Assembly (NCBI RefSeq): GCF_009834805.1
Contig: NZ_WVHO01000011.1
Location: forward strand, 310,001 to 374,000
Reading direction: 5' to 3'
Source: Saccharibacter sp. 17.LH.SD
GTDB lineage: Bacteria > Pseudomonadota > Alphaproteobacteria > Acetobacterales > Acetobacteraceae
DNA: 64,000 nucleotides
Shown here: positions 1-64,000 of the stretch, piece by piece
Numbering within the stretch: the first letter of the stretch is position 1
How the letters are laid out: each line of letters opens with the position of its first letter
Translations under genes and position numbers: made by a program
Notes under the pieces: model-generated
The model's database searches: none
What the model was told of the DNA's origin: nothing
Seen by the model: the letters and a program-made list of their open reading frames with translations, nothing else

Positions 1-143
1 CAGTTTCCAACGAAGGTGATGTCTTGTCGTGCTTCTATTTGTTCCAGGAAGGAAAGATTAAAATCACCAGGAACACCAAAGAGATGCCGAATCCCCACCT
101 CGCTTAAACGACGCGCCAAAAAATCACCAATCGTCATCTGCAT
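1..143 (-). CDS. Alpha-keto acid (indolepyruvate-type) decarboxylase, N-terminal part
   Basis: Reading leftward from an ATG at 143, the frame stays open to the window edge (about 47 residues). It begins MQMTIGDFLARRL and contains HLFGVPGDFNLSFLEQ, the start of the thiamine diphosphate-dependent decarboxylase fold. The GVPGD(F/Y)NL wording is closer to indolepyruvate/branched keto-acid decarboxylases than to the classical acetic-acid-bacterial pyruvate decarboxylase, which usually has HHFAV(A/G)GDYNL. These enzymes non-oxidatively decarboxylate 2-oxo acids to aldehydes in the cytoplasm. A second in-frame ATG lies at 137. The gene is divergent from an Lrp-type regulator, which may control it. 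Most of the protein is outside the window, so substrate class is not settled. Confidence 0.75.
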   Translation of the reverse strand, partial: MQMTIGDFLARRLSEVGIRHLFGVPGDFNLSFLEQIEARQDITFVGN

Positions 144-227
144 AAAATATACTACCTAAAAAAGCCCTTCATCGCACAAACCGCGCATCAAGAAGCGTTA
201 CATTCAGGTTACTCTATCGTATAAACA

Positions 228-282
228 GCGCAAATTGTGTGCATATAAAAAGAAATATCGCCACAAAACGCACAATCTGTGC
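228..282. promoter_or_regulatory. Pair of palindromes, candidate Lrp/AsnC operators
   Basis: Two similar dyads lie between the divergent decarboxylase and Lrp genes. The right one is GCACA-ATC-TGTGC at 270-282 with perfect 5-bp arms. The left one is GCGCA-AATTG-TGTGC at 228-242 with one arm mismatch. Their centres are about 41 bp apart, close to four helical turns, so both would face the same side of DNA. Binding by the adjacent regulator is inferred from position and from the usual self-regulation and divergent control by Lrp-family proteins. Confidence 0.45.
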
Positions 283-297
283 ATCAATGGGACCATT

Positions 298-777
298 ATG
301 GATCATTTTGATTGGCATATTCTCTCAGCTCTACAAAAAAATGGCAGGCTGACGAACCGTGAACTCAGTGAAGTGGTTGCGCTCTCACCGTCACAATGCT
401 CACGTCGTCGTCTCACATTGGAGAAAGAATCGATCATTCGCGGCTATTCCGTGCGCATCCACGGTCCTGCAGTTGGTCTTAATGTTATGGCCTTTGTGCA
501 AGTGAGCATTAAGGATCACAGCACGGAATCGTTTGGTGCCTTCCAAAAACTTGTCGAGTCAAACCCTATGATTCAGGAGGCCTATGCTGTCAGCGGGGAC
601 GCTGATTATATGCTCAAACTTGTTGCCGAAACCCTCGAAAGTCTTTCTGACTTTGTGACAACAAAACTTCTCGCACTCCAAACGGTCTCCCATGTTAAAT
701 CCTATATCGGCCTGAAATCACTCAAAGAAGTCAGCCCGTTACCATTATACCGTCCGTCGACTTCCCCCCTAAAATAA
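298..777 (+). CDS. Lrp/AsnC family transcriptional regulator
   Basis: This is a 159-residue protein of typical Lrp-family length. The N-terminus (MDHFDWHILSALQKNGRLTN) is the winged helix-turn-helix, with ELSEVVALSPSQCSRRRLTLE as the recognition part. It is followed by the ligand-binding RAM/AsnC domain, including a segment reading VSGDADYMLKLVAE. I chose the ATG at 298; the frame extends back to a TTG at 235, but that 21-residue leader is lysine-rich, lies over the candidate operator and is not family-like. The protein is expected to bind DNA as a dimer or octamer and respond to an amino or keto acid. Divergent orientation suggests it controls the 2-oxo acid decarboxylase at 1-143; the effector is unknown. 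Confidence 0.85.
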   Translation: MDHFDWHILSALQKNGRLTNRELSEVVALSPSQCSRRRLTLEKESIIRGYSVRIHGPAVGLNVMAFVQVSIKDHSTESFGAFQKLVESNPMIQEAYAVSGDADYMLKLVAETLESLSDFVTTKLLALQTVSHVKSYIGLKSLKEVSPLPLYRPSTSPLK

Positions 778-925
778 CACATCCAAAGCAGTATATGGCA
801 TTCTCATGGCAGGGGTGGTATTCTCCCGCCGGCACGGATCAAGGTTTGTTCCACGCTTGTCTTAAGGACATTGAATCCGTTAAGCATCCTTCGACTGCAA
901 CGCATCTGGAGAGTAAACAGAAACC

Positions 926-1804
926 ATGAGCTGGCTGACCGATCATGTTCGCCCCAAATTGAGGAGCTTGCTACAGCGGGAGGTGCCAGACAACCTCTGG
1001 ACCAATTGTGAATCTTGCTCACAGATGCTGCTGATCAAGGAACTTGAGCGCAATAAGAAGGTCTGTCCCCATTGTGGTCATCACATGCGCGCAACCGCTA
1101 AGGAGCGCTTGGCATGGACGTTTGATGAGGGACAATATACCACGATTGATCTCCCTAAAGTACCGGTTGACCCGCTTCATTTCCGAGATTCCAAGCGCTA
1201 TACAGATCGCCTTAAAGCAAGCCGTACCAAGGCTGGCCTTGATGAGAGCCTAGTTGTTGCGCATGGAAAGATTAGTGGGCGTGATGCTGTTGTCGCTGTC
1301 ATGGCATTCGAATTTTTTGCTGGCACGATGGGAAGCGCCTTGGGGGAAGCCTTTCTTGCAGCCTGCCGTCTCGCTGTTTTACAGAAAGCGCCTCTCATTA
1401 TCTTCACCGCATCCGGTGGCGCGCGTATGCAGGAAGGCGTGATCAGCCTTATGCAGATGCCCCGTACCGTGATTGGTATTCAGGTTCTCCGTGAGGCAGG
1501 GCTTCCTTATATCGTCGTCTTTACTAATCCCACGACAGGAGGAGTCTCAGCTTCCTTTGCGATGCTCGGTGATATCCATGTAGCGGAACCAAATGCGTTG
1601 ATCGCCTTTGCCGGGCCTCGTGTGATCCGTGATACCGTTCGAGAAGAGCTCCCAGAAGGTTTCCAACGTTCTGAGTATCTTAAAGATCACGGTATGATTG
1701 ATACGATATCAGCCCGGAAAGATTTGCCCGCCCTTCTTGGGCGATTGATCGCCATGCTGACCCCACAACAGCAGGACGACACCCCTTCAAAAACAGACGC
1801 ATAG
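926..1804 (+). CDS. accD: Acetyl-CoA carboxylase carboxyltransferase subunit beta
   Basis: The 292-residue protein transfers the carboxyl group from carboxybiotin to acetyl-CoA with AccA, giving malonyl-CoA for fatty acid synthesis in the cytoplasm. The N-terminal zinc ribbon is visible as C28-x2-C31 and C47-x2-C50 (CESC and CPHC). The crotonase-type carboxyltransferase core follows, with FTASGGARMQEG and the glycine-rich FTNPTTGGVSASFAMLGD. Length matches family members. It is followed 22 nt later by folC, and the accD-folC order is common in Alphaproteobacteria, often downstream of trpA; the 148 nt upstream here contain no gene. Confidence 0.96.
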   Translation: MSWLTDHVRPKLRSLLQREVPDNLWTNCESCSQMLLIKELERNKKVCPHCGHHMRATAKERLAWTFDEGQYTTIDLPKVPVDPLHFRDSKRYTDRLKASRTKAGLDESLVVAHGKISGRDAVVAVMAFEFFAGTMGSALGEAFLAACRLAVLQKAPLIIFTASGGARMQEGVISLMQMPRTVIGIQVLREAGLPYIVVFTNPTTGGVSASFAMLGDIHVAEPNALIAFAGPRVIRDTVREELPEGFQRSEYLKDHGMIDTISARKDLPALLGRLIAMLTPQQQDDTPSKTDA

Positions 1805-1826
1805 AGCAACGGATTAATCGGCCACC

Positions 1827-3161
1827 ATGACGAATCGCCAGGATTCTCGACCTCATAGCGAGTTTAAAGGTCGTGCACGTGACGTTCTCTTGCGTTTGCA
1901 AGAGCTACACCCAAAGCTTATTGATCTCTCTCTAGGGAGACTTGAAGCGTTATTAGCACGGCTCAATCATCCTGAGCGACATCTTCCACCCGTGATCCAT
2001 GTGGCCGGAACAAACGGGAAGGGCAGCACATGTGCATCCCTTCGGGCCATCGCAGAACATGCGGGGCTGCGCACTCACGTTATGACCAGCCCTCATTTGC
2101 TGGATGTAACAGAGCGCTTCCGCCTTGCTGGAACATTGGTCAGTGAAGACCAACTCATTGAGACATTAGAAGAAATTGAGCGTCTTAACCAAGGTGAGCC
2201 TATCACAGTTTTTGAAGTGCTGACCGCAGCAGGACTCCTTCTTTTTTCTCGCATCCCTGCTGACCTCGCCATTATAGAGGTTGGGCTCGGCGGACGCTTT
2301 GATGCCACGAATGTTATCACCGCTCCTCGGGCATGCATCATCACTTCCGTTAGCCTTGATCACCAAGCTTTCTTAGGAAATGACATTGCCTCCATTGCGC
2401 GTGAAAAAGCAGGCATTATCAAGCAAGATGTCCCCGTCATTGTAGCACCGCAGGAACCAGAAGCCCTTCAGGCGATCAGCTCTGTCGCCCAACAACATGA
2501 AGCACCATTCTTTCTTCTAGACCGTGATATAACGGCTGATGTGAAGAATGGTCACTTACATTACCATGATGATCAAGGGTCACTCACCCTCCCTGAACCC
2601 GCCTTAAAGGGCAAACATCAGGTCCAAAATACGGCCCTCGCCATTGCGGCCTTACGTCATAGTGATCTTGCTTTACCTGACACCGCCTATAATGGCATTG
2701 CCAATACCTTCTGGCCCGCCCGCCTTCAGCGACTTCACGGCAGTTTAGCGTCTCTCTTACCGCAAGGATGGGAACTTATCTTAGATGGAGGCCATAACCC
2801 TGGCGCTGGGGATGCGCTCGCCCATACCATGGCCCAATGGAAAGACCGCCCTCTTCACATTGTTGTCGGGTTGAAAGACAGCAAAGATGCCAGTGGCTTT
2901 CTCCGCCCTCTTCTCCCCTACGTCAAAACCATACAAGCTGTTGCCGAGCCCGATCAGCATCTGGCAATGCCTGTCGAAAAAATCCAGGAAGCCGCACGCC
3001 AAGCAGGAGGGGATGCTATCATTGGGCCTACCGTGCACGATGCCTTAACCCGCCTCACCCAACATCATAACCAAGATAACAAACCCGCCCGCGTTCTTAT
3101 TTGTGGGAGTTTATACCTTGCCGGCTGTGCTCTTGCTCGTGACGGCGTAACCCTCACTTAG
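1827..3161 (+). CDS. folC: Bifunctional dihydrofolate synthase/folylpolyglutamate synthase
   Basis: The 444-residue Mur-ligase-family enzyme adds glutamate to dihydropteroate and then to tetrahydrofolate, using ATP. The nucleotide-binding loop is HVAGTNGKGSTCAS at about residues 58-71. Further family signatures are the TSPHLLDVTERF segment, the IIEVGLGGRFDATNV block and the C-terminal ligase domain beginning near ILDGGHNPGA. It sits directly after accD and is probably cotranscribed with it. It belongs to the same pathway as the pabB/pabC pair at 58.2-60.4 kb, although the two loci are far apart. Confidence 0.95.
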   Translation: MTNRQDSRPHSEFKGRARDVLLRLQELHPKLIDLSLGRLEALLARLNHPERHLPPVIHVAGTNGKGSTCASLRAIAEHAGLRTHVMTSPHLLDVTERFRLAGTLVSEDQLIETLEEIERLNQGEPITVFEVLTAAGLLLFSRIPADLAIIEVGLGGRFDATNVITAPRACIITSVSLDHQAFLGNDIASIAREKAGIIKQDVPVIVAPQEPEALQAISSVAQQHEAPFFLLDRDITADVKNGHLHYHDDQGSLTLPEPALKGKHQVQNTALAIAALRHSDLALPDTAYNGIANTFWPARLQRLHGSLASLLPQGWELILDGGHNPGAGDALAHTMAQWKDRPLHIVVGLKDSKDASGFLRPLLPYVKTIQAVAEPDQHLAMPVEKIQEAARQAGGDAIIGPTVHDALTRLTQHHNQDNKPARVLICGSLYLAGCALARDGVTLT

Positions 3162-3244
3162 AATTACAAAAGCACCCTTGACCCCTTTTCTCAGACACAC
3201 GACATCCTCCTTGCTGCATCATCGTCTATTTGAGCCCACACATC

Positions 3245-4741
3245 ATGAGTGATTTAGCCATCTCCAACGCCTCTTCAGGTGACCTAGAAAGCCTCCTTCA
3301 ACGTAGCCCTCCAGCCAATATCGCCGCTGAGCAAGCTTTGTTAGGGGCTATCCTCACCAATAATAAGGCCTACGAGCACGTCTCTGATTTTTTACAGCCT
3401 TCACATTTTTCTGACACGATTAACGGAAGAATTTATGAAGCCATTTCCCGCCGTATCGAACGCGGCCAGCTGGCCGACCCTGTCACCATGCGTGCAGAGT
3501 TTGAACATACCGGCATTCTTGATGCCGCTGGTGGGCCTTCCTACCTAGCTAAATTACTGAATGCCATGGTGGGTATTGTTAACGCGGGTGAATATGGCCG
3601 TGTGATCCATGATTGTTGGATCCGCCGCCAACTGATCGATATCGGCGGAACCATTGTTAATAATGCTTATGGGGCACGTGCAGAGCTTGACGGCTCAGAC
3701 CAAATTGCCGCTTCAGAAGAAGCACTATTTCACCTCGCGACAGACAAAGGCCAAGATGGCGGCTTCATCTCTTTCGAGCGCGCTCTTACCAGCGCCATCA
3801 ACACCGCAGAACAAGCCTATCATCGCACTGGTGAGATTGTCGGCTTAACGTCTGGCTTACGTGACCTCGATAAAAAAACAGGTGGTCTTCACCCCTCCGA
3901 TCTCATCATCCTTGCAGGGCGCCCCGCCATGGGAAAAACAGCCCTAGCAACAAAAATTGCTTTCTCTGCGGCCCAAGCCCTGATGCGTGAAGCTGACGAT
4001 AACGGCACACAACCCAAGGGAAGTGTGGCGATTTTCTCACTAGAAATGTCGTCAGAACAACTCGCGACACGTATCCTCTCTGAGCAAGCCGAAGTAAGAG
4101 GAGAGCAAATTCGTCGCGGGGATATTAGTCAAAAAGAATTTGATCGCTTTGTGCGTGTCTCTCGAGAACTTCAACGTCTCCCACTTCATATTGATGACAC
4201 GCCAGCCCTTTCTCTTTCAGCTATGAGAACGCGCTGCCGGCGTCTTGCCCGCACAAAAGGCTTAAGCTTGGTTGTAGTCGATTACCTTCAGCTGATGCGG
4301 CCAGCCGTTGGCACACGACCTGATAGCCGTGTTCTTGAAATTTCGATGATTACCCAAGGCCTTAAAGCCATCGCAAAAGAGCTCGCGGTCCCTGTTATTG
4401 CCCTTTCACAGCTGTCACGTCAGGTTGAATCCCGCGAAGATAAGCGCCCCATGCTTTCTGACCTTCGTGAATCAGGATCTATTGAGCAAGATGCTGATGC
4501 CGTGATGTTTGTGTATCGCGATGAATATTACCTTCAGCAGCGCCAACCTAAAGAAGGTAATTTTGATAATCCCGAGAAATACCAAGCTGCTTTAGATGAT
4601 TGGCAACGGCGCATGATGACCGTCCATAATCAAGCAGACTTGATCCTCGAAAAGCAGCGCCACGGACCTACTGGCACGATCTCGCTTTACTTTGAAGGTG
4701 AATTCACGCGCTTTGGAAACCTCGATACGCTCCATGAATAA
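3245..4741 (+). CDS. dnaB: Replicative DNA helicase DnaB
   Basis: This 498-residue protein is the hexameric 5'-3' helicase of the replication fork. The N-terminal domain opens with PPANIAAEQALLGAIL, and the RecA-like domain carries Walker A GRPAMGKTALA (about residues 224-234), FSLEMSSEQL and Walker B LVVVDYLQLM (about 342-351). The QLSRQVESREDKRPMLSDLRESGSIEQDAD block is diagnostic. The ATG at 3245 (MSDLAI) is chosen; the frame reaches back to a TTG at 3230, adding only five residues. No intein interrupts the P-loop, a site where DnaB inteins often occur. An 83-nt gap separates it from folC. Confidence 0.96.
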   Translation: MSDLAISNASSGDLESLLQRSPPANIAAEQALLGAILTNNKAYEHVSDFLQPSHFSDTINGRIYEAISRRIERGQLADPVTMRAEFEHTGILDAAGGPSYLAKLLNAMVGIVNAGEYGRVIHDCWIRRQLIDIGGTIVNNAYGARAELDGSDQIAASEEALFHLATDKGQDGGFISFERALTSAINTAEQAYHRTGEIVGLTSGLRDLDKKTGGLHPSDLIILAGRPAMGKTALATKIAFSAAQALMREADDNGTQPKGSVAIFSLEMSSEQLATRILSEQAEVRGEQIRRGDISQKEFDRFVRVSRELQRLPLHIDDTPALSLSAMRTRCRRLARTKGLSLVVVDYLQLMRPAVGTRPDSRVLEISMITQGLKAIAKELAVPVIALSQLSRQVESREDKRPMLSDLRESGSIEQDADAVMFVYRDEYYLQQRQPKEGNFDNPEKYQAALDDWQRRMMTVHNQADLILEKQRHGPTGTISLYFEGEFTRFGNLDTLHE

Positions 4742-5286
4742 ATGACATCAAGCTTGTCTAATAATGGCTGCAGCAGAACGAACGATCTGATCATTCACGC
4801 TGTAGCCTCACTCTCCTTTAACTTTACCATACGCCCTTTATTCACATGTCCGCACTGCGTGATGAAACAGGCGCTTACAAAACCAACGTAAATGCTCGTC
4901 TATCGATTGCCCTGTTAGCTCTTTTCCAAAGTTAGGACCAAAGTGAGGCATTATAACTGCTGAATTGGGAATTATCTTATAACGAGTGAAATTCAAAGCA
5001 GTAGCGCTCCCTGCTGCCCTAGGACGGAGGGACCTCCACTAGGATAATAACTTAAAAAACAGCTGCACTTTTACACTCTTATAACTTACTACACCCGTAT
5101 CGAAACTAATATAAAATATAGCATTAATAATGGAACCAGGTGGAGGCGTATAAAATTCATTCGCAGTGGCAGCTGCACTCATGTTGTCTTGAAAACTCAA
5201 TATACTCCGCAAATAGACAGCTTAATACCTGCCTATTAATACACCATGAATTCTAAAAATAACTGCCAACAGAACATCTGATCAAT
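4742..5286. other. Gene-poor stretch after dnaB
   Basis: The 545 bp between dnaB and the Hint-domain gene contain no intact gene. The minus strand holds a decayed coding fragment (4838-5221, listed separately). I saw no tRNA, strong terminator or insertion-sequence end. Base composition is AT-richer than in the flanking core genes. Confidence 0.6.
4838..5221 (-). pseudogene. Decayed fragment resembling the neighbouring Hint-domain protein
   Basis: On the minus strand the frame after a stop at 5222-5224 reads through an ATG at 5182 to a TAG at 5039-5041, then continues open in the same frame to a TAA at 4838-4840. The first part includes SFQDNMSAAATANEFYTPPP and INAIFYISFDTGVV. These align in order with SFQMTLNYSGYQDYYPKGSK and VPALFFTYGNILDTGII of the intact downstream Hint protein (residues about 96-134). 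The part beyond the TAG does not resemble it. It looks like a truncated, stop-interrupted paralogue. The similarity is judged by eye and is short. Confidence 0.4.
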
Positions 5287-6864
5287 TCATGCGGCGGATC
5301 GCTCTCCAGATTGTTCGGGAAGATAAGGGCCAGCTTGTAGAATGTGAAGACTCAAAACACCAGCTTCTACGAGCTGAGGAAGGGGAAGAAGCGCCACGCC
5401 ATTTGTCCAGCGACAGTGAGACACCTCCATCACATCCCATCCCGGTAGTTTATCTTCCTGATATGGGATTTCTATCGCACTGGATACATCCCCATGAAAG
5501 AGCTGGATATCGCCAACGAGAACTCCCAAATCACGTCGATCATCAACAAACGGTCCGATGAGATCAGAAGGGCGTGATGTCCGTGACATGAGACGTACAT
5601 TACCAATATGCGATGGAATATGAAAAAGGTAATGACCATTTCTCATGCGATAAGGTCGGATACGCGTCCCCCGCTCCGTCAGGAGAGAAAGCTCAGCCTC
5701 ATATGTCACTTCATACGACGGAACTCCCACCCCTGCTCGTTGTGCAATCTCCTGCCAAATAGGCTCAACAACATCTCTTTGCGTCACAAGTGACGCAGCC
5801 GCATCCTTGCTCCATTTTTTCTGGCCTATTTCAATAATATTCCCATAGCGGCTAACACGACGTGACGTATCAAGATACGTCTCCGTATAAGCACCATTGG
5901 CACAAATAACCGCATGTTCCTCACATTCAATGTGATAAATATCATAACCAGAAAGTGAATGATCTCTCACAATAGATTGGCCATTAACAAGCATACGCGC
6001 AGGGATCAAAACCCCTTCCAGATAGAGGCAATGCTCCCCTGTGAGGAAAAGATCTTTATAGGGCACATGATCGGCCAAAGAATGCGCTTTTAGACAAACA
6101 GGCTGATCATCCTCCGTTAAAACAGCGACATGAGCCTTACTGACAGAAATCACTTTTTGGAAATTTTCTTTCCCCCTGTAATACGTGACGACCATGTCAC
6201 CCGGAGTAACCTCCTCAATTATTTTGATACCCTCAGACATTTTAATCTCAGCACCCGCTAAGAAACATATCGTCTCACTCGGAAGACCAGGATTAATATT
6301 TGTTGACCCTGCTGATGTGGGGGGAGACGTCTCATAGGTTGGCATTAACGCAATGAAATGCCCCTTATTCCCAGCATCTGCTGTAAAGTAATCCTTAATA
6401 GTCTTTGGTTCATTAATAATACCTTCCCCTTTATCCCACGTTCCTGTGCTTCCATCCTCCATAATAATGCCGGTATCTAAAATATTTCCGTATGTAAAAA
6501 ACAGCGCAGGAACAGGATTTTTTGAACCTTTTGGATAATAATCTTGATATCCAGAGTAATTGAGAGTCATTTGGAAACTACGACGATAGGGCGCTTCATA
6601 AAAATCTGTTTGTGCAATATAGGAATCATCATTGAGAAGAACTGTTACGGTAATAGAGCCGCCACTTTCTTTCAGCTCTGTGCCTTTTGGGACGATAATA
6701 GACACCACACCAGCGGTATTCGGCACGCCTATATATCCTGAATATCCTGAGCCAGACTCTTCATTTTGGGGGGCATAAATACTCCCCGTATTCATGGCCC
6801 CACTGATTGGATGTTTACTCATTGGGAAACCATAATACGTATCTTCTGACCACGTGACAGACAT
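5287..6864 (-). CDS. Hint (hedgehog/intein)-domain protein
   Basis: The 525-residue protein has two parts. Residues 1-195 are an unassigned Gly/Ser/Thr- and Tyr-rich region of predicted beta character with no cleavable signal peptide. From C200 (ICFLAGAEIKM) a Hint_2-type domain runs through PGDMVVTYYRG, the T275-G-E-H278 motif (TxxH) and ECEEHAVICANGAYTETYLD. In the family, the Cys and TxxH catalyse an N-S acyl shift and self-cleavage, suggesting release or modification of the N-terminal segment. Proteins of this type are frequent in Acetobacteraceae, but their role is not established. The start is supported by a purine-rich AAGGGGAGGGG ribosome site. A decayed relative lies just downstream. 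Confidence 0.8.
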   Translation of the reverse strand: MSVTWSEDTYYGFPMSKHPISGAMNTGSIYAPQNEESGSGYSGYIGVPNTAGVVSIIVPKGTELKESGGSITVTVLLNDDSYIAQTDFYEAPYRRSFQMTLNYSGYQDYYPKGSKNPVPALFFTYGNILDTGIIMEDGSTGTWDKGEGIINEPKTIKDYFTADAGNKGHFIALMPTYETSPPTSAGSTNINPGLPSETICFLAGAEIKMSEGIKIIEEVTPGDMVVTYYRGKENFQKVISVSKAHVAVLTEDDQPVCLKAHSLADHVPYKDLFLTGEHCLYLEGVLIPARMLVNGQSIVRDHSLSGYDIYHIECEEHAVICANGAYTETYLDTSRRVSRYGNIIEIGQKKWSKDAAASLVTQRDVVEPIWQEIAQRAGVGVPSYEVTYEAELSLLTERGTRIRPYRMRNGHYLFHIPSHIGNVRLMSRTSRPSDLIGPFVDDRRDLGVLVGDIQLFHGDVSSAIEIPYQEDKLPGWDVMEVSHCRWTNGVALLPLPQLVEAGVLSLHILQAGPYLPEQSGERSAA

Positions 6865-6972
6865 CTCAGCCCCTCCCCTTACAACTCTCGGTTAGTAGCT
6901 GAGCAAAATTACTCTCAACACACAATAAAATAATGGCGCGACGTCATAACAGCCGCTCCATTTTAAAATCCT

Positions 6973-9141
6973 CTAAAGTGTGTAGGATATTCCCCCCATA
7001 ATTGTGCGACGCAGCCCATATTGTGGGGCCCCTACGCCGATGCCACTTCCATCACGCAACATATAGCGCTTGTCGAACAAATTGATCACGTCCACGCGAA
7101 ATTGTGTACGCCCATTGCCTAACCAAGAAATTCCTTTGAGGGTTTGCACAAGACTAAGATTGAACGTTACGTAGTTAGGCACAGAAGCCCCATTAGGAAT
7201 ATCACTTCCACTAGGGAGTGATCTATCCTTTCTCAAACCGCTTCCATACACCATACTCGCTGAGAGTTGTAATGGATGATTTGTTTTGTAGAAAAAACTA
7301 TAATTCCCACCTGCCGAGGCCGTCCAACGTTGGTCATGGTCTAGATGCACCCAGTTATGGCGCATATAAGCTAGATCGTCTGAATCAAAATTCCATTGTG
7401 CTGACGTAATATCTTTGCCCATGGCACGTGACCATGCCATACTACCATACAAGGTGAGCGGTCCAGATGTATAATCTGTGGTTAATTCATAGCCATGCAC
7501 TTTCCCGCGGCGATAATTATACGCTGTCAGAATAACAGGCGCGCCGAACTGACCCTCATCGATCATATTTCTGGCACGCTTAAGATAAGCATCAAATCCC
7601 ACATGCCACCCGGGTTTGATCTCTTGCATAAAGCCTGCATCAAAATAATGATCACGCTCGGCTTTTACTTTATCATTTTGAAAATTCTCCGGAGCCGCTG
7701 ACGTATCTGCGAATTTCCCGAGTGACGTATTCCCCAATGTTTCAAAAGGCGGGGGCGTAAAGTAACGGGCATACCCTGCATGGAAACGCCCTCCTCTCCA
7801 TGGCTCCCATACCAGCGTGATACGAGGGCTTAATTGATGGGCATTCACATATTCCCGCACCCCATCGAAACGTAACCCTGTGTTAAGCGTTAGATGTGGT
7901 AGGAGGCTCCATTCATCTTGCACATAAGCACCATAGAGGACGCCGGTTTTTCCTGACCCATCATGAACACGCATTGGAACATCACCAATAAGGCCATCCG
8001 TTACGGGGTAAACAAGAGAGTCTGTTTTTGTGGTATTACGCTCACCATAAGCCTGGAAGCCTGCCCGTAAAATATGGCCCCACCCTATTTTCCATTTGCT
8101 ATCATTTTGTACGCCAGATGAAAAAACGGACCGTGAAGCGCGTTGAGCAATCCCATTATACACTAAGTCGCCGACGAGATCAGGCGAGTATCGCAGTGAA
8201 CTGTAGCGTATAATCGCTGATGTCTGTGCACTAAAACGCGTATGATTTTCTTGCCATGATAGAATAGCAAAATCTGTTAGCTCCTGTTGATGCTCATCAA
8301 GGGCACTACTATCAACATTCGCCGCCTGCGGGGAAATCCCCTGTTCTTTAAAGAAAGGCGTTGCAAACTGGCGTTGCTGCCCTGGATTATTCGGGAGCTG
8401 ATACCACGCATTAGAAACACCTGCTGTGAGACTAAAACGTGTTTCAGGCCGAAGCGTGTAACGCAGATGCCCTAATATGTGATATTGATTCGACAAATCA
8501 TGTAACGCTGTAAATTTCGATGTTGTATTCTCAATTCCGACACGATTATGCACGGCATCTACCGTGAAAAAACCATCCCACTTTCCCCGATGTCCGCCAT
8601 ATTGCACAGATGGCTGCAAATAATCACGCGCCCCTCCGTAAAGAGAAAGCGTCGCACCTTGATCGTCAAAACCATTCTTTGTTTTTAGATCAATGACCCC
8701 TGCCTGACGAAACCCATACTGTGCTGGCAAAACGCCCGTCGTTAAACTCATATCATGAGCGAAACGTGTCATAAGCGCCTGCCCAAAAACACTCACCCCT
8801 TCCGGTAAGGCAACACCATCAAGACGGAATTGTATATTATTGTGATCTCCACGAATATGGAGCTGCCCGTAACTATCCTGTGTCACACCCGGCGCTTGTA
8901 ACAAGACGCTGTTCAAACCGGCATTATCGCCACCTGGATTCGCTTCAATCGCTTGACGAGAAAAATGGGTTTGTGTCGCTCCGATAGAAGGCTGCAACGC
9001 TTCTCGTGCTCGATCTAACCGTGACGCTGTTACACGGATTGTCTCCACATCATCAGCCCAAGAAAATGGCACGTTCCCTATAAGACACACACTGAATAAT
9101 GACCCGTACCACCAACGGACCAAAACACCAGAACGCCCCAT
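6973..9141 (-). CDS. TonB-dependent outer-membrane receptor
   Basis: This is a 722-residue beta-barrel receptor. An N-terminal signal peptide appears to end near PFSWADD, followed by the VETIRVTASRL stretch that serves as TonB box or plug start. The plug domain contains APGVTQDSYGQLHIRGDHNNIQFRLDGVALPEG. The rest is barrel, with typical alternating aromatic strands and the late INLFDKRYMLRDGSGIGVGAPQYGLRR segment. It would import a chelate or oligosaccharide across the outer membrane using TonB-ExbB-ExbD; a candidate energising set is encoded at 19.9-22.9 kb. The ligand cannot be read from sequence. A palindrome 45 bp upstream suggests repressor control. Confidence 0.9.
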   Translation of the reverse strand: MGRSGVLVRWWYGSLFSVCLIGNVPFSWADDVETIRVTASRLDRAREALQPSIGATQTHFSRQAIEANPGGDNAGLNSVLLQAPGVTQDSYGQLHIRGDHNNIQFRLDGVALPEGVSVFGQALMTRFAHDMSLTTGVLPAQYGFRQAGVIDLKTKNGFDDQGATLSLYGGARDYLQPSVQYGGHRGKWDGFFTVDAVHNRVGIENTTSKFTALHDLSNQYHILGHLRYTLRPETRFSLTAGVSNAWYQLPNNPGQQRQFATPFFKEQGISPQAANVDSSALDEHQQELTDFAILSWQENHTRFSAQTSAIIRYSSLRYSPDLVGDLVYNGIAQRASRSVFSSGVQNDSKWKIGWGHILRAGFQAYGERNTTKTDSLVYPVTDGLIGDVPMRVHDGSGKTGVLYGAYVQDEWSLLPHLTLNTGLRFDGVREYVNAHQLSPRITLVWEPWRGGRFHAGYARYFTPPPFETLGNTSLGKFADTSAAPENFQNDKVKAERDHYFDAGFMQEIKPGWHVGFDAYLKRARNMIDEGQFGAPVILTAYNYRRGKVHGYELTTDYTSGPLTLYGSMAWSRAMGKDITSAQWNFDSDDLAYMRHNWVHLDHDQRWTASAGGNYSFFYKTNHPLQLSASMVYGSGLRKDRSLPSGSDIPNGASVPNYVTFNLSLVQTLKGISWLGNGRTQFRVDVINLFDKRYMLRDGSGIGVGAPQYGLRRTIMGGISYTL

Positions 9142-9185
9142 AGATCAACTCCATTCACCATAGCTATATCTCACAACTACGATTG

Positions 9186-9206
9186 TTATGTTATATTATA
9201 ACATAA
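9186..9206. promoter_or_regulatory. 21-bp odd palindrome upstream of the TonB receptor, candidate operator
   Basis: Arms TTATGTTATA and TATAACATAA flank a single central T, so every arm base is matched. The site is 45 bp upstream of the receptor start codon and downstream of the 9250-10899 gene. It is AT-only except for one G/C pair per arm and lacks a GC-rich stem, so it is more likely a protein site than a terminator. It does not fit the Fur consensus (GATAATGATAATCATTATC). Confidence 0.5.
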
Positions 9207-9249
9207 AGAAATAGCATGACTTATAATTTTCTTGCTCACTGGTGAGATT

Positions 9250-10899
9250 CTAGAATCGAAACGTCAGAGTTGAGAGCATAAAAGTTCCATTTTTGGCGCC
9301 AGCACGGCGCATTCCCTTCGACATTTCAATACTCCCACCATCAACACGGTAATTCAAATGCTGTGTTAATTGCACCGCCATACTCGCTTGTATTAAGCAC
9401 CCCACCCAACGCCCCGCTTGACGTAACGAACGACCACTTAAGAAATTATAACGCCCCGAGGAACTATAAACGCCATCGCTCATCCGTTGACGCCACAAGA
9501 AGGGAACATAGAGATGAAAAGTCAGATAAGAACTTGGCGCAATGCTCATCGTAGGACCAATATTCATTAAGTTAGATCGAGCAAACGTCCGTGACACATC
9601 GTAGGTTCCATTGCGAGGTGAAAACGGAGCAACAAATCCTTCAATATCACCATGCTGACGCTGCGAGCGTGTCCCAGAATAAATCTCGGCCTGCACCCCC
9701 AAAAATGGATGCAAAGACGAAACAGAATGCCGCCATCCTACGATGGCACGCCCAGCATAGGCACTGATTGGACGATTGCCTCCCTCTTTTGCTGAGAAAA
9801 AACGTCCAGTTTGATAGTCTGCACTAAAATCGTACTCGAAATCAGGCGCATTCCCATACCACCGAAAGCCTATATTCTGCCGTGTTTGCGTCCCAGCAAT
9901 CTCCTTCTCAAGGCAAAAAACCTGCGCTTGTTTCCCTTGAAAACGAAAGCCCATCCAAAACAAATCAAGAAAAGACCTTACCGTTTCATGACCCAACTTA
10001 AATGCCGGTAAAGCCGTCGAAGCATCCACGCCATAAAGGCGCGTTCCATCATCAAAACCACCGCCCATAATGTGGTCACGCGTTATCTGTGTTCCTATAA
10101 AATTATAGGCATCAAGCCGAAATGAATTCCATAGAGCATACCCTCTTATACCATTCCAACTTTGTGGAACATTGGGCGTTTCAGCATTATAAATAAGCCA
10201 AGAAGGAGCATCGAGGAATTGTTGACGGCCAACCATCACTCCAGCATGAGCCCCTGCAATTTTTCCTTTTACTTCAACAAAAAACTGCTCAGCCCCTAAG
10301 CGACGACGCCATGTTGCATTATATCCATAATAACGCCATCCCGCCGCCGTGCCATTATTAAGCTGGCCAAATAAACGAATATGTTCCCCCAAATGCAAAT
10401 CAGCCCCAAGCAGATTACGTGTCGTTAGCCGTCCCGCCCCTTGATGGCCAACCGTCCCTAAACGCGGTTGTGCTTCATACCAATAACGCACACGACTTTC
10501 CCCTGAGAAAGAAAGCCAAATGGTCCGCCGATTATTTAAGGCAATAAATTTTAATGGATCAAAGAGATCATGCCGCCGCGATGTATCGCGAAGATCACTC
10601 CAATCTTCCGCCCAAGGCGCCACGCCATACACACCAACAGGACCGAACCCAGCGAATTCTCCATTTCCCATATTAAAGCGCCCCCATTCCCCCTGATGGC
10701 GCTTCCGCGATCTATTCTGTTGCTCACTCACACGACGTGGCTGACCAATCACACCAGCTTGTGGATATATTTCAACAGCGGGAGGATTATGCTGCTCTGA
10801 AGCCTCAGCACGCACCGAGACACTCCCTAACAAGAGCGCAACCTGCACGGCCTGGCATACATCTCGGCATCCAAAAATAACCCGCACATCCCCTCCCAC
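9250..10899 (-). CDS. AlgE-like (alginate export family) outer-membrane barrel protein
   Basis: The 549-residue protein has the build of the alginate-export porin family. The core begins at LFDPLKFIALNNRRTIWLSFSGESRVRYWYE, followed by successive barrel strands such as HIRLFGQLNNGTA, GVMVGRQQFLDAPSWLIYN and the terminal TFMLSTLTFRF ending in Phe, as outer-membrane proteins often do. The N-terminus is arginine-containing with a hydrophobic stretch (VCQAVQVALLLGSVSVRAEA) that looks like a signal peptide. No alginate genes are nearby, so the substrate is unknown. The 108-bp gap to the downstream receptor holds the palindrome, so separate transcription of the receptor is likely. Confidence 0.75.
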   Translation of the reverse strand: MGGDVRVIFGCRDVCQAVQVALLLGSVSVRAEASEQHNPPAVEIYPQAGVIGQPRRVSEQQNRSRKRHQGEWGRFNMGNGEFAGFGPVGVYGVAPWAEDWSDLRDTSRRHDLFDPLKFIALNNRRTIWLSFSGESRVRYWYEAQPRLGTVGHQGAGRLTTRNLLGADLHLGEHIRLFGQLNNGTAAGWRYYGYNATWRRRLGAEQFFVEVKGKIAGAHAGVMVGRQQFLDAPSWLIYNAETPNVPQSWNGIRGYALWNSFRLDAYNFIGTQITRDHIMGGGFDDGTRLYGVDASTALPAFKLGHETVRSFLDLFWMGFRFQGKQAQVFCLEKEIAGTQTRQNIGFRWYGNAPDFEYDFSADYQTGRFFSAKEGGNRPISAYAGRAIVGWRHSVSSLHPFLGVQAEIYSGTRSQRQHGDIEGFVAPFSPRNGTYDVSRTFARSNLMNIGPTMSIAPSSYLTFHLYVPFLWRQRMSDGVYSSSGRYNFLSGRSLRQAGRWVGCLIQASMAVQLTQHLNYRVDGGSIEMSKGMRRAGAKNGTFMLSTLTFRF

Positions 10900-11218
10900 A
10901 TAATATATAACTATATTTTTTTGTTTAATGAAAAATAAACGACATATTTTAGTTTATATTCACAATAACCGAAACTCAATGATCGTTATTGCACTCTATC
11001 ATACCACAAGCGTTTCTTTTGCTCTTTGGAACTTAGTCCCCATGGCCTGAATCTCACCTGAGACTTCAGCAAGCGCCGCATAACAGACATACCTTACGCA
11101 AAGCATTATTTTGGATTAGCATGCCTGCGGCAACGCGCTCTTCTCACCAAGACAGATAGAGCGTAACCCGATCCCACACTCTCTGTGGAATCGCTAACGG
11201 GAAGTAAGGAGGTTAGCC
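10900..11218. other. Divergent promoter region between the AlgE-like gene and gpmA
   Basis: This 319-bp spacer has an AT-rich left half suited to a promoter for the minus-strand barrel gene. A 7-bp inverted repeat CAATAAC/GTTATTG brackets a short spacer near 10963-10994. A 6-bp repeat CGCTCT/AGAGCG occurs further right. A strong ribosome site (AAGGAGG) closes the region before gpmA. No ORF or RNA gene was recognised. Confidence 0.5.
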
Positions 11219-11971
11219 ATGGCTATCACAAAATTAGTTCTGGTTCGCCACGGCGAAAGTGAATGGAACAAAGAAAACCGCTTTACTGGTTGGTATGACG
11301 CTGAACTGTCAGACAAGGGCCGCCAGGAAGCCAAAGCCGCTGGTGAACTGCTAAAGAAAGAAGGTTTTTCTTTCGATTATGCTTACACATCCGTTCTAAA
11401 GCGGGCTATCCACACATTGTGGAACGTGCTTGATGCCGTAAACCAACCTTGGTTGCCAGTGGAGAAGTCATGGCGCCTTAATGAGCGTCATTATGGTGCA
11501 CTTCAGGGCCTCAACAAAGCTGAAACCGCTGCTAAATACGGCGAAGATCAAGTTAAGCAATGGCGTCGTGGTTTCGCTGTAACCCCACCAGCTCTTGAGC
11601 GGGACGATGAGCGTTTCCCTGGAAAAGACCCACGTTACGCAAAACTAACGCCACAGCAATTGCCAACAACAGAGAGCCTTGCGCTTACCATTGAGCGCGT
11701 TATTCCTTACTGGGAGACCGTTATTCTTCCACGCCTAAAGAATGGCGAAAAGGTTATTATCGCTGCTCACGGTAATTCACTACGTGCACTTGTGAAATAC
11801 ATCGATAACATCAGTGATGAGGCTATTATTGATGTAAACATTCCAACAGGTGCACCACTGGTTTATGAATTCGACGAGAACTTCAAACCTGTGAAGCATT
11901 ACTACCTTGGCAACGCTGAAGAGATTGCTGCACGTGCAGCAGCTGTTGCTAACCAAGGAAAAGGCAAATAA
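11219..11971 (+). CDS. gpmA: 2,3-bisphosphoglycerate-dependent phosphoglycerate mutase
   Basis: The 250-residue enzyme interconverts 3- and 2-phosphoglycerate in glycolysis and gluconeogenesis. The phosphohistidine motif [12 protein letters not shown] places the catalytic His at residue 11. Other conserved blocks are [33 protein letters not shown] and [15 protein letters not shown] with the second active-site His. The length fits the cofactor-dependent class. A near-perfect AAGGAGG ribosome site 6-8 nt before ATG suggests high expression. It appears monocistronic and is followed by a stem-loop. Confidence 0.96.
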
Positions 11972-11999
11972 TTATTTGCTGCTATTAAGTTAGCGTAAT

Positions 12000-12028
12000 G
12001 AAGGGGCTGTATTTTTGAAGGCCCCTTC
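12000..12028 (+). terminator. Stem-loop after gpmA
   Basis: GAAGGGGC at 12000-12007 pairs perfectly with GCCCCTTC at 12021-12028 across a 13-nt loop. There is no clear T-run directly after it, so it may be a weak or factor-assisted terminator, or a 3' stabiliser. Confidence 0.5.
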
Positions 12029-12109
12029 AACGTTGATATCATTCAAAAATTAATATTATTTTTGTATTTAACTACATGAAATTACTTACAAATACCCTAC
12101 CATCAAACC

Positions 12110-13024
12110 TCAAGTTTGAGAAATATTTACGCTATGACCGCCTGCCGACTTGGCCTCTTGGATAAGCCAATGTGCAAAATTTTGAATTGGCGTACGACTT
12201 AACCTAAGAGGTTCAGGCAAAATGAGACAGAATGTCTTAGAAAGTACATTACTCGCAGGCCAAGGGGCAATCAGACGACCATCCAATAAGTCACGTTCGA
12301 CATACAAACGGGGCACCAGCGCAACGCCGAGCTCCGATAACGCAGCTTCAATTAACATGATATGCAGATCGTAACGGGCGCCGATTGCGGGATTTGTCAA
12401 TGTAAGGCCAGTGTCCTGTGCATATTGATGCCATGCATCCGGATTTTGCCACCTATGAAGACGCGGTAAGTCATCGAGTATGTTTGTTTTTTTTCTCTCT
12501 AAAAGAGCTGGATGACAAACAGGGATCAACACCTCGTTCAATAGATGATGAATCCGCATTCCTGCCCACGCCGGATGATCAAAATGAATTGCCGCATCAA
12601 AACCACTCCCTGTAAGCACGAAAGGGTCCATTCGCTCTGCAAGATGTATAGTGATATTTGGATGACGCTCCTCAAAGCCTCTTAATCGAGGAATTAACCA
12701 TCTTGTCGCAAAAGTTGGCAAGGTCGCAATATCAAGGCTTGCGCTGCCACTCGGTTGTCTCATGAGCAATTGACTATCACGTTCTAAACGGTCAAGTATT
12801 TCTCGCACCTGAGCCGCATAACGCTCCCCGTTTGGAAGAAGCCGCACACGATTACCAACACGCTCGAACAATGTCGTCTCTAGAAAAGACTCAAGCCGAG
12901 CAATTTGACGACTAATGGCTCCCTCTGTCAGGGATAATTCACTCGCTGCACGGGAAAAGCTTCCGTGACGCGCAGCTGCTTCAAAAGCCATGAGTGCAGA
13001 ATTACTTGGTATTTTACGACGCAC
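12110..13024 (-). CDS. LysR family transcriptional regulator (GcvA-like)
   Basis: The 304-residue protein begins with a LysR winged helix-turn-helix: ALMAFEAAARHGSFSRAASELSLTEGAISRQIARLE, then LFERVGNRVRLLPNG. The effector-binding domain follows from about residue 92 (ASLDIATLPTFATRWLIPRL), the wording typical of GcvA-type regulators. It is divergent from the metallo-beta-lactamase-fold gene at 13351, with repeats in the intervening region, so that hydrolase is its most likely target. The inducer is not predictable. Confidence 0.88.
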   Translation of the reverse strand: MRRKIPSNSALMAFEAAARHGSFSRAASELSLTEGAISRQIARLESFLETTLFERVGNRVRLLPNGERYAAQVREILDRLERDSQLLMRQPSGSASLDIATLPTFATRWLIPRLRGFEERHPNITIHLAERMDPFVLTGSGFDAAIHFDHPAWAGMRIHHLLNEVLIPVCHPALLERKKTNILDDLPRLHRWQNPDAWHQYAQDTGLTLTNPAIGARYDLHIMLIEAALSELGVALVPRLYVERDLLDGRLIAPWPASNVLSKTFCLILPEPLRLSRTPIQNFAHWLIQEAKSAGGHSVNISQT

Positions 13025-13350
13025 GAATAGACCTTGCTCTTTAATGACATTAGGTCATCAAAGAATGATCTAATATCGTTATATGAACGGAAATGACCCG
13101 TTTATCATGATAAATACTCAATAACGATATAGGAATTGACGGGCACCCATTCATTACACTGACCTAATCATGATTCCGCCATCCAACCCGATAAGCTCTT
13201 TAGCAACATGTAAGAAGGCCAATGATCTTTCATCCATCTAGGCGTTTCCTTAGACAAACATTATGCCATCACATTGGAGGGAAATCCCCAAATACAGATA
13301 GCGCTCCCTATTTGGGCTACCCTGAACTAATTGAAGACTAGGAAATAAAA
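13025..13350. promoter_or_regulatory. LysR/MBL intergenic control region with two inverted repeats
   Basis: Two long-spaced inverted repeats lie here. The outer one is ATTAGGTCA (13049-13057) with TGACCTAAT (13160-13168). The inner one is ATATCGTTAT (13073-13082) with ATAACGATAT (13121-13130). Both are perfect. They are plausible LysR operators or looping sites for divergent promoters. A ribosome site (AGGAAA) precedes the plus-strand gene at 13351. No ORF is apparent. Confidence 0.5.
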
Positions 13351-14199
13351 ATGATGTCAGATTTACAATTCCCTTGCCTGCACATTGGAGAGTTCACAGT
13401 CACGGCGATTAGTGACGGAAATATCACCGCTGACCTAAGTCTTCTTTCAAATATCGAACCCAAATATGTCGCAGAAATGGAAAAGGTAGCAGGAATAAAA
13501 GAGAGCTCTACCATTCATATAAATTGCTACCTAATACGCGGAAGAGGGCACACAGTTCTTATTGATGCTGGAGCTGGTGGTTTTAAACAATGGGGAGGCC
13601 TGTTGGAGGATAATCTCTCAAAAATTGGTGTTCATCCCCATGAAATCGATACTATTTTGCTAACACATGCCCATCCGGATCATGTGGCTGGACTTTTAAA
13701 TAAACATGGAAACCCCATCTTCTCAAATGCAGAACTTGTTATCCACCAACAAGAAATCGAGTTCTGGCAAAACGACGGAAATCTAAGCCGTGCAAATGAA
13801 CGAACTCAAGGAAATTTCCTGATAGCTCGTCAGGTATTTGAGAAATATCGAGATCAATTACGCCTCTTCAAGGGTGGCGACGTATCCCCTGGCCTGACAG
13901 CTATGCCTCTATTGGGACATACCGCGGGGCATACTGGATATCGACTTGAATCTAAGGGACAGAACCTGTTGATTTGGGGCGACATCGTCCATTTCCCGGA
14001 AATCCAAATTCCACGTCCAGATGTATCGATCGCTTTCGACTTAGACCCACTTCTTGCAGCAAAGACACGCACAACATTGCTTGACCTTGCCCATTCGGAA
14101 CAATTGTTAATTGCTGGAATGCATCTTCGTGAACGTGGTTTCGGGCATATCAAAAGAAAAGAAACCGGCTACACCCTGGTGTATGAAAACCCATCATAA
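13351..14199 (+). CDS. Metallo-beta-lactamase-fold hydrolase
   Basis: The 282-residue protein has the zinc-binding signature T105-H-A-H-P-D-H111 (HxHxDH), later metal ligands in LLGHTAGHTGY (about residues 189-199) and WGDIVHFPE, and a C-terminal His in IAGMHL. Size and layout resemble the AHL-lactonase/AidC/methyl parathion hydrolase branch, but substrate cannot be assigned. No signal peptide is visible, so cytoplasmic action is expected. The first ATG is chosen; a second ATG follows directly. The divergent LysR regulator suggests induced expression. Confidence 0.85.
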   Translation: MMSDLQFPCLHIGEFTVTAISDGNITADLSLLSNIEPKYVAEMEKVAGIKESSTIHINCYLIRGRGHTVLIDAGAGGFKQWGGLLEDNLSKIGVHPHEIDTILLTHAHPDHVAGLLNKHGNPIFSNAELVIHQQEIEFWQNDGNLSRANERTQGNFLIARQVFEKYRDQLRLFKGGDVSPGLTAMPLLGHTAGHTGYRLESKGQNLLIWGDIVHFPEIQIPRPDVSIAFDLDPLLAAKTRTTLLDLAHSEQLLIAGMHLRERGFGHIKRKETGYTLVYENPS

Positions 14200-14237
14200 A
14201 CTGATGATATAGCGACACATGAGAAAGCCGATTATCC

Positions 14238-14861
14238 CTAAGGCTCCACACACTCTTTCAAAAAGCGTTCTGCGGCTTGCCCACGATGGCTGAAGCGATT
14301 TTTTTCTGCCTCGGTCATCTCCGCAAATGTCCGGCTTTCCCCTTCAGGGATAAAGATAGGATCATATCCATGCCCGTGCGTCCCACGAGCTGGAAAATGA
14401 ACCCGTCCTTGGCATGCGCCAGAGACAAAGCGATAGGCCCCATCCGGCCATGCTAAGCACAGCACAACCTTAAAAGATGCGGAACGGTCTTGCGAGCCCG
14501 TTTCAGCCAATTCACGTTCTACACGTGCCATTGCCTTCTTCATATCACGATCGGGCCCCGCCCAGCGGGCTGAATATACCCCAGGACGATCACCCAATGC
14601 TGCGACACAAAAGCCCGAATCATCCGCAAGCGCAGGAAACCCTGTCGCTTCAGCCGCTGCACGCGCCTTGATCAAGGCGTTTCCTTCGAAACTATCCGCA
14701 TCTTCTTCAGGTTCTGGTAAGTTCAATGCAGCAGCAGAACGCACAACAACACCGCTTGGCGCCAAAAGCGATGAAAACTCTCGCAACTTACCAGCATTAT
14801 GACTGGCAAGAACAATCTCCTCGCCTTTAGACAATCGGCGCGTTGTTTCTGCATTACCCAT
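14238..14861 (-). CDS. rdgB: XTP/dITP diphosphatase (RdgB/HAM1)
   Basis: This 207-residue house-cleaning enzyme hydrolyses dITP, XTP and ITP to monophosphates, keeping deaminated purines out of DNA. Visible signatures are VLASHNAGKLREF near the start, ALADDSGFCVAALGDRPGVYSARWAG in the middle, GHGYDPIFIPEG, and FSHRGQAAERF at the end. The start lies 6 nt after the rph stop, so the two are cotranscribed; the rph-rdgB pair is a familiar arrangement in Alphaproteobacteria. Confidence 0.95.
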   Translation of the reverse strand: MGNAETTRRLSKGEEIVLASHNAGKLREFSSLLAPSGVVVRSAAALNLPEPEEDADSFEGNALIKARAAAEATGFPALADDSGFCVAALGDRPGVYSARWAGPDRDMKKAMARVERELAETGSQDRSASFKVVLCLAWPDGAYRFVSGACQGRVHFPARGTHGHGYDPIFIPEGESRTFAEMTEAEKNRFSHRGQAAERFLKECVEP

Positions 14862-14867
14862 TAATGA

Positions 14868-15578
14868 TTACCCTTCTAATGCTTTGCGCTGTAGTTCAAA
14901 CAATTCATGCGTGCCTTTTTGGGCCAACGCAAAGAGCTGCATAAACTCTTCAGGACGGAATGGCTTATCCTCTGCCGTTCCCTGGACTTCAACAATCCCA
15001 CCGTCAGCCGTTAAAACGAAGTTTGTATCCGCTTGAGCTGAACTATCTTCATTATAATCCAGATCTAACACAGCACCTGCCTGGGTAAGGCCGCATGAAA
15101 CAGCTGCCACCTGCCCGGTCAAAGCGAAGGATTTTTTCATTCCTTTTAATGCCTGTGCCAGAGCCACCCACGCCCCTGTAATTGAAGCACAACGTGTTCC
15201 ACCATCGGCGTTCAAGACATCGCAATCCAATGTGATAGAACATTCCCCTAAGGCTTTTAAGTCCACGCACGCACGAAGAGAGCGCCCAATAAGACGCTGA
15301 ATTTCCTGCGTCCGGCCTGATTGTTTCCCTTTCGCAGCTTCTCTCAACCCACGCGTATGCGTTGCACGCGGAAGCATACCATATTCAGCGGTAATCCAAC
15401 CTTGCCCTTGACCACGTAAAAAAGGCGGCACACGTGTTTCAACAGACGCCGTGCATAAAACTTCTGTTCCACCAGCACGAATCAACACGGACCCTTCAGC
15501 ATGATGAGAAAAACCTGGCTCAATCGATAAAGGACGGAGCTCATCAGCTGCACGACCGGAGGGGCGTTGGGACATCAT
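14868..15578 (-). CDS. rph: Ribonuclease PH
   Basis: The 236-residue phosphorolytic 3'-5' exoribonuclease trims tRNA 3' ends. It matches the family from [19 protein letters not shown] through [50 protein letters not shown] and [15 protein letters not shown]. Length is normal. It is the first gene of the rph-rdgB unit and is divergent from mrcA across 154 bp. The start could be M1 or M2 (MM). Confidence 0.96.
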
Positions 15579-15732
15579 TAATTCATCCTGTAAGAAATTT
15601 CATTTTATACCGCAGCCAGGGTATCACAGCCTTCTTTCCTCGAATAGGAGCCAAAATTTCCACATAATTTCCTAATATTCTGGTGGTTAGACCAGCTTTC
15701 CGTCTCCTCCTCGCCCATGTTATAAGTATGGT

Positions 15733-18243
15733 ATGACGCGTTCTCCTCTCCGCCCTGATGGCTCTTCACCCGCTCGTACACCACGCTTTCGTCGTGTACG
15801 CATCGCCTTCGCTCTATTGCTCGGCACCACCACGATCGGTTTAGGAGGAAGCGTCCTAGCGGCCTGGGGGCTCTACGGCCACCTCAGCGCAAACCTCCCT
15901 GATATTAATGCACTTCAGCATTATCATCCCCCTGTCGTCAGTCGACTTTATACATCAGATGACCGTCTGATGGCCGAACTCTCCCATGAACGTCGTATTT
16001 ACGTTCCCATCAGCGCCATTCCACAACGCGTCCGAAACGCCTTTATTGCCGCAGAGGATCAAAGTTTTTACCATCATGGTGGGATAGACTATTTCGCCAT
16101 TGCTCGCGCAGGCCTTACTGATCTTTTTGCCCGACATGGCAAACGCCCATTAGGGGCCTCCACGATTACGCAACAAGTCGCCAAAGTCATGTTGCTCAAC
16201 AACAATGTATTGAGTCTGGGACGTAAAGCACGTGAAGCAATACTGGCCCTTCGCATAGAAGAGAGTCTTTCAAAAGATCGCATTTTAGAAATCTATCTTA
16301 ACGGTATTTACCTCGGCGACGGTGCTTATGGTGTTGAAGCCGCAGCACAAGCTTTTTTCAATAAAACTCTTGATCAACTCGACAATGCGGAAGCGGCCAT
16401 GCTGGGTAGCATGCCTAAATCACCCACTAACTATAATCCATTCTTACACCCAAAAGCCGCTCTGTGGCGCCGCAATTGGGTACTCGACCGTATGACCGAA
16501 ATTGGGGCGATCACCCGACAAGAAGCCGAAGACGCAAAGCAAGAACCTTTAGTGCCCCAAAGCCGCCAACGCATGGGACCATTACCCGCAACGGAATGGT
16601 TTTCTGCAGAAGTTCGGCGTCAACTAACCTCCCAATATGGCGAGGCCCAAACAGCTGAGGGAGGGTTGGACGTTCACACAAGCCTTGACCCACATCTTCA
16701 GCAAGTCAGCACACATATCTTGCAAAATGGCTTGATTCAGTACGCACGGTCTCATGAAGGCTGGCATGGTGTCATAGCCCATCTCAGCAGCATCGACGAC
16801 TGGGCCACTGCACTCGCTCATCACCCAGCCCCTCTTGGCATGCTCACCACATGGCGTCTTGCCTGCGTTTTATCCCCGAACGGTACTGTCGGCTGGCTTG
16901 AAAAACACGAACCGCGCCAAGCAACCATCCGCTCCACCGATATCACATGGAGCCGACGCATGCGCCTTCTCAAACCTGGAGACTTGGTCATGATCGAGCC
17001 CCAGAGTGGAGGCGAAGTATCTCTTCAGCAAATTCCTCACGTCGAAGGGGCTACTGTTACGCTGGATGCTCATACAGGGCGTGTACTCGCTTTGGTAGGT
17101 GGCTGGTCCTTTCGACAGAGCCAGTTCAACCGCGCCACTCAAGCTCTTCGCCAGCCTGGCTCTTCTTTTAAACCACTCGTCTATCTCGCCGCGATGGAGC
17201 ATGATATTTCTCCATCCGAAACATTCCAAGATTCTCCAATTTCTTTTGGCAATTGGCATCCACAAAATTACGAACACGACAATTGGGGCGCAACAACGCT
17301 CCACGACGCCCTGCGAGAAAGCCGAAACCTCGTCACCATCCGTGTCGCAGCTCATTTAGGAATGGATGCTGTCAGCAGTATCGCCACCCGTTCTGGGATT
17401 GTTGATACAATGCCCCCCTATCTTCCTGCGGCTCTTGGGGCCATTGAAACCACTGTTTTACGTGAAGCTGGGGCTTATGCGGCCATTGCTAATGGCGGTC
17501 ATGTCGTCACCCCAAGTCTCATTGATTATATTCAAGACCCTGAAGGGCAAGTGATTTGGCGCGCCGCAGACCCAACCAAAAGCCTGACCGTTGAGAATAA
17601 CGTCCCCATCCTTCATGACCCGCGCCCTGTTTTGGCCAGCCCACAAAGCACCTTCCAGATGCAAACAATGATGCGCGATGTTATCGCTCATGGGACAGGT
17701 TTCCGCGCAGGCATTGGTATCAACCGCCCTATTGCCGGGAAAACAGGGACGAGCCAAGATTACCACGACGCCTGGTTTGCAGGCTTCTCCCCAGATCTCG
17801 TTACCGTTGTATGGATTGGTTACGACACCCCACAATCACTCGGGAAGAATGAAACCGGTGGTAATATTGCGGGCCCAATTTGGAACGAGATCATGAAAGT
17901 TGCCCTAGCATCACGTCCAAAACTCGATTTCCCCGAGCCCGATGGCGTAACATTGGCAGAGTATAATACAGGTCGAATTCCAGCGACTGATGCCTTTAAA
18001 GCAGGACAAATCCCTGGTGCATCCGTGGTTCTACACGGCTTTGGTTCTGGCACGAAAGCCCTTACAGCAGCAGATAATGGCGCCGATATGGTCCCTGAAT
18101 CAGAAGATGATATGCCTGGTTCCACTACCCCTCAAAGCAATAACACGTCTTCCTCAAACGCTTCTGAAGCAGCCCCCAAGGGACAACCAGAGCAAAAGAA
18201 CTCATCACAAGGTGGTGATATTGGCGTAGGGGGGCTATACTGA
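15733..18243 (+). CDS. mrcA: Penicillin-binding protein 1A (glycosyltransferase/transpeptidase)
   Basis: The 836-residue bifunctional peptidoglycan synthase has one N-terminal transmembrane segment (about residues 22-48) and a periplasmic body. The glycosyltransferase domain includes AAEDQSFYHHGG (catalytic Glu about 108), GASTITQQVAK and LNGIYLGDGAYGVEAAAQAFFNK. The transpeptidase domain has S477-S-F-K480 as the SxxK nucleophile motif and K670-T-G as the KTG box. The C-terminus is a Ser/Asn/Gln-rich tail of low complexity. prfB follows after 38 nt and may be cotranscribed. Confidence 0.95.
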   Translation: MTRSPLRPDGSSPARTPRFRRVRIAFALLLGTTTIGLGGSVLAAWGLYGHLSANLPDINALQHYHPPVVSRLYTSDDRLMAELSHERRIYVPISAIPQRVRNAFIAAEDQSFYHHGGIDYFAIARAGLTDLFARHGKRPLGASTITQQVAKVMLLNNNVLSLGRKAREAILALRIEESLSKDRILEIYLNGIYLGDGAYGVEAAAQAFFNKTLDQLDNAEAAMLGSMPKSPTNYNPFLHPKAALWRRNWVLDRMTEIGAITRQEAEDAKQEPLVPQSRQRMGPLPATEWFSAEVRRQLTSQYGEAQTAEGGLDVHTSLDPHLQQVSTHILQNGLIQYARSHEGWHGVIAHLSSIDDWATALAHHPAPLGMLTTWRLACVLSPNGTVGWLEKHEPRQATIRSTDITWSRRMRLLKPGDLVMIEPQSGGEVSLQQIPHVEGATVTLDAHTGRVLALVGGWSFRQSQFNRATQALRQPGSSFKPLVYLAAMEHDISPSETFQDSPISFGNWHPQNYEHDNWGATTLHDALRESRNLVTIRVAAHLGMDAVSSIATRSGIVDTMPPYLPAALGAIETTVLREAGAYAAIANGGHVVTPSLIDYIQDPEGQVIWRAADPTKSLTVENNVPILHDPRPVLASPQSTFQMQTMMRDVIAHGTGFRAGIGINRPIAGKTGTSQDYHDAWFAGFSPDLVTVVWIGYDTPQSLGKNETGGNIAGPIWNEIMKVALASRPKLDFPEPDGVTLAEYNTGRIPATDAFKAGQIPGASVVLHGFGSGTKALTAADNGADMVPESEDDMPGSTTPQSNNTSSSNASEAAPKGQPEQKNSSQGGDIGVGGLY

Positions 18244-18281
18244 CGCTCTTCTTTTCATAACTCTCTATTGGAGAAAGACTG

Positions 18282-19413
18282 ATGTCGGCTGAGACCGAAG
18301 CCCTCTCCGAACAAATTAAGCAGTCCATCGCACTGCTGAGGAGGCATCTTTGACTGGGATGTCTCCAAAACGCGTCTAGCCGAATTAAACCATCAGGCTG
18401 AAGACCCAAATTTGTGGAATGACCCCGATTCTGCCCAAAAGCTCATGCGTGAACGGACACTGCTTGCTGGGCAAATTGAGGGTGTGGAACAAATCGAAAC
18501 AGATACACGCAACACTCTGGAATTAGTCGAACTCGCCGAAATGGAAGGCGATAGCGACGTTATTCAAGACGCTATTGCAACACTTCGTCGACTCGCCGCA
18601 GAAGCTCAGAAACGTGAGACCGAAAGCCTCCTCTCTGGCGAAGCTGACAGCAATGACTGCTATCTAGAGGTCAATTCTGGCGCTGGAGGAACAGAGGCTC
18701 AAGATTGGGCGCTCATGCTGCTGCGCATGTATACACGTTGGGCTGAAAAACATGGCTATAAAGTCACGCTGATGGAAAACAGTGATGGCGAGCAAGCCGG
18801 TATTAAATCTGCAACGATTCTTGTCAGCGGTCCCAACGCTTATGGTTGGCTTAAAACAGAAGCTGGCGTACACCGCCTTGTCCGTATTTCGCCTTTCGAT
18901 GCTGCAGCACGACGCCAGACATCCTTTGCGTCTGTTTGGGTCTACCCAGTCGTAGATGATACCATTGAGGTAGAAATTCTTGATTCAGACCTACGCGTTG
19001 ACACATTCCGCGCCTCTGGTGCAGGTGGGCAGCACGTTAATAAAACGGACTCAGCGATCCGAATCACTCATATCCCAACGGGGATCGTCGTCGCGTGCCA
19101 AACAGACCGCTCACAACATCGCAACCGTGCAACAGCCATGGAAATGCTCAGAGCGCGCCTCTACGAAGCTGAACTACAGCGTCGCGAAACCGCAGCAGCA
19201 GCAGATGAAGCCGCAAAAACAGATATCGGGTGGGGGCACCAGATCCGCTCTTATGTTCTTGCCCCTTATCAATTGGTTAAAGATCTCCGAACGAATACGG
19301 AGAAGACCAATCCAGACGCCGTTCTTGATGGTGACCTCGATGAGTTTATGGCGGCCTCTCTGGCACAACGTGTCAGCGCAACCCGCTCTCATGCGAGCGC
19401 TATTAGTCAGTAA
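18282..19413 (+). CDS. prfB: Peptide chain release factor 2, made by programmed +1 frameshift
   Basis: Translation starts at ATG 18282 and meets an in-frame TGA at 18351-18353 after 23 codons. The remaining 353 residues lie in the +1 frame from GAC at 18352, giving about 376 residues in total. RF2 hallmarks are [16 protein letters not shown] (GGQ peptidyl-hydrolysis motif) and [12 protein letters not shown] (SPF anticodon-like motif reading UGA/UAA). A plain ORF call would wrongly start at ATG 18412 and lose the first part of the coiled domain 1. RF2 levels autoregulate the shift. It is downstream of mrcA and followed by a stem-loop. Confidence 0.95.
18339..18354 (+). other. prfB programmed frameshift site
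   Basis: The element reads AGGAGG CAT CTT TGA C. An internal Shine-Dalgarno (18339-18344) lies three nucleotides before the slippery CTT, followed by the RF2 stop TGA and C. Spacing is identical to the well-known E. coli site (AGGGGG TAT CTT TGA C). Slow termination at TGA lets the ribosome slip +1, so low RF2 raises RF2 synthesis. Confidence 0.95.
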
Positions 19414-19912
19414 TATCGCCTAACATCGATATACAGGGAGAAAAGCTTTTTGCCTTTTCTCCCCTTCCAAAACGTTATTCATAAAAAATCACGTTCTATA
19501 AAGTTATTTTAAAAATAAAAAACACACATATAATAAAATCGTTATATCAACTCGAAACGCGTCCGAAACGTAAGCAAACCGCGCCTTTTTGTTCATCACC
19601 CTTCACAAAAAATGAGCAAATAGAATGATCCCCCGTCAAAAATCGACATTTTATTACACTTGCAGCGCTTGACTCTCAGGGGTGATATTGGCCCAATCTA
19701 CATCGGTGACAACCAGTCCTTATGTAATGTTTCGTGTTATCCCCTTTTCCAGACCTCAACAGATCGGTATGAAAGTGGGGCCCGACGGTTTCATTGCAAA
19801 AGCTGGTTCTGGGTCAAGACAACACGCAACCTGACCCGCCACGCTGCCCGGCCAAACTGTCTAGGCAGGCGCCGAGGCGGAAGTAGGAAACAAGGGGTAA
19901 GAAGGTTTCGAA
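19414..19912. other. Intergenic region between prfB and tonB
   Basis: This 499-bp spacer begins with the prfB stem-loop, then an AT-rich block (19480-19550) that could hold promoters. A GC-richer leader follows up to the tonB ribosome site. Short frames here have no family-like composition, and I recognise no RNA gene. Confidence 0.5.
19436..19463 (+). terminator. Stem-loop after prfB
   Basis: GGGAGAAAAG (19436-19445) pairs perfectly with CTTTTCTCCC (19454-19463) across an 8-nt loop. It starts 22 nt after the prfB stop. The downstream T-run is weak, so efficiency is uncertain. Confidence 0.6.
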
Positions 19913-20617
19913 ATGAAGAGCTACGCCGCCCAACAGCGCAAACCGACTGACTATATTGTCGCGGTTGTCGTGGCCACCTTGGCCATCGGCGTGGTGGTTT
20001 ATGCCCTGACGCGCCATCCAATTAGCAAGTCTGAGCCTCCCCACGCGCCTATTCAGACGCGCGTCATTACGGAATCACCACCGCCACCGCCACCACCGCC
20101 GCCGCCGCCACCTACAATGGTGCAGCCGCCGCCGCCATATATTCCGCCACCAAAGATCAACGTGCCACCGCCGCCGAAGCCCCCTATGCAGCATGTGACG
20201 CATCACAAACCTCCGAAGGCCCAACCTCCGGCAACGACGGCAAACCCTGCTCCGGCGCCAAGCCCTGCACCTGCGTCAACAAGTGCAGCATCTAATGCTC
20301 CATCACGTTCTTCGGCAGAAGGTGACCATGTCGCAGGGGCCACACCTCTAAACAATGTTCACCCTGATTATCCACAGGATGCTCAAGAAGAGAACCGTGA
20401 GGGCTCTGTGACAGCCTCGTGTGATATTCTTGCCAATGGACACCCTGCCCATTGTAAGATTTTGAAAGTCAAAGGTGGGCACGACTTTGCTGAGAGTGCC
20501 ATGGACTTCCTAGAGAATTCTGGAGTGCGTTATCAGCCTGCCGTCGTTAATGGGCAACCTGTTGTGGAACATAACCATGTGTTGCATGTGGACTTCACCT
20601 TAGGAGGAGACGAGTAA
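19913..20617 (+). CDS. tonB: Energy transducer TonB
   Basis: The 234-residue protein has a short cytoplasmic start, one transmembrane anchor (YIVAVVVATLAIGVVVYAL, about residues 14-32), and a periplasmic spacer with a run of about 12 prolines plus several further PPP clusters. The C-terminal TonB domain is VHPDYPQDAQEENREGSVTA through NHVLHVDF. It would span the periplasm and transmit the proton-motive force from ExbB-ExbD to TonB-dependent receptors. It leads a tonB-exbB-exbD-exbD-TPR block. Two Cys in the C-terminal domain (ASCDILANGHPAHCKI) could form a disulfide. Confidence 0.92.
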   Translation: MKSYAAQQRKPTDYIVAVVVATLAIGVVVYALTRHPISKSEPPHAPIQTRVITESPPPPPPPPPPPPTMVQPPPPYIPPPKINVPPPPKPPMQHVTHHKPPKAQPPATTANPAPAPSPAPASTSAASNAPSRSSAEGDHVAGATPLNNVHPDYPQDAQEENREGSVTASCDILANGHPAHCKILKVKGGHDFAESAMDFLENSGVRYQPAVVNGQPVVEHNHVLHVDFTLGGDE

Positions 20618-20681
20618 TAACTTTCCTCTTCTCTACTTTCACCTTCTGCGGGTGATCGTTAACGTAACTTAAATCGTTTTA

Positions 20682-20749
20682 CCTTCTATCCGCTGGGTAG
20701 AAGGGCCATTCGAACCCCTGGAAAGATACTTTGGATAGGCTCTCTTTCC
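20682..20749 (+). promoter_or_regulatory. Two tandem stem-loops between tonB and exbB
   Basis: CCTTCTA (20682-20688) pairs with TAGAAGG (20698-20704), and GGAAAGA (20720-20726) pairs with TCTTTCC (20743-20749). Neither is followed by a T-run. They sit in the 175-bp gap before exbB and could be RNA processing/stabilising elements or part of a separate exbB leader. Confidence 0.4.
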
Positions 20750-20792
20750 GGTGCACCCTCTCTCCCAGCGGGTGCCTGACTTTGACGAGGAT

Positions 20793-21881
20793 ATGGGATT
20801 CATGACCAGACTGTTCCGCCTTCCTGTAACCCCTGCTTCGCCCAAGGCGCGCGCTGTGACTGGTACGGCCCTGGCTCTCACTCTAGCGCTGGGCAGCCTT
20901 TCAGCTTCTACAGCTTTGGCGCAGAGCACGACACAGCCAAACCAGGCAACACAAGCTCCCACCGCGCCTGCAGCTCCTCCCGTTGGAGCTACGCCAGCAG
21001 CACCTCCAGCCGGAGCTACTCCAGCTGAGCCACCCGCTGGAACTTCAGCAACTGCCACACAACAACCTGCGGGTGCTCCTACAACAGACACTCCAGCCAA
21101 TGGCACGCCCGTCAGTGCAACACCTGTAAGCGATAAAGCTGAGGATAGTGCATCCCAAGAAAACCCCTATGGTTTAAAAGCCCTCTGGAAAAACGGGGAC
21201 ATCATTGCGCGCAGCGTGCTCATCATCATGGCTTTAATGTCGATCGGCACCTGGATTATCCTTGTCACAAAATTCATCGAGCAAGCACGTGTCTTTAAAG
21301 CAGCACGAGATGCAGGTCGTAATTTTTGGACACAAGATTCCGTTCAGAACGGCGCTAAAACGCTAAAAGCGGACTCCCCTTTCCGTTACATTGCTGAAAC
21401 CGGTATTGCTGCTGCCCAGCATCATGAAGGCTCCATGCGGGATTCCATTGACCTCCATTCCTGGACGGCTATGTCTATCCAACGTTCAATTGAAACAATT
21501 CACACCCGTCTCCAAGGGGGATTGGCATTTCTTGGAACCGTAGGATCCACATCACCCTTTATCGGCCTTTTCGGAACTGTTTGGGGTATTTACCACGCCC
21601 TCACAGCTATCGGTATCGCTGGGCAAGCCTCTATTGATAAAGTGGCTGGGCCTGTGGGTGAATCCCTCATCATGACAGCTATCGGTCTTGCTACAGCTGT
21701 TCCAGCTGTGTTGGGCTACAACCTCCTAACACGCCGTAATAAAGGCGCAATGGATCGTGTCCGGAATTTTGGATCCGACATTCATTCTGTCCTCATTGGT
21801 GGTTACCGTCATGATGTCGGTTTTAGTGCTTCATCAAAAGACGCAGTCCCAACAACGATAACCACCAATCAGCGGGTCTAA
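20793..21881 (+). CDS. exbB: ExbB/TolQ-type proton channel subunit with long N-terminal extension
   Basis: The C-terminal 230 residues are a standard ExbB: first transmembrane segment SVLIIMALMSIGTWIILVTKFI, a cytoplasmic loop, then GGLAFLGTVGSTSPFIGLFGTVWGIYHAL and GESLIMTAIGLATAVPAVLGYNLL. Ahead of this is a signal-peptide-like region ending near STALAQS and an Ala/Pro/Thr-rich spacer with near-repeats (PPVGATPAAPPAGATPAEPPAGT), presumably periplasmic. ATG 20793 (MGFMTRLF) and ATG 20802 (MTRLF) are both possible, with GAGG at 20787-20790 slightly favouring 20802. With ExbD it forms the proton-driven motor for TonB. It lies 4 nt before the first exbD. Confidence 0.9.
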   Translation: MGFMTRLFRLPVTPASPKARAVTGTALALTLALGSLSASTALAQSTTQPNQATQAPTAPAAPPVGATPAAPPAGATPAEPPAGTSATATQQPAGAPTTDTPANGTPVSATPVSDKAEDSASQENPYGLKALWKNGDIIARSVLIIMALMSIGTWIILVTKFIEQARVFKAARDAGRNFWTQDSVQNGAKTLKADSPFRYIAETGIAAAQHHEGSMRDSIDLHSWTAMSIQRSIETIHTRLQGGLAFLGTVGSTSPFIGLFGTVWGIYHALTAIGIAGQASIDKVAGPVGESLIMTAIGLATAVPAVLGYNLLTRRNKGAMDRVRNFGSDIHSVLIGGYRHDVGFSASSKDAVPTTITTNQRV

Positions 21882-21885
21882 GATT

Positions 21886-22311
21886 ATGGCAATGAACGTC
21901 GGAGGAAGTGGCGATGACGGCGAGGTGGTGTCGGCAATCAACACCACGCCACTCGTCGACGTCATGTTGGTGCTGCTTATCATCTTTCTCATCACGATCC
22001 CTGTCGCAACACATACAGTGAAGGTGAAGCTGCCGGTTGACCACAATCAACCGACACGCACGAAGCCAGGAAACATCGTGCTCGCAGTAACAGCGGATGG
22101 CCAAGCTTATTGGAACACAACGCCTTTGCATGGCCATGCAGATATGCTCAATCGCCTTGAAGAAGCCGCACGCCAAAAACCACAACCTCAGATTCAAATC
22201 CGAGGTGATAGCCATGCTAAATACATGGCGATCGGTCAAATTGTGGAAGCGTGTCAGGAAGCGGGTATTGTCCATATCGACTTCATTACAGAGCAACCCC
22301 ACGGTAATTAG
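21886..22311 (+). CDS. exbD: ExbD/TolR family protein, first copy
   Basis: This 141-residue protein has a short cytoplasmic start, then INTTPLVDVMLVLLIIFLITIPVATHTV, in which the Asp of LVDVML is the essential membrane proton-carrying residue of the family. A periplasmic domain follows. It would pair with ExbB to harvest proton-motive force. The gene starts 4 nt after exbB. A second exbD follows after a structured 120-bp gap. Confidence 0.93.
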   Translation: MAMNVGGSGDDGEVVSAINTTPLVDVMLVLLIIFLITIPVATHTVKVKLPVDHNQPTRTKPGNIVLAVTADGQAYWNTTPLHGHADMLNRLEEAARQKPQPQIQIRGDSHAKYMAIGQIVEACQEAGIVHIDFITEQPHGN

Positions 22312-22320
22312 ACATCTAAA

Positions 22321-22411
22321 CCGGGCTTCATCCACCCAGTAGGGATAAGCCCGGCCCTTTCCCCATCATGAACATGCTCATCTGCTTGGGCATTCTCCCA
22401 TTTCGAGCATG
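22321..22411 (+). promoter_or_regulatory. Two tandem stem-loops between the exbD copies
   Basis: CCGGGCTT (22321-22328) pairs with AAGCCCGG (22347-22354), and CATGCTC (22373-22379) pairs with GAGCATG (22405-22411). They fill the gap between the two exbD genes. The first stem is GC-rich and followed by CCCTTTCCCC rather than T's, so partial termination or mRNA stabilisation is possible. Confidence 0.45.
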
Positions 22412-22431
22412 CGTTTTCTGGAGATCACCTT

Positions 22432-22872
22432 ATGGCTATGAGTGTCGGCTCTGAGAGCACCCACGAAGACGAAGGTATAGTTGATATCAACACAACACCG
22501 TTGATTGACGTTATGCTTGTGTTGCTCATTATGCTTATTATTACCATCCCTCTCCAAACTCATTCCGTGTCCATCGATCTTCCCCAGGGGAACCCGCCCC
22601 CTTCTACGATCACACCACCGATGGTGACCATCGCCATCAGCTATGACAATTCCATTACGTGGAATGGCACGCCTGTTCCTACAGATGATGACTTACAAGC
22701 ACGCTTACGCGGTGCAGTCACAGGGCCTGAGGAAAACCAACCAGAGATACATATCCATCCTGATCGTCTTACCGACTATAAAACGGTCGCTCATGTACTC
22801 GCTGTTTCTCAACGCCTCGGTGTTACTAAGCTCGGTATCGTTGGCCTCGACCAATTTATGGAAGGACAATAA
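22432..22872 (+). CDS. exbD: ExbD/TolR family protein, second copy
   Basis: The 146-residue paralogue of the preceding gene has the same core, DINTTPLIDVMLVLLIMLIITIPLQTHSV, with the conserved membrane Asp. The periplasmic part differs clearly from the first copy. Two ExbD-like subunits with one ExbB are common in Xanthomonas-type and acetic-acid-bacterial ton clusters. Either hetero-oligomerisation or receptor-specific roles could apply. It ends 3 nt before the TPR gene. Confidence 0.92.
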   Translation: MAMSVGSESTHEDEGIVDINTTPLIDVMLVLLIMLIITIPLQTHSVSIDLPQGNPPPSTITPPMVTIAISYDNSITWNGTPVPTDDDLQARLRGAVTGPEENQPEIHIHPDRLTDYKTVAHVLAVSQRLGVTKLGIVGLDQFMEGQ

Positions 22873-22875
22873 ATC

Positions 22876-24156
22876 ATGTCTCTCCGCTTCGGAAAAACAT
22901 CACGTTCCATTCTCATGACGAGTGTTTTTGGGTTTGCAGCCTTCGCTTCACATCCTTCATTCACACTCCACGCGCATAAAATTTCCTTCTTTTCGGCTGC
23001 TCAGGCGGATGATGTTCTAGGCCAAGAAGTCGGGAATCAATTACAAAAAGCACAAGCAGCTCTTGCAGCACACCATGCTGGGCAAGCCATGACAGCCGTC
23101 GACGCTGCCGACGCTGTGAGCCATAAAACCAGCTATGAGACTTATGTCATTGCCCAAATGCGTGCCGCGGTTGCCGCACAGTCAGGCAATACACAGGCCG
23201 CTATAAAAGCATATGATGTGCTCATCAATAGCCCTCGCACACCAGCAGCCAGCAGAAAACAAATGCTCATGGCCGAAGCAAGTATGGCCTATAGCGCACG
23301 TGACTACACAAGTTCTGCCCGTGCCGCAGCACGCTACTTGCATGATGTAGGCCCAAATCAGCAGATGCAGACATTGCTTATTCAATGTCATTATCTTCAA
23401 CAAGATTGGAATGGCACGGTGGCCGCGGCGCAAGACGCTATCGCGGCAGACCAAAAGGCTAGAACGACGCCACCCGAGAACCAGTTACAGATGCTTGCTG
23501 CAGCCTATGGCAATTTACGCAATATTGCAGGCCAAAACCAAACCTATGTCCAGCTCGTCAAGTATTACCCTCGTGCGCAATATTGGCAAATTCTTATCCA
23601 TAATTTCGCAAGCGATGCCTCTCTTTCCCCTCGCCTCGTCTTCAATCTGCAGCGCTTGCGCTTAGCAACAGGCGTACTCACCAATCCATCAGATTTCCAG
23701 GATATGGCAGAACGTGCCATTCAAATCGGGCTTCCTCAGCTTGCTTTAAACTTGCTTGATGATGGCTACCACCGTCATTTGCTCGGCACAGGCCCCAATG
23801 CAGCAGCACAGACACATTTTCATGCCTTTGTAGCTCAACAGGCTGCTAGCGTTAAAAACCAACTCCCCGCCTCTGTTCAGCAAGCCAAGAATAGTTCAGC
23901 TGCTGCACCGTCTCTAACGACAGGATATAATCTTGTTCTCAACGGACAAATTGACCAAGGGCTCGAGTTAATCCGTAGCGGTTTGACTAAAAATCCTCGT
24001 TTTCCTGATATCGCGAAACTCGAAATGGGAATGGCCCTCATGGATGGTGGTCGCAAAAATGATGCTATCTCCCTCTTTAACAGCATGAACGGTAGCGGCT
24101 CCGTCAATGACCTAGCTCAACTCTGGGCCGTTTATCTGCATAGTTCAGGTAAATAA
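22876..24156 (+). CDS. Exported tetratricopeptide-repeat-type protein of the ton cluster
   Basis: The 426-residue protein has an N-terminal hydrophobic segment and an AQADD junction that looks like signal-peptidase processing near residue 45. The rest is Ala-rich helical repeat sequence, with TPR-like units such as AAQSGNTQAAIKAYDVLI, DYTSSARAAARYL and GRKNDAISLFNSM. It is probably a periplasmic scaffold linked to TonB-ExbB-ExbD function, inferred from the 3-nt spacing to exbD. A strong terminator follows. No specific family name was recognised. Confidence 0.75.
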   Translation: MSLRFGKTSRSILMTSVFGFAAFASHPSFTLHAHKISFFSAAQADDVLGQEVGNQLQKAQAALAAHHAGQAMTAVDAADAVSHKTSYETYVIAQMRAAVAAQSGNTQAAIKAYDVLINSPRTPAASRKQMLMAEASMAYSARDYTSSARAAARYLHDVGPNQQMQTLLIQCHYLQQDWNGTVAAAQDAIAADQKARTTPPENQLQMLAAAYGNLRNIAGQNQTYVQLVKYYPRAQYWQILIHNFASDASLSPRLVFNLQRLRLATGVLTNPSDFQDMAERAIQIGLPQLALNLLDDGYHRHLLGTGPNAAAQTHFHAFVAQQAASVKNQLPASVQQAKNSSAAAPSLTTGYNLVLNGQIDQGLELIRSGLTKNPRFPDIAKLEMGMALMDGGRKNDAISLFNSMNGSGSVNDLAQLWAVYLHSSGK

Positions 24157-24186
24157 CAAATAAACTTTCATTATTGATAGATTAAT

Positions 24187-24216
24187 AAAACGCACGCCCT
24201 AAAAGGCGTGCGTTTT
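24187..24216 (+). terminator. Rho-independent terminator of the ton cluster
   Basis: AAAACGCACGCC (24187-24198) pairs with GGCGTGCGTTTT (24205-24216) over a 6-nt loop, followed by further T's. This is a textbook terminator 30 nt after the TPR gene stop. Confidence 0.9.
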
Positions 24217-24335
24217 TTATTTGTTTTAATAAACCATGCTTTACTGATAAAGTGCCTTATAAAAGCACGATTTTTCTGACAGAATAATCGGCGATCTAAT
24301 CAGTCCTTATTGTATTAGCTTGGAGACATACGCTC

Positions 24336-26795
24336 ATGCCTAACAGAGCCTTTAGCTCTGGGCGTCATAGCCCTCCGGCACATTCCGTCAGGGATTGCTG
24401 GCACCCCATAATGCGTTTACTGCTCTTACCGATTCTTTTAATTGGATTTCTACCAGCAGTCTCTCATGCTGCGAGCGACAATCCCGCAACCATTGCGTCT
24501 TCCCAACCCAAAATTGACGCGGCACAGGCTCAACAACTCTTAAGTGTTCTCAATGACGATACAAAGCGTAAGCAATTCGTCACCACACTGACGAATCTTA
24601 GCGCCGCTCAAAACGCGACCAAACAAACATCTCTCCCAGATCAGCTCCTTAATAGCCTCTCATCTTTTGGTAATCAGACAATCCAAAAGCTGCATGTGCT
24701 TGGCCAAGGGATCATCCAATTTCGCGACATTGGCCCCTGGCTCAACAAAGTTTGGCACAATAACGACCTACAAACGGAAATCTTCCGTATTCTTGTACGC
24801 GTCGTCATTATGATTGTTGGCAGTGCTGTCTTATTCCAAGCAATGCGCTTTGTTTTAAGAGTTCCCCGTGAAAAATTGTCAAAAATTGCGGAGGATTCAA
24901 ATCGGCGCCAAATACATCAAGAAGCACAACGACTGCAGAAAGTAAGCCAAACATCATCGTCCACAGACGACACTCAAAATGACGATGGCACTCCTCCCAA
25001 CACAGCAGAGCAAACGCTAAAAGACATTAGCCTTGAAGAGCAACTTCGGCGTCAAGGTGCGCTCTCCCGCTTGCTTATCTGTCTGCGGCGGGCTCCTTAT
25101 GCCTTAGGGAATGCGGCTCTGGATTGCCTGAGCATCCTTATGTTTCCGCTCATGGCTCTCCTCATTCAGAGCCTTGATCCATCGCCCGATGAACAAACAC
25201 TCCACTCCATATGGACGATTGCCTGGCTCTCTGGAGTTGGCATGGGCGCTTGGATTATCCTACTACGAATTTTCCTCGCACCCAATCAACCGTGGTTTCG
25301 CCTCACCATTCTAAACGACTATCCAGCCAAGTTTTTCTACAAGGCTCTACGCCATATCGGCTTTATTATCGCGTGGGGATCAACAGCCCTTATCGTATTG
25401 CATGACTGCACCCTGCCCACCAGCGTGTCTTCTGGGCTGGAAAAACTTCTTGCCCTTGCCGTGCATCTAACCATTGCCATCATGATTCTTCAATCTCGTG
25501 GGATTATCGAGCACGCATGTAAACAAGCAGGTCGTAATAACAAACGCATTACATCACTGATGCAGCTAGTTGCTCGCACATGGTGGATTGCGGCGCTTTT
25601 CTTTGATCTTGCCCTTTGGCTCGTGTGGGCTGCTGATATCCAAGGTGGGTATGAAAGCATTCTACGCTTGTTCATCCGCACCTGTATCGCGCTCATCATT
25701 ATGCGCGTGATTAGTATTATTTTCTATGGAGGGTTGAGCCGTCTCACACGCTCTTTAAGCGAGTGGAAGTTAAGTAAAGATACACAGAACCGTGTGCTTC
25801 GTTACTACCCGCTTGCTTACCGACTTGTAAGCATCATCATGTTCTTCCTAACCGTATTAGCACTCGCTATTGCCTGGGGGGCACCTGTTTATTCTCTCAT
25901 TGGCCACCAAACACTTGGTGCACAATTATTCTCATCCATTATCACCATTGTCATCGCCTTACTCGTTGGTGTCGTGGCATGGGAGATTGTTAATGTCACC
26001 ATTGAGAACCAAATTCGCCGCTTAGGACAACAAGACAGCGCAGAACAAAAAACACGGATGGCACGTCTCCGCACGCTCCAGCCAATGTTTCGCATTCTGC
26101 TTCTCATCATTCTCGTTATTGTCATCGGTCTTACAGTACTTTCCCAACTGGGCATTAACACAGCACCTCTCCTCGCAAGCGCCTCCATTTTCGGTGTCGC
26201 TTTGGGTTTTGGTTCACAAAAGCTCGTGCAAGACTTCATCAGCGGCATTTTCCTGCTTATGGAGAACGCTTTGACGGTGGGTGACTCTGTAACGCTTAAT
26301 GGTACTTACGGTGCCGTTGAAAAACTATCCCTACGTTCAGTGCACATACGCGCGAACGATGGATCCATAAATATTTTCTCATTCAGCTCTCTCAACCAAG
26401 TAACAAACTATAACCGTGACTTCTCGCGTGCGATGATCGCAATTGATGTCTCTTATGATACAGACACAGATGAGGCCATTCGGGTCATGCTCGATATCGC
26501 CAAGGGCATGCGAGAAGATCCGCAATTTGCACCGTTGATTATTGATGACTTCAATCTCTGGGGTGTCGCATCCCTTAATGATTATTCTGTCACCATTAAG
26601 GGAACCTTTCCCACAACGACATCAGGACGTTGGCCTGTGGAATGGCAATTCTATCGTCGGGTTAAAAAGCGTTTCGAGGAGTGTGGAATCGATATTCCTT
26701 TCCCAACGCAAACTCTCAACATTCACCGTATTGATGGTGTAAAGGGAGCGACAGAAGCGTCAAACCACCAACAATCTGAAGCAAAACCTTCCTAA
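24336..26795 (+). CDS. Large MscS-family mechanosensitive channel, copy 1
   Basis: The 819-residue inner-membrane protein has a signal-peptide-like start, a roughly 100-residue periplasmic region, many transmembrane helices and a C-terminal MscS module. The MscS pore is visible in LSQLGINTAPLLASASIFGVALGFGSQKLVQDFISGIFLLMENALTVGD, followed by the beta domain (NGTYGAVEKLSLRSVHIRANDGSINIFSFS). Such channels open under membrane tension and release solutes in hypo-osmotic shock. Length and helix-rich N-terminus resemble MscK/YbdG-type members. A diverged paralogue follows at 27538. Confidence 0.9.
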   Translation: MPNRAFSSGRHSPPAHSVRDCWHPIMRLLLLPILLIGFLPAVSHAASDNPATIASSQPKIDAAQAQQLLSVLNDDTKRKQFVTTLTNLSAAQNATKQTSLPDQLLNSLSSFGNQTIQKLHVLGQGIIQFRDIGPWLNKVWHNNDLQTEIFRILVRVVIMIVGSAVLFQAMRFVLRVPREKLSKIAEDSNRRQIHQEAQRLQKVSQTSSSTDDTQNDDGTPPNTAEQTLKDISLEEQLRRQGALSRLLICLRRAPYALGNAALDCLSILMFPLMALLIQSLDPSPDEQTLHSIWTIAWLSGVGMGAWIILLRIFLAPNQPWFRLTILNDYPAKFFYKALRHIGFIIAWGSTALIVLHDCTLPTSVSSGLEKLLALAVHLTIAIMILQSRGIIEHACKQAGRNNKRITSLMQLVARTWWIAALFFDLALWLVWAADIQGGYESILRLFIRTCIALIIMRVISIIFYGGLSRLTRSLSEWKLSKDTQNRVLRYYPLAYRLVSIIMFFLTVLALAIAWGAPVYSLIGHQTLGAQLFSSIITIVIALLVGVVAWEIVNVTIENQIRRLGQQDSAEQKTRMARLRTLQPMFRILLLIILVIVIGLTVLSQLGINTAPLLASASIFGVALGFGSQKLVQDFISGIFLLMENALTVGDSVTLNGTYGAVEKLSLRSVHIRANDGSINIFSFSSLNQVTNYNRDFSRAMIAIDVSYDTDTDEAIRVMLDIAKGMREDPQFAPLIIDDFNLWGVASLNDYSVTIKGTFPTTTSGRWPVEWQFYRRVKKRFEECGIDIPFPTQTLNIHRIDGVKGATEASNHQQSEAKPS

Positions 26796-26829
26796 TTGTG
26801 ACGGAGCAATCTGTCCTATCCACTCGATA

Positions 26830-26860
26830 GGTGGGGATCTTTTCAAGATCCTCACCTTTT
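26830..26860 (+). terminator. Terminator after MscS copy 1
   Basis: GGTGGGGATCTT (26830-26841) pairs with AAGATCCTCACC (26845-26856), allowing one G-U pair, then TTTT. It lies 35 nt after the channel gene. Confidence 0.85.
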
Positions 26861-26880
26861 AAAAAATAGCACGCACATAC

Positions 26881-26920
26881 AAACAAAGGCTCCTTTCTGG
26901 ATAGAAAGGAGCCTTTGTTT
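26881..26920. terminator. Long perfect hairpin, bidirectional terminator
   Basis: The 16-nt arms beginning AAACAAAGGCTCC (26881-26896) and ending GGAGCCTTTGTTT (26905-26920) are perfectly complementary. Two more base pairs close a GGAT tetraloop, giving an 18-bp stem. T-rich ends on both strands suit termination of the MscS gene (+) and of the YqaE gene (-). Confidence 0.85.
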
Positions 26921-26992
26921 TAAGGAAGTATTTCTCTAAAGAAACCAACCAATCTCTATGCGGCTATATGAGAATATTACCTATCTTCTTTC

Positions 26993-27163
26993 TTAACCAT
27001 GTTCCTCATCATAAGAGCGCAAAGCTAAGAAAGCCCACAGAGCTGCTGGCACCCAACCCAAAACTGTTACTTGGAGAATGAGGCAGATGATACCAGCGAT
27101 CGGTCGGCCGATCGTGAAAAACGTGACCCAAGGAAGAAAAAATGCAAGCAAAACGCGTATCAT
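26993..27163 (-). CDS. YqaE/Pmp3 family small membrane protein
   Basis: The 56-residue protein begins MIRVLLAFFLPWVTFFTIGR and continues PIAGIICLILQVTVLGWVP, then ALWAFLALRSYDEEHG. This is the two-helix proteolipid family (YqaE in bacteria, Pmp3 in yeast), with the usual FFLPW start and the central ILQ.T..GW(V/I)PA motif. Members are linked to membrane potential and salt/cold stress. A ribosome site AAAGGA precedes the ATG at 27163. It lies on the minus strand between two plus-strand MscS-type channels and ends toward the bidirectional terminator. Confidence 0.9.
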   Translation of the reverse strand: MIRVLLAFFLPWVTFFTIGRPIAGIICLILQVTVLGWVPAALWAFLALRSYDEEHG

Positions 27164-27537
27164 TATGGCATCCTTTGACGAACAAAAATGACGGCAGCAA
27201 AGGCCACTGCCTTACCCACCTGCCAGTCACTCTATGCATTGTAAACATGGTCAATTTTGTGGCACTCTAACCCGTGTGCCCTTCTCTATGATACCCGTTC
27301 TAACAAATCTTGAAAGCCACTGAATTCTAATACGAAAATTTTTATCCCTCATGGGTGTTTTTCCACTTGTCGATATGGCTCATCTGCCTAATTCTACACC
27401 CTGCGAAGAAGAGGCTTTACCGGCGCTACACGGAGAACTTTTCATAAGTGGAAAGTTTCATAATATCTCTTTAAGTGCTCTTCTAACCATTTTTGCATTA
27501 GTGCCTGTTATAAAATCCAACGGACGACCTAAAACCT
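27164..27537. other. Spacer between YqaE and MscS copy 2
   Basis: This 374-bp region should contain divergent promoters for the YqaE gene and the second channel. An overlapping plus-strand frame (27351-27659) runs into the channel gene in another frame and lacks recognisable features, so it was not called. No RNA gene or strong repeat was found. Confidence 0.5.
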
Positions 27538-29931
27538 ATGTCACACCCAGACCGGGAACACCTCCGCCGCTCTTACCGACCCCGGCTATGGAGTCTCTGC
27601 CTTTTTTTATTTATTGGATGGGGTATTCTAACCAATATCAGCTACGCCAGCACCCCTAACGCAGCGACAGCTCCTTCTCCCTCCGCTTCAGTTCCTCTTT
27701 CCCCAACGGAAGCACAAAAACTTCTTGATACACTTAATAACCCACAAGAGCGTGACCGCTTTACTCAGACCCTCTCACTAATCGCTCGTAGCGCAACCAA
27801 CGCGCCTCAGCCACAGCCAGGCCCCTCCACGCCGAATCAGGCGATTTTACCTGATTTTCACAGTGGAGTGAGCCTGCTACGTCTTCAAGCTGAACAGGGG
27901 CTCAACGATTTTCTTAATCTATTTGAAGACTTTCGCTATATTAGCTCTGAGGTACAAAGCCAGCTTACCTCACCTCAAAAACGCCATTCGATCCTCATCA
28001 CTCTTGCAAAAGTCGTTGGCGTTCTCCTTATTTCGCTTATCTTGGAAAGAGTCATCAGTCTCGGCTTAAACCCGACTGTACAACGTCTCTTGAGACGCGC
28101 TCAATCTATAGACAAACGACCTCTCCCTTCGTCTACCCCTGAATCTCCTTCTGCCGTCACAGGGAAAGCAGAAAATACAGAGGCTCTTCGTGCGGCAGAC
28201 CAACGACGCCAAGCAGAAACAGTCCGCTTTCTAACACGTATCCCCTATAATATTGGGTTCTTGTTCCTCAAACTGGTCGCCGTTGGCACATTCTATATTG
28301 TTGCTCTTATTGCTTACTGGCTTCTTCCATGGGGAGATCTCGATGCTACGGTTCTCTCTATCGTCGGCTATGCCTACGTCATTACACGCTGTTTGTATCT
28401 CTTTGTAGAAGCGATACTTGCCCCTCATACATCCGCTATGCGGCTTTTCCCCGCGTCAGACTCTACAGCACTCCTCCTTGTTCGTTGGTGGAAGTATCTT
28501 ATTAGTCTTCCTGCTATTATCTTTGTCATTTCCAATTTAGGAGATGCCCACTTCATTCTTCTACCACGTGGCGCTGAAGCTCTTGTTCGAGCCCTCGTCC
28601 TTATTGAGCATATCTTAATTGCTATTTTCATCTGGCGCGTACGCACTCTTGTCAGCAATTTCTTAACCCCACCACAAGACAGTAAGAACCTTCACCTCAG
28701 CAATTTTCTCGCTACAGTCATTCATCTATGGTGGATACCCGCGCTCTTTTTGGATATCTCATTGTGGATCGTCTGGGCTATGCATCGCCCAGGTGGCTAT
28801 CGCTGGATTTTGCTCACAACAACCTACACTATCGGTGCAATTGCAGGTTTTCGCGTTGTCGCTATTCTCGCTTATGGATTGCAAAACTCGTTATTTCGCA
28901 TCAGACCATCAATGCTTGAGCGTTTCCCCAACCTTCAGGAGCGCGCTGACCGTTACTACCCCCTCGCCCGCCGTATTTTAACCGGAATACTCATCACCCT
29001 TACAGGAATTACACTTTTAGAAATTTGGGGCCTCCCAAGCTATGAGTTTTTCCTAGAAAACCCATTAGGAAACCGAATTTTTGTGACAGGGATCCTGCTC
29101 CTTGCCGCTATTTCTGTCGGTGTTCTTATTTGGGAAGGGGTTAATATTTTTCTTGCCCAACAATTGAGTTATTTTGACAAAAATGGCTTCACGTCACGAG
29201 CAACACGCCTGAGAACCGTCCTCCCTATTATTCGGACGGTTATGCTTACCCTCATTATTATTATCGTGACAGTAACCACCTTATCGCAAATGGGGATCAA
29301 CGTTGCACCTCTTCTCACAGGTGCTGGTATCCTTGGTGCTGCCATTGCTTTTGGCTCTCAAAGCCTCGTTAAAGACTTTATTACAGGGTTCTTCATGTTG
29401 GTTGAAGATGCCATTCAGGTTGGAGACTGGGTCTCCGCAGGAGGAGCCTCCGGGACAGTAGAAAATCTTTCTATCCGCACCGTGCGCATTCGCGATACGT
29501 ATGGCGACCTCCACATTATCCCCTTCTCCGCTGTGACCTCTATTACCAACACAGCCCGCGGCTATAATAAGATTATTATTAAGCATCAGCTTGATCTGTC
29601 TGAGGATTTTTCCCGCGTTACGGCCATTATGTCCGAAGTGGTTGCCGAAATGCGTGAGGATGAAGTTTTCGGGCCAATGATCCAATCTGACTTCTTAGAT
29701 CTCGGCGTGGATGAAAGCTCAGCTTCTGGTGCTATCTTAGTCGGCTCTATTCAAACAGCCCCTATGATGAAATGGAAGGTAAAGCGTGAATTTAACCGCC
29801 GTGTTGCCAACCGCTTCGCCCGCGCCAAGGTGAATTTCTATACGGGAACTTCCTACATCACAACGCCACCTGACACACCTTTCCACGTAGCAAATGACGT
29901 AGAAAAACCGTCAACACCACCTCAACCATAA
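27538..29931 (+). CDS. Large MscS-family mechanosensitive channel, copy 2
   Basis: The 797-residue protein is a diverged paralogue of the 24336 gene. It shares the overall plan: exported N-terminal region, multiple membrane helices and a C-terminal MscS module, here LSQMGINVAPLLTGAGILGAAIAFGSQSLVKDFITGFFMLVEDAIQVGDWV followed by GTVENLSIRTVRIRDTYGDLHIIPFSA. It also shares LWWIPALFLDISLWIVWA with WWIAALFFDLALWLVWA of copy 1. Likely role: tension-gated solute release. ATG 27538 precedes a hydrophobic signal-like segment. Confidence 0.9.
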   Translation: MSHPDREHLRRSYRPRLWSLCLFLFIGWGILTNISYASTPNAATAPSPSASVPLSPTEAQKLLDTLNNPQERDRFTQTLSLIARSATNAPQPQPGPSTPNQAILPDFHSGVSLLRLQAEQGLNDFLNLFEDFRYISSEVQSQLTSPQKRHSILITLAKVVGVLLISLILERVISLGLNPTVQRLLRRAQSIDKRPLPSSTPESPSAVTGKAENTEALRAADQRRQAETVRFLTRIPYNIGFLFLKLVAVGTFYIVALIAYWLLPWGDLDATVLSIVGYAYVITRCLYLFVEAILAPHTSAMRLFPASDSTALLLVRWWKYLISLPAIIFVISNLGDAHFILLPRGAEALVRALVLIEHILIAIFIWRVRTLVSNFLTPPQDSKNLHLSNFLATVIHLWWIPALFLDISLWIVWAMHRPGGYRWILLTTTYTIGAIAGFRVVAILAYGLQNSLFRIRPSMLERFPNLQERADRYYPLARRILTGILITLTGITLLEIWGLPSYEFFLENPLGNRIFVTGILLLAAISVGVLIWEGVNIFLAQQLSYFDKNGFTSRATRLRTVLPIIRTVMLTLIIIIVTVTTLSQMGINVAPLLTGAGILGAAIAFGSQSLVKDFITGFFMLVEDAIQVGDWVSAGGASGTVENLSIRTVRIRDTYGDLHIIPFSAVTSITNTARGYNKIIIKHQLDLSEDFSRVTAIMSEVVAEMREDEVFGPMIQSDFLDLGVDESSASGAILVGSIQTAPMMKWKVKREFNRRVANRFARAKVNFYTGTSYITTPPDTPFHVANDVEKPSTPPQP

Positions 29932-29941
29932 ATAATATCGA

Positions 29942-29988
29942 TAGACTATAGCTTCTAACGAGATCACCTCGAAAGTAGCTATAGTCTA
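29942..29988 (+). terminator. Inverted repeat after MscS copy 2
   Basis: TAGACTATAGCT (29942-29953) is a perfect complement of AGCTATAGTCTA (29977-29988). A smaller CGAG/CTCG pair lies inside the loop. It begins 11 nt after the stop codon. Without a T-run it may be a protected 3' end rather than an intrinsic terminator. Confidence 0.45.
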
Positions 29989-30070
29989 AGCATTTCTTGA
30001 CAGATATCTTAGCGAAGAGCAGCTTCAAGTGATCGGTCTTCTCTTCCCTTCTTCTCATAACGGAGCATGC

Positions 30071-30352
30071 ATGTTCATCGCCATTGTCTCTTACCTAGCA
30101 CCACGTGACCAAGTTGCCGCACAGCGCGAAGCACATCGCTCTTTCCTTGATACGCTTTTCCGACGCGATTTACTTCTCGCTTCAGGCCCTAAGAAAAGTG
30201 GTGATGGTGGTGTGCTCGTTGTACGAGACGGAATCCAAGAAAAGGAACTAAACGAGTTACTCGCACGAGACCCTTTTGTCACCTCAGGTGTTGCACGCTA
30301 TGATCTTGTTGAATTTGATGCGGTAAAACAAGCTTCCATTCTCAAAGGCTAA
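30071..30352 (+). CDS. YciI family protein
   Basis: The 93-residue protein fits the YciI/ferredoxin-like dimer family: MFIAIVSYLAPRDQVAAQREAHRSFLDTLF, then LLLASGPKKSGDGGVLVV and the DPFVTSGVARYDLVEFDAV end. The biochemical role of YciI proteins is not well defined. ATG 30071 is preferred over an upstream in-frame start at 30029 because a GGAG ribosome site precedes it and the family begins here. It converges with the ArsR-type regulator. Confidence 0.85.
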   Translation: MFIAIVSYLAPRDQVAAQREAHRSFLDTLFRRDLLLASGPKKSGDGGVLVVRDGIQEKELNELLARDPFVTSGVARYDLVEFDAVKQASILKG

Positions 30353-30399
30353 TCGTAGAAAAAGCCTCATCCCAAGCTTTTTGATATGGCGTCATGAAT

Positions 30400-30813
30400 T
30401 TACAATAAACGCGCGAACATGGCGCCGTGTGCATCCAAAAGTTCTTCTTCTACCTCTTCGGAAGCAGCCGAGGATGATGTGTCTGGTTTCTTTTGCGTGA
30501 TGATATTTAATATCGCAACAGTCTGCGCTGCTTCCGCGGTTTGGGCTAATGCATAAAATGTTTGGCGTCCTTGCCGATGCGAAATAACAAGGCGTGAACG
30601 ACGCAGCTGCGCTAAATATTGGCTTAACATTGGCTGTGCAATGCCCGTAAGACGCTCTATATCGGCGACAATACGCTGTTTTTCGCACAGTAAGAACAAA
30701 ATCACCAATCGTTGGGGCTGAGCGAGTACACGTATTCCTTCAGCGAACTGCCGAGCTTGCTCCTCAGTAACGGGAAGCCTATCCGATAAATCTTTTCCCC
30801 CATACGACAACAT
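30400..30813 (-). CDS. ArsR/SmtB-type winged-helix regulator
   Basis: The 137-residue protein has an ArsR-like DNA-binding core: GIRVLAQPQRLVILFLLCEKQRIVADIERLTGIAQPMLSQYLAQLRRSRLVISHRQGRQTFYAL. It has only one Cys (LLCEKQ) and no ELCVCDL metal box, so metal sensing as in ArsR is unlikely. The C-terminal 40 residues are acidic and Ser-rich. It lies 14 nt downstream of a peroxiredoxin gene on the same strand, suggesting redox-linked control of that operon; this is inference from context. Confidence 0.8.
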   Translation of the reverse strand: MLSYGGKDLSDRLPVTEEQARQFAEGIRVLAQPQRLVILFLLCEKQRIVADIERLTGIAQPMLSQYLAQLRRSRLVISHRQGRQTFYALAQTAEAAQTVAILNIITQKKPDTSSSAASEEVEEELLDAHGAMFARLL

Positions 30814-30827
30814 AAGCCTTACAACAC

Positions 30828-31481
30828 CTATCTATTTTCTCGAGAAGAACTCTCCACCGGGTGAAGAAACCATGTTTTCCCTCGTTGACGCATAGCCTGC
30901 TGTGTCTGCACGGGAGGGGCCAATGTCTCTTGACCTGGTTGCCACCCTTCCGGCGTAAGGACATGATGGCGATCCACTTCTTGAAGCGCATCAAGTAACC
31001 GCAGCAGCTCTGCGATAGAACGGCCCACTGTTGCCGGATAGGTTAAACTCGCCCGTAGGATTCCTTCAGGGTCGATCACCCTCACAGCCCGTGCTGTCGC
31101 ACTATCGTGAGCTGTTGGATCAAGCATGCCGTAAATACGCGATAACGTCAGAGACGGGTCTTCAATGATGGGAAAGTTAATTTCCACCCCAAAACGCTCA
31201 TAAACCATGTCGACCCATGCCAAATGAGATGGAAGACTATCGACAGATAGCCCGAGTAAAACACAGTTGCGTTGGCGAAAATCTGGCTCGGCCCGCGTCA
31301 TCGCAATAAATTCACTCGTACATACCGGCGTAAACGAGGCTGGGTGAGACATCAACATAACCCAACGCCCCTTTAACTCGCCCAATGTGAAGGTTCCCTG
31401 AGTCGTACGCGCCCGGAAATCAGGAGCTTTATCGCCAATACGAAGCGGCTGTATCACCGCATTGTCAGATGACTCATGCAT
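30828..31481 (-). CDS. Peroxiredoxin, AhpC/Prx6-like
   Basis: The 217-residue thiol peroxidase reduces H2O2 or organic peroxides. The active site is P47-ASF-T51-PV-C54 (PxxxTxxC, peroxidatic C54). Length, the VSVDSLPSHLAWV block and the C-terminal TPEGWQPGQE segment match Prx6-type (1-Cys) enzymes. Another Cys at about residue 73 (QRNCVLLG) is not in the usual resolving position. It heads a two-gene unit with the ArsR-type regulator. Confidence 0.9.
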   Translation of the reverse strand: MHESSDNAVIQPLRIGDKAPDFRARTTQGTFTLGELKGRWVMLMSHPASFTPVCTSEFIAMTRAEPDFRQRNCVLLGLSVDSLPSHLAWVDMVYERFGVEINFPIIEDPSLTLSRIYGMLDPTAHDSATARAVRVIDPEGILRASLTYPATVGRSIAELLRLLDALQEVDRHHVLTPEGWQPGQETLAPPVQTQQAMRQRGKTWFLHPVESSSRENR

Positions 31482-31789
31482 TTGCGCCCCTTTGTTCCAT
31501 TGCGACTATTCCTTTCTACCCAAGGCATATCAACGAATCCACTCGATTAACTTAAAAAATTTTATTAACTACCCAACATATCTGCCCCGAATTTCAACAA
31601 AAAGAAAATTTCTTCATTCTATTTTTCCCTGTTTTCTGCCTTGATTTATGTCAATAACTCCATTTTTTCGGAGTTTTTCAATGAAATTAGGGTTGCATCT
31701 TTTAGTAAAGTTATTTTGTTAAGTGACGTAACTCTCCTTAAGAGCTCTTTCTTTGGGAGATGCGCCATTCTGGCAAGGGAGGTCACATC
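31482..31789. other. Promoter region before the peroxiredoxin and cyd genes
   Basis: This 308-bp AT-rich divergent spacer contains the FNR-like box at 31641-31654 and, just after it, a 6-bp hairpin AACTCC/GGAGTT (31656-31675) followed by T's. The remainder holds no convincing ORF. A strong GGGAGG ribosome site at 31778-31783 sets the cydD start at 31790. Confidence 0.55.
31641..31654. promoter_or_regulatory. FNR/ANR-type box upstream of cydDCAB
   Basis: TTGAT-TTAT-GTCAA matches the FNR consensus TTGAT-N4-ATCAA in 9 of 10 defined positions. It lies about 136 bp before the cydD start. Oxygen-responsive control of a high-affinity oxidase operon by an FNR-class activator would make sense, but no regulator is encoded in the window. 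Confidence 0.55.
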
Positions 31790-33478
31790 ATGGCTGAGTG
31801 TCTCAGGGCACACCCACGTCCGACATTGTCAGGGCTGACAAATCGGGCCTCTCTTCCCTTAGCCTTATCCGTTACTCTAGGCGGCATAGGGGCCACCCTC
31901 CTAATTGGGCAGATGTATCTTCTGGCCACGATCGTAACGGACATCGCCTTTCGTCATCACACCCTTTATCAAGAGAAAACACTCGCTTTATTATTACTAC
32001 TCGCCGTCATGCTGCGCGCACTCTGCCAAGCGGGCGCTGATAGCTGTGGTGATCTCGCTGGGCAAAAAGCAACAGCCTCTCTGCGCCTTGAGGTCATAGA
32101 ACATCTTTTCCAGGTCGGGCCTGTCGGGCTTTCACACCAAAATAGCGGCCATATTGCGACAACCCTTTCAGAAGGGATTGACGCGCTTCAACCCTATATT
32201 GCGCGCTATATGCCGCGTGCTGCAGCCATGGTTGTCACACCACTGCTCATCATGGCTGTTGTTTTAAAGCTCGACATATGGAGCTTTCTTATCCTTGCCG
32301 TCACAGGGCCACTAATCCCTCTTTTCATGGCGCTCGTTGGCTATGGTGCACAGAGCATCATGGACCGTAAATGGACGGAACTCCTGCTCCTTGGCGCATC
32401 CTTTTTAGACATGCTTCAAGGCATCACAACGCTCCGCCTTTTCGGCCGCTCCCGCGACAGCGTCACACTCGTTGCACATATGGCGCATCAACATCGGCAA
32501 AGCACAATGGCTGTCATGCGCGTGGCTTTTCTGACTTCAGCGGTCTTAGAATTCTTTTCTAGTCTTTCTATTGCGCTTGTCGCTGTGGCTTTTGGCGCAC
32601 GGCTCCTCAATGCAAGCTTTGCCTTTCAAGATGCCTTTATTGTGCTCTTGCTTGCTCCAGAATTCTTCATGCCATTGCGTAATTTTTCAGCAAGTTACCA
32701 TGCACGGCAGAACGCAACGAGTGCTTTTAAACCCATTATCGCGTTACTAAAATTACCCGCGCTCCGTGATCTCCCACCGACAACGCGCCCTTCTCCACTC
32801 CCCAATATCTTTACCTTAGAAATCAATGATCTTAGGGCGGGATACGGAAAGGATGAGGACACCCTCAAAGGAGTTTCTGCGACCTTCCGTCCAAACGAGC
32901 TCACAGTTATTACTGGAGCAAGCGGAAGCGGAAAAAGCACCCTGTTGCGTCTTCTGTTAGGGATGATGCCCCCTCGCCAAGGGAGCTTATCCCTTCGCCT
33001 GACCAATGGCCGCACACACACGATACAAGACGCTCCCATCGGCTGGGTTCCCCAACGCCCATTTATCTTAGCCGATAGCATCTCTGCAAACTTACGGTTA
33101 GGAGCTCCGGACGCCAGCGACGAACTTCTGCAACAAATCCTTGAGGAGGTCGGATTGTGGAACACCATCACTGCACTGCCAAACAGCCTTCAAACAATCT
33201 TAGGAGAAAATGGAGCCCCTTTCTCAGCAGGGCAAATCCGCCGTTTAGCACTAGCCCGTGCTCTGCTTGGCCATCCACAAATTCTCCTTTTTGATGAGCC
33301 TACCTCAGATCTTGATGAAGAAAATGCACGCCTCGTGGCTTCATGCCTAGCCCGTACAGTGCATACAGGACGAATCAGCCTGGCGATTACGCATCGTCAC
33401 GATCTGTTAGAACAAGCGCATCATATTCTTCATCTTTCTCAAGGGCGCTTGGCTCCCATGGAAAGGAGCGCCGCATGA
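31790..33478 (+). CDS. cydD: Cysteine/glutathione ABC exporter subunit CydD
   Basis: The 562-residue half-transporter has an N-terminal six-helix membrane domain and a nucleotide-binding domain with Walker A GASGSGKSTLL, a signature FSAGQIRRLAL (Ala replacing the second Ser/Gly of LSGGQ) and Walker B ILLFDEPTSDLD. CydDC exports reductant thiols to the periplasm and is required to assemble cytochrome bd. The start at 31790 is set by GGGAGG seven nt upstream; the longer frame from 31760 is not preferred. The stop overlaps the cydC start (ATGA). Confidence 0.93.
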   Translation: MAECLRAHPRPTLSGLTNRASLPLALSVTLGGIGATLLIGQMYLLATIVTDIAFRHHTLYQEKTLALLLLLAVMLRALCQAGADSCGDLAGQKATASLRLEVIEHLFQVGPVGLSHQNSGHIATTLSEGIDALQPYIARYMPRAAAMVVTPLLIMAVVLKLDIWSFLILAVTGPLIPLFMALVGYGAQSIMDRKWTELLLLGASFLDMLQGITTLRLFGRSRDSVTLVAHMAHQHRQSTMAVMRVAFLTSAVLEFFSSLSIALVAVAFGARLLNASFAFQDAFIVLLLAPEFFMPLRNFSASYHARQNATSAFKPIIALLKLPALRDLPPTTRPSPLPNIFTLEINDLRAGYGKDEDTLKGVSATFRPNELTVITGASGSGKSTLLRLLLGMMPPRQGSLSLRLTNGRTHTIQDAPIGWVPQRPFILADSISANLRLGAPDASDELLQQILEEVGLWNTITALPNSLQTILGENGAPFSAGQIRRLALARALLGHPQILLFDEPTSDLDEENARLVASCLARTVHTGRISLAITHRHDLLEQAHHILHLSQGRLAPMERSAA

Positions 33479-35178
33479 CACAGCGTTCCCCTTCATCTTT
33501 CTCCATTCGTCCTTTCCTCTATCACGCCCGCGGTCCTTTGCTGATCGGGCTGTGCCTCTCATGTCTTGCCACATTAGCAAATTTCGGATTGCTCTTTCTC
33601 TCCGGGTGGCTCTTGGCAGGTGCTGCTGCTGCCGGTCTTGGCGGAGTCATCACCCAAAACATGTTTAATATGGGCCTCCCCGCAGTCGGCGTACGTTTCT
33701 TCGCGACTGTCCGGATCGTGGCCCGCTATGCTGAAAGGCTTGTGACGCATGACGCGGCATTTCGTGTCACAGGGCAACTCCGTACCCATAGCTTCCAAAC
33801 CCTGATTCCTCGCTCGGAAAGCTTAGCGACACGCACACGCAGCGGTGATGTCCTCACTCGTTTTGTCAATGATACAGAGAAGCTTGGGCAATTCCCCCTT
33901 GATGTGCTTCTCCCCACATTATCAGCAACATTCTGCAGCACCGTTTCTGTGGGCATCACGGCTTATTTTAGCCCAAGTGCTGCCTGTGCTTTAGCGGGAG
34001 GGCTCCTCATAGGTGGCCTTCTGCTCCCCTGGATGATCGGTCGTCTCACAGATCACCTCGCACAAGCAAATACTCAACGCAGCACTGTCCTCCACAACGA
34101 TATATTAGAGACCATCCAGGGTATGGCTGATCTTTTATGCTGTGGGGCTGCTCCACGCCAACTGGCACGCATTACAGCACACCAAACGCAGCTAAACCGC
34201 CAAACCTTCGCCCACGCATTACGCTGCAATATCATTCGGAATATATTGCCCATTCTGTCCATAGTCTGTGTCCTAAGTGTTATCGCGTGCGCAGCTCATG
34301 GGCTGGAAACCGGACAACTCAATGGACCAGAACTCCCCATGTTGGGCATGGGAGCACTCGCTTCTTTTGAAATGATAGCCCCGCTTATGGAGGCACGCCT
34401 CGCTCAAGAACGCTTCCGTCAAGCCGCTCTACGTTCAGAAGAACTTTGCTCACTTCCGGTTCTCACACCGCCACCACAAACCACCACGGCACTCCCTTCA
34501 GCAAGGGAGCTCTCTTTTGACCAAGTTTCTTTGCGGTTTCATGAGGAAAATCTCCTGAAAGATATCTCCTTTTCTCTGCAGCCAGGGGAACGTATCGCGG
34601 TTACGGGCTCGTCTGGAGCAGGGAAATCGACCCTCGCACGCTTGGCTGTACGCCTAATCGACCCTGATCAAGGTCGTATTACGTTTGGTGGCACACCGCT
34701 TACCCGTTTCACAACAGAAGATCTCTCAGAGCACATCGGGATGCTCACCCAAACGGCTCACCTCTTCCAAGGAAGCATAAAGCGCAATCTCCTTATGGCT
34801 TGCCCAACAGCGACTGACGCCCAAATACACCAAGCTCTTGTTGCCGTCGGGCTCGATGAAGAAATCAATGCTATGCCGAATGGATTAGAGACACTTTGTG
34901 GCGACCATGGAGTGAGGCTTTCAGGTGGACAGGCACGGCGCCTTTCTGCCGCGCAAATCCTACTTCGTCGTCCAACACTTCTTGTGCTGGATGAGCCTAC
35001 AGAAAGTCTTCCCCCTACCACAGGTGTGGCCCTTATGGAGGGTCTACTAACCGCTCTGCCAGAAGCAAGCGTGTTGTGCATCACACACCGGCCAGAACCT
35101 CTCTCATTCATGCACCGTATCCTGCATTTGGAATGCGGACATCTCACAGAGAAAGGAGGTGATGCTTCCCCGCACTAG
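33475..35178 (+). CDS. cydC: Cysteine/glutathione ABC exporter subunit CydC
   Basis: The 567-residue partner of CydD has a membrane domain followed by an ATPase domain: Walker A GSSGAGKSTLARL, signature LSGGQARRLSAAQ and Walker B LLVLDEPTE. The ATG at 33475 overlaps the cydD stop and has AAGGAG just before it, indicating translational coupling. The Walker B region continues ESLPPTTG, where a D-loop would be expected as LD; this is slightly unusual. A long hairpin separates it from cydA. Confidence 0.93.
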   Translation: MTQRSPSSFSIRPFLYHARGPLLIGLCLSCLATLANFGLLFLSGWLLAGAAAAGLGGVITQNMFNMGLPAVGVRFFATVRIVARYAERLVTHDAAFRVTGQLRTHSFQTLIPRSESLATRTRSGDVLTRFVNDTEKLGQFPLDVLLPTLSATFCSTVSVGITAYFSPSAACALAGGLLIGGLLLPWMIGRLTDHLAQANTQRSTVLHNDILETIQGMADLLCCGAAPRQLARITAHQTQLNRQTFAHALRCNIIRNILPILSIVCVLSVIACAAHGLETGQLNGPELPMLGMGALASFEMIAPLMEARLAQERFRQAALRSEELCSLPVLTPPPQTTTALPSARELSFDQVSLRFHEENLLKDISFSLQPGERIAVTGSSGAGKSTLARLAVRLIDPDQGRITFGGTPLTRFTTEDLSEHIGMLTQTAHLFQGSIKRNLLMACPTATDAQIHQALVAVGLDEEINAMPNGLETLCGDHGVRLSGGQARRLSAAQILLRRPTLLVLDEPTESLPPTTGVALMEGLLTALPEASVLCITHRPEPLSFMHRILHLECGHLTEKGGDASPH

Positions 35179-35196
35179 CCCATTCTTTTCGACAGA

Positions 35197-35251
35197 GGAG
35201 ATGCTCTCTGGACGAAGCAGGACCACATTGTTCCGCCCAGAGAGCATCTCC
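35197..35251 (+). promoter_or_regulatory. 15-bp perfect stem-loop between cydC and cydA
   Basis: GGAGATGCTCTCTGG (35197-35211) is fully complementary to CCAGAGAGCATCTCC (35237-35251), with a 25-nt loop. It begins 18 nt after the cydC stop and ends 56 nt before the cydA start. No T-run follows, so a role in mRNA processing or stabilisation, or partial termination, is more likely than full termination. Confidence 0.7.
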
Positions 35252-35307
35252 ACCCCATCGCTCTGACGTATTTCTGTCCACGTCTGTTTGAGAAACAGGA
35301 GGTTACT

Positions 35308-36918
35308 GTGGATCTCATCAACCCACATGTTGTTGATCTATCGCGCTTTCAATTTGCGATGACAGCACTTTACCATTTTATGTTTGTCCCACTCACACTG
35401 GGGCTTACTTTTCTTCTTGCGGCTATCGAAACCGTTTATGTCGTCACGGGCCGTGAAATTTACCGCAAGATGGCCAAGTTTTGGGGCCATCTCTTTGCCA
35501 TCAACTTTGCCCTCGGCGTCGCAACCGGGCTTACGATGGAATTTGAGTTCGGCACAAACTGGTCGATGTATTCGCACTTCTTCGGCGACCTCTTTGGCAC
35601 TCCCTTAGCCCTTGAAGGCCTCATGGCTTTCTTCATGGAATCCACATTCGTTGGTTTGTTGGTTTTCGGGTGGGATCGCCTCAGCCGTGCCTCCCATCTC
35701 GCCGTCACCTACTTGGTTGCTGCGGGATCAAACCTTTCCGCTTTGTGGATCCTGATCGCCAATGCAGGGATGAACGTCCCAGAAGGCACCCACTTCGACC
35801 CTGATACCATGCGGATGCAGTTTGATAGCTTCGTCCACCTCGTCTTCAGTGAAGATGCACAAGCGAAGTTTGTTCATACGTCCGTCGCAGGTTATGTCGC
35901 TGCTTCCATGCTTATTATGGGAATCAGCGCCTTTTATCTACTCCGCCGTCAACACCGGGAAATGGCGCTCCGCTCTTTCCGTATCGCTACCTTGTTCGGT
36001 CTCATCTCTTCTGTCGCGGTAATCACACTTGGTGACGTCCTCGGCCGGATGGATTACCAAAAACAGCCTACAAAGATCGCCGCTATTGAAGGATTGTGGC
36101 ACACATCAAAACCACCCTTTGCTCCGTGGGCTGCCTTTGCTCTCCCCGATGATGCAAAGCAGGAAAATCACCTAGAAATCGGCATCCCTTTTGTTCTAAC
36201 ACCTCTCATTACCCATAGCTTTAACCAACCTATTACGGGAATGCGTGAGCTTGAAGAACAAGCTGATCCTCATATTCGTTCAGGAATCATCGCTCTTACT
36301 GCGTTAAAGCACTATGGCGAAACGCATTCCAAACAAGACCTTGCTGATTTTCGTGCTCACGAAGACGATATGGGCTACGGCTTTCTCGCCATGCGTCACA
36401 GCCCTGGCCAAGATGTCAGTACGATCCCTGCCTCTGAGCTGGATCGCATCGTCAAACAAACACAACCAGATATTCTGCCAAATGTTTTCGTTACCTTTTG
36501 GTCCTTCCGTATCATGGTTGTTCTGGGTGGCTATTTCTTCATCTTCTTCGCGTTCACAACTCTTCTCAGCTTACGCAACAAGCTAGAAAGTAATCGTTGG
36601 ATCTTGAAGCTTGCTGTCTGGTCGATCCCTCTTCCTGTCATGGCAACCGAATTTGGGTGGATCACGGCAGAAGCAGGACGTCAGCCATGGACCGTCTTTA
36701 ACCGTCTTCCAACGTTCCTCTCCTCTTCCAGCCACACTGTGAGTTACATGACCTTCTCACTCGCAGGATTTATTCTGCTCTACAGTGTGCTGATTGTCGC
36801 CGAGTTTTACCTCATGTTCCGTTTCGCACGCCGTGGTCCCGAAACGCATGAACCTCAAGAGCAAAACTCCCAAGACAGCGTTGTTTCTAATCTAAACATC
36901 GTCCAGGGAGGTCATTAA
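35308..36918 (+). CDS. cydA: Cytochrome bd quinol oxidase subunit I
   Basis: The 536-residue haem-bearing subunit oxidises quinol and reduces O2 in the inner membrane. Ligands are visible: H23 (ALYHFMF), H190 (AKFVHTSVAGY), M403 (RIMVVLGG), and the proton-path glutamates E103 and E111 (ALEGLMAFFMES). The Q-loop pair K256/E261 (TKIAAIEG) corresponds to E. coli K252/E257. Length and the long Q loop indicate the long-loop (E. coli-like) type. The start is GTG at 35308 with AGGAGG five nt upstream. cydB follows after 2 nt. Confidence 0.97.
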   Translation: MDLINPHVVDLSRFQFAMTALYHFMFVPLTLGLTFLLAAIETVYVVTGREIYRKMAKFWGHLFAINFALGVATGLTMEFEFGTNWSMYSHFFGDLFGTPLALEGLMAFFMESTFVGLLVFGWDRLSRASHLAVTYLVAAGSNLSALWILIANAGMNVPEGTHFDPDTMRMQFDSFVHLVFSEDAQAKFVHTSVAGYVAASMLIMGISAFYLLRRQHREMALRSFRIATLFGLISSVAVITLGDVLGRMDYQKQPTKIAAIEGLWHTSKPPFAPWAAFALPDDAKQENHLEIGIPFVLTPLITHSFNQPITGMRELEEQADPHIRSGIIALTALKHYGETHSKQDLADFRAHEDDMGYGFLAMRHSPGQDVSTIPASELDRIVKQTQPDILPNVFVTFWSFRIMVVLGGYFFIFFAFTTLLSLRNKLESNRWILKLAVWSIPLPVMATEFGWITAEAGRQPWTVFNRLPTFLSSSSHTVSYMTFSLAGFILLYSVLIVAEFYLMFRFARRGPETHEPQEQNSQDSVVSNLNIVQGGH

Positions 36919-36920
36919 TC

Positions 36921-38060
36921 ATGACCGTTTATATCGTTCTTAAGCTGATCTGGACCGGCCTTTTAGGAGTCCTCCTAACAGGGCTTGGCCTCATGGTGGG
37001 AATGGATATGGGGGTCGGCACGCTCCTCCGTTTTATCGGACGTGATGATGCTGAACGCCGTACCATGCTCAATATTATTGGCCCCCATTGGGACGGAAAC
37101 CAGGTATGGTTCGTTTTAGGAGGCGGCGCGATTTTTGCCGCGTTCCCCTCCCTTTACGGCACCTCCTTCTCTGTCTTTTATGTCGTGATGATCCTGCTTC
37201 TCTTCAGCATGATCTTACGCCCTGCGGCTTTCGAGTTTCGCTCTAAAGTCAGCAACAAATATTGGCGCTCAAGCTGGGATGTTGCCTTTTTAATTTCTGG
37301 CTTCGTCCCCATGTTCGCCTACGGCGTAACCATTGGGAATATCTTAGAAGGCGTTGGGTATCACTTCCTCTGGACAGGCCAATATATCCAAGATGAAAAC
37401 TTCCTGAGCTATCTCATAAACCCTTTCGCTATTCTGTGTGGCCTTATGAGTGTTGCTCTCAGCGTACAACAAGCAGGGTCTATGCTAATGCTTCGCGCTG
37501 AAGAACCACTTTATAGCCGGGCCAAGAATTATGCCTCACCTGGAGGAATAATCGCGGCAATTCTGTTCGTTATCGGTGGCGTCTGGATCCAGTTTATCAA
37601 AGGCTTTGCACTTACAGCACCTGTTGATTATAACATGCCGGCAAACCCACTTCATGGGCAAAGTGTCGTCATGCGCGAAGGTGCCTGGATGGATAATTTC
37701 CATGCCCATCCTGTCCTCTGGATCCTCCCAGCAATTGGCGTATTCTGCATGATTGCAAGCTCTGTTCTCCTTCGCCTCGACCGTGCTGGCCTGGCTTGGT
37801 GGTTAGGAGCAGGCTCCTGGTTCGGAACTATCGCCACAGTTGGTGCGGCAATGTTCCCCTTCCTTATGCCATCCTCCACACGCCCTGACCAAAGCCTCAG
37901 CACTTGGAATGCGACAGGAAGTGAATACGGGCTTATTTGCATGCTCGTCGCGACATCCATCTTCATGCCTATCATCATTTGCTATACGGCGTGGTGCTAT
38001 CACGTCATGCGCGGCAAGGTCAGTGTCCGCGATGTTCTCAACAGTCATGATAGCTATTAG
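36921..38060 (+). CDS. cydB: Cytochrome bd quinol oxidase subunit II
   Basis: The 379-residue membrane partner of CydA contains LTGLGLMVGMDMGVGTLL near the start, GPHWDGNQVWFVLGGGAIFAAFP (with the conserved WDGNQVW) and RPAAFEFRSK. It stabilises the haem d site and, in E. coli-like enzymes, pairs structurally with CydA. It is placed directly between cydA and the cydX-like gene, 15 nt before the latter. Confidence 0.97.
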   Translation: MTVYIVLKLIWTGLLGVLLTGLGLMVGMDMGVGTLLRFIGRDDAERRTMLNIIGPHWDGNQVWFVLGGGAIFAAFPSLYGTSFSVFYVVMILLLFSMILRPAAFEFRSKVSNKYWRSSWDVAFLISGFVPMFAYGVTIGNILEGVGYHFLWTGQYIQDENFLSYLINPFAILCGLMSVALSVQQAGSMLMLRAEEPLYSRAKNYASPGGIIAAILFVIGGVWIQFIKGFALTAPVDYNMPANPLHGQSVVMREGAWMDNFHAHPVLWILPAIGVFCMIASSVLLRLDRAGLAWWLGAGSWFGTIATVGAAMFPFLMPSSTRPDQSLSTWNATGSEYGLICMLVATSIFMPIIICYTAWCYHVMRGKVSVRDVLNSHDSY

Positions 38061-38075
38061 AGGGGAGATCGTCTT

Positions 38076-38294
38076 ATGCCTCGTTATCTATCCACATTGC
38101 TAAAGCTAGCGGGTCTCGCACTTGCACTCGTCATAGCTCTTCTTTTCGCTGTATTCGTTGGCGACCAAGGCCCATGGTACTTTGCTTGGGTGATCGGCAC
38201 AGTCATGATCATTCTCATTTCGGCATCAGGCGCCGCTCTTTTCGACGCTCAAGAGCAACGTAACAATCTTCTCAACAAGGAGAACCAGTCATGA
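38076..38294 (+). CDS. CydX-like small subunit with an extra N-terminal helix
   Basis: The 72-residue protein has two predicted membrane helices. The second begins WYFAWVIGT (residues 34-42), matching the CydX opening WYFAWILGT at 7 of 9 positions, then continues as a helix with a charged tail (FDAQEQRNN). Ordinary CydX proteins are 30-40 residues and begin with that motif. Here it is preceded by LLKLAGLALALVIALLFAVFVGDQG, a first helix. It sits 15 nt after cydB, as cydX does in Proteobacteria. It is likely an accessory subunit of the bd oxidase; the fusion is inferred. Confidence 0.8.
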   Translation: MPRYLSTLLKLAGLALALVIALLFAVFVGDQGPWYFAWVIGTVMIILISASGAALFDAQEQRNNLLNKENQS

Positions 38295-38389
38295 TGGGTG
38301 ACCTTGAAGGAATTATCTTCTTTATTCCTTTTGTTTATATGGCCATTTACTTAACAGCTGCTTTTATTATGAAGCGTCTTGAGCCTTAA
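38291..38389 (+). CDS. 32-residue single-helix membrane protein of the cyd operon
   Basis: The sequence starts MMGDLEGIIFFIPFVYMAIY and continues LTAAFIMKRLEP. It has one hydrophobic helix and charged ends. The ATG at 38291 overlaps the stop of the CydX-like gene (ATGA), and AAGGAG lies eight nt upstream, so translation is well supported. It is the last gene before the operon terminator. It does not match CydX, YbgE or CydH as I know them. A small accessory subunit of the oxidase is plausible. Confidence 0.7.
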   Translation: MMGDLEGIIFFIPFVYMAIYLTAAFIMKRLEP

Positions 38390-38408
38390 TTACATCTTCT
38401 ACGTTCAA

Positions 38409-38433
38409 AAAGCCGTCCAAAACGGACGGCTTT
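38409..38433 (+). terminator. Terminator of the cyd operon
   Basis: AAAGCCGTCC (38409-38418) pairs with GGACGGCTTT (38424-38433) around a 5-nt loop, 20 nt after the last small gene. Confidence 0.8.
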
Positions 38434-38522
38434 ACCCTCTATAAAAAACATACCTTTCCCTATTCTGTATGAATTGATAAAAAGACAAACTCTTCTCACA
38501 TATCTATTTCTGAGTTCGTTAT

Positions 38523-39437
38523 ATGACTCCTCTCCCCCGACAGTACCTGTCTGGCTTATTGGCCGTCATTTGTGCTTCTATCATCTGGGGAAGTATCGGC
38601 ATCGCTGCCAACATGGCATCACAGGTTGCACCAATGACGATGGGTGCTGCGGCCATGGCAGGAGGAGGGTTTTTACAAGCCATAAGTGCGGTATCTTCTA
38701 TTCAACGATCCCTTTCCAATCTCCGTCCTTTATGGGGCTATGTGCTCCTCGGCGGTCTCGCCGTCGCTATTGATCCACTCGCCTTTTACACATCAATGCA
38801 TCTTGCCGGTGTTGCCGCCAGTACAGTAGTCGCCCTTGGCTCAGCCCCACTTTTCTCAGCCGTCATTGATACGGTAATGGACCGCTCCAAATTAGGCATC
38901 AGATGGGGTGTAAGCGCCTTTCTCGGTATTGCGGGAATCACAGCGCTTAGTTTTGCTGAAACACATGGTGCTCATCAAACCGCCCCTGCGCCACTCCTCG
39001 GGATTTTTCTTGCTCTCATTATGGGGTTTACGTACGCCTTTTATTCATGGGCTGCTCACCGCTTAATGCATCGTCATATTCCCGCGCGAGCCGCTATGGG
39101 CAGTATCTTCGGCGTTGGAGCCCTCTTCCTTACACCTTTTCTTATCATAACGGGGGGCGCTCTTCTCCACCCATGGCATAATATTGCTGTCAGCCTTTAT
39201 CTCGCCGTTATCCCTATGTTTTGCGGTTTTACACTTTTTGGCTATGGGCTCCGCTTCTTGCCGGCCAGTATCGCAACGACAATCACATTACTTGAACCAA
39301 CAATCGCCGCTATTTTAGCAACCACACTCCTGGGAGAGCATCTCTCTCTAACGGGATGGCTTGGAATTGTCACGATCATGGCGAGCCTCCTCTGCGTCAC
39401 ATGGCCAGGGAAAAGTGCTGTTACCGAACGTGACTAA
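38523..39437 (+). CDS. EamA/DMT superfamily transporter, copy 1
   Basis: The 304-residue protein has about ten hydrophobic helices in two EamA repeats. Family wording includes SIIWGSIGIAANMASQVAPMTMGAAAMAGGG at the start and FGYGLRFLPASIATTITLLEPTIAAILATTLLGE in the second repeat. DMT proteins export or import metabolites; substrate cannot be predicted. A tandem paralogue follows at 39587 with the same segments (ASTATTITLLEPTVAAILAV). Confidence 0.88.
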   Translation: MTPLPRQYLSGLLAVICASIIWGSIGIAANMASQVAPMTMGAAAMAGGGFLQAISAVSSIQRSLSNLRPLWGYVLLGGLAVAIDPLAFYTSMHLAGVAASTVVALGSAPLFSAVIDTVMDRSKLGIRWGVSAFLGIAGITALSFAETHGAHQTAPAPLLGIFLALIMGFTYAFYSWAAHRLMHRHIPARAAMGSIFGVGALFLTPFLIITGGALLHPWHNIAVSLYLAVIPMFCGFTLFGYGLRFLPASIATTITLLEPTIAAILATTLLGEHLSLTGWLGIVTIMASLLCVTWPGKSAVTERD

Positions 39438-39465
39438 GTTTGTTTCTCCTTCCCCCTTAATGAGT

Positions 39466-39481
39466 TGTCTCACGTGAAACA
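39466..39481. promoter_or_regulatory. parS-like ParB-binding site
   Basis: TGTCTCACGTGAAACA differs at one position (C for T, fourth base) from the bacterial chromosomal parS consensus TGTTTCACGTGAAACA. It is intergenic, between the two DMT genes, as expected for a protected site rather than a chance coding match. ParB binding is untested; parAB are not in the window. Confidence 0.6.
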
Positions 39482-39586
39482 TCGTGATTTCATCTCTCCT
39501 CATCCTCGACCGCGCTCACACTAAACCGCTACACTCACAACATGTTTGCTTAAGTCGTAACCTTTTGCCTCAGAGCACCATCCCAT

Positions 39587-40507
39587 ATGTCAGAATCCTC
39601 TAAAGAAACCGTTTTCGGCTTAATCAGTATCACTCTTGCCGCAATTCTTTGGGGGACTACGGGCGTAGCCGCCAGCTTCGCCCCCCAAATATCTGCCATC
39701 ACGATGGGGGCCATCGCCATGGGAGGTGGAGGCCTTTTACAAGCAATCCGCGCCGCGCCATTTTTTAAAAAATCATTGCCTGCCCTCAAAAAGCAATGGC
39801 CGATCACACTCCTGGGTGGAATCGCGGTGATGGTTTACCCTTTGGCCTTCTATAGCTCTATGCGTTTAGCCGGTATTACCGTTGGAACCGTCATCTCAAT
39901 GGGGTCAGCGCCTCTCTTTGCGGCCATTGTGGATATGGTCATGGATGGGGTCCGCCCCTCTAAGCGCTGGGGCATTAGTACCTCTCTCGGTATTCTGGGT
40001 ATTGCTCTGCTCAGTTTTGCTGAAAGCTTTACCCACTCCCAGCCCACAGCCACGACAGCTCCAGCCCCGCTCGTCGGAATCCTCATAGGGCTTATTGCTG
40101 GCTTTACATATTCTTTTTACTCATGGGCAGCACGTCACCTCATGCATCATGCTATTTTGCCACGGGCTGCAATGGGAAGTATTTTTGGGGTTGGCAGCCT
40201 CTTCCTCCTGCCCATTATCCTTACAACCGGTAAAAGCCTCTTTTACTCTTGGAATAATGTGTTTGTAGGATGCTATATGATCCTCATCCCCATGTTCTTA
40301 GGCTATCTCTGCTTTGGTTACGGCCTCGCACGCGTTCCTGCCAGCACAGCCACCACCATCACCCTACTAGAACCCACCGTAGCCGCTATATTAGCTGTGC
40401 TTATCGTCGGGGAGCGCCTTCCTCTCGCTGGCTGGAGTGGAATCGCACTTATCATGGCCAGTCTCATCTGCATCACATGGCCTCGAAAACGCTTAAAACA
40501 CCCTTAA
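39587..40507 (+). CDS. EamA/DMT superfamily transporter, copy 2
   Basis: This 306-residue tandem paralogue of the 38523 gene has ILWGTTGVAASFAPQISAITMGAIAMGGGGLLQAI in the first repeat and FGYGLARVPASTATTITLLEPTVAAILAVLIVGE in the second. The two probably arose by duplication and diverged moderately. It converges with the permease gene at 40513 with only 5 nt between stop codons. Substrate unknown. Confidence 0.88.
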   Translation: MSESSKETVFGLISITLAAILWGTTGVAASFAPQISAITMGAIAMGGGGLLQAIRAAPFFKKSLPALKKQWPITLLGGIAVMVYPLAFYSSMRLAGITVGTVISMGSAPLFAAIVDMVMDGVRPSKRWGISTSLGILGIALLSFAESFTHSQPTATTAPAPLVGILIGLIAGFTYSFYSWAARHLMHHAILPRAAMGSIFGVGSLFLLPIILTTGKSLFYSWNNVFVGCYMILIPMFLGYLCFGYGLARVPASTATTITLLEPTVAAILAVLIVGERLPLAGWSGIALIMASLICITWPRKRLKHP

Positions 40508-40512
40508 AAATA

Positions 40513-41871
40513 TTAGCGCCGACTGCGTGCGACCCCTCCAACAAGTGAAGGGCGACGCACCATGATCACCGCTTGACCAATCAATGCCAGCAATAACACC
40601 GCCCCGAGCGATAAAAGCGTGTCAGTCCATGACCCTGGGATAACCAGCAATAAAGCACCCAATGCCGGAATGAGAAGGCTAACAACAAGAGCAATCCAGC
40701 TATTAATCCCTCCACGCTTTGATACAGCATGGGAACGCCAATAAGCGATCGCTACCAACATATAGATAAACAATATCAACCCACCCGATGACCCTAACAA
40801 AATCGGATATACCGCCTCAGGTGAGCCAACAGCCGCGGCAATAATCACCAACTCTAAAAATGTTGTCAGACGCAAAGACCATACCGGCACTTGCCGACGA
40901 CTCTCTTGGGTTAAAATAGATGGCGCTAAATTAAGCTCACCAAGCTCTTTCATCGTGCGTGATACAACATACACAGCAGAATTCAGACAGGACAAAACAG
41001 CAACGAGCGTCACCGCTACAGCTGCCCACTCCGCAAAAGGTACATGCAATACCTGCATCACCGTCAAAAAAGGAGAATGCCCAACTTTTACAGCGTTCCA
41101 CGGAATCAATGAGATAATAACCAACACAGAACCCGCATAGAAAAAGAGAACCTGCAATGGAAGCCAGCGCACTGTTTTAACAATATTACGAACAGGGCGA
41201 TCACTATCCGTCGCGGCCACAACGGCAATCTCACAACCGGTAAATGTCTGCACAATCATTGGGATGGCCCCTAGAACAGCCCATCCACCACGAGCGAAAA
41301 ACCCTCCATGAGACGTCATCATACGCACTGCCTCATTTACAGGATGGCCAGAATACGCAAGCCAGCCAATGCCCAGTGCAATAAACCCGCCAAGGAAGAC
41401 GAGCTTTAAGACAGACAATCCCGCTTCTGCTTGGCCATAATGCCGCAAGGATAGGCGGTTGATCCCCCACGCCACGACAACAAAAAGAAGCGCCCCTACT
41501 AAAGGAGAAAGCCCGCACAAATCTTGAACAATCAAGCCACCAGCAACGGCTTGCGCTCCAGCTGTGACAGCCCAAAGAAACGCATAGCCCCACCCCGTGA
41601 CAAAAGCAGACCGTGGGCCAATATGGCGATAAATATGGCTAATAAAAGAACCGCGCCCACGGGCACCAACGGCAAGCCCACCTAAAAGACGCATGACGAG
41701 CCAAACGATCACTCCTGCGCCCAGGTAGGATAACAAAACAGCAGGACCAGAAGCCGCAATGGTCGCCGACGTCCCAACAAAAAGCCCTGCGCCGATGATC
41801 CCACCAATAGAGATCATCGCCACATGAAACGCCATGAGGCGATGATTCCCCGACTGCTGTTCTACCGCCAT
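40513..41871 (-). CDS. APC family amino acid permease
   Basis: The 452-residue, roughly 12-helix permease has the APC opening HRLMAFHVAMISIGGIIGAGLFVGTSATI, with the GxGIxG-like substrate loop. Later segments include GRGSFISHIYRHIGPRSAFVTGWGYAF and TGCEIAVVAATDSDRPVRN. I prefer ATG 41871 (MAVEQQSG) to an ORF start at 41922, since the latter would overlap the dioxygenase gene and adds a charged leader. It is 16 nt downstream of the TauD-type gene and probably cotranscribed, so a sulfur-containing amino compound is a possible substrate (inference). Confidence 0.87.
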   Translation of the reverse strand: MAVEQQSGNHRLMAFHVAMISIGGIIGAGLFVGTSATIAASGPAVLLSYLGAGVIVWLVMRLLGGLAVGARGRGSFISHIYRHIGPRSAFVTGWGYAFLWAVTAGAQAVAGGLIVQDLCGLSPLVGALLFVVVAWGINRLSLRHYGQAEAGLSVLKLVFLGGFIALGIGWLAYSGHPVNEAVRMMTSHGGFFARGGWAVLGAIPMIVQTFTGCEIAVVAATDSDRPVRNIVKTVRWLPLQVLFFYAGSVLVIISLIPWNAVKVGHSPFLTVMQVLHVPFAEWAAVAVTLVAVLSCLNSAVYVVSRTMKELGELNLAPSILTQESRRQVPVWSLRLTTFLELVIIAAAVGSPEAVYPILLGSSGGLILFIYMLVAIAYWRSHAVSKRGGINSWIALVVSLLIPALGALLLVIPGSWTDTLLSLGAVLLLALIGQAVIMVRRPSLVGGVARSRR

Positions 41872-41887
41872 ATCTATCTTCTTCTTT

Positions 41888-42793
41888 CTATCCGCCCTGA
41901 GATGGACCAAATGGGCGATCACCCAAAATTGTTACGCGATTCATGACACGTCTTGCTGGACGATAATCATCAACAGCGTAATGCTGTGTGATACGGTTAT
42001 CCCAAAAGGCAATATCGCCTTCTTCCCAGCGCCATCTTACAGAAAACTCTGGTTTCGTCGCGTGATGGAAAAGATATGAAAGCAATGCCTGGCTTTCACC
42101 AGAATCAACATCATTAATTTCCGTGGTAAAGCCTTCATTCACAAACAGAGCGTTCTTCCCTGTTTCTGGATGCACACGCACCACAGGATGTGTCACGGGC
42201 GGACGTGCATTCCGTGTCTCGGTCCATTTTCTCAGCTCTTCTTCCGTGCGCCCAAAGCGAGACGTTGGAAAAGACTTCGTAAAATCATGTTGAGCTGTTA
42301 ACAAATCAATCCGCGTCTTCAACCCATCAGAAAGCGCGTCATACGCGGCTGTCCCACTCGCCCAAATCGTGTCGCCTCCACCCGTCTCTGGCAAAAGACG
42401 AGCGGCAAGAACAGCAGCCTTGGGAGGCTCTTGCTCAAATGTCACATCCGTATGCCAAAGGGCATTGTCTCTTAAATCATTTTTCGCCGTATCCAACACA
42501 ATAGCCTCAGGCACGTCTGGTACGAACGGGAAAATAGGATGACGGTGCAACTCACCAAAATTACGTGCAAAATCACGTTGCTGCACAGGTGAGACATTTT
42601 GTTTACGGAAAAACAAAACCTGATGCCGCAGGAGAAGCTCATTGAGATCATCTCGTAACCCAAGCGTCAGAGGCTGAGACAGATCAACACCTTCCACGAC
42701 AGCCCCAATAGCGGGTGAAAGACGCTCTACGTGCAACGCATTGGCTACATGTGGAAAAGCAGAAGAATGATCGAGTAGAGGAGAAACAGCCAT
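41888..42793 (-). CDS. TauD/TfdA family Fe(II)/2-oxoglutarate dioxygenase
   Basis: The 301-residue enzyme has the iron ligands H114-T-D116 (WHTDVTF) and distal H271 ([16 protein letters not shown]), with the 2-oxoglutarate Arg in the same segment. The opening [20 protein letters not shown] and the [17 protein letters not shown] block are typical of taurine/alkylsulfonate dioxygenases, which release sulfite from sulfonates. The ATG at 42793 has GGAGG eight nt before it. Methionine-uptake genes are divergent next door. The exact substrate is not assigned. Confidence 0.88.
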
Positions 42794-43280
42794 GATCACG
42801 GCCTCCATGAAGATCGGGGCACCATCCCCAAAAACAACGTCTTCTATAAGGATAACCAGAAAAACAACGAATCATGTAAGTTAAAAATAATGAAAAATCA
42901 TTTTTTATCTCATGCTCTAACAAAATATTTAATTAATTGATTGATTTAATTACATATTTTTTCATTATAAATAACATTTTTATATAGTTTAATTATCCTT
43001 AAATTGCCCACCCTTTCCCTTAAATCCCCTCATGAAAACATATGATTCTCACATTGATCCTTCAAAATTTTTCAACAACCAAAGAGTTAATGGTATCTTT
43101 ATATCTATGAAATAAAAAATTTCTTGTTTCTTGATAGCTCACCCGCTACCAGAACTTCTACACAACGCGTGCCCACAAAGGCGCAACTGACAACGTATGC
43201 TACTCTCAAATAAATGTGGCACGATAGCAAAACGTTGAATATAAATATGACCACCCTAAACCGTTAAATGGTACCAACAC
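42794..43280. other. Divergent AT-rich control region between the TauD-type gene and metQ
   Basis: The 487-bp spacer is strongly AT-rich in its first half, with a 7-bp inverted repeat TAATTAA/TTAATTA around 42929-42951 that may be an operator. The metQ-proximal part contains short stem possibilities such as GCTA/TAGC. I looked for a SAM riboswitch and did not find a convincing match. No ORF seen. Confidence 0.45.
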
Positions 43281-44102
43281 ATGGCTCGGCCTCTTCCTCT
43301 TAATCGTCGCCGGTTCCTAGCACTTTCAGCTAGCGTGACGGGCACTGCTCTTTTCTCTTCTGCTTATGCTGACAGTGCTCGCACACTAAAAATCGGAATT
43401 ATGTCAGGCGAAGATGAAGACCTCTGGCGCCTTGCATCCCAAAATGCTGCTCAACACGGGCTATCACTGAAGATTATTACCTTCTCTGATTATAATACCC
43501 CTAATGAGGCCCTAACAGAGCACGAACTTGACGCTAACGCGTTCCAGCATCGTCCCTTTATGGATGCGCAAATCAAAGCCCACGGTTATGCCATCACCCC
43601 CGTCGGCAATACATATTTTCAACCAATTGGCCTATATTCACGCAAATGGCATAGCATTGCTGAACTTCCCCAAGGCGCAACTATCGGAATTCCTAATGAT
43701 CCTAGCAATGAAGGACGTGCTCTGCGCATGCTTCAAACATTAGGGCTCATCAAAGTTTCGCCTGACGCAGGGCTGTTCCCTACAGCGTTGGATATTACCG
43801 AAAATCCACACAATATCAGCGTAAAAGAACTTGATGCTGGTGTCGTAGGACGATCTTTGCCCGACTTAGATGCGGCTGTTGTCAATACAGATTGGGCACG
43901 TAAAGCAGGCATCGACCTCGTGAAAGAACGCATTGGTGTTGAGGGGTTAGAACATAACCCCTACGTCAACTTCATCTCCGTTAATACATCAGATGCTCAA
44001 GCCCCTTGGGTTAAGCCTTTAGTTGAATCCTTCCAACAACCCAATGTAAGGCAAGCCATTCTTGATCTGTTCCACGGCACTGTAACCCCTGCTTGGCCAT
44101 GA
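43281..44102 (+). CDS. metQ: Methionine ABC transporter substrate-binding protein
   Basis: The 273-residue NlpA/MetQ-type protein binds D/L-methionine in the periplasm. Conserved segments are LKIGIMSGEDEDLW, NALDANAFQHRPF-like text (ELDANAFQHRPFMDA), IGIPNDPSNEGRALRMLQ and LDAAVVNTDWARKAG. The signal region has a twin-arginine-like NRRRFLAL followed by a hydrophobic stretch, but no lipobox Cys; most MetQ proteins are lipoproteins. The stop overlaps metN. Confidence 0.92.
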   Translation: MARPLPLNRRRFLALSASVTGTALFSSAYADSARTLKIGIMSGEDEDLWRLASQNAAQHGLSLKIITFSDYNTPNEALTEHELDANAFQHRPFMDAQIKAHGYAITPVGNTYFQPIGLYSRKWHSIAELPQGATIGIPNDPSNEGRALRMLQTLGLIKVSPDAGLFPTALDITENPHNISVKELDAGVVGRSLPDLDAAVVNTDWARKAGIDLVKERIGVEGLEHNPYVNFISVNTSDAQAPWVKPLVESFQQPNVRQAILDLFHGTVTPAWP

Positions 44103-45136
44103 CATCCCCTATTCTCGACGTTCGCCATGTCAGTCATCGTTTTCGCGGCCATCTGGCCCTCGACGATATTTCCTTTGCCATCCAGACAGGAGAAGTAGTG
44201 GGGCTTATTGGACGGTCTGGCGCAGGAAAATCAACCTTGCTCCGCTGCCTTTGTGCTTTAGAACGCCCTGACAATGGACAAATTCTTCTCAATGGCGAAG
44301 ATATTACAACACAATCAGAATCACATCTGGTTAAAGTCCGCCGGCGAATTGGGTTGGTCTTTCAGCATTTTAACTTACTGAACTCTCGTTCGGTTGCCGG
44401 CAATATTGCGCTCCCTCTGCAAATTGCCGGTTGCTCACGGCCAAAACAGAAAAAACGTGTTGAGGAATTACTCGACCTTGTCGGGTTACAAGGATTTGAT
44501 AAAAAATACCCCTCTCAACTCTCTGGTGGACAAAAACAACGTGTTGGGATTGCTCGTGCTTTGGCTGCCAACCCCTCATTGCTCCTCTGCGATGAAGCCA
44601 CTTCAGCGTTGGATCCTGAATCAACCGCCTCTATTCTCAATTTGCTGACGGACATCAACCGTCAGCTTGGCCTCACAATCGTTATCATCACCCATGAAAT
44701 GGAAGTAGTACGTAGCTTTGCGCGACGTATTCTCGCTTTGGATCATGGTCGTTTGATCGAAGATGGAACGATGGTTGATTTTCTCAGCGACGGCGGCCAG
44801 AAAAAAACGCTTCAACCTTTATTGGCCGATATTCGCCCCAAACTCCCCGCAGATCTCGCACGCCAGATCGTCGCTCACGATAGCCCCAACGCAACAATCG
44901 TTATGCGTGTTGTTCACAGTGGTGAAGGCGTCTTACCGCCTTTCTTTGGCATGCTTGCACAACGTTTCAATTTAGAAGCCACCCTCTTACAAGGAGGCGT
45001 CACAACCATTGGTGACCAACCTGTGGGAGACATGATCATCAGTTTACATGGCGAACGCCGTGACGAAGCCGTTACTTTTATTAAAAATATGGTGAAAAGC
45101 ATGGAGGTTCTGGGATATGTCCCCCATCATCCTTAA
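44099..45136 (+). CDS. metN: Methionine ABC transporter ATP-binding protein
   Basis: The 345-residue ATPase has Walker A GRSGAGKSTLLR, signature LSGGQKQRVGIA, Walker B LLLCDEATSALDP and the switch His in VIITHEMEVV. The C-terminal NIL domain (about residues 262-345; IVMRVVHSGEGVLPPFFGML) is the methionine-sensing module that inhibits transport when intracellular methionine is high. The ATG at 44099 overlaps the metQ stop (ATGA); a TTG two codons earlier is less likely. Confidence 0.95.
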   Translation: MTSPILDVRHVSHRFRGHLALDDISFAIQTGEVVGLIGRSGAGKSTLLRCLCALERPDNGQILLNGEDITTQSESHLVKVRRRIGLVFQHFNLLNSRSVAGNIALPLQIAGCSRPKQKKRVEELLDLVGLQGFDKKYPSQLSGGQKQRVGIARALAANPSLLLCDEATSALDPESTASILNLLTDINRQLGLTIVIITHEMEVVRSFARRILALDHGRLIEDGTMVDFLSDGGQKKTLQPLLADIRPKLPADLARQIVAHDSPNATIVMRVVHSGEGVLPPFFGMLAQRFNLEATLLQGGVTTIGDQPVGDMIISLHGERRDEAVTFIKNMVKSMEVLGYVPHHP

Positions 45137-45767
45137 TATTATCCTCCAATCAACGCTTCAAACCCTTGAAATGGTCTTTGCATCAACCGCCATTTCTGTC
45201 GTGATCGGCCTGCCCTTAGCCCTTTTTATGATCACAACAGGCCCCGGAGGACTTTATCATTTACCATTTGCCGCCCGCATCGTTGGTATTCTTGTCGATG
45301 CACTCCGGGCTATTCCTTTCATTATTTTATTAGTTATTCTTATTCCCCTTACGCGCTTTATTGCAGGCACTTCTTTAGGAACCGAAGCTGCTATCGTCCC
45401 CCTCTCTATTGCCGGGATTCCTTACTTCGCCCGTATTGCCGAGGTTGCCCTACGCGAAGTGGACTCAGGCCTAATTGATGCCGTCAAAGCTATGGGAGGC
45501 ACCCGTCTCACCATTATCCGCTCAGTCCTCATTCCTGAAGCACTACCTAGCCTAGTCGGCAGCCTAACGGTTACGCTCATTACCATGGTCGGTGCATCCG
45601 CTATGGCAGGCACTATTGGCGCTGGGGGGCTGGGGGACTTGGCTATTCGCTACGGATATCAGCGCTTCAACACAACCGTCATGATGGATGTGGTGGCCGT
45701 TCTCATTGTGATGGTCTTTATCATACAGATCTGCGGAAATGCTTTAGCGCGTTGGCTTAAACACTAA
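45117..45767 (+). CDS. metI: Methionine ABC transporter permease
   Basis: The 216-residue inner-membrane permease has five or so helices and the EAA loop (EVDSGLIDAVKAMGGTRLTIIRSVLIPEALP) that docks on MetN. The end GLGDLAIRYGYQRFNTTVMMDVV is typical of MetI. The start lies 20 nt inside the 3' end of metN with GGAGG nine nt upstream, so the genes are coupled. A strong terminator follows. Confidence 0.95.
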   Translation: MSPIILNIILQSTLQTLEMVFASTAISVVIGLPLALFMITTGPGGLYHLPFAARIVGILVDALRAIPFIILLVILIPLTRFIAGTSLGTEAAIVPLSIAGIPYFARIAEVALREVDSGLIDAVKAMGGTRLTIIRSVLIPEALPSLVGSLTVTLITMVGASAMAGTIGAGGLGDLAIRYGYQRFNTTVMMDVVAVLIVMVFIIQICGNALARWLKH

Positions 45768-45788
45768 TATCTTTAAGAAACTATCCAT

Positions 45789-45827
45789 AAAAAAGGGGGA
45801 AACGCTTTTGGCGTTTCCCCCTTTTTT
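45789..45827. terminator. Terminator after metQNI
   Basis: A 17-bp perfect stem (AAAAAAGGGGGAAACGC with GCGTTTCCCCCTTTTTT, 45789-45805 and 45811-45827) encloses a 5-nt loop. T-runs on both sides suit both the met operon and the convergent PLP gene. Confidence 0.93.
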
Positions 45828-45845
45828 AGACACAACACATGACAC

Positions 45846-47132
45846 TCAGGCAGCATCAAGTGCTTGTTCAACATCCACCAACAAATCATCAATATGTTCA
45901 ACACCGATCGACAACCGAATAGTCGCATCCGTCACGCCGATCCGGTCCCGCACTTCTAGTGGCACACCAGAATGTGTGGTGCTGGCAGGATGACTTGCCA
46001 GAGATTCTGTCCCGCCCAAACTGACCGCCAACTTCATCAGCTGCAACGCGTTCAAAAATTTAAAGGCTGCTTCTTGCCCCCCATCAATATCGAACGAGAA
46101 TGTTGACCCTGCGCCGCTGCACTGGGCACGATAAACCTTTCCTTGTGGAGAGTTCTCATCAAAAAAAGGAGGATAATGAACTTCCGTTACTTTCGCGTGG
46201 TTCTTTAGGTAATGCGCAACGCGCTCGGCATTCGCTGCAGCCCGCTCCATACGCAAACCAAGAGTTTCAAGAGAACGCCCCAACATCCAGCAACTATGCG
46301 GGTCAAGATGTGTTCCAATAGCACCGCGTAACTGGCGAATGCTCTTCATTCTCTCAAGAGACCCTATGACAGCACCGGCAACAAGATCTGAATGCCCACC
46401 AACATATTTCGTTAATGAATACACGGAAAGATCAGCACCATGCTCCAACGGATGTTGATAGACAGGGCCTAACAATGTGTTATCGCACACAACAATCGGC
46501 CGCTCCCCACCTTGTTCAGCACCAACCGTCTCTGCAACACGGCGCAACAAAGCAATATCAACCAACCCATTTGTTGGATTAGCTGGGGTTTCCGCTAAAA
46601 TAATCGCAACGCGCCCCGCTTTCATCGCCGTTTCGGCCGCCGCCATGACCGAGACTTCATCCGTGCCATCTTTGAAGCCGACAGCAGCAATCCCAAGGGA
46701 GGCCATTGTTTTGCTCAAGAGCGTTTCTGTTCCACCATAAAGAGGCTGAGAATGGAGGATAACACTTCCCGGGCGCGCATAAGCGAGCAACGTAGTCGTA
46801 ATCGCTGACATACCAGACGAGAAAAGAGCCGCATTTTCCCCCCCCTCATAGACAGCTAAACGGTCTTCTACGATTTCACTATTAGGATGGTTAAAGCGAG
46901 AATAAACGAGCCCCTGCCCTTTGCCCTCTGGGGGCTTTTTGCGCCCAGACACGTAGTCAAAAAAGTCACGCCCGTCTTCTGCTGTCGGGAAAACAAACGT
47001 TGACGTCAGAAATACCGGTGGCTTTACAGCCCCTTCTGACAAAACCGGATCATACCCATAATTCATCATTTGCGTATCAGGGTGCAGACGATGCGTCCCT
47101 ATAAAAAGCTTATTGTGATTCGATTCTGCCAT
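45846..47132 (-). CDS. Cystathionine gamma-synthase family PLP enzyme
   Basis: This 428-residue gamma-family PLP enzyme has the Schiff-base Lys at K242 ([18 protein letters not shown]). Other blocks are [34 protein letters not shown] and [15 protein letters not shown]. Members act as cystathionine gamma-synthase, O-acetylhomoserine sulfhydrylase or methionine gamma-lyase; sequence alone does not decide. ATG 47132 is chosen because GGAGG lies five nt upstream; longer starts at 47144 and 47183 exist. Location beside metQNI supports a methionine role. Confidence 0.88.
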
Positions 47133-47214
47133 AAAATCCTCCATGTCAGGATATAACGCTATCCTTACCTCCTCCAATGGCACATTCGCCTAGGCATTGT
47201 GAAGGATCAACCTC

Positions 47215-48654
47215 ATGCCGCATCGCCCCGTTATCGTATGGTTTCACGATGATCTTCGCCTACATGATCATCCAGCGCTTACACAAGCCTCTCAAACGGG
47301 CCATCCACTTCTGTGCGTCTTTATTTTTGAAGAACCAACGGCTACCCAAAGAGCCCAAGGTAAAGCCTCCCAATGGTGGCTGCATGGAGCTCTCACGTCA
47401 CTCAGTGTAAAACTCCAACAACTCGGTGGCTCTCTACTTATTCTTACAGGCAATGCCGAGTTTCTTATTCCCACATTAGCCAAGGAAAGTAACGCAGCCG
47501 CCATTTTTACGCATGCACGCCAAACACCGTGTGAGCGTAGCTCTATTGAAGCCATCACCCGCACACTACCCTCCGATGTTCATTTACATCAATATTGGGG
47601 GAATACTCTTCTAGAGCCAACATCTATCAAAAATAAAACCAACGGGATTTATCGTGTTTTCACACCTTTTTGGAACGCATTAAAAACACAAAATATTTTA
47701 TCACCCCTATCACATCCCTCAAAATTAGAGTTTTTCTCCTGGGATTCTTCCCCATTATCGTATGCATACCTTACCTTAGACACTCTACTACCTCAGCCTA
47801 ATTGGGCCTCTGGCTTGCACGACACGTGGGAGCCTACTCTTGAGGCTGCGCATGAGACATTAAATGATTTCATCCATCATAACCTAGCCCATTATGAATC
47901 AAGACGAGATCAAATGGGTATTGATGGGTCATCTCGTATTTCGCCCTACCTAGCATTTGGACAACTCTCGCCCCGTTTTATCTGGCACGCTGTGCGACAA
48001 CATGGAAAACACAGTGGAAGCACGGTGTGTTTCCTCAGAGAAATCGCTTGGCGTGAATTCGCTCATTATACACTCTATCACTCCCCAGATATTCTCTCTC
48101 GTAATCTCAAACCTCATCTTGATATGTTACCATGGAAAAATAATCATGAGTATCTGCGCGCCTGGCAGAACAGTCGCACTGGGATCCCTATTGTCGATGC
48201 AGGCATGCGTGAACTCTGGCATACGGGATGGATGCATAACCGCGCCCGGATGATTACTGGTTCATTTTTAACTCGGCACCTCCTAACACATTGGCGCGCG
48301 GGGGAAGCCTGGTTTTGGGACACCTTAGTAGACGCGAACAACGCCAACAATGCCATGAATTGGCAATGGGTTGCCGGCACAGGCATTGATACAATGCCTT
48401 TTTTCCGTATTTTTAATCCGACAACACAAGCGAAAAAATTCGACCCACATGGTGATTATATCCGCCATTGGATTCCAGAATTACGCCACTTATCTAACCG
48501 ATATCTTTTCGAACCCTGGACCGCTCCCCTATCTCACCTACAAGAAGCAGGAATCACACTCGGAGATCACTACCCTTATCCCATTATCGACCTGCCCACG
48601 GCACGGAAACATGCTCTGGAGGCACTCTCGTCATGCAAAGAAATTGTTTCCTAA
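47215..48654 (+). CDS. phr: Deoxyribodipyrimidine photolyase
   Basis: The 479-residue class I CPD photolyase repairs UV dimers with blue light using FADH-. The N-terminal antenna domain begins VIVWFHDDLRLHDHPAL. The FAD domain has SRISPYLAFGQLSPR, WREFAHYTLYH, WHTGWMHNRARMITGSFLTRHLLTHWR, and ANNAMNWQWVAGTG. AAGGA precedes the ATG. It is divergent from the PLP gene across 82 bp and followed by a hairpin. Confidence 0.94.
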   Translation: MPHRPVIVWFHDDLRLHDHPALTQASQTGHPLLCVFIFEEPTATQRAQGKASQWWLHGALTSLSVKLQQLGGSLLILTGNAEFLIPTLAKESNAAAIFTHARQTPCERSSIEAITRTLPSDVHLHQYWGNTLLEPTSIKNKTNGIYRVFTPFWNALKTQNILSPLSHPSKLEFFSWDSSPLSYAYLTLDTLLPQPNWASGLHDTWEPTLEAAHETLNDFIHHNLAHYESRRDQMGIDGSSRISPYLAFGQLSPRFIWHAVRQHGKHSGSTVCFLREIAWREFAHYTLYHSPDILSRNLKPHLDMLPWKNNHEYLRAWQNSRTGIPIVDAGMRELWHTGWMHNRARMITGSFLTRHLLTHWRAGEAWFWDTLVDANNANNAMNWQWVAGTGIDTMPFFRIFNPTTQAKKFDPHGDYIRHWIPELRHLSNRYLFEPWTAPLSHLQEAGITLGDHYPYPIIDLPTARKHALEALSSCKEIVS

Positions 48655-48709
48655 CGGCCAAGACAGTTACATTACCCACAATGTCAGGCATGAACTATTC
48701 TGACACCAT

Positions 48710-48735
48710 GTTTCCCAAATGATTCTACGGGAAAC
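48710..48735 (+). terminator. Hairpin after the photolyase gene
   Basis: GTTTCCC (48710-48716) pairs with GGGAAAC (48729-48735), followed by TATTTT. It is 55 nt after the phr stop and resembles a modest terminator. Confidence 0.5.
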
Positions 48736-48872
48736 TATTTTATAAAGTGACGCATTCTCTGACCCTGACAAGCCGCACCATACCTATAATTCATCACCGT
48801 AGAGAAAGAACTAACCTTCTTGGCCCTCCCAATGTTTGAACGGACACCCCTTCTCCAACCTCAAAAGATTCA

Positions 48873-50480
48873 TCACATATTTCTAGTTGTACAATGCTTT
48901 TGATAATCTGAAATAATGTAATGACCTACTTTGTAAGTATTATACAAATTATGCGTGATCACCTCATCTACATGACAGGTATCCACATCATGGATAATCC
49001 CTTTCCAGAGAGGTGTTCCCTGATAATTCTTCCCCTCATCTCCAAAGAGATCAACAAATGTATTGACATCCTCCGGAAGCCCCTGCGCCAGAAGTATATC
49101 ATGCATTATCCATGGAGATGGGACATATAACGAAAACTGAAGCGTCTCATTGACAATATCTCGTAAGATGGGCTCTGCCACTAAAATACGATGAGAAAGC
49201 GGGGCTTCAGGCTCTCTTCCCAGTGTTCCCCAAAACCATTGCTGTTGTCCCCCATGACCGACAACACTGTCATTATACTGAGACCTTAAATGAGAAATAT
49301 CTTCCACCATTTGGGAGGCCATATATTCTCGATAATGATTTTGTGCGGCCAAAGCATTCTCGTATGACGCCGACAAAGAGATATTTTGTATCAAGACATA
49401 GCCCACCAGAGCCATGTTCACACACCTAAATACCTTGGGCAGCCCTCGCTCCATAGAAAGAAAAGAGCCTACTGCCAGTATGGTACCAAAACTTAAAAAT
49501 GTTCTTGGATTGAATGTTGGAAAATTTAATAGAAGCTGAACCCCAGGGAAAGTCAGCAACAAACCGGCACATAACCCAAGTAATACAATTGTTTTTTTAA
49601 AAAATGCTTTTTTCTCTCTAGAGAAAATGAGAGAGCATGAGACAACACCAAGCAATATAATTAATAACGTCAGAACCCCATAAAAATTTGAAAAATATTC
49701 TCTTATCAAATGGAATACTGTACGAATATTTTCCAGAATTTTGGATATATTCCTTATCAACTCAGAGTGCTCCGCTACATATTCATGGCTTTTTTTAAAA
49801 AACAGATGTGTTTCACATACAAATGTCGCGACGGATAATATCGCTATAAAAACTCTTTTCCCCAATTGCATGGCAATTGAACGTAAATATGTCCCCTTAA
49901 CCAACAAAATAATCGCTTCAAAAAGACATATTGAAAAATAGAAATTTATCGCTGGTTGATACGTATTTAAAAAAAGGAAAACAAAGAAATACTCTGCTAG
50001 ATAGAGCTTTAATGATCCTCTTCCATATATCCTCTCCATAAAAAATGGGCACAATGCCAAAGACATAGATACGCACATAAAAAAACTGTCATATCTATAG
50101 GACAAATTTTCTATAAAAAACGGCTGGCATACTATAAATGATAGGGAAATCAGCGGGATATGTATCTGATTTTTCCATGTCTCATATAAAAATGTAATAG
50201 ATCCACATAAAACAAATATTCCCAACACTTGGAATAGAGGCGAGATATCAATAACCGACAACGGGCCGAGCACAAGCTCCAGCAAGTAGGCAAATGGTCT
50301 ATGATCGTGCAGCCAACTTTTCGGCTCATGCAGCGTGTGCGCAAAATCGTCTGCGTAAAAGGCATGACCCCAAATTATAGGAAAGGCGAAGACAAGAAAA
50401 ATAGCACTGAATTTTAAAAAACTTATCCAATATGATTTTTTTACTGTTATATCACTCACGTTATTAGCCTTCATATTCAT
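48873..50480 (-). CDS. GtrII-like membrane glucosyltransferase
   Basis: The 535-residue multi-helix membrane protein carries GtrII/GtrC-type wording: YADDFAHTLHEPKSWLHDHRPFAYLLE, then CQPFFIENLSYRYDSFFMC and LNTYQPAINFYFSICLFE. Such proteins transfer a sugar from a lipid-phosphate carrier to surface polysaccharide on the periplasmic side. The gene is AT-rich. Its start overlaps the end of the GT2 gene by 17 nt, so the two work as a pair. It shares most motifs with the divergent gene at 51657. The final target glycan is unknown. Confidence 0.8.
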   Translation of the reverse strand: MNMKANNVSDITVKKSYWISFLKFSAIFLVFAFPIIWGHAFYADDFAHTLHEPKSWLHDHRPFAYLLELVLGPLSVIDISPLFQVLGIFVLCGSITFLYETWKNQIHIPLISLSFIVCQPFFIENLSYRYDSFFMCVSMSLALCPFFMERIYGRGSLKLYLAEYFFVFLFLNTYQPAINFYFSICLFEAIILLVKGTYLRSIAMQLGKRVFIAILSVATFVCETHLFFKKSHEYVAEHSELIRNISKILENIRTVFHLIREYFSNFYGVLTLLIILLGVVSCSLIFSREKKAFFKKTIVLLGLCAGLLLTFPGVQLLLNFPTFNPRTFLSFGTILAVGSFLSMERGLPKVFRCVNMALVGYVLIQNISLSASYENALAAQNHYREYMASQMVEDISHLRSQYNDSVVGHGGQQQWFWGTLGREPEAPLSHRILVAEPILRDIVNETLQFSLYVPSPWIMHDILLAQGLPEDVNTFVDLFGDEGKNYQGTPLWKGIIHDVDTCHVDEVITHNLYNTYKVGHYIISDYQKHCTTRNM

Positions 50481-51417
50481 TTTTTATGAGATAGATAGGT
50501 CTTCTTTTGGATTCCATATAAATTTTCCCCACATACTCACCGACAATTCCAATACCTACTAGCTGAACACTGCCTACAAAGAATATTGATATTATTAATA
50601 TACAATTCGAATAATATTTTATAATATCCAAAAAGTACAATCCCGTAAAAAAGATCATAAACAGTAAGGATAATAGAATACCCATACCTCCAACATAGAT
50701 CCATAATCGCAATGGTAATAAAGAAAAGCTCGTAATTCCTTCCAGGGCCAAATCCCATAAAGAGAAGAACGAAAATTTACTTGCTCCATTGAGACGAGAG
50801 GCACGCGAGTAATCAATTGTTTCTGTTCGAAAACCAACCCAAGCAAAAATTCCTTTCATGAATCTCTGCTTTTCCGGAAGCTTTTTTATAGCGGCGACAA
50901 CACGCCGGTCCATCAATCGAAAATCACCCACGCCTTCTGGCAAGGAAATCTCTGATATCCGATTAAAAAACTTGTAAAATAAATTCGCCGTTAACCGTTT
51001 CAACACCGCATCTGTCGAACGATTAACTCGTCTACCCAAAACAACCTCTGTGCCCAACCGCCATTTTTTTACCATTTGTATAATAACTTCAGGAGGGTCT
51101 TGGAAATCAGCATCTGTAATGACAACAGCATCCCCTCGGGCATGGTCTAATCCTGCTGTTATAGCCGCTTCTTTCCCAAAATTTCTTGAAAACTCTAATA
51201 TTCTAAAACGATGATCTTGTTTCGAAAGTTTCACCAACCGTGACAGCGTATCGTCGATACTCCCATCATCGACGCATATAATTTCCCATTGAGATGCCTG
51301 AATTGACTCAATAATCGGAACAATGACCTCATAAAAATAATCAACACCTTCCCCTTCATTATAAAAAGGAACGATCAAACTTAAAAAATCACCACATTTC
51401 TCTTTATTAAGCTTCAT
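50464..51417 (-). CDS. GtrB-like bactoprenol glycosyltransferase (GT2)
   Basis: The 317-residue protein has a GT2 catalytic domain: SLIVPFYNEGEGVDYF, IICVDDGSIDDT, RNFGKEAAITAGLDHARGD, ITDADFQDPPEVI (DAD metal motif) and GVGDFRLMDRRVV. Two C-terminal membrane helices follow (about residues 230-300) and end in a polybasic tail. GtrB enzymes load a sugar on undecaprenyl phosphate in the inner membrane. It is the first gene of a minus-strand pair with the GtrII-like gene. No GtrA flippase gene accompanies it. Confidence 0.88.
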   Translation of the reverse strand: MKLNKEKCGDFLSLIVPFYNEGEGVDYFYEVIVPIIESIQASQWEIICVDDGSIDDTLSRLVKLSKQDHRFRILEFSRNFGKEAAITAGLDHARGDAVVITDADFQDPPEVIIQMVKKWRLGTEVVLGRRVNRSTDAVLKRLTANLFYKFFNRISEISLPEGVGDFRLMDRRVVAAIKKLPEKQRFMKGIFAWVGFRTETIDYSRASRLNGASKFSFFSLWDLALEGITSFSLLPLRLWIYVGGMGILLSLLFMIFFTGLYFLDIIKYYSNCILIISIFFVGSVQLVGIGIVGEYVGKIYMESKRRPIYLIKNEYEG

Positions 51418-51656
51418 TACAATAAGACTTCACCATATAATCATATATCCACGACGCTGCGATATCGGCAATATACAGGATAGAAACACATCAAATTCTA
51501 TAAAAATCCCCCTTAAAAACCAAGCTCTTTTCATTCCCAGTAAAAACCACCTTTCCATTCCTAAAGTAATTTTTTACACAATATGGTTCTAGGCCTAACA
51601 GTTGAATTGCTCTGCACCGCACCATTTTCTTTCTAATCCAATGGTAGGATACCATA

Positions 51657-53234
51657 ATGATCTATACTAAATTTATAGAAAATTTATCCGATTATCAAAA
51701 AGATATTTTAAGCAGATTCCTTATTTTCCTACCCATTTTTCTTATATTTGTCTTTCCCATCATTCATGCAAACACATATTATGGCGACGATTGGTATCGC
51801 GCACTATGGATTAGCACAAGTAATGCATGGCTGACTGATCATCGTCCTCTAGGATATTTGACAGTCTTTATCACTAGCGCATTCGGCATGAGGGATATAG
51901 CCCCACTTTCTCAAATTATAGGCGCAATATCTGTTGCCCTTTCTGTCAGCATTCTAAGCTTACAATGGAATTATAAAACCTTCCCCGCAGTAATCTGCTT
52001 TTCGTTTATTTTTTGTCAGCCCTTTTTTCTACAAAATTTATCATACCACTTTGATAGCATGTTTATGTGTTTTGCATTAGCTAGCTCACTCATTCCATTT
52101 TACAGCGATCCATCAAAAGAAAATAAAAGAAAATTATTTACTTACTCTACCATAATAATTTTTCTTGTTCTTAATATGTATCAACCAACGATAAGTGTTT
52201 ATTTATCAATATCTCTTTTTGAATCTATGAGAAATCTTCTTAAGACTAAAAAAGTTACAACTTCATCCAAGAATTTTATTTTTCGTCTTTCTTCTTTAGG
52301 ATTTTCTCTTTTATTGTTTCAAGTAGAATCACTTTTGTTTGTTAAAAAATCAGCTTATGTATCTCAACATTCCGAAATCATTCATTCTATAAAAAACATA
52401 GAAAACAATTTTCATTCATATCTAACTATCTTTCATACATATTTCTTGAAAGATATATTCGGTTATTTCATGGTTTTTGTCATATTAACTAGCATAATTC
52501 TATTCGTAAAATTATCTTTAAATAGTGATGTAAAAAATAAATTTATATTCCTATTTTTTGGATTATTAATCTTCGTTCTTAATATTGCAACCATTCCAAG
52601 CCTTCAGATAATTCTTTTACATCCTGTTCTAAATTCAAGAACTTTCATCAGCTTCGGCGCTATTCTCTCTATGTGTGTTAGCTTCTTTGTAAACGAAAAC
52701 TTAAAAAAACCTGTGATCAATGCCTCCCTATCCTATTTTGCGGCTTATATATTATTTTCTCAAATCGCTCTTTCTTTCATCAATGGTAATGGCTTAAAAG
52801 CTCAAAATGATTACAGAATTATGATAGCCGATCAGATGAATAATGACTACTCTGTACTAAGTAATGGAAGAAATGATAACACATTATTCGGCACATTAGG
52901 CGACGAAAAAATATCTACTGTTAGTGAAAAGATATTTCGTAAGTATCACATATTGGAAGACAACATAAAGCTACTGTCATTCTTTTCATACTATACTCAA
53001 TCTCCTTTCTTCTTGCCCTGCATCATGCTGATACGTGGCTTTCCTGATAGTTCTCTTTTTCTATCTGATACCCTATCTTCCTTTAAAGAAAATTACAGGG
53101 ATTCTCCCACTTGGAAAATGATTAATGAAAAGGTAACGTCATGCCACGTAGAGAGGATCATACACCACCCCCTGTTTAACACTTATAAAATCGGGAATTA
53201 CATAATATCAGATTATGCGAAAAAGTGTTCTTAA
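51657..53234 (+). CDS. Second GtrII-like membrane glucosyltransferase
   Basis: This 525-residue paralogue of the 48873 gene is visibly AT-rich, roughly 30% GC by eye, unlike most of the window. Shared motifs include YGDDWYRALW, AWLTDHRPLGYL, CQPFFLQNLSYHFDSMFMC, LNMYQPTISVYLSISLFE and a C-terminal HPLFNTYKIGNYIISDYAKKC. Foreign origin is likely. It is divergent from the first pair and 3 nt ahead of the next GT2 gene. A TAGGA ribosome site precedes the ATG. Confidence 0.78.
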   Translation: MIYTKFIENLSDYQKDILSRFLIFLPIFLIFVFPIIHANTYYGDDWYRALWISTSNAWLTDHRPLGYLTVFITSAFGMRDIAPLSQIIGAISVALSVSILSLQWNYKTFPAVICFSFIFCQPFFLQNLSYHFDSMFMCFALASSLIPFYSDPSKENKRKLFTYSTIIIFLVLNMYQPTISVYLSISLFESMRNLLKTKKVTTSSKNFIFRLSSLGFSLLLFQVESLLFVKKSAYVSQHSEIIHSIKNIENNFHSYLTIFHTYFLKDIFGYFMVFVILTSIILFVKLSLNSDVKNKFIFLFFGLLIFVLNIATIPSLQIILLHPVLNSRTFISFGAILSMCVSFFVNENLKKPVINASLSYFAAYILFSQIALSFINGNGLKAQNDYRIMIADQMNNDYSVLSNGRNDNTLFGTLGDEKISTVSEKIFRKYHILEDNIKLLSFFSYYTQSPFFLPCIMLIRGFPDSSLFLSDTLSSFKENYRDSPTWKMINEKVTSCHVERIIHHPLFNTYKIGNYIISDYAKKCS

Positions 53235-53237
53235 CAT

Positions 53238-53939
53238 ATGACGACCGACATCAGCATCGTCGTGCCATGCTATAATGAGAGAGAGAATGTACCTCTCTTT
53301 TTCTATAAAATAGAGAAGGCTTTGTCCTTCTCAAATTGGGAAATTATTTTTGTCGATGATAATTCTCCTGATGGCACCATTGAGGCCGTCAGAGAGCTTT
53401 CCCGTTTTGACCCTCGTGTCCGTGGAATCAGACGCATAGGACGGCGTGGCCTCTCTAGTGCTGTGATAGAAGGCGCTATGAGTTCCTCTGCGCCGCTCAT
53501 TGCTGTCATGGACGGGGATCTGCAGCATGATGAGCATTGTCTTGTCCCTATGATATCCAGCATCACACAAGATGGATATGACCTTGTTGTAGCCAGTCGC
53601 TACCTTGAAGGTGGCAGCAATGGGGGCCTCACCAATAGCTGGCGGCGTTTCCTCTCCAATGCAGGGCGATGGCTCGCTCGCATTATTCTACGAATATCAT
53701 TAAGCGACCCTATGAGTGGCTTCTTTGTTATTCAACGCCAACACTTTGATAACCGTGCAGAAAAACTGTCCCGCAAAGGGTTCAAAATCTTACTTGATCT
53801 TATTCTTTCCGATCGCGCCGCATTGAAGATTACAGAAGTACCCATGGTCTTTCGACCTCGCCTCCACGGCAGCAGTAAACTTGACTGGAAAGTCATGCTT
53901 TCATTTATGGGGCTGGTTATACGTCACATGAAAAAATAA
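53238..53939 (+). CDS. DPM1-like polyprenyl-phosphate glycosyltransferase (GT2)
   Basis: The 233-residue GT2 enzyme resembles dolichyl-phosphate mannosyltransferase: SIVVPCYNERENVPLFF, IIFVDDNSPDGTIEAVREL, GLSSAVIEGAMSSSAPLIAVMDGDLQHDE (DGD motif) and ASRYLEGGS. It has no membrane helices at the C-terminus, ending instead in VMLSFMGLVIRHMKK. It would make a polyprenyl-phosphate sugar for the adjacent GtrII-like protein. Base composition is normal for the window although the gene 3 nt upstream is AT-rich. Confidence 0.85.
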   Translation: MTTDISIVVPCYNERENVPLFFYKIEKALSFSNWEIIFVDDNSPDGTIEAVRELSRFDPRVRGIRRIGRRGLSSAVIEGAMSSSAPLIAVMDGDLQHDEHCLVPMISSITQDGYDLVVASRYLEGGSNGGLTNSWRRFLSNAGRWLARIILRISLSDPMSGFFVIQRQHFDNRAEKLSRKGFKILLDLILSDRAALKITEVPMVFRPRLHGSSKLDWKVMLSFMGLVIRHMKK

Positions 53940-53958
53940 TAGTCTTCCCAGACTATTA
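53937..53958 (+). terminator. Hairpin at the end of the DPM1-like gene
   Basis: TAATAGTCT (53937-53945) pairs with AGACTATTA (53950-53958) over a TCCC loop, beginning at the TAA stop itself. There is no T-run downstream. Confidence 0.45.
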
Positions 53959-54032
53959 CATGACCGAAACGTCCCCAAAATACACTGGAACGCCAGCACA
54001 TAAAGGGAACATATTTTCTTGTATCTGGATGG

Positions 54033-54108
54033 TGGTGAACCGGCTGGGACTCGAACCCAGGACCATTCGATTAAAAGTCGAATGCTCTACCAACTGAGCT
54101 ACCGGTTC
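54033..54108 (-). tRNA. tRNA-Lys (anticodon TTT)
   Basis: All arms fold: acceptor GAACCGG/CCGGTTC, D arm GCTC/GAGC, anticodon stem TTCGA/TCGAA with loop CTTTTAA, T arm CTGGG/CCCAG with TTCGAGT. A genomic CCA is encoded. The 76-nt gene has its 3' end facing the glycosyltransferase patch, a usual site for island insertion, but I found no 3'-end duplicate near 48.7 kb. Confidence 0.97.
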
Positions 54109-54182
54109 ACTTCGGGAGTGTTGATACATAAGCTATAAAGAGGCGTCAACCCAACGCTCAGAAAAAACTCCTCTTTCATCCA

Positions 54183-54217
54183 TTTTCTGCCCTCCTTACG
54201 AAAGAAAGGGCAGAAAA
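54183..54217. terminator. Hairpin downstream of ppiB
   Basis: TTTTCTGCCCT (54183-54193) pairs perfectly with AGGGCAGAAAA (54207-54217) over 13 nt. It lies 10 nt beyond the ppiB stop on the minus strand. Confidence 0.6.
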
Positions 54218-54226
54218 TTTACTCTA

Positions 54227-54703
54227 TTATTCTTCAATATAGGCTTTTACGATATGGTCAGGCTCTTTCACCATTCCTGAAGCACCGGAACCGCGTTTGA
54301 TCTTATCAACATACTCCATGCCTTCAATGACTTGCCCGGCAATCGTATATTGCCCATCCAAGGATGGAACTTTTTCAAACATAATGAAAAACTGGCTGTT
54401 CGCCGTGTGGGGCTGCATTGTACGAGCCATACCAAGCGTGCCACGCTCAAAAGAAGCTTCACGCGTAAATTCTGCAGGCAAATCAGGATAGCTGCTTCCA
54501 CCCGTTCCCGTTCCGGTTGGGTCCCCACCCTGGGCCATAAAGCCCTCAATCACACGGTGGAACTTCACACCATCGTAAAACCCTTCTTTTGCCAGCGTCT
54601 TCAAACGCTCCACAGCCTTAGGGGCCAAATCGGGACGAAGGGCAATAACCACCTTCCCGTGCGTCAGTTCTAAAACGAGTTTTGGGCCTGTTTTTTCTAC
54701 CAT
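54227..54703 (-). CDS. ppiB: Peptidyl-prolyl cis-trans isomerase (cyclophilin)
   Basis: The 158-residue cyclophilin catalyses proline isomerisation in the cytoplasm; no signal peptide is present with this start. Core motifs are VKFHRVIEGFMAQGGDPTGTGTGG, GTLGMARTMQPHTANSQFFIM and LDGQYTIAGQVIEGMEYVDKI. The ATG at 54703 (MVEKTG) is preferred because AAGGAAAG precedes it; a longer frame starting at 54784 adds a non-family leader that runs into coaD. It is probably the last gene of gyrA-coaD-ppiB. Confidence 0.94.
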   Translation of the reverse strand: MVEKTGPKLVLELTHGKVVIALRPDLAPKAVERLKTLAKEGFYDGVKFHRVIEGFMAQGGDPTGTGTGGSSYPDLPAEFTREASFERGTLGMARTMQPHTANSQFFIMFEKVPSLDGQYTIAGQVIEGMEYVDKIKRGSGASGMVKEPDHIVKAYIEE

Positions 54704-54743
54704 GATGTTATCTTTCCTTAAATTTGAAGGCATCATCACACAA

Positions 54744-55244
54744 TCATGGATGAGCCAATTTCGCCCGGACACGAGCAGCCACATCTAGGCTAACAAATGG
54801 AGAAATATCCCCACCAAGTCGGGCAATCTCTTTAACAATCCGGCTTGCTGTCGTGCGATGCTCCTCAGACGACAATAAAAAAACCGTTTCTATCTCTGGG
54901 GCTAATCGCCTTAGTGCACCCGCCAACTGTGTTTCAAAATCAAAATCACCAGCAGAGCGTAAACCGCGAATAACCGTCCCAGCGCCAGCCGCATGAACCG
55001 CATCCACAAGAAGATTATCAAAACCTCGCACTGAGATACGGCCCCTATGTGGCAGTCGCGTCACTTCATGCTGCACACTGTCCAACCTCTCCTCTAATGA
55101 AAGGAGAGGATGCTTGCCATCATTAACAGCCACCCCGATGATAACATGATCAAACAACGCAGCGGCTCGCTCAATAACATCAAGGTGCCCGAAGGTGATC
55201 GGATCAAACGTCCCAGGATAAAACCCAATCCGCGACTTACTCAT
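54744..55244 (-). CDS. coaD: Phosphopantetheine adenylyltransferase
   Basis: The 166-residue enzyme makes dephospho-CoA from phosphopantetheine and ATP. Visible motifs are [22 protein letters not shown] (nucleotidyltransferase TxGH), [16 protein letters not shown] and [17 protein letters not shown]. The start ATG at 55244 lies within the last codons of gyrA, giving an 8-nt overlap. The longer frame to 55316 is inside gyrA coding sequence and not preferred. Confidence 0.95.
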
Positions 55245-58035
55245 CGGCAGCTGGCTGGACATCCTCACCGCCTTCCAAATCATCGACAGTACCTTCGTCT
55301 TCCTCAGAACTGTCATCCTCCATCACAGGAAAGACACTAATCACACGCTCATCACCTTCCATGCGGAAAAGTGTAACACCCCCGGCTTGACGGGACATAA
55401 CCCTTACTTGCTCAACGGGTAAACGAATTAAACGCCCAGTATCCGTCACCATCATCACATCAGTTCCTTCCAATGTGACCATGCTACCAACGACCTCGCG
55501 TCCACGCCGTGCATTCGAGAAGGTCATATTATTCAGCCCCTGCCCGCCACGACCGGAAACACGATAATCATAGGCTGAAGAACGACGTCCGAACCCTGTA
55601 TCCGTTACAGTCAGGAGAATCTCTTCTTGCTCAGACAGTTCAACAAAACGCTCTTCTGTCAAAGCCGTATCATAGACTGAAACATCTTCATCATCGACGT
55701 CGATATCGGCACTCTCTTCCTGAAGCTCATCACCTTGATCTTGAGCCGCAGCAGCACGACGACGCGCATTCGCCATTTTAAGATAAGAGGCACGCTCTTC
55801 AACACTTGCTTCAACGTGGTTCAGCACGCTCAACGAAACCACCTTATCGCCCGTCGCCAGCTTAATACCACGCACACCCGTGCTTCCCCGTCCCGCAAAC
55901 ACACGCAGCGTCTCATCTGTGATTTGGAAACGAATAGCACGTGCCTGTCGTGTAGCGAGGAAGACATCTTGTCCTTCACGACATGTGGCAACACCTATCA
56001 GTGAATCGCCATCATCCAGCTTCATTGCAATAAGCCCAGAAGAACGAATATTGCGAAAATCACTTAAACGATTACGCCGCACATTCCCCGATGCTGTCGC
56101 AAAAACAAGGTGAAGATCTTCCCACAGCGTCTCATCCTGCGGTAATGGAAGCACCGCCGTAATGGTATCTTCGCCCAACTCTGGCAGAAGATTAACCAAT
56201 GCACGCCCTTTAGCCGTTGGTGCCGCTTCTGGCAGATGCCAGACCTTCATTCGGTACGCTTTGCCACCTGACGAGAAGAACAATACCCATTGATGGGTAT
56301 GCGCATTAAAGCTACGTATTACGATGTCATCACCACGTCGCCCAGCGGCCTTACGGCCACGTCCGCCACGATTTTGTGACCGAAACAGCTCTAATGATGT
56401 ACGCTTAATGAAACCATCGCGCGTAATCGTCACCACCATCTGCCCGGGCTCGACCAAACTTTCATCTGACTGATCGCCCAGCGCATTAGAAATTTCGGTT
56501 GCACGTGGATCTTGCATGACAGCACGTGCTGCCTGCAATTCATCACGCATCACTTCCATGCGACGAACGTGACTCCCGACGATTTCGAGCAGTTCGGCAA
56601 TTTTTACGCTCACATCATTCAGTTCAGCCTGGATTTTGCCACGTTCCAACCCTGTCAAACGCTGCAAACGTAGCTCCAAAATACCACGTGCCTGGGCTTC
56701 TGTAAGATGCACGCGCCCATCAACAATCTCATTTCCATCATCATGGATAAGCTCTAGAAGCGGTTCGACATCCGCTGCAGGCCAATCACGCGCCATCAGC
56801 CCTTCTCGAGCCGTCGCCGCATCAGGTGCCGAGCGAATAAGCGCGATGACCTCATCAATATTGGCAACAGCCAAAACAAGCCCAACCAGAAGATGCCCAC
56901 GGTCACGCGCTTTGTTGAGGTCAAAACGTGCACGACGCAGGATAACGTCTTCACGGAAGCGGATAAACGCATCCAAAACGTCCCGCAGTCCCATTGTACG
57001 AGGGCGCCCCTCATCCAATGCTAGCATGTTGACGCTAAAACTCGTCTGGAGCTGGGTGAAACGATAAAGCTGATTGAGCACCACTTCTGGTGTGGCATCG
57101 CGTTTCAACTCAATCACCACACGCATGCCGGAGCGGTCACTCTCATCGCGGATATCAGAGATTCCTTCAACCTCCTTATTCCGAACGAGGTCAGCAATCT
57201 TCTCTTGTAAGGTCGCTTTGTTAACCTGATACGGAATTTCCGTCACCACAATCGCAAAGCGATCTTTACGGACCTCTTCAATTTCCGCCCGTGCCCTCAC
57301 AGGGATAGACCCACGCCCCGTCTCATAAGCCTGGCGAATACCCTTACGGCCCATAATGATCCCGCCTGTTGGGAAATCAGGCCCAGGCACCCAAACCATG
57401 AGCTCTTCCAACGTCATGGTAGGATTAGCGATCAATGCCAAAACAGCATCGATAATCTCGGTAGGATTATGGGGCGGGATGTTTGTGGCCATCCCTACCG
57501 CAATCCCCGAAGCTCCATTCACCAGCAAATTCGGGAACGCCGCTGGGAGAACCTGTGGCTCACTCTCGCTTTCATCGTAATTCGGCTGAAAATTGACCGT
57601 ATCGCGCTCAATATCATCCAGAAGAAAAGAAGCCGATTTTGCTAAGCGCGCCTCAGTATAACGCATAGCTGCAGGGCTATCACCGTCAACTGACCCAAAG
57701 TTCCCCTGGCCGTCGATCAACTTAACACGCATCGACCAATGCTGCGCCATACGCACCATGGCATCATAAATCGAACTGTCACCGTGAGGGTGATATTTAC
57801 CCATCACGTCACCCACCGCGCGGGCTGACTTACGATACGGCTTATCAGCAGTAAATCCGCTCTCACGCATCGCGTAAAGAATGCGCCGATGCACTGGCTT
57901 TAGCCCATCACGTACGTCCGGCAGCGCACGCGCCACAATTACGGACATGGCATAAGCCAGATAGGAGGAGCGCATCTCCTCCTCAATCGTCACTGGAAGG
58001 CGGTCAGAAGGCAGAAGGTCGTGCGGCTCGCTCAA
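55237..58035 (-). CDS. gyrA: DNA gyrase subunit A
   Basis: The 932-residue gyrase subunit is longer than E. coli GyrA (875). The catalytic Tyr is Y126 ([10 protein letters not shown]). The quinolone-determining segment [10 protein letters not shown] keeps Ser and Asp (S87 and D91) at the E. coli 83 and 87 positions. The GyrA box is QNRGGRG. Extra length comes mainly from an acidic insertion around residues 765-795 ([21 protein letters not shown]) and a strongly acidic C-terminal tail (about 905-932). Divergent from pabB. Confidence 0.97.
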
Positions 58036-58236
58036 AATAGGTCCACCAGTTTCTTAAAGGGTCACAAAGAGAGATGAGTGTAGCTCATTCCACTCTTAAG
58101 TGCCAGTGAAGGCTTCCTGCCAAAATACAGCGTTACCTCCCTTCTCTAAACCTGCTAATCTTACTCCAGGGACTGCCAGATAGTGCAGTATCCTGTGCCA
58201 TACTGTCATTATTAAGATCGTTCTCATTCATCGCCC

Positions 58237-59556
58237 ATGCACGCTTCTTCTGATTCCTTCTGCGTAGAACTTTCCTGGCATCCACCAGAATATTTATTCA
58301 CCCTGTGTCATGGACAGCCCCATAGTGTGTTCCTCGATAGCGGCGGGGACCCTCAACAGGATCGTCACCGCTGGAGCATGCTCTGCCCACACCCGACGGA
58401 CGCACTTACCATCCGAGGGGATAACCCCTCCCTTTACTGGTCTCAACTCCGTCACTTCTGGCAAAAAAACGCCCCTGCACTTCCCTCACACGCAAAGCTC
58501 CCCTTTATGGGGGGAATCATCGCTGTCGCAAGTTATGAAGCCGGACTTGCTTGCGAGGGCATCCGCTCCCGTCATATCCCACCAATTTCCCCCATCACGG
58601 CTTTGGCATGTCGTAATTTTTTTATGATAGACCGGCGTGACAAACGCCTATGGTGGATCAGCCCTGATGGCACTCCACCCCCCAAACTTCCGGACAGCGC
58701 AGCCCAATCAACAAACATTCCATCCCTCTCATGCCATCCAGACTTTGATGAACATGCATGGAATACCGCTATTCGCGATGTGCGACATTACATCCAGCAA
58801 GGCGATATTTTTCAGGCTAATTTAACCATGCGTTGGCACGCACCTCGCTCCGAAAACCTTGATGTGCATGCCCTCTACACACGCCTCCGACATCAATGCC
58901 CTGCGCCCTTTGGGGCATGGTTTCACACACCGTCTTTTAGTCTTCTCAGTGCCTCCGTTGAGCGTTTTCTCAGCCTTTCATCACAAGGCCTTATTGAAAC
59001 ACGCCCTATCAAAGGCACGATCGGCGTATCCACGGACGCAGAACGCAATATCGCCTTACAAAAAACTCTTGCACACGATGAAAAAGAGCGTGCCGAAAAC
59101 ATCATGATCACAGATTTAATGCGTCATGACATTGGGCGTGTCTCTCAACTCGGCTCCGTTCATGTTCCTCAACTTTGCACCGTGGAACGCTTTGCACATG
59201 TTCATCATCTCGTCTCAAGCGTGCAAGGCCAACTAAAGCCAGGCCTTGACGCATTGGACCTTTTAGCTGCGACCCTTCCCCCAGGCTCAGTAACGGGAGC
59301 GCCAAAGCATCGCGCTTTAGAGATCATTGATGAAATCGAAATATCTGCCCGTGGTGCCTATTGTGGTACGCTGTTCCGATTAGGGTGGGATGGAAGCCTT
59401 GATAGTTCCGTCATTATTCGCAGTATCAGTGCGACCTCATCAACTCTTTCCATTGGTGCAGGAGGCGGCATCACATGGCCTTCAGACGCTGCACGTGAAT
59501 ATCAAGAAATGTGCCTCAAGGCCGCTCCTCTCTTGGAAGTGCTGAATCCTTCATGA
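58237..59556 (+). CDS. pabB: Aminodeoxychorismate synthase component I
   Basis: The 439-residue chorismate-binding enzyme converts chorismate plus ammonia into 4-amino-4-deoxychorismate. The C-terminal half shows IETRPIKGTIG (PIKGT Lys characteristic of PabB), ENIMITDLMRHDIGRV, PPGSVTGAPKHRALEIIDEIE and GAYCGTLFRL. No PabA glutaminase domain is fused. Its stop codon overlaps the start of the class IV aminotransferase (ATGA), so the two form a p-aminobenzoate unit. Confidence 0.92.
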   Translation: MHASSDSFCVELSWHPPEYLFTLCHGQPHSVFLDSGGDPQQDRHRWSMLCPHPTDALTIRGDNPSLYWSQLRHFWQKNAPALPSHAKLPFMGGIIAVASYEAGLACEGIRSRHIPPISPITALACRNFFMIDRRDKRLWWISPDGTPPPKLPDSAAQSTNIPSLSCHPDFDEHAWNTAIRDVRHYIQQGDIFQANLTMRWHAPRSENLDVHALYTRLRHQCPAPFGAWFHTPSFSLLSASVERFLSLSSQGLIETRPIKGTIGVSTDAERNIALQKTLAHDEKERAENIMITDLMRHDIGRVSQLGSVHVPQLCTVERFAHVHHLVSSVQGQLKPGLDALDLLAATLPPGSVTGAPKHRALEIIDEIEISARGAYCGTLFRLGWDGSLDSSVIIRSISATSSTLSIGAGGGITWPSDAAREYQEMCLKAAPLLEVLNPS

Positions 59557-60371
59557 ACCAAGCGGCCTTCATTTCGTTTAACGGAACACTTTACCCGGAA
59601 AACCAACCCTGTCTTCCCACAACAGACCGCGGCTTTCTATTTGGCGATGGCCTTTTTGAAACCATGCGTGTGTCTCAAGGAACCGTCCCACTCCTTGAGC
59701 GTCATTATCAACGTTTCACTCACGGATGCCAGGTTCTGCGGTCGCCTCTTCCTGATTTTGATATATTGCACGATGCCATTAAGGCCATTCTAGAAGCCAA
59801 CCATTTACAAGAGGGCTCTCTGAGGCTGAGTTTCAGCCGAGGCCCTGGCCCACGTGGGCTCTCCTTACCGCCGCATCCCTCTCCCTCTTTACTCCTCACG
59901 ACCGCACCTATCCCACAATCTCATCCCACACCGATCCGTCTTGCGCTGAGCCATCAGCATCGCCGTGATGAACGCTCCATTTTATGCCGCGTTAAATCCC
60001 TCAACGCTCTTCCGGCTATTCTCGCACGCATGGACGCGCAAGAACGCGGGGCAGACGATGCGCTCATGCTGAACTACAAAGGAACAATTGCTGAAGCAAG
60101 TTCGGCTACTTTCCTCACATATTGGAAAGGTTCCTATCTTACCCCCCCTCTTGAAGATGGCGCCTTGCCCGGTGTTTCACGCGCTCGCCTCCTTGAGAAA
60201 GGCCTATGCTATGAACACACGCTTGCGCCAGACATGATACAAAATGTCGAAGGAGCATGGCTCATCACAGCCTTAAGCGTTACTCCAATAGCTTCCATCG
60301 ATACGTACCCCATCCCCCTTAGGACCGATATGACGGAAACATTACGCGACATTCTCTATGGGGCACCCTGA
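59553..60371 (+). CDS. pabC: Aminodeoxychorismate lyase-type class IV aminotransferase
   Basis: The 272-residue PLP enzyme begins AAFISFNGTLYPENQP and has DRGFLFGDGLFETMRV, the PLP Lys in CRVKSLNALPAIL, and AEASSATFLTYWKG. It probably cleaves aminodeoxychorismate to p-aminobenzoate and pyruvate. Branched-chain or D-amino acid aminotransferases share the fold, but overlap with pabB (ATG 59553 within its TGA) supports the lyase assignment. Confidence 0.85.
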   Translation: MNQAAFISFNGTLYPENQPCLPTTDRGFLFGDGLFETMRVSQGTVPLLERHYQRFTHGCQVLRSPLPDFDILHDAIKAILEANHLQEGSLRLSFSRGPGPRGLSLPPHPSPSLLLTTAPIPQSHPTPIRLALSHQHRRDERSILCRVKSLNALPAILARMDAQERGADDALMLNYKGTIAEASSATFLTYWKGSYLTPPLEDGALPGVSRARLLEKGLCYEHTLAPDMIQNVEGAWLITALSVTPIASIDTYPIPLRTDMTETLRDILYGAP

Positions 60372-60439
60372 GAAGAAACCACGTTACTCTCATTTCTCTT
60401 CTCCATTGACGCCCAGCCACAAACCCCCACATTGGTGGA

Positions 60440-62575
60440 ATGACAACAAAACATATTTCCCCTCGCCCTAAAGCCCCCGTGGCTCGCCGTAACCCTATCG
60501 TTCTTGAGCAGCTTGGTCGTGTTCGCCAAGATAATTATGCTTGGATGAAAGACGATAATTGGCAGAGTGTTCTACGTGACCCTTCTGTGCTGCGTGGGGA
60601 TATCCGCACCCACTTAGAGGCCGAGAATCACTACGCTGAGGCCATCTTAAAAAATACAGAAACCCTACAAAAAACATTATTCGATGAGATGGTTGGGCGT
60701 ATTCCCCCCGCTGAAGAATCCGTTCCGCTTCCTGATGGGCCGTGGCTTTACGCCCTCCGATTCGAGAAAGACGCGCAATATCCCCTACACACGCGTCGCC
60801 CACGCGACGGTGGCGATGAAGAAATCATTTTAGACGTCAACGAACTTGCCAAACAACATAGCTACTTCAGCCTAGCCCAAGCAGCTCACAGCGATGACCA
60901 TAAATTTTATGTCTATGCTGAAGACGTACAAGGATCAGAGGTCTACCGCATTCAGGTCAAAGACCTTGAGACAGGCAAGCTTTGTGCTCCCCCCGTAGAA
61001 AGCACAACAGGAAGCTTTACCCTATCACCGGATAGCCAATGGCTTTTCTGGGTTTATCGCGATGAATTTGGGCGTCCATCACGTATTTACCGCCGTCCTT
61101 TACGCGGGGGAGAAGATACGCTCGTCTTTGATGAAACCGACCCCGGCTTCTTTATCAGCATCGGCGTCAGTGCCTCACGTCAGTGGATTATCATTGAGCG
61201 CGGAGACCATGATACGAATGAGACTCTTCTCATTCCAGCCCATGCACCCACAACACAGCCCGTCGTGGCCGCTCCTCTCGTTCGCGGAGAACGCTACAGC
61301 CTGACGCACTGGAATGATCACTTCATCATCCTCACCAATCACGATGGCGCTACAGATTTCAAACTCATGATAACGCCCGATACCGCAACAGGACGTGACC
61401 ATTGGCGTAGCTTCCTCCCCCACCAAGAAGGCCATTTTATCCTTAATATCAGCGCTGGGCGTGATTATCTTGTATGGAGTGAACGCCAGAACGGAAATGA
61501 GCATCTCTACGTTCTGCCACGCCACGCCGCCTCTGCAGCCTCCATCCGAGCAGAAGCACACCATATCAGCATGGATGAAGACGCGTATGACCTAAGCCTG
61601 CTCGGCATTTTGGAATATGATCGCCCCGTGCTGCGCTATGTCTATCAATCCCCCACGACGCCAGCCCACTGGTATGACTACAATATGGAGACGGGAGAGA
61701 AAAAACTCCGCAAGGTACGTGACGTCCCTTCTGGGCATAATCCCAGCGCCTATGAAACACGCCGCCTCTTTGCAACAGCACCTGATGGACAGGAAATTCC
61801 CATTACTGTGCTCATGCGTAAAGGAACATCCCTTAATGGATCAAACCCTATGCTTCTGTATGGCTATGGGTCTTACGGGATTTCAATGGAAGCAAGTTTT
61901 TCCACAACAGCGCTAAGCTTAGTCGATCGCGGCTGGATCTACGCCATCGCCCATATCCGAGGCGGCTCTGAAAAAGGCTGGAGTTGGTTCCTTGATGGAC
62001 GTGGTAAAAACAAAACCAACAGTTTTACCGACTATATTGCCTCAGCACGTCACCTTATTGCAGAGGGATATAGCGCACCACGGCGCATCGTGGCCCATGG
62101 CGGCTCTGCCGGTGGCTTGCTGATGGGCGCTGTTGCCAATATGGCACCTGAGCTTTTTGCAGGGATCGCAGCGCAAGTGCCTTTCGTTGATATGCTCAAC
62201 ACGATGTCGGACACAACACTCCCCCTCACACCACCTGAATGGCCAGAATGGGGTAATCCCCTCACAGACCCAGAGGCCTATGACCTCATTGCAAGCTACT
62301 CACCCTATGACAATATTCGCGCCGTAACATACCCCCCAATTCTCGCCATGGGGGGCCTCTCAGACCCACGCGTCACATACTGGGAGCCTGCCAAATGGAT
62401 CGCCCGTTTGCGCGAAGAAGCAAAGGGTGGCCCTTTCCTATGCCGTATTAACATGGAAGCGGGCCATGGTGGGTCTTCTGGGCGCTTTGCACGTTTAAAG
62501 GAAGTCGCTCTCGTACAAGCCTTTGCACTTTGGTGCATAGAGCGGGTTGAAAATCTCAGTACATCTGCTCACTGA
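60440..62575 (+). CDS. ptrB: Oligopeptidase B (S9 family)
   Basis: The 711-residue prolyl-oligopeptidase-family serine peptidase cleaves after Arg or Lys in short peptides. The beta-propeller occupies roughly residues 1-430 and the alpha/beta-hydrolase domain follows. Catalytic groups are S556 (HGGSAGGLLMG), Asp in GGLSDPRVTYWEPAKW and His in MEAGHGGSSGR. No signal peptide is seen, so cytoplasmic location is expected. It overlaps the convergent gene at 62569 by 7 nt. Confidence 0.93.
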   Translation: MTTKHISPRPKAPVARRNPIVLEQLGRVRQDNYAWMKDDNWQSVLRDPSVLRGDIRTHLEAENHYAEAILKNTETLQKTLFDEMVGRIPPAEESVPLPDGPWLYALRFEKDAQYPLHTRRPRDGGDEEIILDVNELAKQHSYFSLAQAAHSDDHKFYVYAEDVQGSEVYRIQVKDLETGKLCAPPVESTTGSFTLSPDSQWLFWVYRDEFGRPSRIYRRPLRGGEDTLVFDETDPGFFISIGVSASRQWIIIERGDHDTNETLLIPAHAPTTQPVVAAPLVRGERYSLTHWNDHFIILTNHDGATDFKLMITPDTATGRDHWRSFLPHQEGHFILNISAGRDYLVWSERQNGNEHLYVLPRHAASAASIRAEAHHISMDEDAYDLSLLGILEYDRPVLRYVYQSPTTPAHWYDYNMETGEKKLRKVRDVPSGHNPSAYETRRLFATAPDGQEIPITVLMRKGTSLNGSNPMLLYGYGSYGISMEASFSTTALSLVDRGWIYAIAHIRGGSEKGWSWFLDGRGKNKTNSFTDYIASARHLIAEGYSAPRRIVAHGGSAGGLLMGAVANMAPELFAGIAAQVPFVDMLNTMSDTTLPLTPPEWPEWGNPLTDPEAYDLIASYSPYDNIRAVTYPPILAMGGLSDPRVTYWEPAKWIARLREEAKGGPFLCRINMEAGHGGSSGRFARLKEVALVQAFALWCIERVENLSTSAH

Positions 62576-63000
62576 GCGTCATCTGACGAATCATGGGGAA
62601 GAGCCGCACATAGTTTTGCCAACCCGGCATCTTGTCCGGCCTTCTCCCTGCAAAGGGTTTGAGCATCAGCGCCGCACATCGTAACGACATCCTCCATATC
62701 GGAGGATAGTACGTCGCGCACGAGGGCGATATCAGGATCGTCCTCATTATTTTCGATGCCTTCAAGCTGTTTTTGAGCTTTATGCATAGCCCCCACCGCG
62801 TTCAAGCAAGAATCACTCGCAGCATCTGGAACGTGGCGCAACACAGCTAAGACTCGATTCACACCGACTCCCTGGACATTGACCATCGGATCGTCATCAT
62901 CTGTCCTTGCCTCTTCGGCCGAAGCATGACCCACAAAAAAAGCCACAGCCAGCAGTGATATGCCCCAAGAACGAAGAAGAATAAGCTTAAAACGCATCAT
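62569..63000 (-). CDS. Secreted protein of unknown function with four cysteines
   Basis: The 143-residue protein has a clear signal peptide (LILLRSWGISLLAVAFFVGHASA, cleavage near residue 28) followed by an acidic stretch (EEARTDDDDP). The mature part is helical and holds Cys in SDSCLNAVG, VTMCGADA, TLCREKAG and KLCAALP, an even number that suits two disulfides. I recognise no family. It lies convergent to ptrB. Confidence 0.65.
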   Translation of the reverse strand: MMRFKLILLRSWGISLLAVAFFVGHASAEEARTDDDDPMVNVQGVGVNRVLAVLRHVPDAASDSCLNAVGAMHKAQKQLEGIENNEDDPDIALVRDVLSSDMEDVVTMCGADAQTLCREKAGQDAGLAKLCAALPHDSSDDAQ

Positions 63001-63184
63001 GAACGGCAGAATACGCTGAGAAATACATCAGAGAAAAGAGGTAGTTGACGTTGTTTTCTTGACTCATAGGAAGAAAACACGTTATCCGGGCACCAATTTA
63101 GCGGGCGTACCAGCCCAGCAACCAGTTCTGGGTCCGGTGTTTAAAGCGTCGGGCCCACCGTTTTTGTCGGGAGCCCGAAGAGTC

Positions 63185-63310
63185 ATGAAGATCCGTAACA
63201 GCCTGAAGTCTGCTAAAATTCGTGACAAGAACTGTCGCGTTGTACGTCGTCGTGGACGTGTTTATGTTATCAATAAACAAAACCCACGCATGAAAGCGCG
63301 TCAGGGCTAA
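63185..63310 (+). CDS. rpmJ: 50S ribosomal protein L36
   Basis: The 41-residue protein is the C-minus form of bL36: it starts [16 protein letters not shown] and ends [15 protein letters not shown]. The zinc-binding Cys/His set of the C-plus form is missing (only one Cys). ATG 63185 is the true start; an upstream in-frame start at 63059 gives a 42-residue leader with no family match. A TPR gene follows, a frequent neighbour in this bacterial family. Confidence 0.96.
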
Positions 63311-63318
63311 GTCAGCCA

Positions 63319-64000
63319 ATGCGCCGGTGCCTTTCCTTTCTGAATGAACGGCGACAGCATGCACGCGCATTGCAACGATCTATTATTGATCGTTCGGCCT
63401 CTGCTCTCTCGGCAGAGGCCTCTAGACGTTCTTTTTTCTCTCTAAATAGAGTGTTTCTTCTGGCCATTTCTATTTCTGTGCCAGGAGCTTGTGCCGCACC
63501 ATCACCTGCTCAACAGCATAATGCGGCACAACCAAAACTTTCTCCACGTGAACGCCTTATAAAGGCGGAGCAGGCTCTTCAGACTGCTCCGGATGATCAA
63601 GAAGCGCAACGTCGCTGGGATTACGCTGAAACCCTACGCCAATATACGCTTAAGAGCGGTACACGCCTCATGTTGAATGATGCGCTTGATCAGGTAGAAA
63701 AGGGAAACCTGCAAGAGGCTGATCACACGCTCTCATCAGCCTTGAGTCTCGAATCTGGAAACGCTCTGCTTTTGCGGCAACGTGCTGCAGTTCGTCTTTT
63801 AGGTGATGATCCTACCGGCGCCGTCCAGGACATTGGGGAAAGTTTGCAAACAGACCCTGATGATCCAACATCATGGCTGCTCCTTGCTAAGGCACAAGAA
63901 GCACTTCATCATAACGATCTATCCCTTCATGCCTTTGAAGAAGCGATCAAATGCGCTCCTCGTTTCCCGCATAAAGACGAGCAATTAACGCATTATCGGC
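63319..64000 (+). CDS. Exported TPR protein, 5' part
   Basis: The frame opens at ATG 63319 and runs off the window edge (at least 227 residues). A hydrophobic segment VFLLAISISVPGACAAPSP at about residues 45-63 resembles a signal peptide with a weak lipobox. Helical repeats follow: LNDALDQVEKGNLQEADHTLSSAL, LLGDDPTGAVQDIGESL and LLLAKAQEALHHNDLSLHAFEEAI. These are TPR-like. It starts 8 nt after rpmJ. The first ATG gives a long pre-signal region, so a later start is possible. Confidence 0.72.
   Translation, partial: MRRCLSFLNERRQHARALQRSIIDRSASALSAEASRRSFFSLNRVFLLAISISVPGACAAPSPAQQHNAAQPKLSPRERLIKAEQALQTAPDDQEAQRRWDYAETLRQYTLKSGTRLMLNDALDQVEKGNLQEADHTLSSALSLESGNALLLRQRAAVRLLGDDPTGAVQDIGESLQTDPDDPTSWLLLAKAQEALHHNDLSLHAFEEAIKCAPRFPHKDEQLTHYR

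Follow-up and report, generated by a model that had tools for sequence, protein, structure and literature searches.

The stability of the hemes and the access of oxygen in cytochrome bd oxidases are governed by small subunits; CydH of Escherichia coli alters which channel O2 takes. YbgE, which is also encoded in cyd operons, is a membrane protein of about 95-100 residues. The extra helices described for bd oxidases occupy two places: CydX, AppX and CydS lie near heme b558, and CydH fills a CydA cleft close to heme b595, blocking a gas channel there (PMC8951039, PMC6853902). The gene for E. coli CydH is placed outside the cyd operon (PMC6853902). Two further kinds of small protein encoded after cydB, CydZ (DUF2474) and the CydY of Allen et al. 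(2014), come from operons that have no cydX; in both, the helix opens with a conserved tryptophan, which is absolutely conserved in CydY (PMC4325964). CydX proteins with two helices are already known in print and are not new here, having been described by Allen et al. (2014, PMC4325964) and Degli Esposti et al. (2015, PMC5322542).

The window analyzed here, a stretch of 64,000 nucleotides from Saccharibacter sp. 17.LH.SD (contig NZ_WVHO01000011.1, positions 310,001 to 374,000), carries a cyd operon whose last ORF encodes a membrane protein of 32 residues (Table 1). The CydA of the window is closest to the long-Q-loop E. coli enzymes (by similarity; PDB 7ose_A and 6rko_A). We infer the CydDC names of both ABC transporter halves from gene order beside cydAB. 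Directly downstream of the operon there are two tandem, similar-looking ORFs (38523-39437 and 39587-40507), which by eye have the look of DMT/EamA-type transporters.

Table 1. Features of the cyd operon, in positions of the window.
Feature	Position	Strand	Remarks
cydD-type ABC transporter half	31760..33478	+	ABC_tran + ABC_membrane; cydD by position
cydC-type ABC transporter half	33343..35178	+	ABC_tran + ABC_membrane; longest ORF, true start probably further in
cydA, cytochrome bd subunit I, GTG start	35308..36918	+	Pfam PF01654; best PDB 7ose_A, 6rko_A
cydB, cytochrome bd subunit II	36921..38060	+	TIGR00203, E 2.9e-110
72-residue two-helix CydX-like protein	38076..38294	+	second helix bears WYFAWVIGT; YbgT_YccB below cut-off
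Ribosome-binding site AAGGAG	38277..38282	+	8 nt 5' of the ATG of the 32-residue ORF
32-residue single-helix membrane protein	38291..38389	+	ORF, MMGDLEGIIFFIPFVYMAIYLTAAFIMKRLEP
Probable operon-end hairpin, 10 bp	38409..38433	+	-17.2 kcal/mol, z = -6.8

The gene directly before the 32-residue ORF scored below the curated cut-offs of both CydX models (14.6 bits against 26.2 for Pfam YbgT_YccB, 16.2 bits against 31.6 for the NCBIfam CydX model), so automatic annotation with those models would miss it. All 25 aligned relatives of this 72-residue protein match YbgT_YccB (E up to 0.1), and the profile of its family finds E. coli CydX (6rko_X, E 0.0015) with the WYFAW motif aligned. We therefore identify it as the CydX of the window's operon, in the two-helix form. 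A plasmid search with the same protein gave a single weak match, in Thioclava.

A sequence-only reading had regarded the 32-residue ORF as almost certainly translated, on account of an ATGA overlap with the preceding gene, a good ribosome site and an operon terminator just after it. The overlap is seen where the TGA of the 72-residue ORF runs into the ATG of the 32-residue ORF, and AAGGAG with 8-nt spacing has a single occurrence in the window and none in 100 shuffles. The terminator stands in part: the hairpin that begins about 20 nt 3' of the stop codon is strong, but its T-tract on the + strand is short and a simple terminator pattern scan lists the - strand only, so it is the probable, not certain, terminator of the operon. 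Translation itself is upheld by purifying selection, which a comparison of the proposed Ka/Ks type detected (pooled pN/pS = 0.41 for nineteen 32-residue copies of the gene, below 1 in 170/170 scored pairs); changes relative to the nearest relative are distributed 6/1/15 over the three codon positions. The ORF is evidently a genuine gene and almost certainly translated.

Residue conservation was counted over 80 distinct sequences of the 32-residue family. The proline at position 13 is invariant (80/80), followed by E6 (79/80), I9 (77/80), Y16 (76/80, with Phe in the other 4) and A23 (72/80). Of the angles tried, 100 degrees gives the strongest helical periodicity of conservation (p = 0.005, permutation test), and the conserved positions form a stripe along the helix, E6-I9-P13-Y16-Y20-A23; AlphaFold2 puts the helix over residues 5-30. 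The eight N-terminal residues are net negative in 79/80 sequences and the nine C-terminal ones net positive in 78/80. The positive-inside rule thus predicts a periplasmic N-terminus and a cytoplasmic C-terminus; the C-terminus of E. coli CydX is also cytoplasmic (PMC6853902). Tryptophan is found anywhere in only 18/80 distinct sequences and is conserved in none of its positions.

The claim that this protein is not CydX, YbgE or CydH held in the sequence comparisons. The member from the window and three further members belong to no Pfam or NCBIfam family, and 25 aligned members gave few weak, scattered matches against these collections, each in at most 2/25 members. The profile of the family had no match in the PDB (best E 2), the CydH chain 6rko_H being absent at E up to 10, and hhalign of the family against CydH gave a probability of 0.1 with one aligned column. 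A CydX paralogue was rejected as well (hhalign probability against two-helix CydX, 0.1). Like CydX, AppX and CydS, the protein is small and hydrophobic, and the gene for CydX also follows cydB; however, this operon has its CydX in the gene just before, and the aromatic WYFAW-type helix start of CydX (PF08173, TIGR02106) is absent from the 32-residue protein and present in its neighbour. CydZ and CydY are likewise small proteins encoded after cydB, but they occur without CydX, whereas the 32-residue protein accompanies CydX and lacks their conserved tryptophan; it has no match to the CydZ family (PF10617), and the operon's CydA is, by similarity, of the long-Q-loop type, not the short-Q-loop type. 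YbgE shares the location in cyd operons but is longer. CydH (also named CydY or YnhF), the fourth subunit of E. coli bd-I, resembles the protein in its length of about 30 residues, its one helix and its occurrence in addition to CydX in a long-Q-loop enzyme. The two differ in that no sequence relation is detectable, in that the 32-residue gene closes its operon, and in the invariant mid-helix proline and near-invariant E6 of the 32-residue family. Like the single-helix small subunits of bd oxidases, the protein is encoded within the cyd operon, has a single membrane helix and is coinherited with cydAB, here with one cydAB lineage.

The screen of Allen et al. gave further hydrophobic small proteins near cydAB, which the authors did not present in full (PMC4325964), and it may have picked up this protein already. 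No description of it was found in the open-access literature, including passages of PMC8528912, PMC10715153 and PMC4596401; subscription papers and protein database entries were outside the scope of this search. The protein is most likely unrecognized and outside every named family, and pipelines built on Pfam or NCBIfam models, which do not cover it, would tend to miss its gene.

Both other genomes of the window's genus retain the protein (84% and 81% identity). In the Acetobacteraceae set 30 cydB loci were read, 25 with at least 59% CydB identity to the window and 5 with 42-47%. Two-helix CydX followed by the 32-residue gene is present at 25/25 of the former, while 5/5 of the latter have a short one-helix CydX without the 32-residue gene (one of them, L044, with only 335 nt downstream). 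In this way, the expected conservation and linkage to cydB are found throughout the close relatives, and the loss or broken frame that would have spoken against the gene is not, apart from one copy (L019 of genome G193, 1213-1287, - strand) that stops at codon 26 and is left with 25 of 32 residues. Either this copy was damaged recently, or losing the basic tail is tolerated. Two Komagataeibacter loci (L119 and L126) retain the full-length gene, unlike L019, and the copies of L037 and L038 are without the first few residues. When 200 genomes of the family were searched with the 32-residue profile, 26 had a match, and 25 of these are exactly the genomes with this cydB, each with the match beside it. 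The 26th (L156 in G220, contig C151, 4879-4956, - strand) is a remnant of 26 codons in which the invariant proline has become serine, and the 5.4-kb contig bearing it has no cydA, cydB or CydX. Two genomes of the same genus as G220 retain the whole operon. Another locus (L157, contig C57 of G207, 124-480) consists of a cydB fragment at the contig end with an in-frame TGA; the operon is intact in the other genomes of that genus.

When named genomes were scanned with the two-helix CydX, 153 relatives came out, and the best 80 of the 153, partly from the same genomes as the family set, were taken. At 74/80 of these loci a match to the 32-residue profile lies directly 3' of CydX, preceded in 72/74 by a ribosome-site-like stretch. 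The carriers among the 80 include Acetobacter, Gluconacetobacter, Komagataeibacter, Commensalibacter, Saccharibacter, Acidocella, Acidiphilium, Acidisoma and Acidithiobacillus. Every Acidithiobacillus locus among the 80 carries the gene (E 6e-9 to 8e-14), by a profile built without any Acidithiobacillus sequence. This genus belongs to a different class from the acetic acid bacteria, and the presence of the gene there was unexpected and goes beyond the sequence-only reading. The 6/80 loci without the gene are from Acidihalobacter, Oleiagrimonas, two Luteibacter, a gammaproteobacterial MAG and an unassigned MAG; in 5 of the 6, a long frame that by eye resembles an ABC half-transporter comes after CydX. 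In Acidihalobacter (L117), a hydrophobic ORF of up to 126 residues with a GTG start occupies the place of the 32-residue gene, and by eye it is possibly YbgE-like. L050, from a genome outside the family, has the two-helix CydX alone, and 31 other cydB loci (5 from the family and 26 from the phylum search) gave no match to the profile at E<1. A search of 398 Pseudomonadota genomes with the profile returned 6 matches, 4 in the family and 2 outside (G436 and G368); the latter two, neither beside cydB, were discarded as chance matches. In Acetobacter persici JCM 25330 (L146, 3139-3651), cydB aligns in part only and the CydX and 32-residue genes are intact; the partial cydB may reflect sequencing error, masking or a damaged gene.

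The CydB tree comprised 86 rows (76 of the 80 named loci, 4 with partial cydB being left out, together with the window and 9 others) and was rooted at the midpoint. A single branch splits the 74 rows with the 32-residue gene from the 12 without it (support 100/99), and 0/500 shuffles were as low as this one-branch mapping. The two-helix CydX proteins form a clade of 81 rows (support 100/99). The 32-residue gene was likely gained once. From the one supported branch nested in the two-helix CydX clade, the likely order of events is that CydX gained a helix, the 32-residue gene was then gained, and the operon spread over Acetobacteraceae and Acidithiobacillus. We infer horizontal transfer of the operon between these two groups, as Allen et al. 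did for the two-helix CydX group (PMC4325964).

AlphaFold2 modeling of CydX with the 32-residue protein (23 rows) gave helices at 2-27, 29-62 and 79-104, with a pTM of 0.34 that makes the model informative for secondary structure only. At 8/80 loci, cydA, cydB, CydX and the 32-residue gene are all in one frame. The four proteins were modeled as a single 1036-residue chain of L110 with stops read as Gly, from an alignment of 74 rows; the short rows of CydX with the 32-residue protein were left out, MAFFT having misplaced all 11. The core folds (pTM 0.75, mean pLDDT 75.7), and the CydX and 32-residue parts have pLDDT of about 33-50 and take no confident position, including in the cleft between TM1 and TM9 of CydA. 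Between two-helix-CydX operons with and without the 32-residue gene, 12 CydA positions (68 vs 6 sequences) and 16 CydB positions (71 vs 6) are fixed differently. These positions are confounded by phylogeny and were set aside as evidence of a docking site.

Because the gene directly before it is a two-helix CydX, the best reading of the 32-residue protein is a second small subunit. It is probably an additional subunit, with one helix and specific to this lineage, of a cytochrome bd quinol oxidase of the long-Q-loop (E. coli) type. The pattern is that of a stoichiometric small subunit: selection is purifying, one face is conserved, and the gene was likely gained once and has been kept almost throughout with one type of enzyme. 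Against this, some gammaproteobacterial enzymes with two-helix CydX do without the gene (among the 6/80 loci, and L050), one family genome has just 25 of the 32 residues, and the models place the protein nowhere with confidence. The protein would be made together with CydA, CydB and the two-helix CydX, insert with the acidic N-terminus facing the periplasm and the basic C-terminus facing the cytoplasm, and pack onto the CydAB core via the conserved stripe. There it would most likely stabilize the complex, and perhaps cover the lateral opening toward the hemes, like CydH in E. coli bd-I; its role may be that of a clamp, of an O2/quinone gate or in assembly. In this enzyme, the second helix of the 72-residue protein should occupy the place of CydX, which leaves the CydH cleft, the CydX flank or the CydB surface for the 32-residue helix. 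A CydH-like place is a tentative choice among these. Equally speculative is the proposal that the protein is an independently evolved equivalent of CydH. As a fourth subunit with its gene in the operon, it would seal the lateral O2/quinone opening close to heme b595, or act as its gate, in the bd oxidase common to acetic acid bacteria and Acidithiobacillus, and would have been gained once, after the second helix of CydX.

An assembly factor, which the sequence-only reading had named as possible beside a subunit, ranks behind it and is rather unlikely. Such a factor for assembly or heme insertion would bind nascent CydA or CydB transiently and be absent from the mature enzyme. It too should have this gene position and be retained together with the enzyme, and the CydDC-type ABC genes (by position) lie just upstream on the same strand. 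However, one helix with an acidic periplasmic end, a basic cytoplasmic end and one conserved face is the make-up of known stoichiometric small subunits, and the small bd proteins described in structures (CydX, CydS, CydH) are all subunits (PMC8951039). It is improbable that the protein regulates or accompanies something else (CydDC, for example, or the DMT-type transporter downstream) and merely shares the transcript: cotranscription by itself is no proof of a complex, but the gene is tied to the cydAB-CydX lineage across two classes of bacteria and has decayed where cydAB is gone (G220). A divergent CydH of the same family, seated in the same cleft between TM1 and TM9 of CydA, is very improbable. 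The failure of hhalign and of the PDB search to connect the two, and the location of the E. coli gene outside its cyd operon (PMC6853902), argue against it, although length, single helix and long-Q-loop enzyme all fit, the window's genome has no CydH-like match of its own (in a low-power search with a 29-residue query), and among 40 relatives only 1 has such a match (E 0.63, inside a 346-residue frame). The length of just 32 codons would suit a chance ORF, or a leader that is translated but has no function as a protein; either is hardly credible in view of the amino-acid conservation across two classes, the pN/pS value and the conserved helix face.

This enzyme serves acetic acid bacteria that make vinegar or live in insect guts, as well as bioleaching Acidithiobacillus. 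If the 32-residue protein is indeed an additional subunit, these bacteria would represent a second lineage that has an extra helix of its own, and the addition of helices to CydAB would be a recurrent way of tuning the enzyme.
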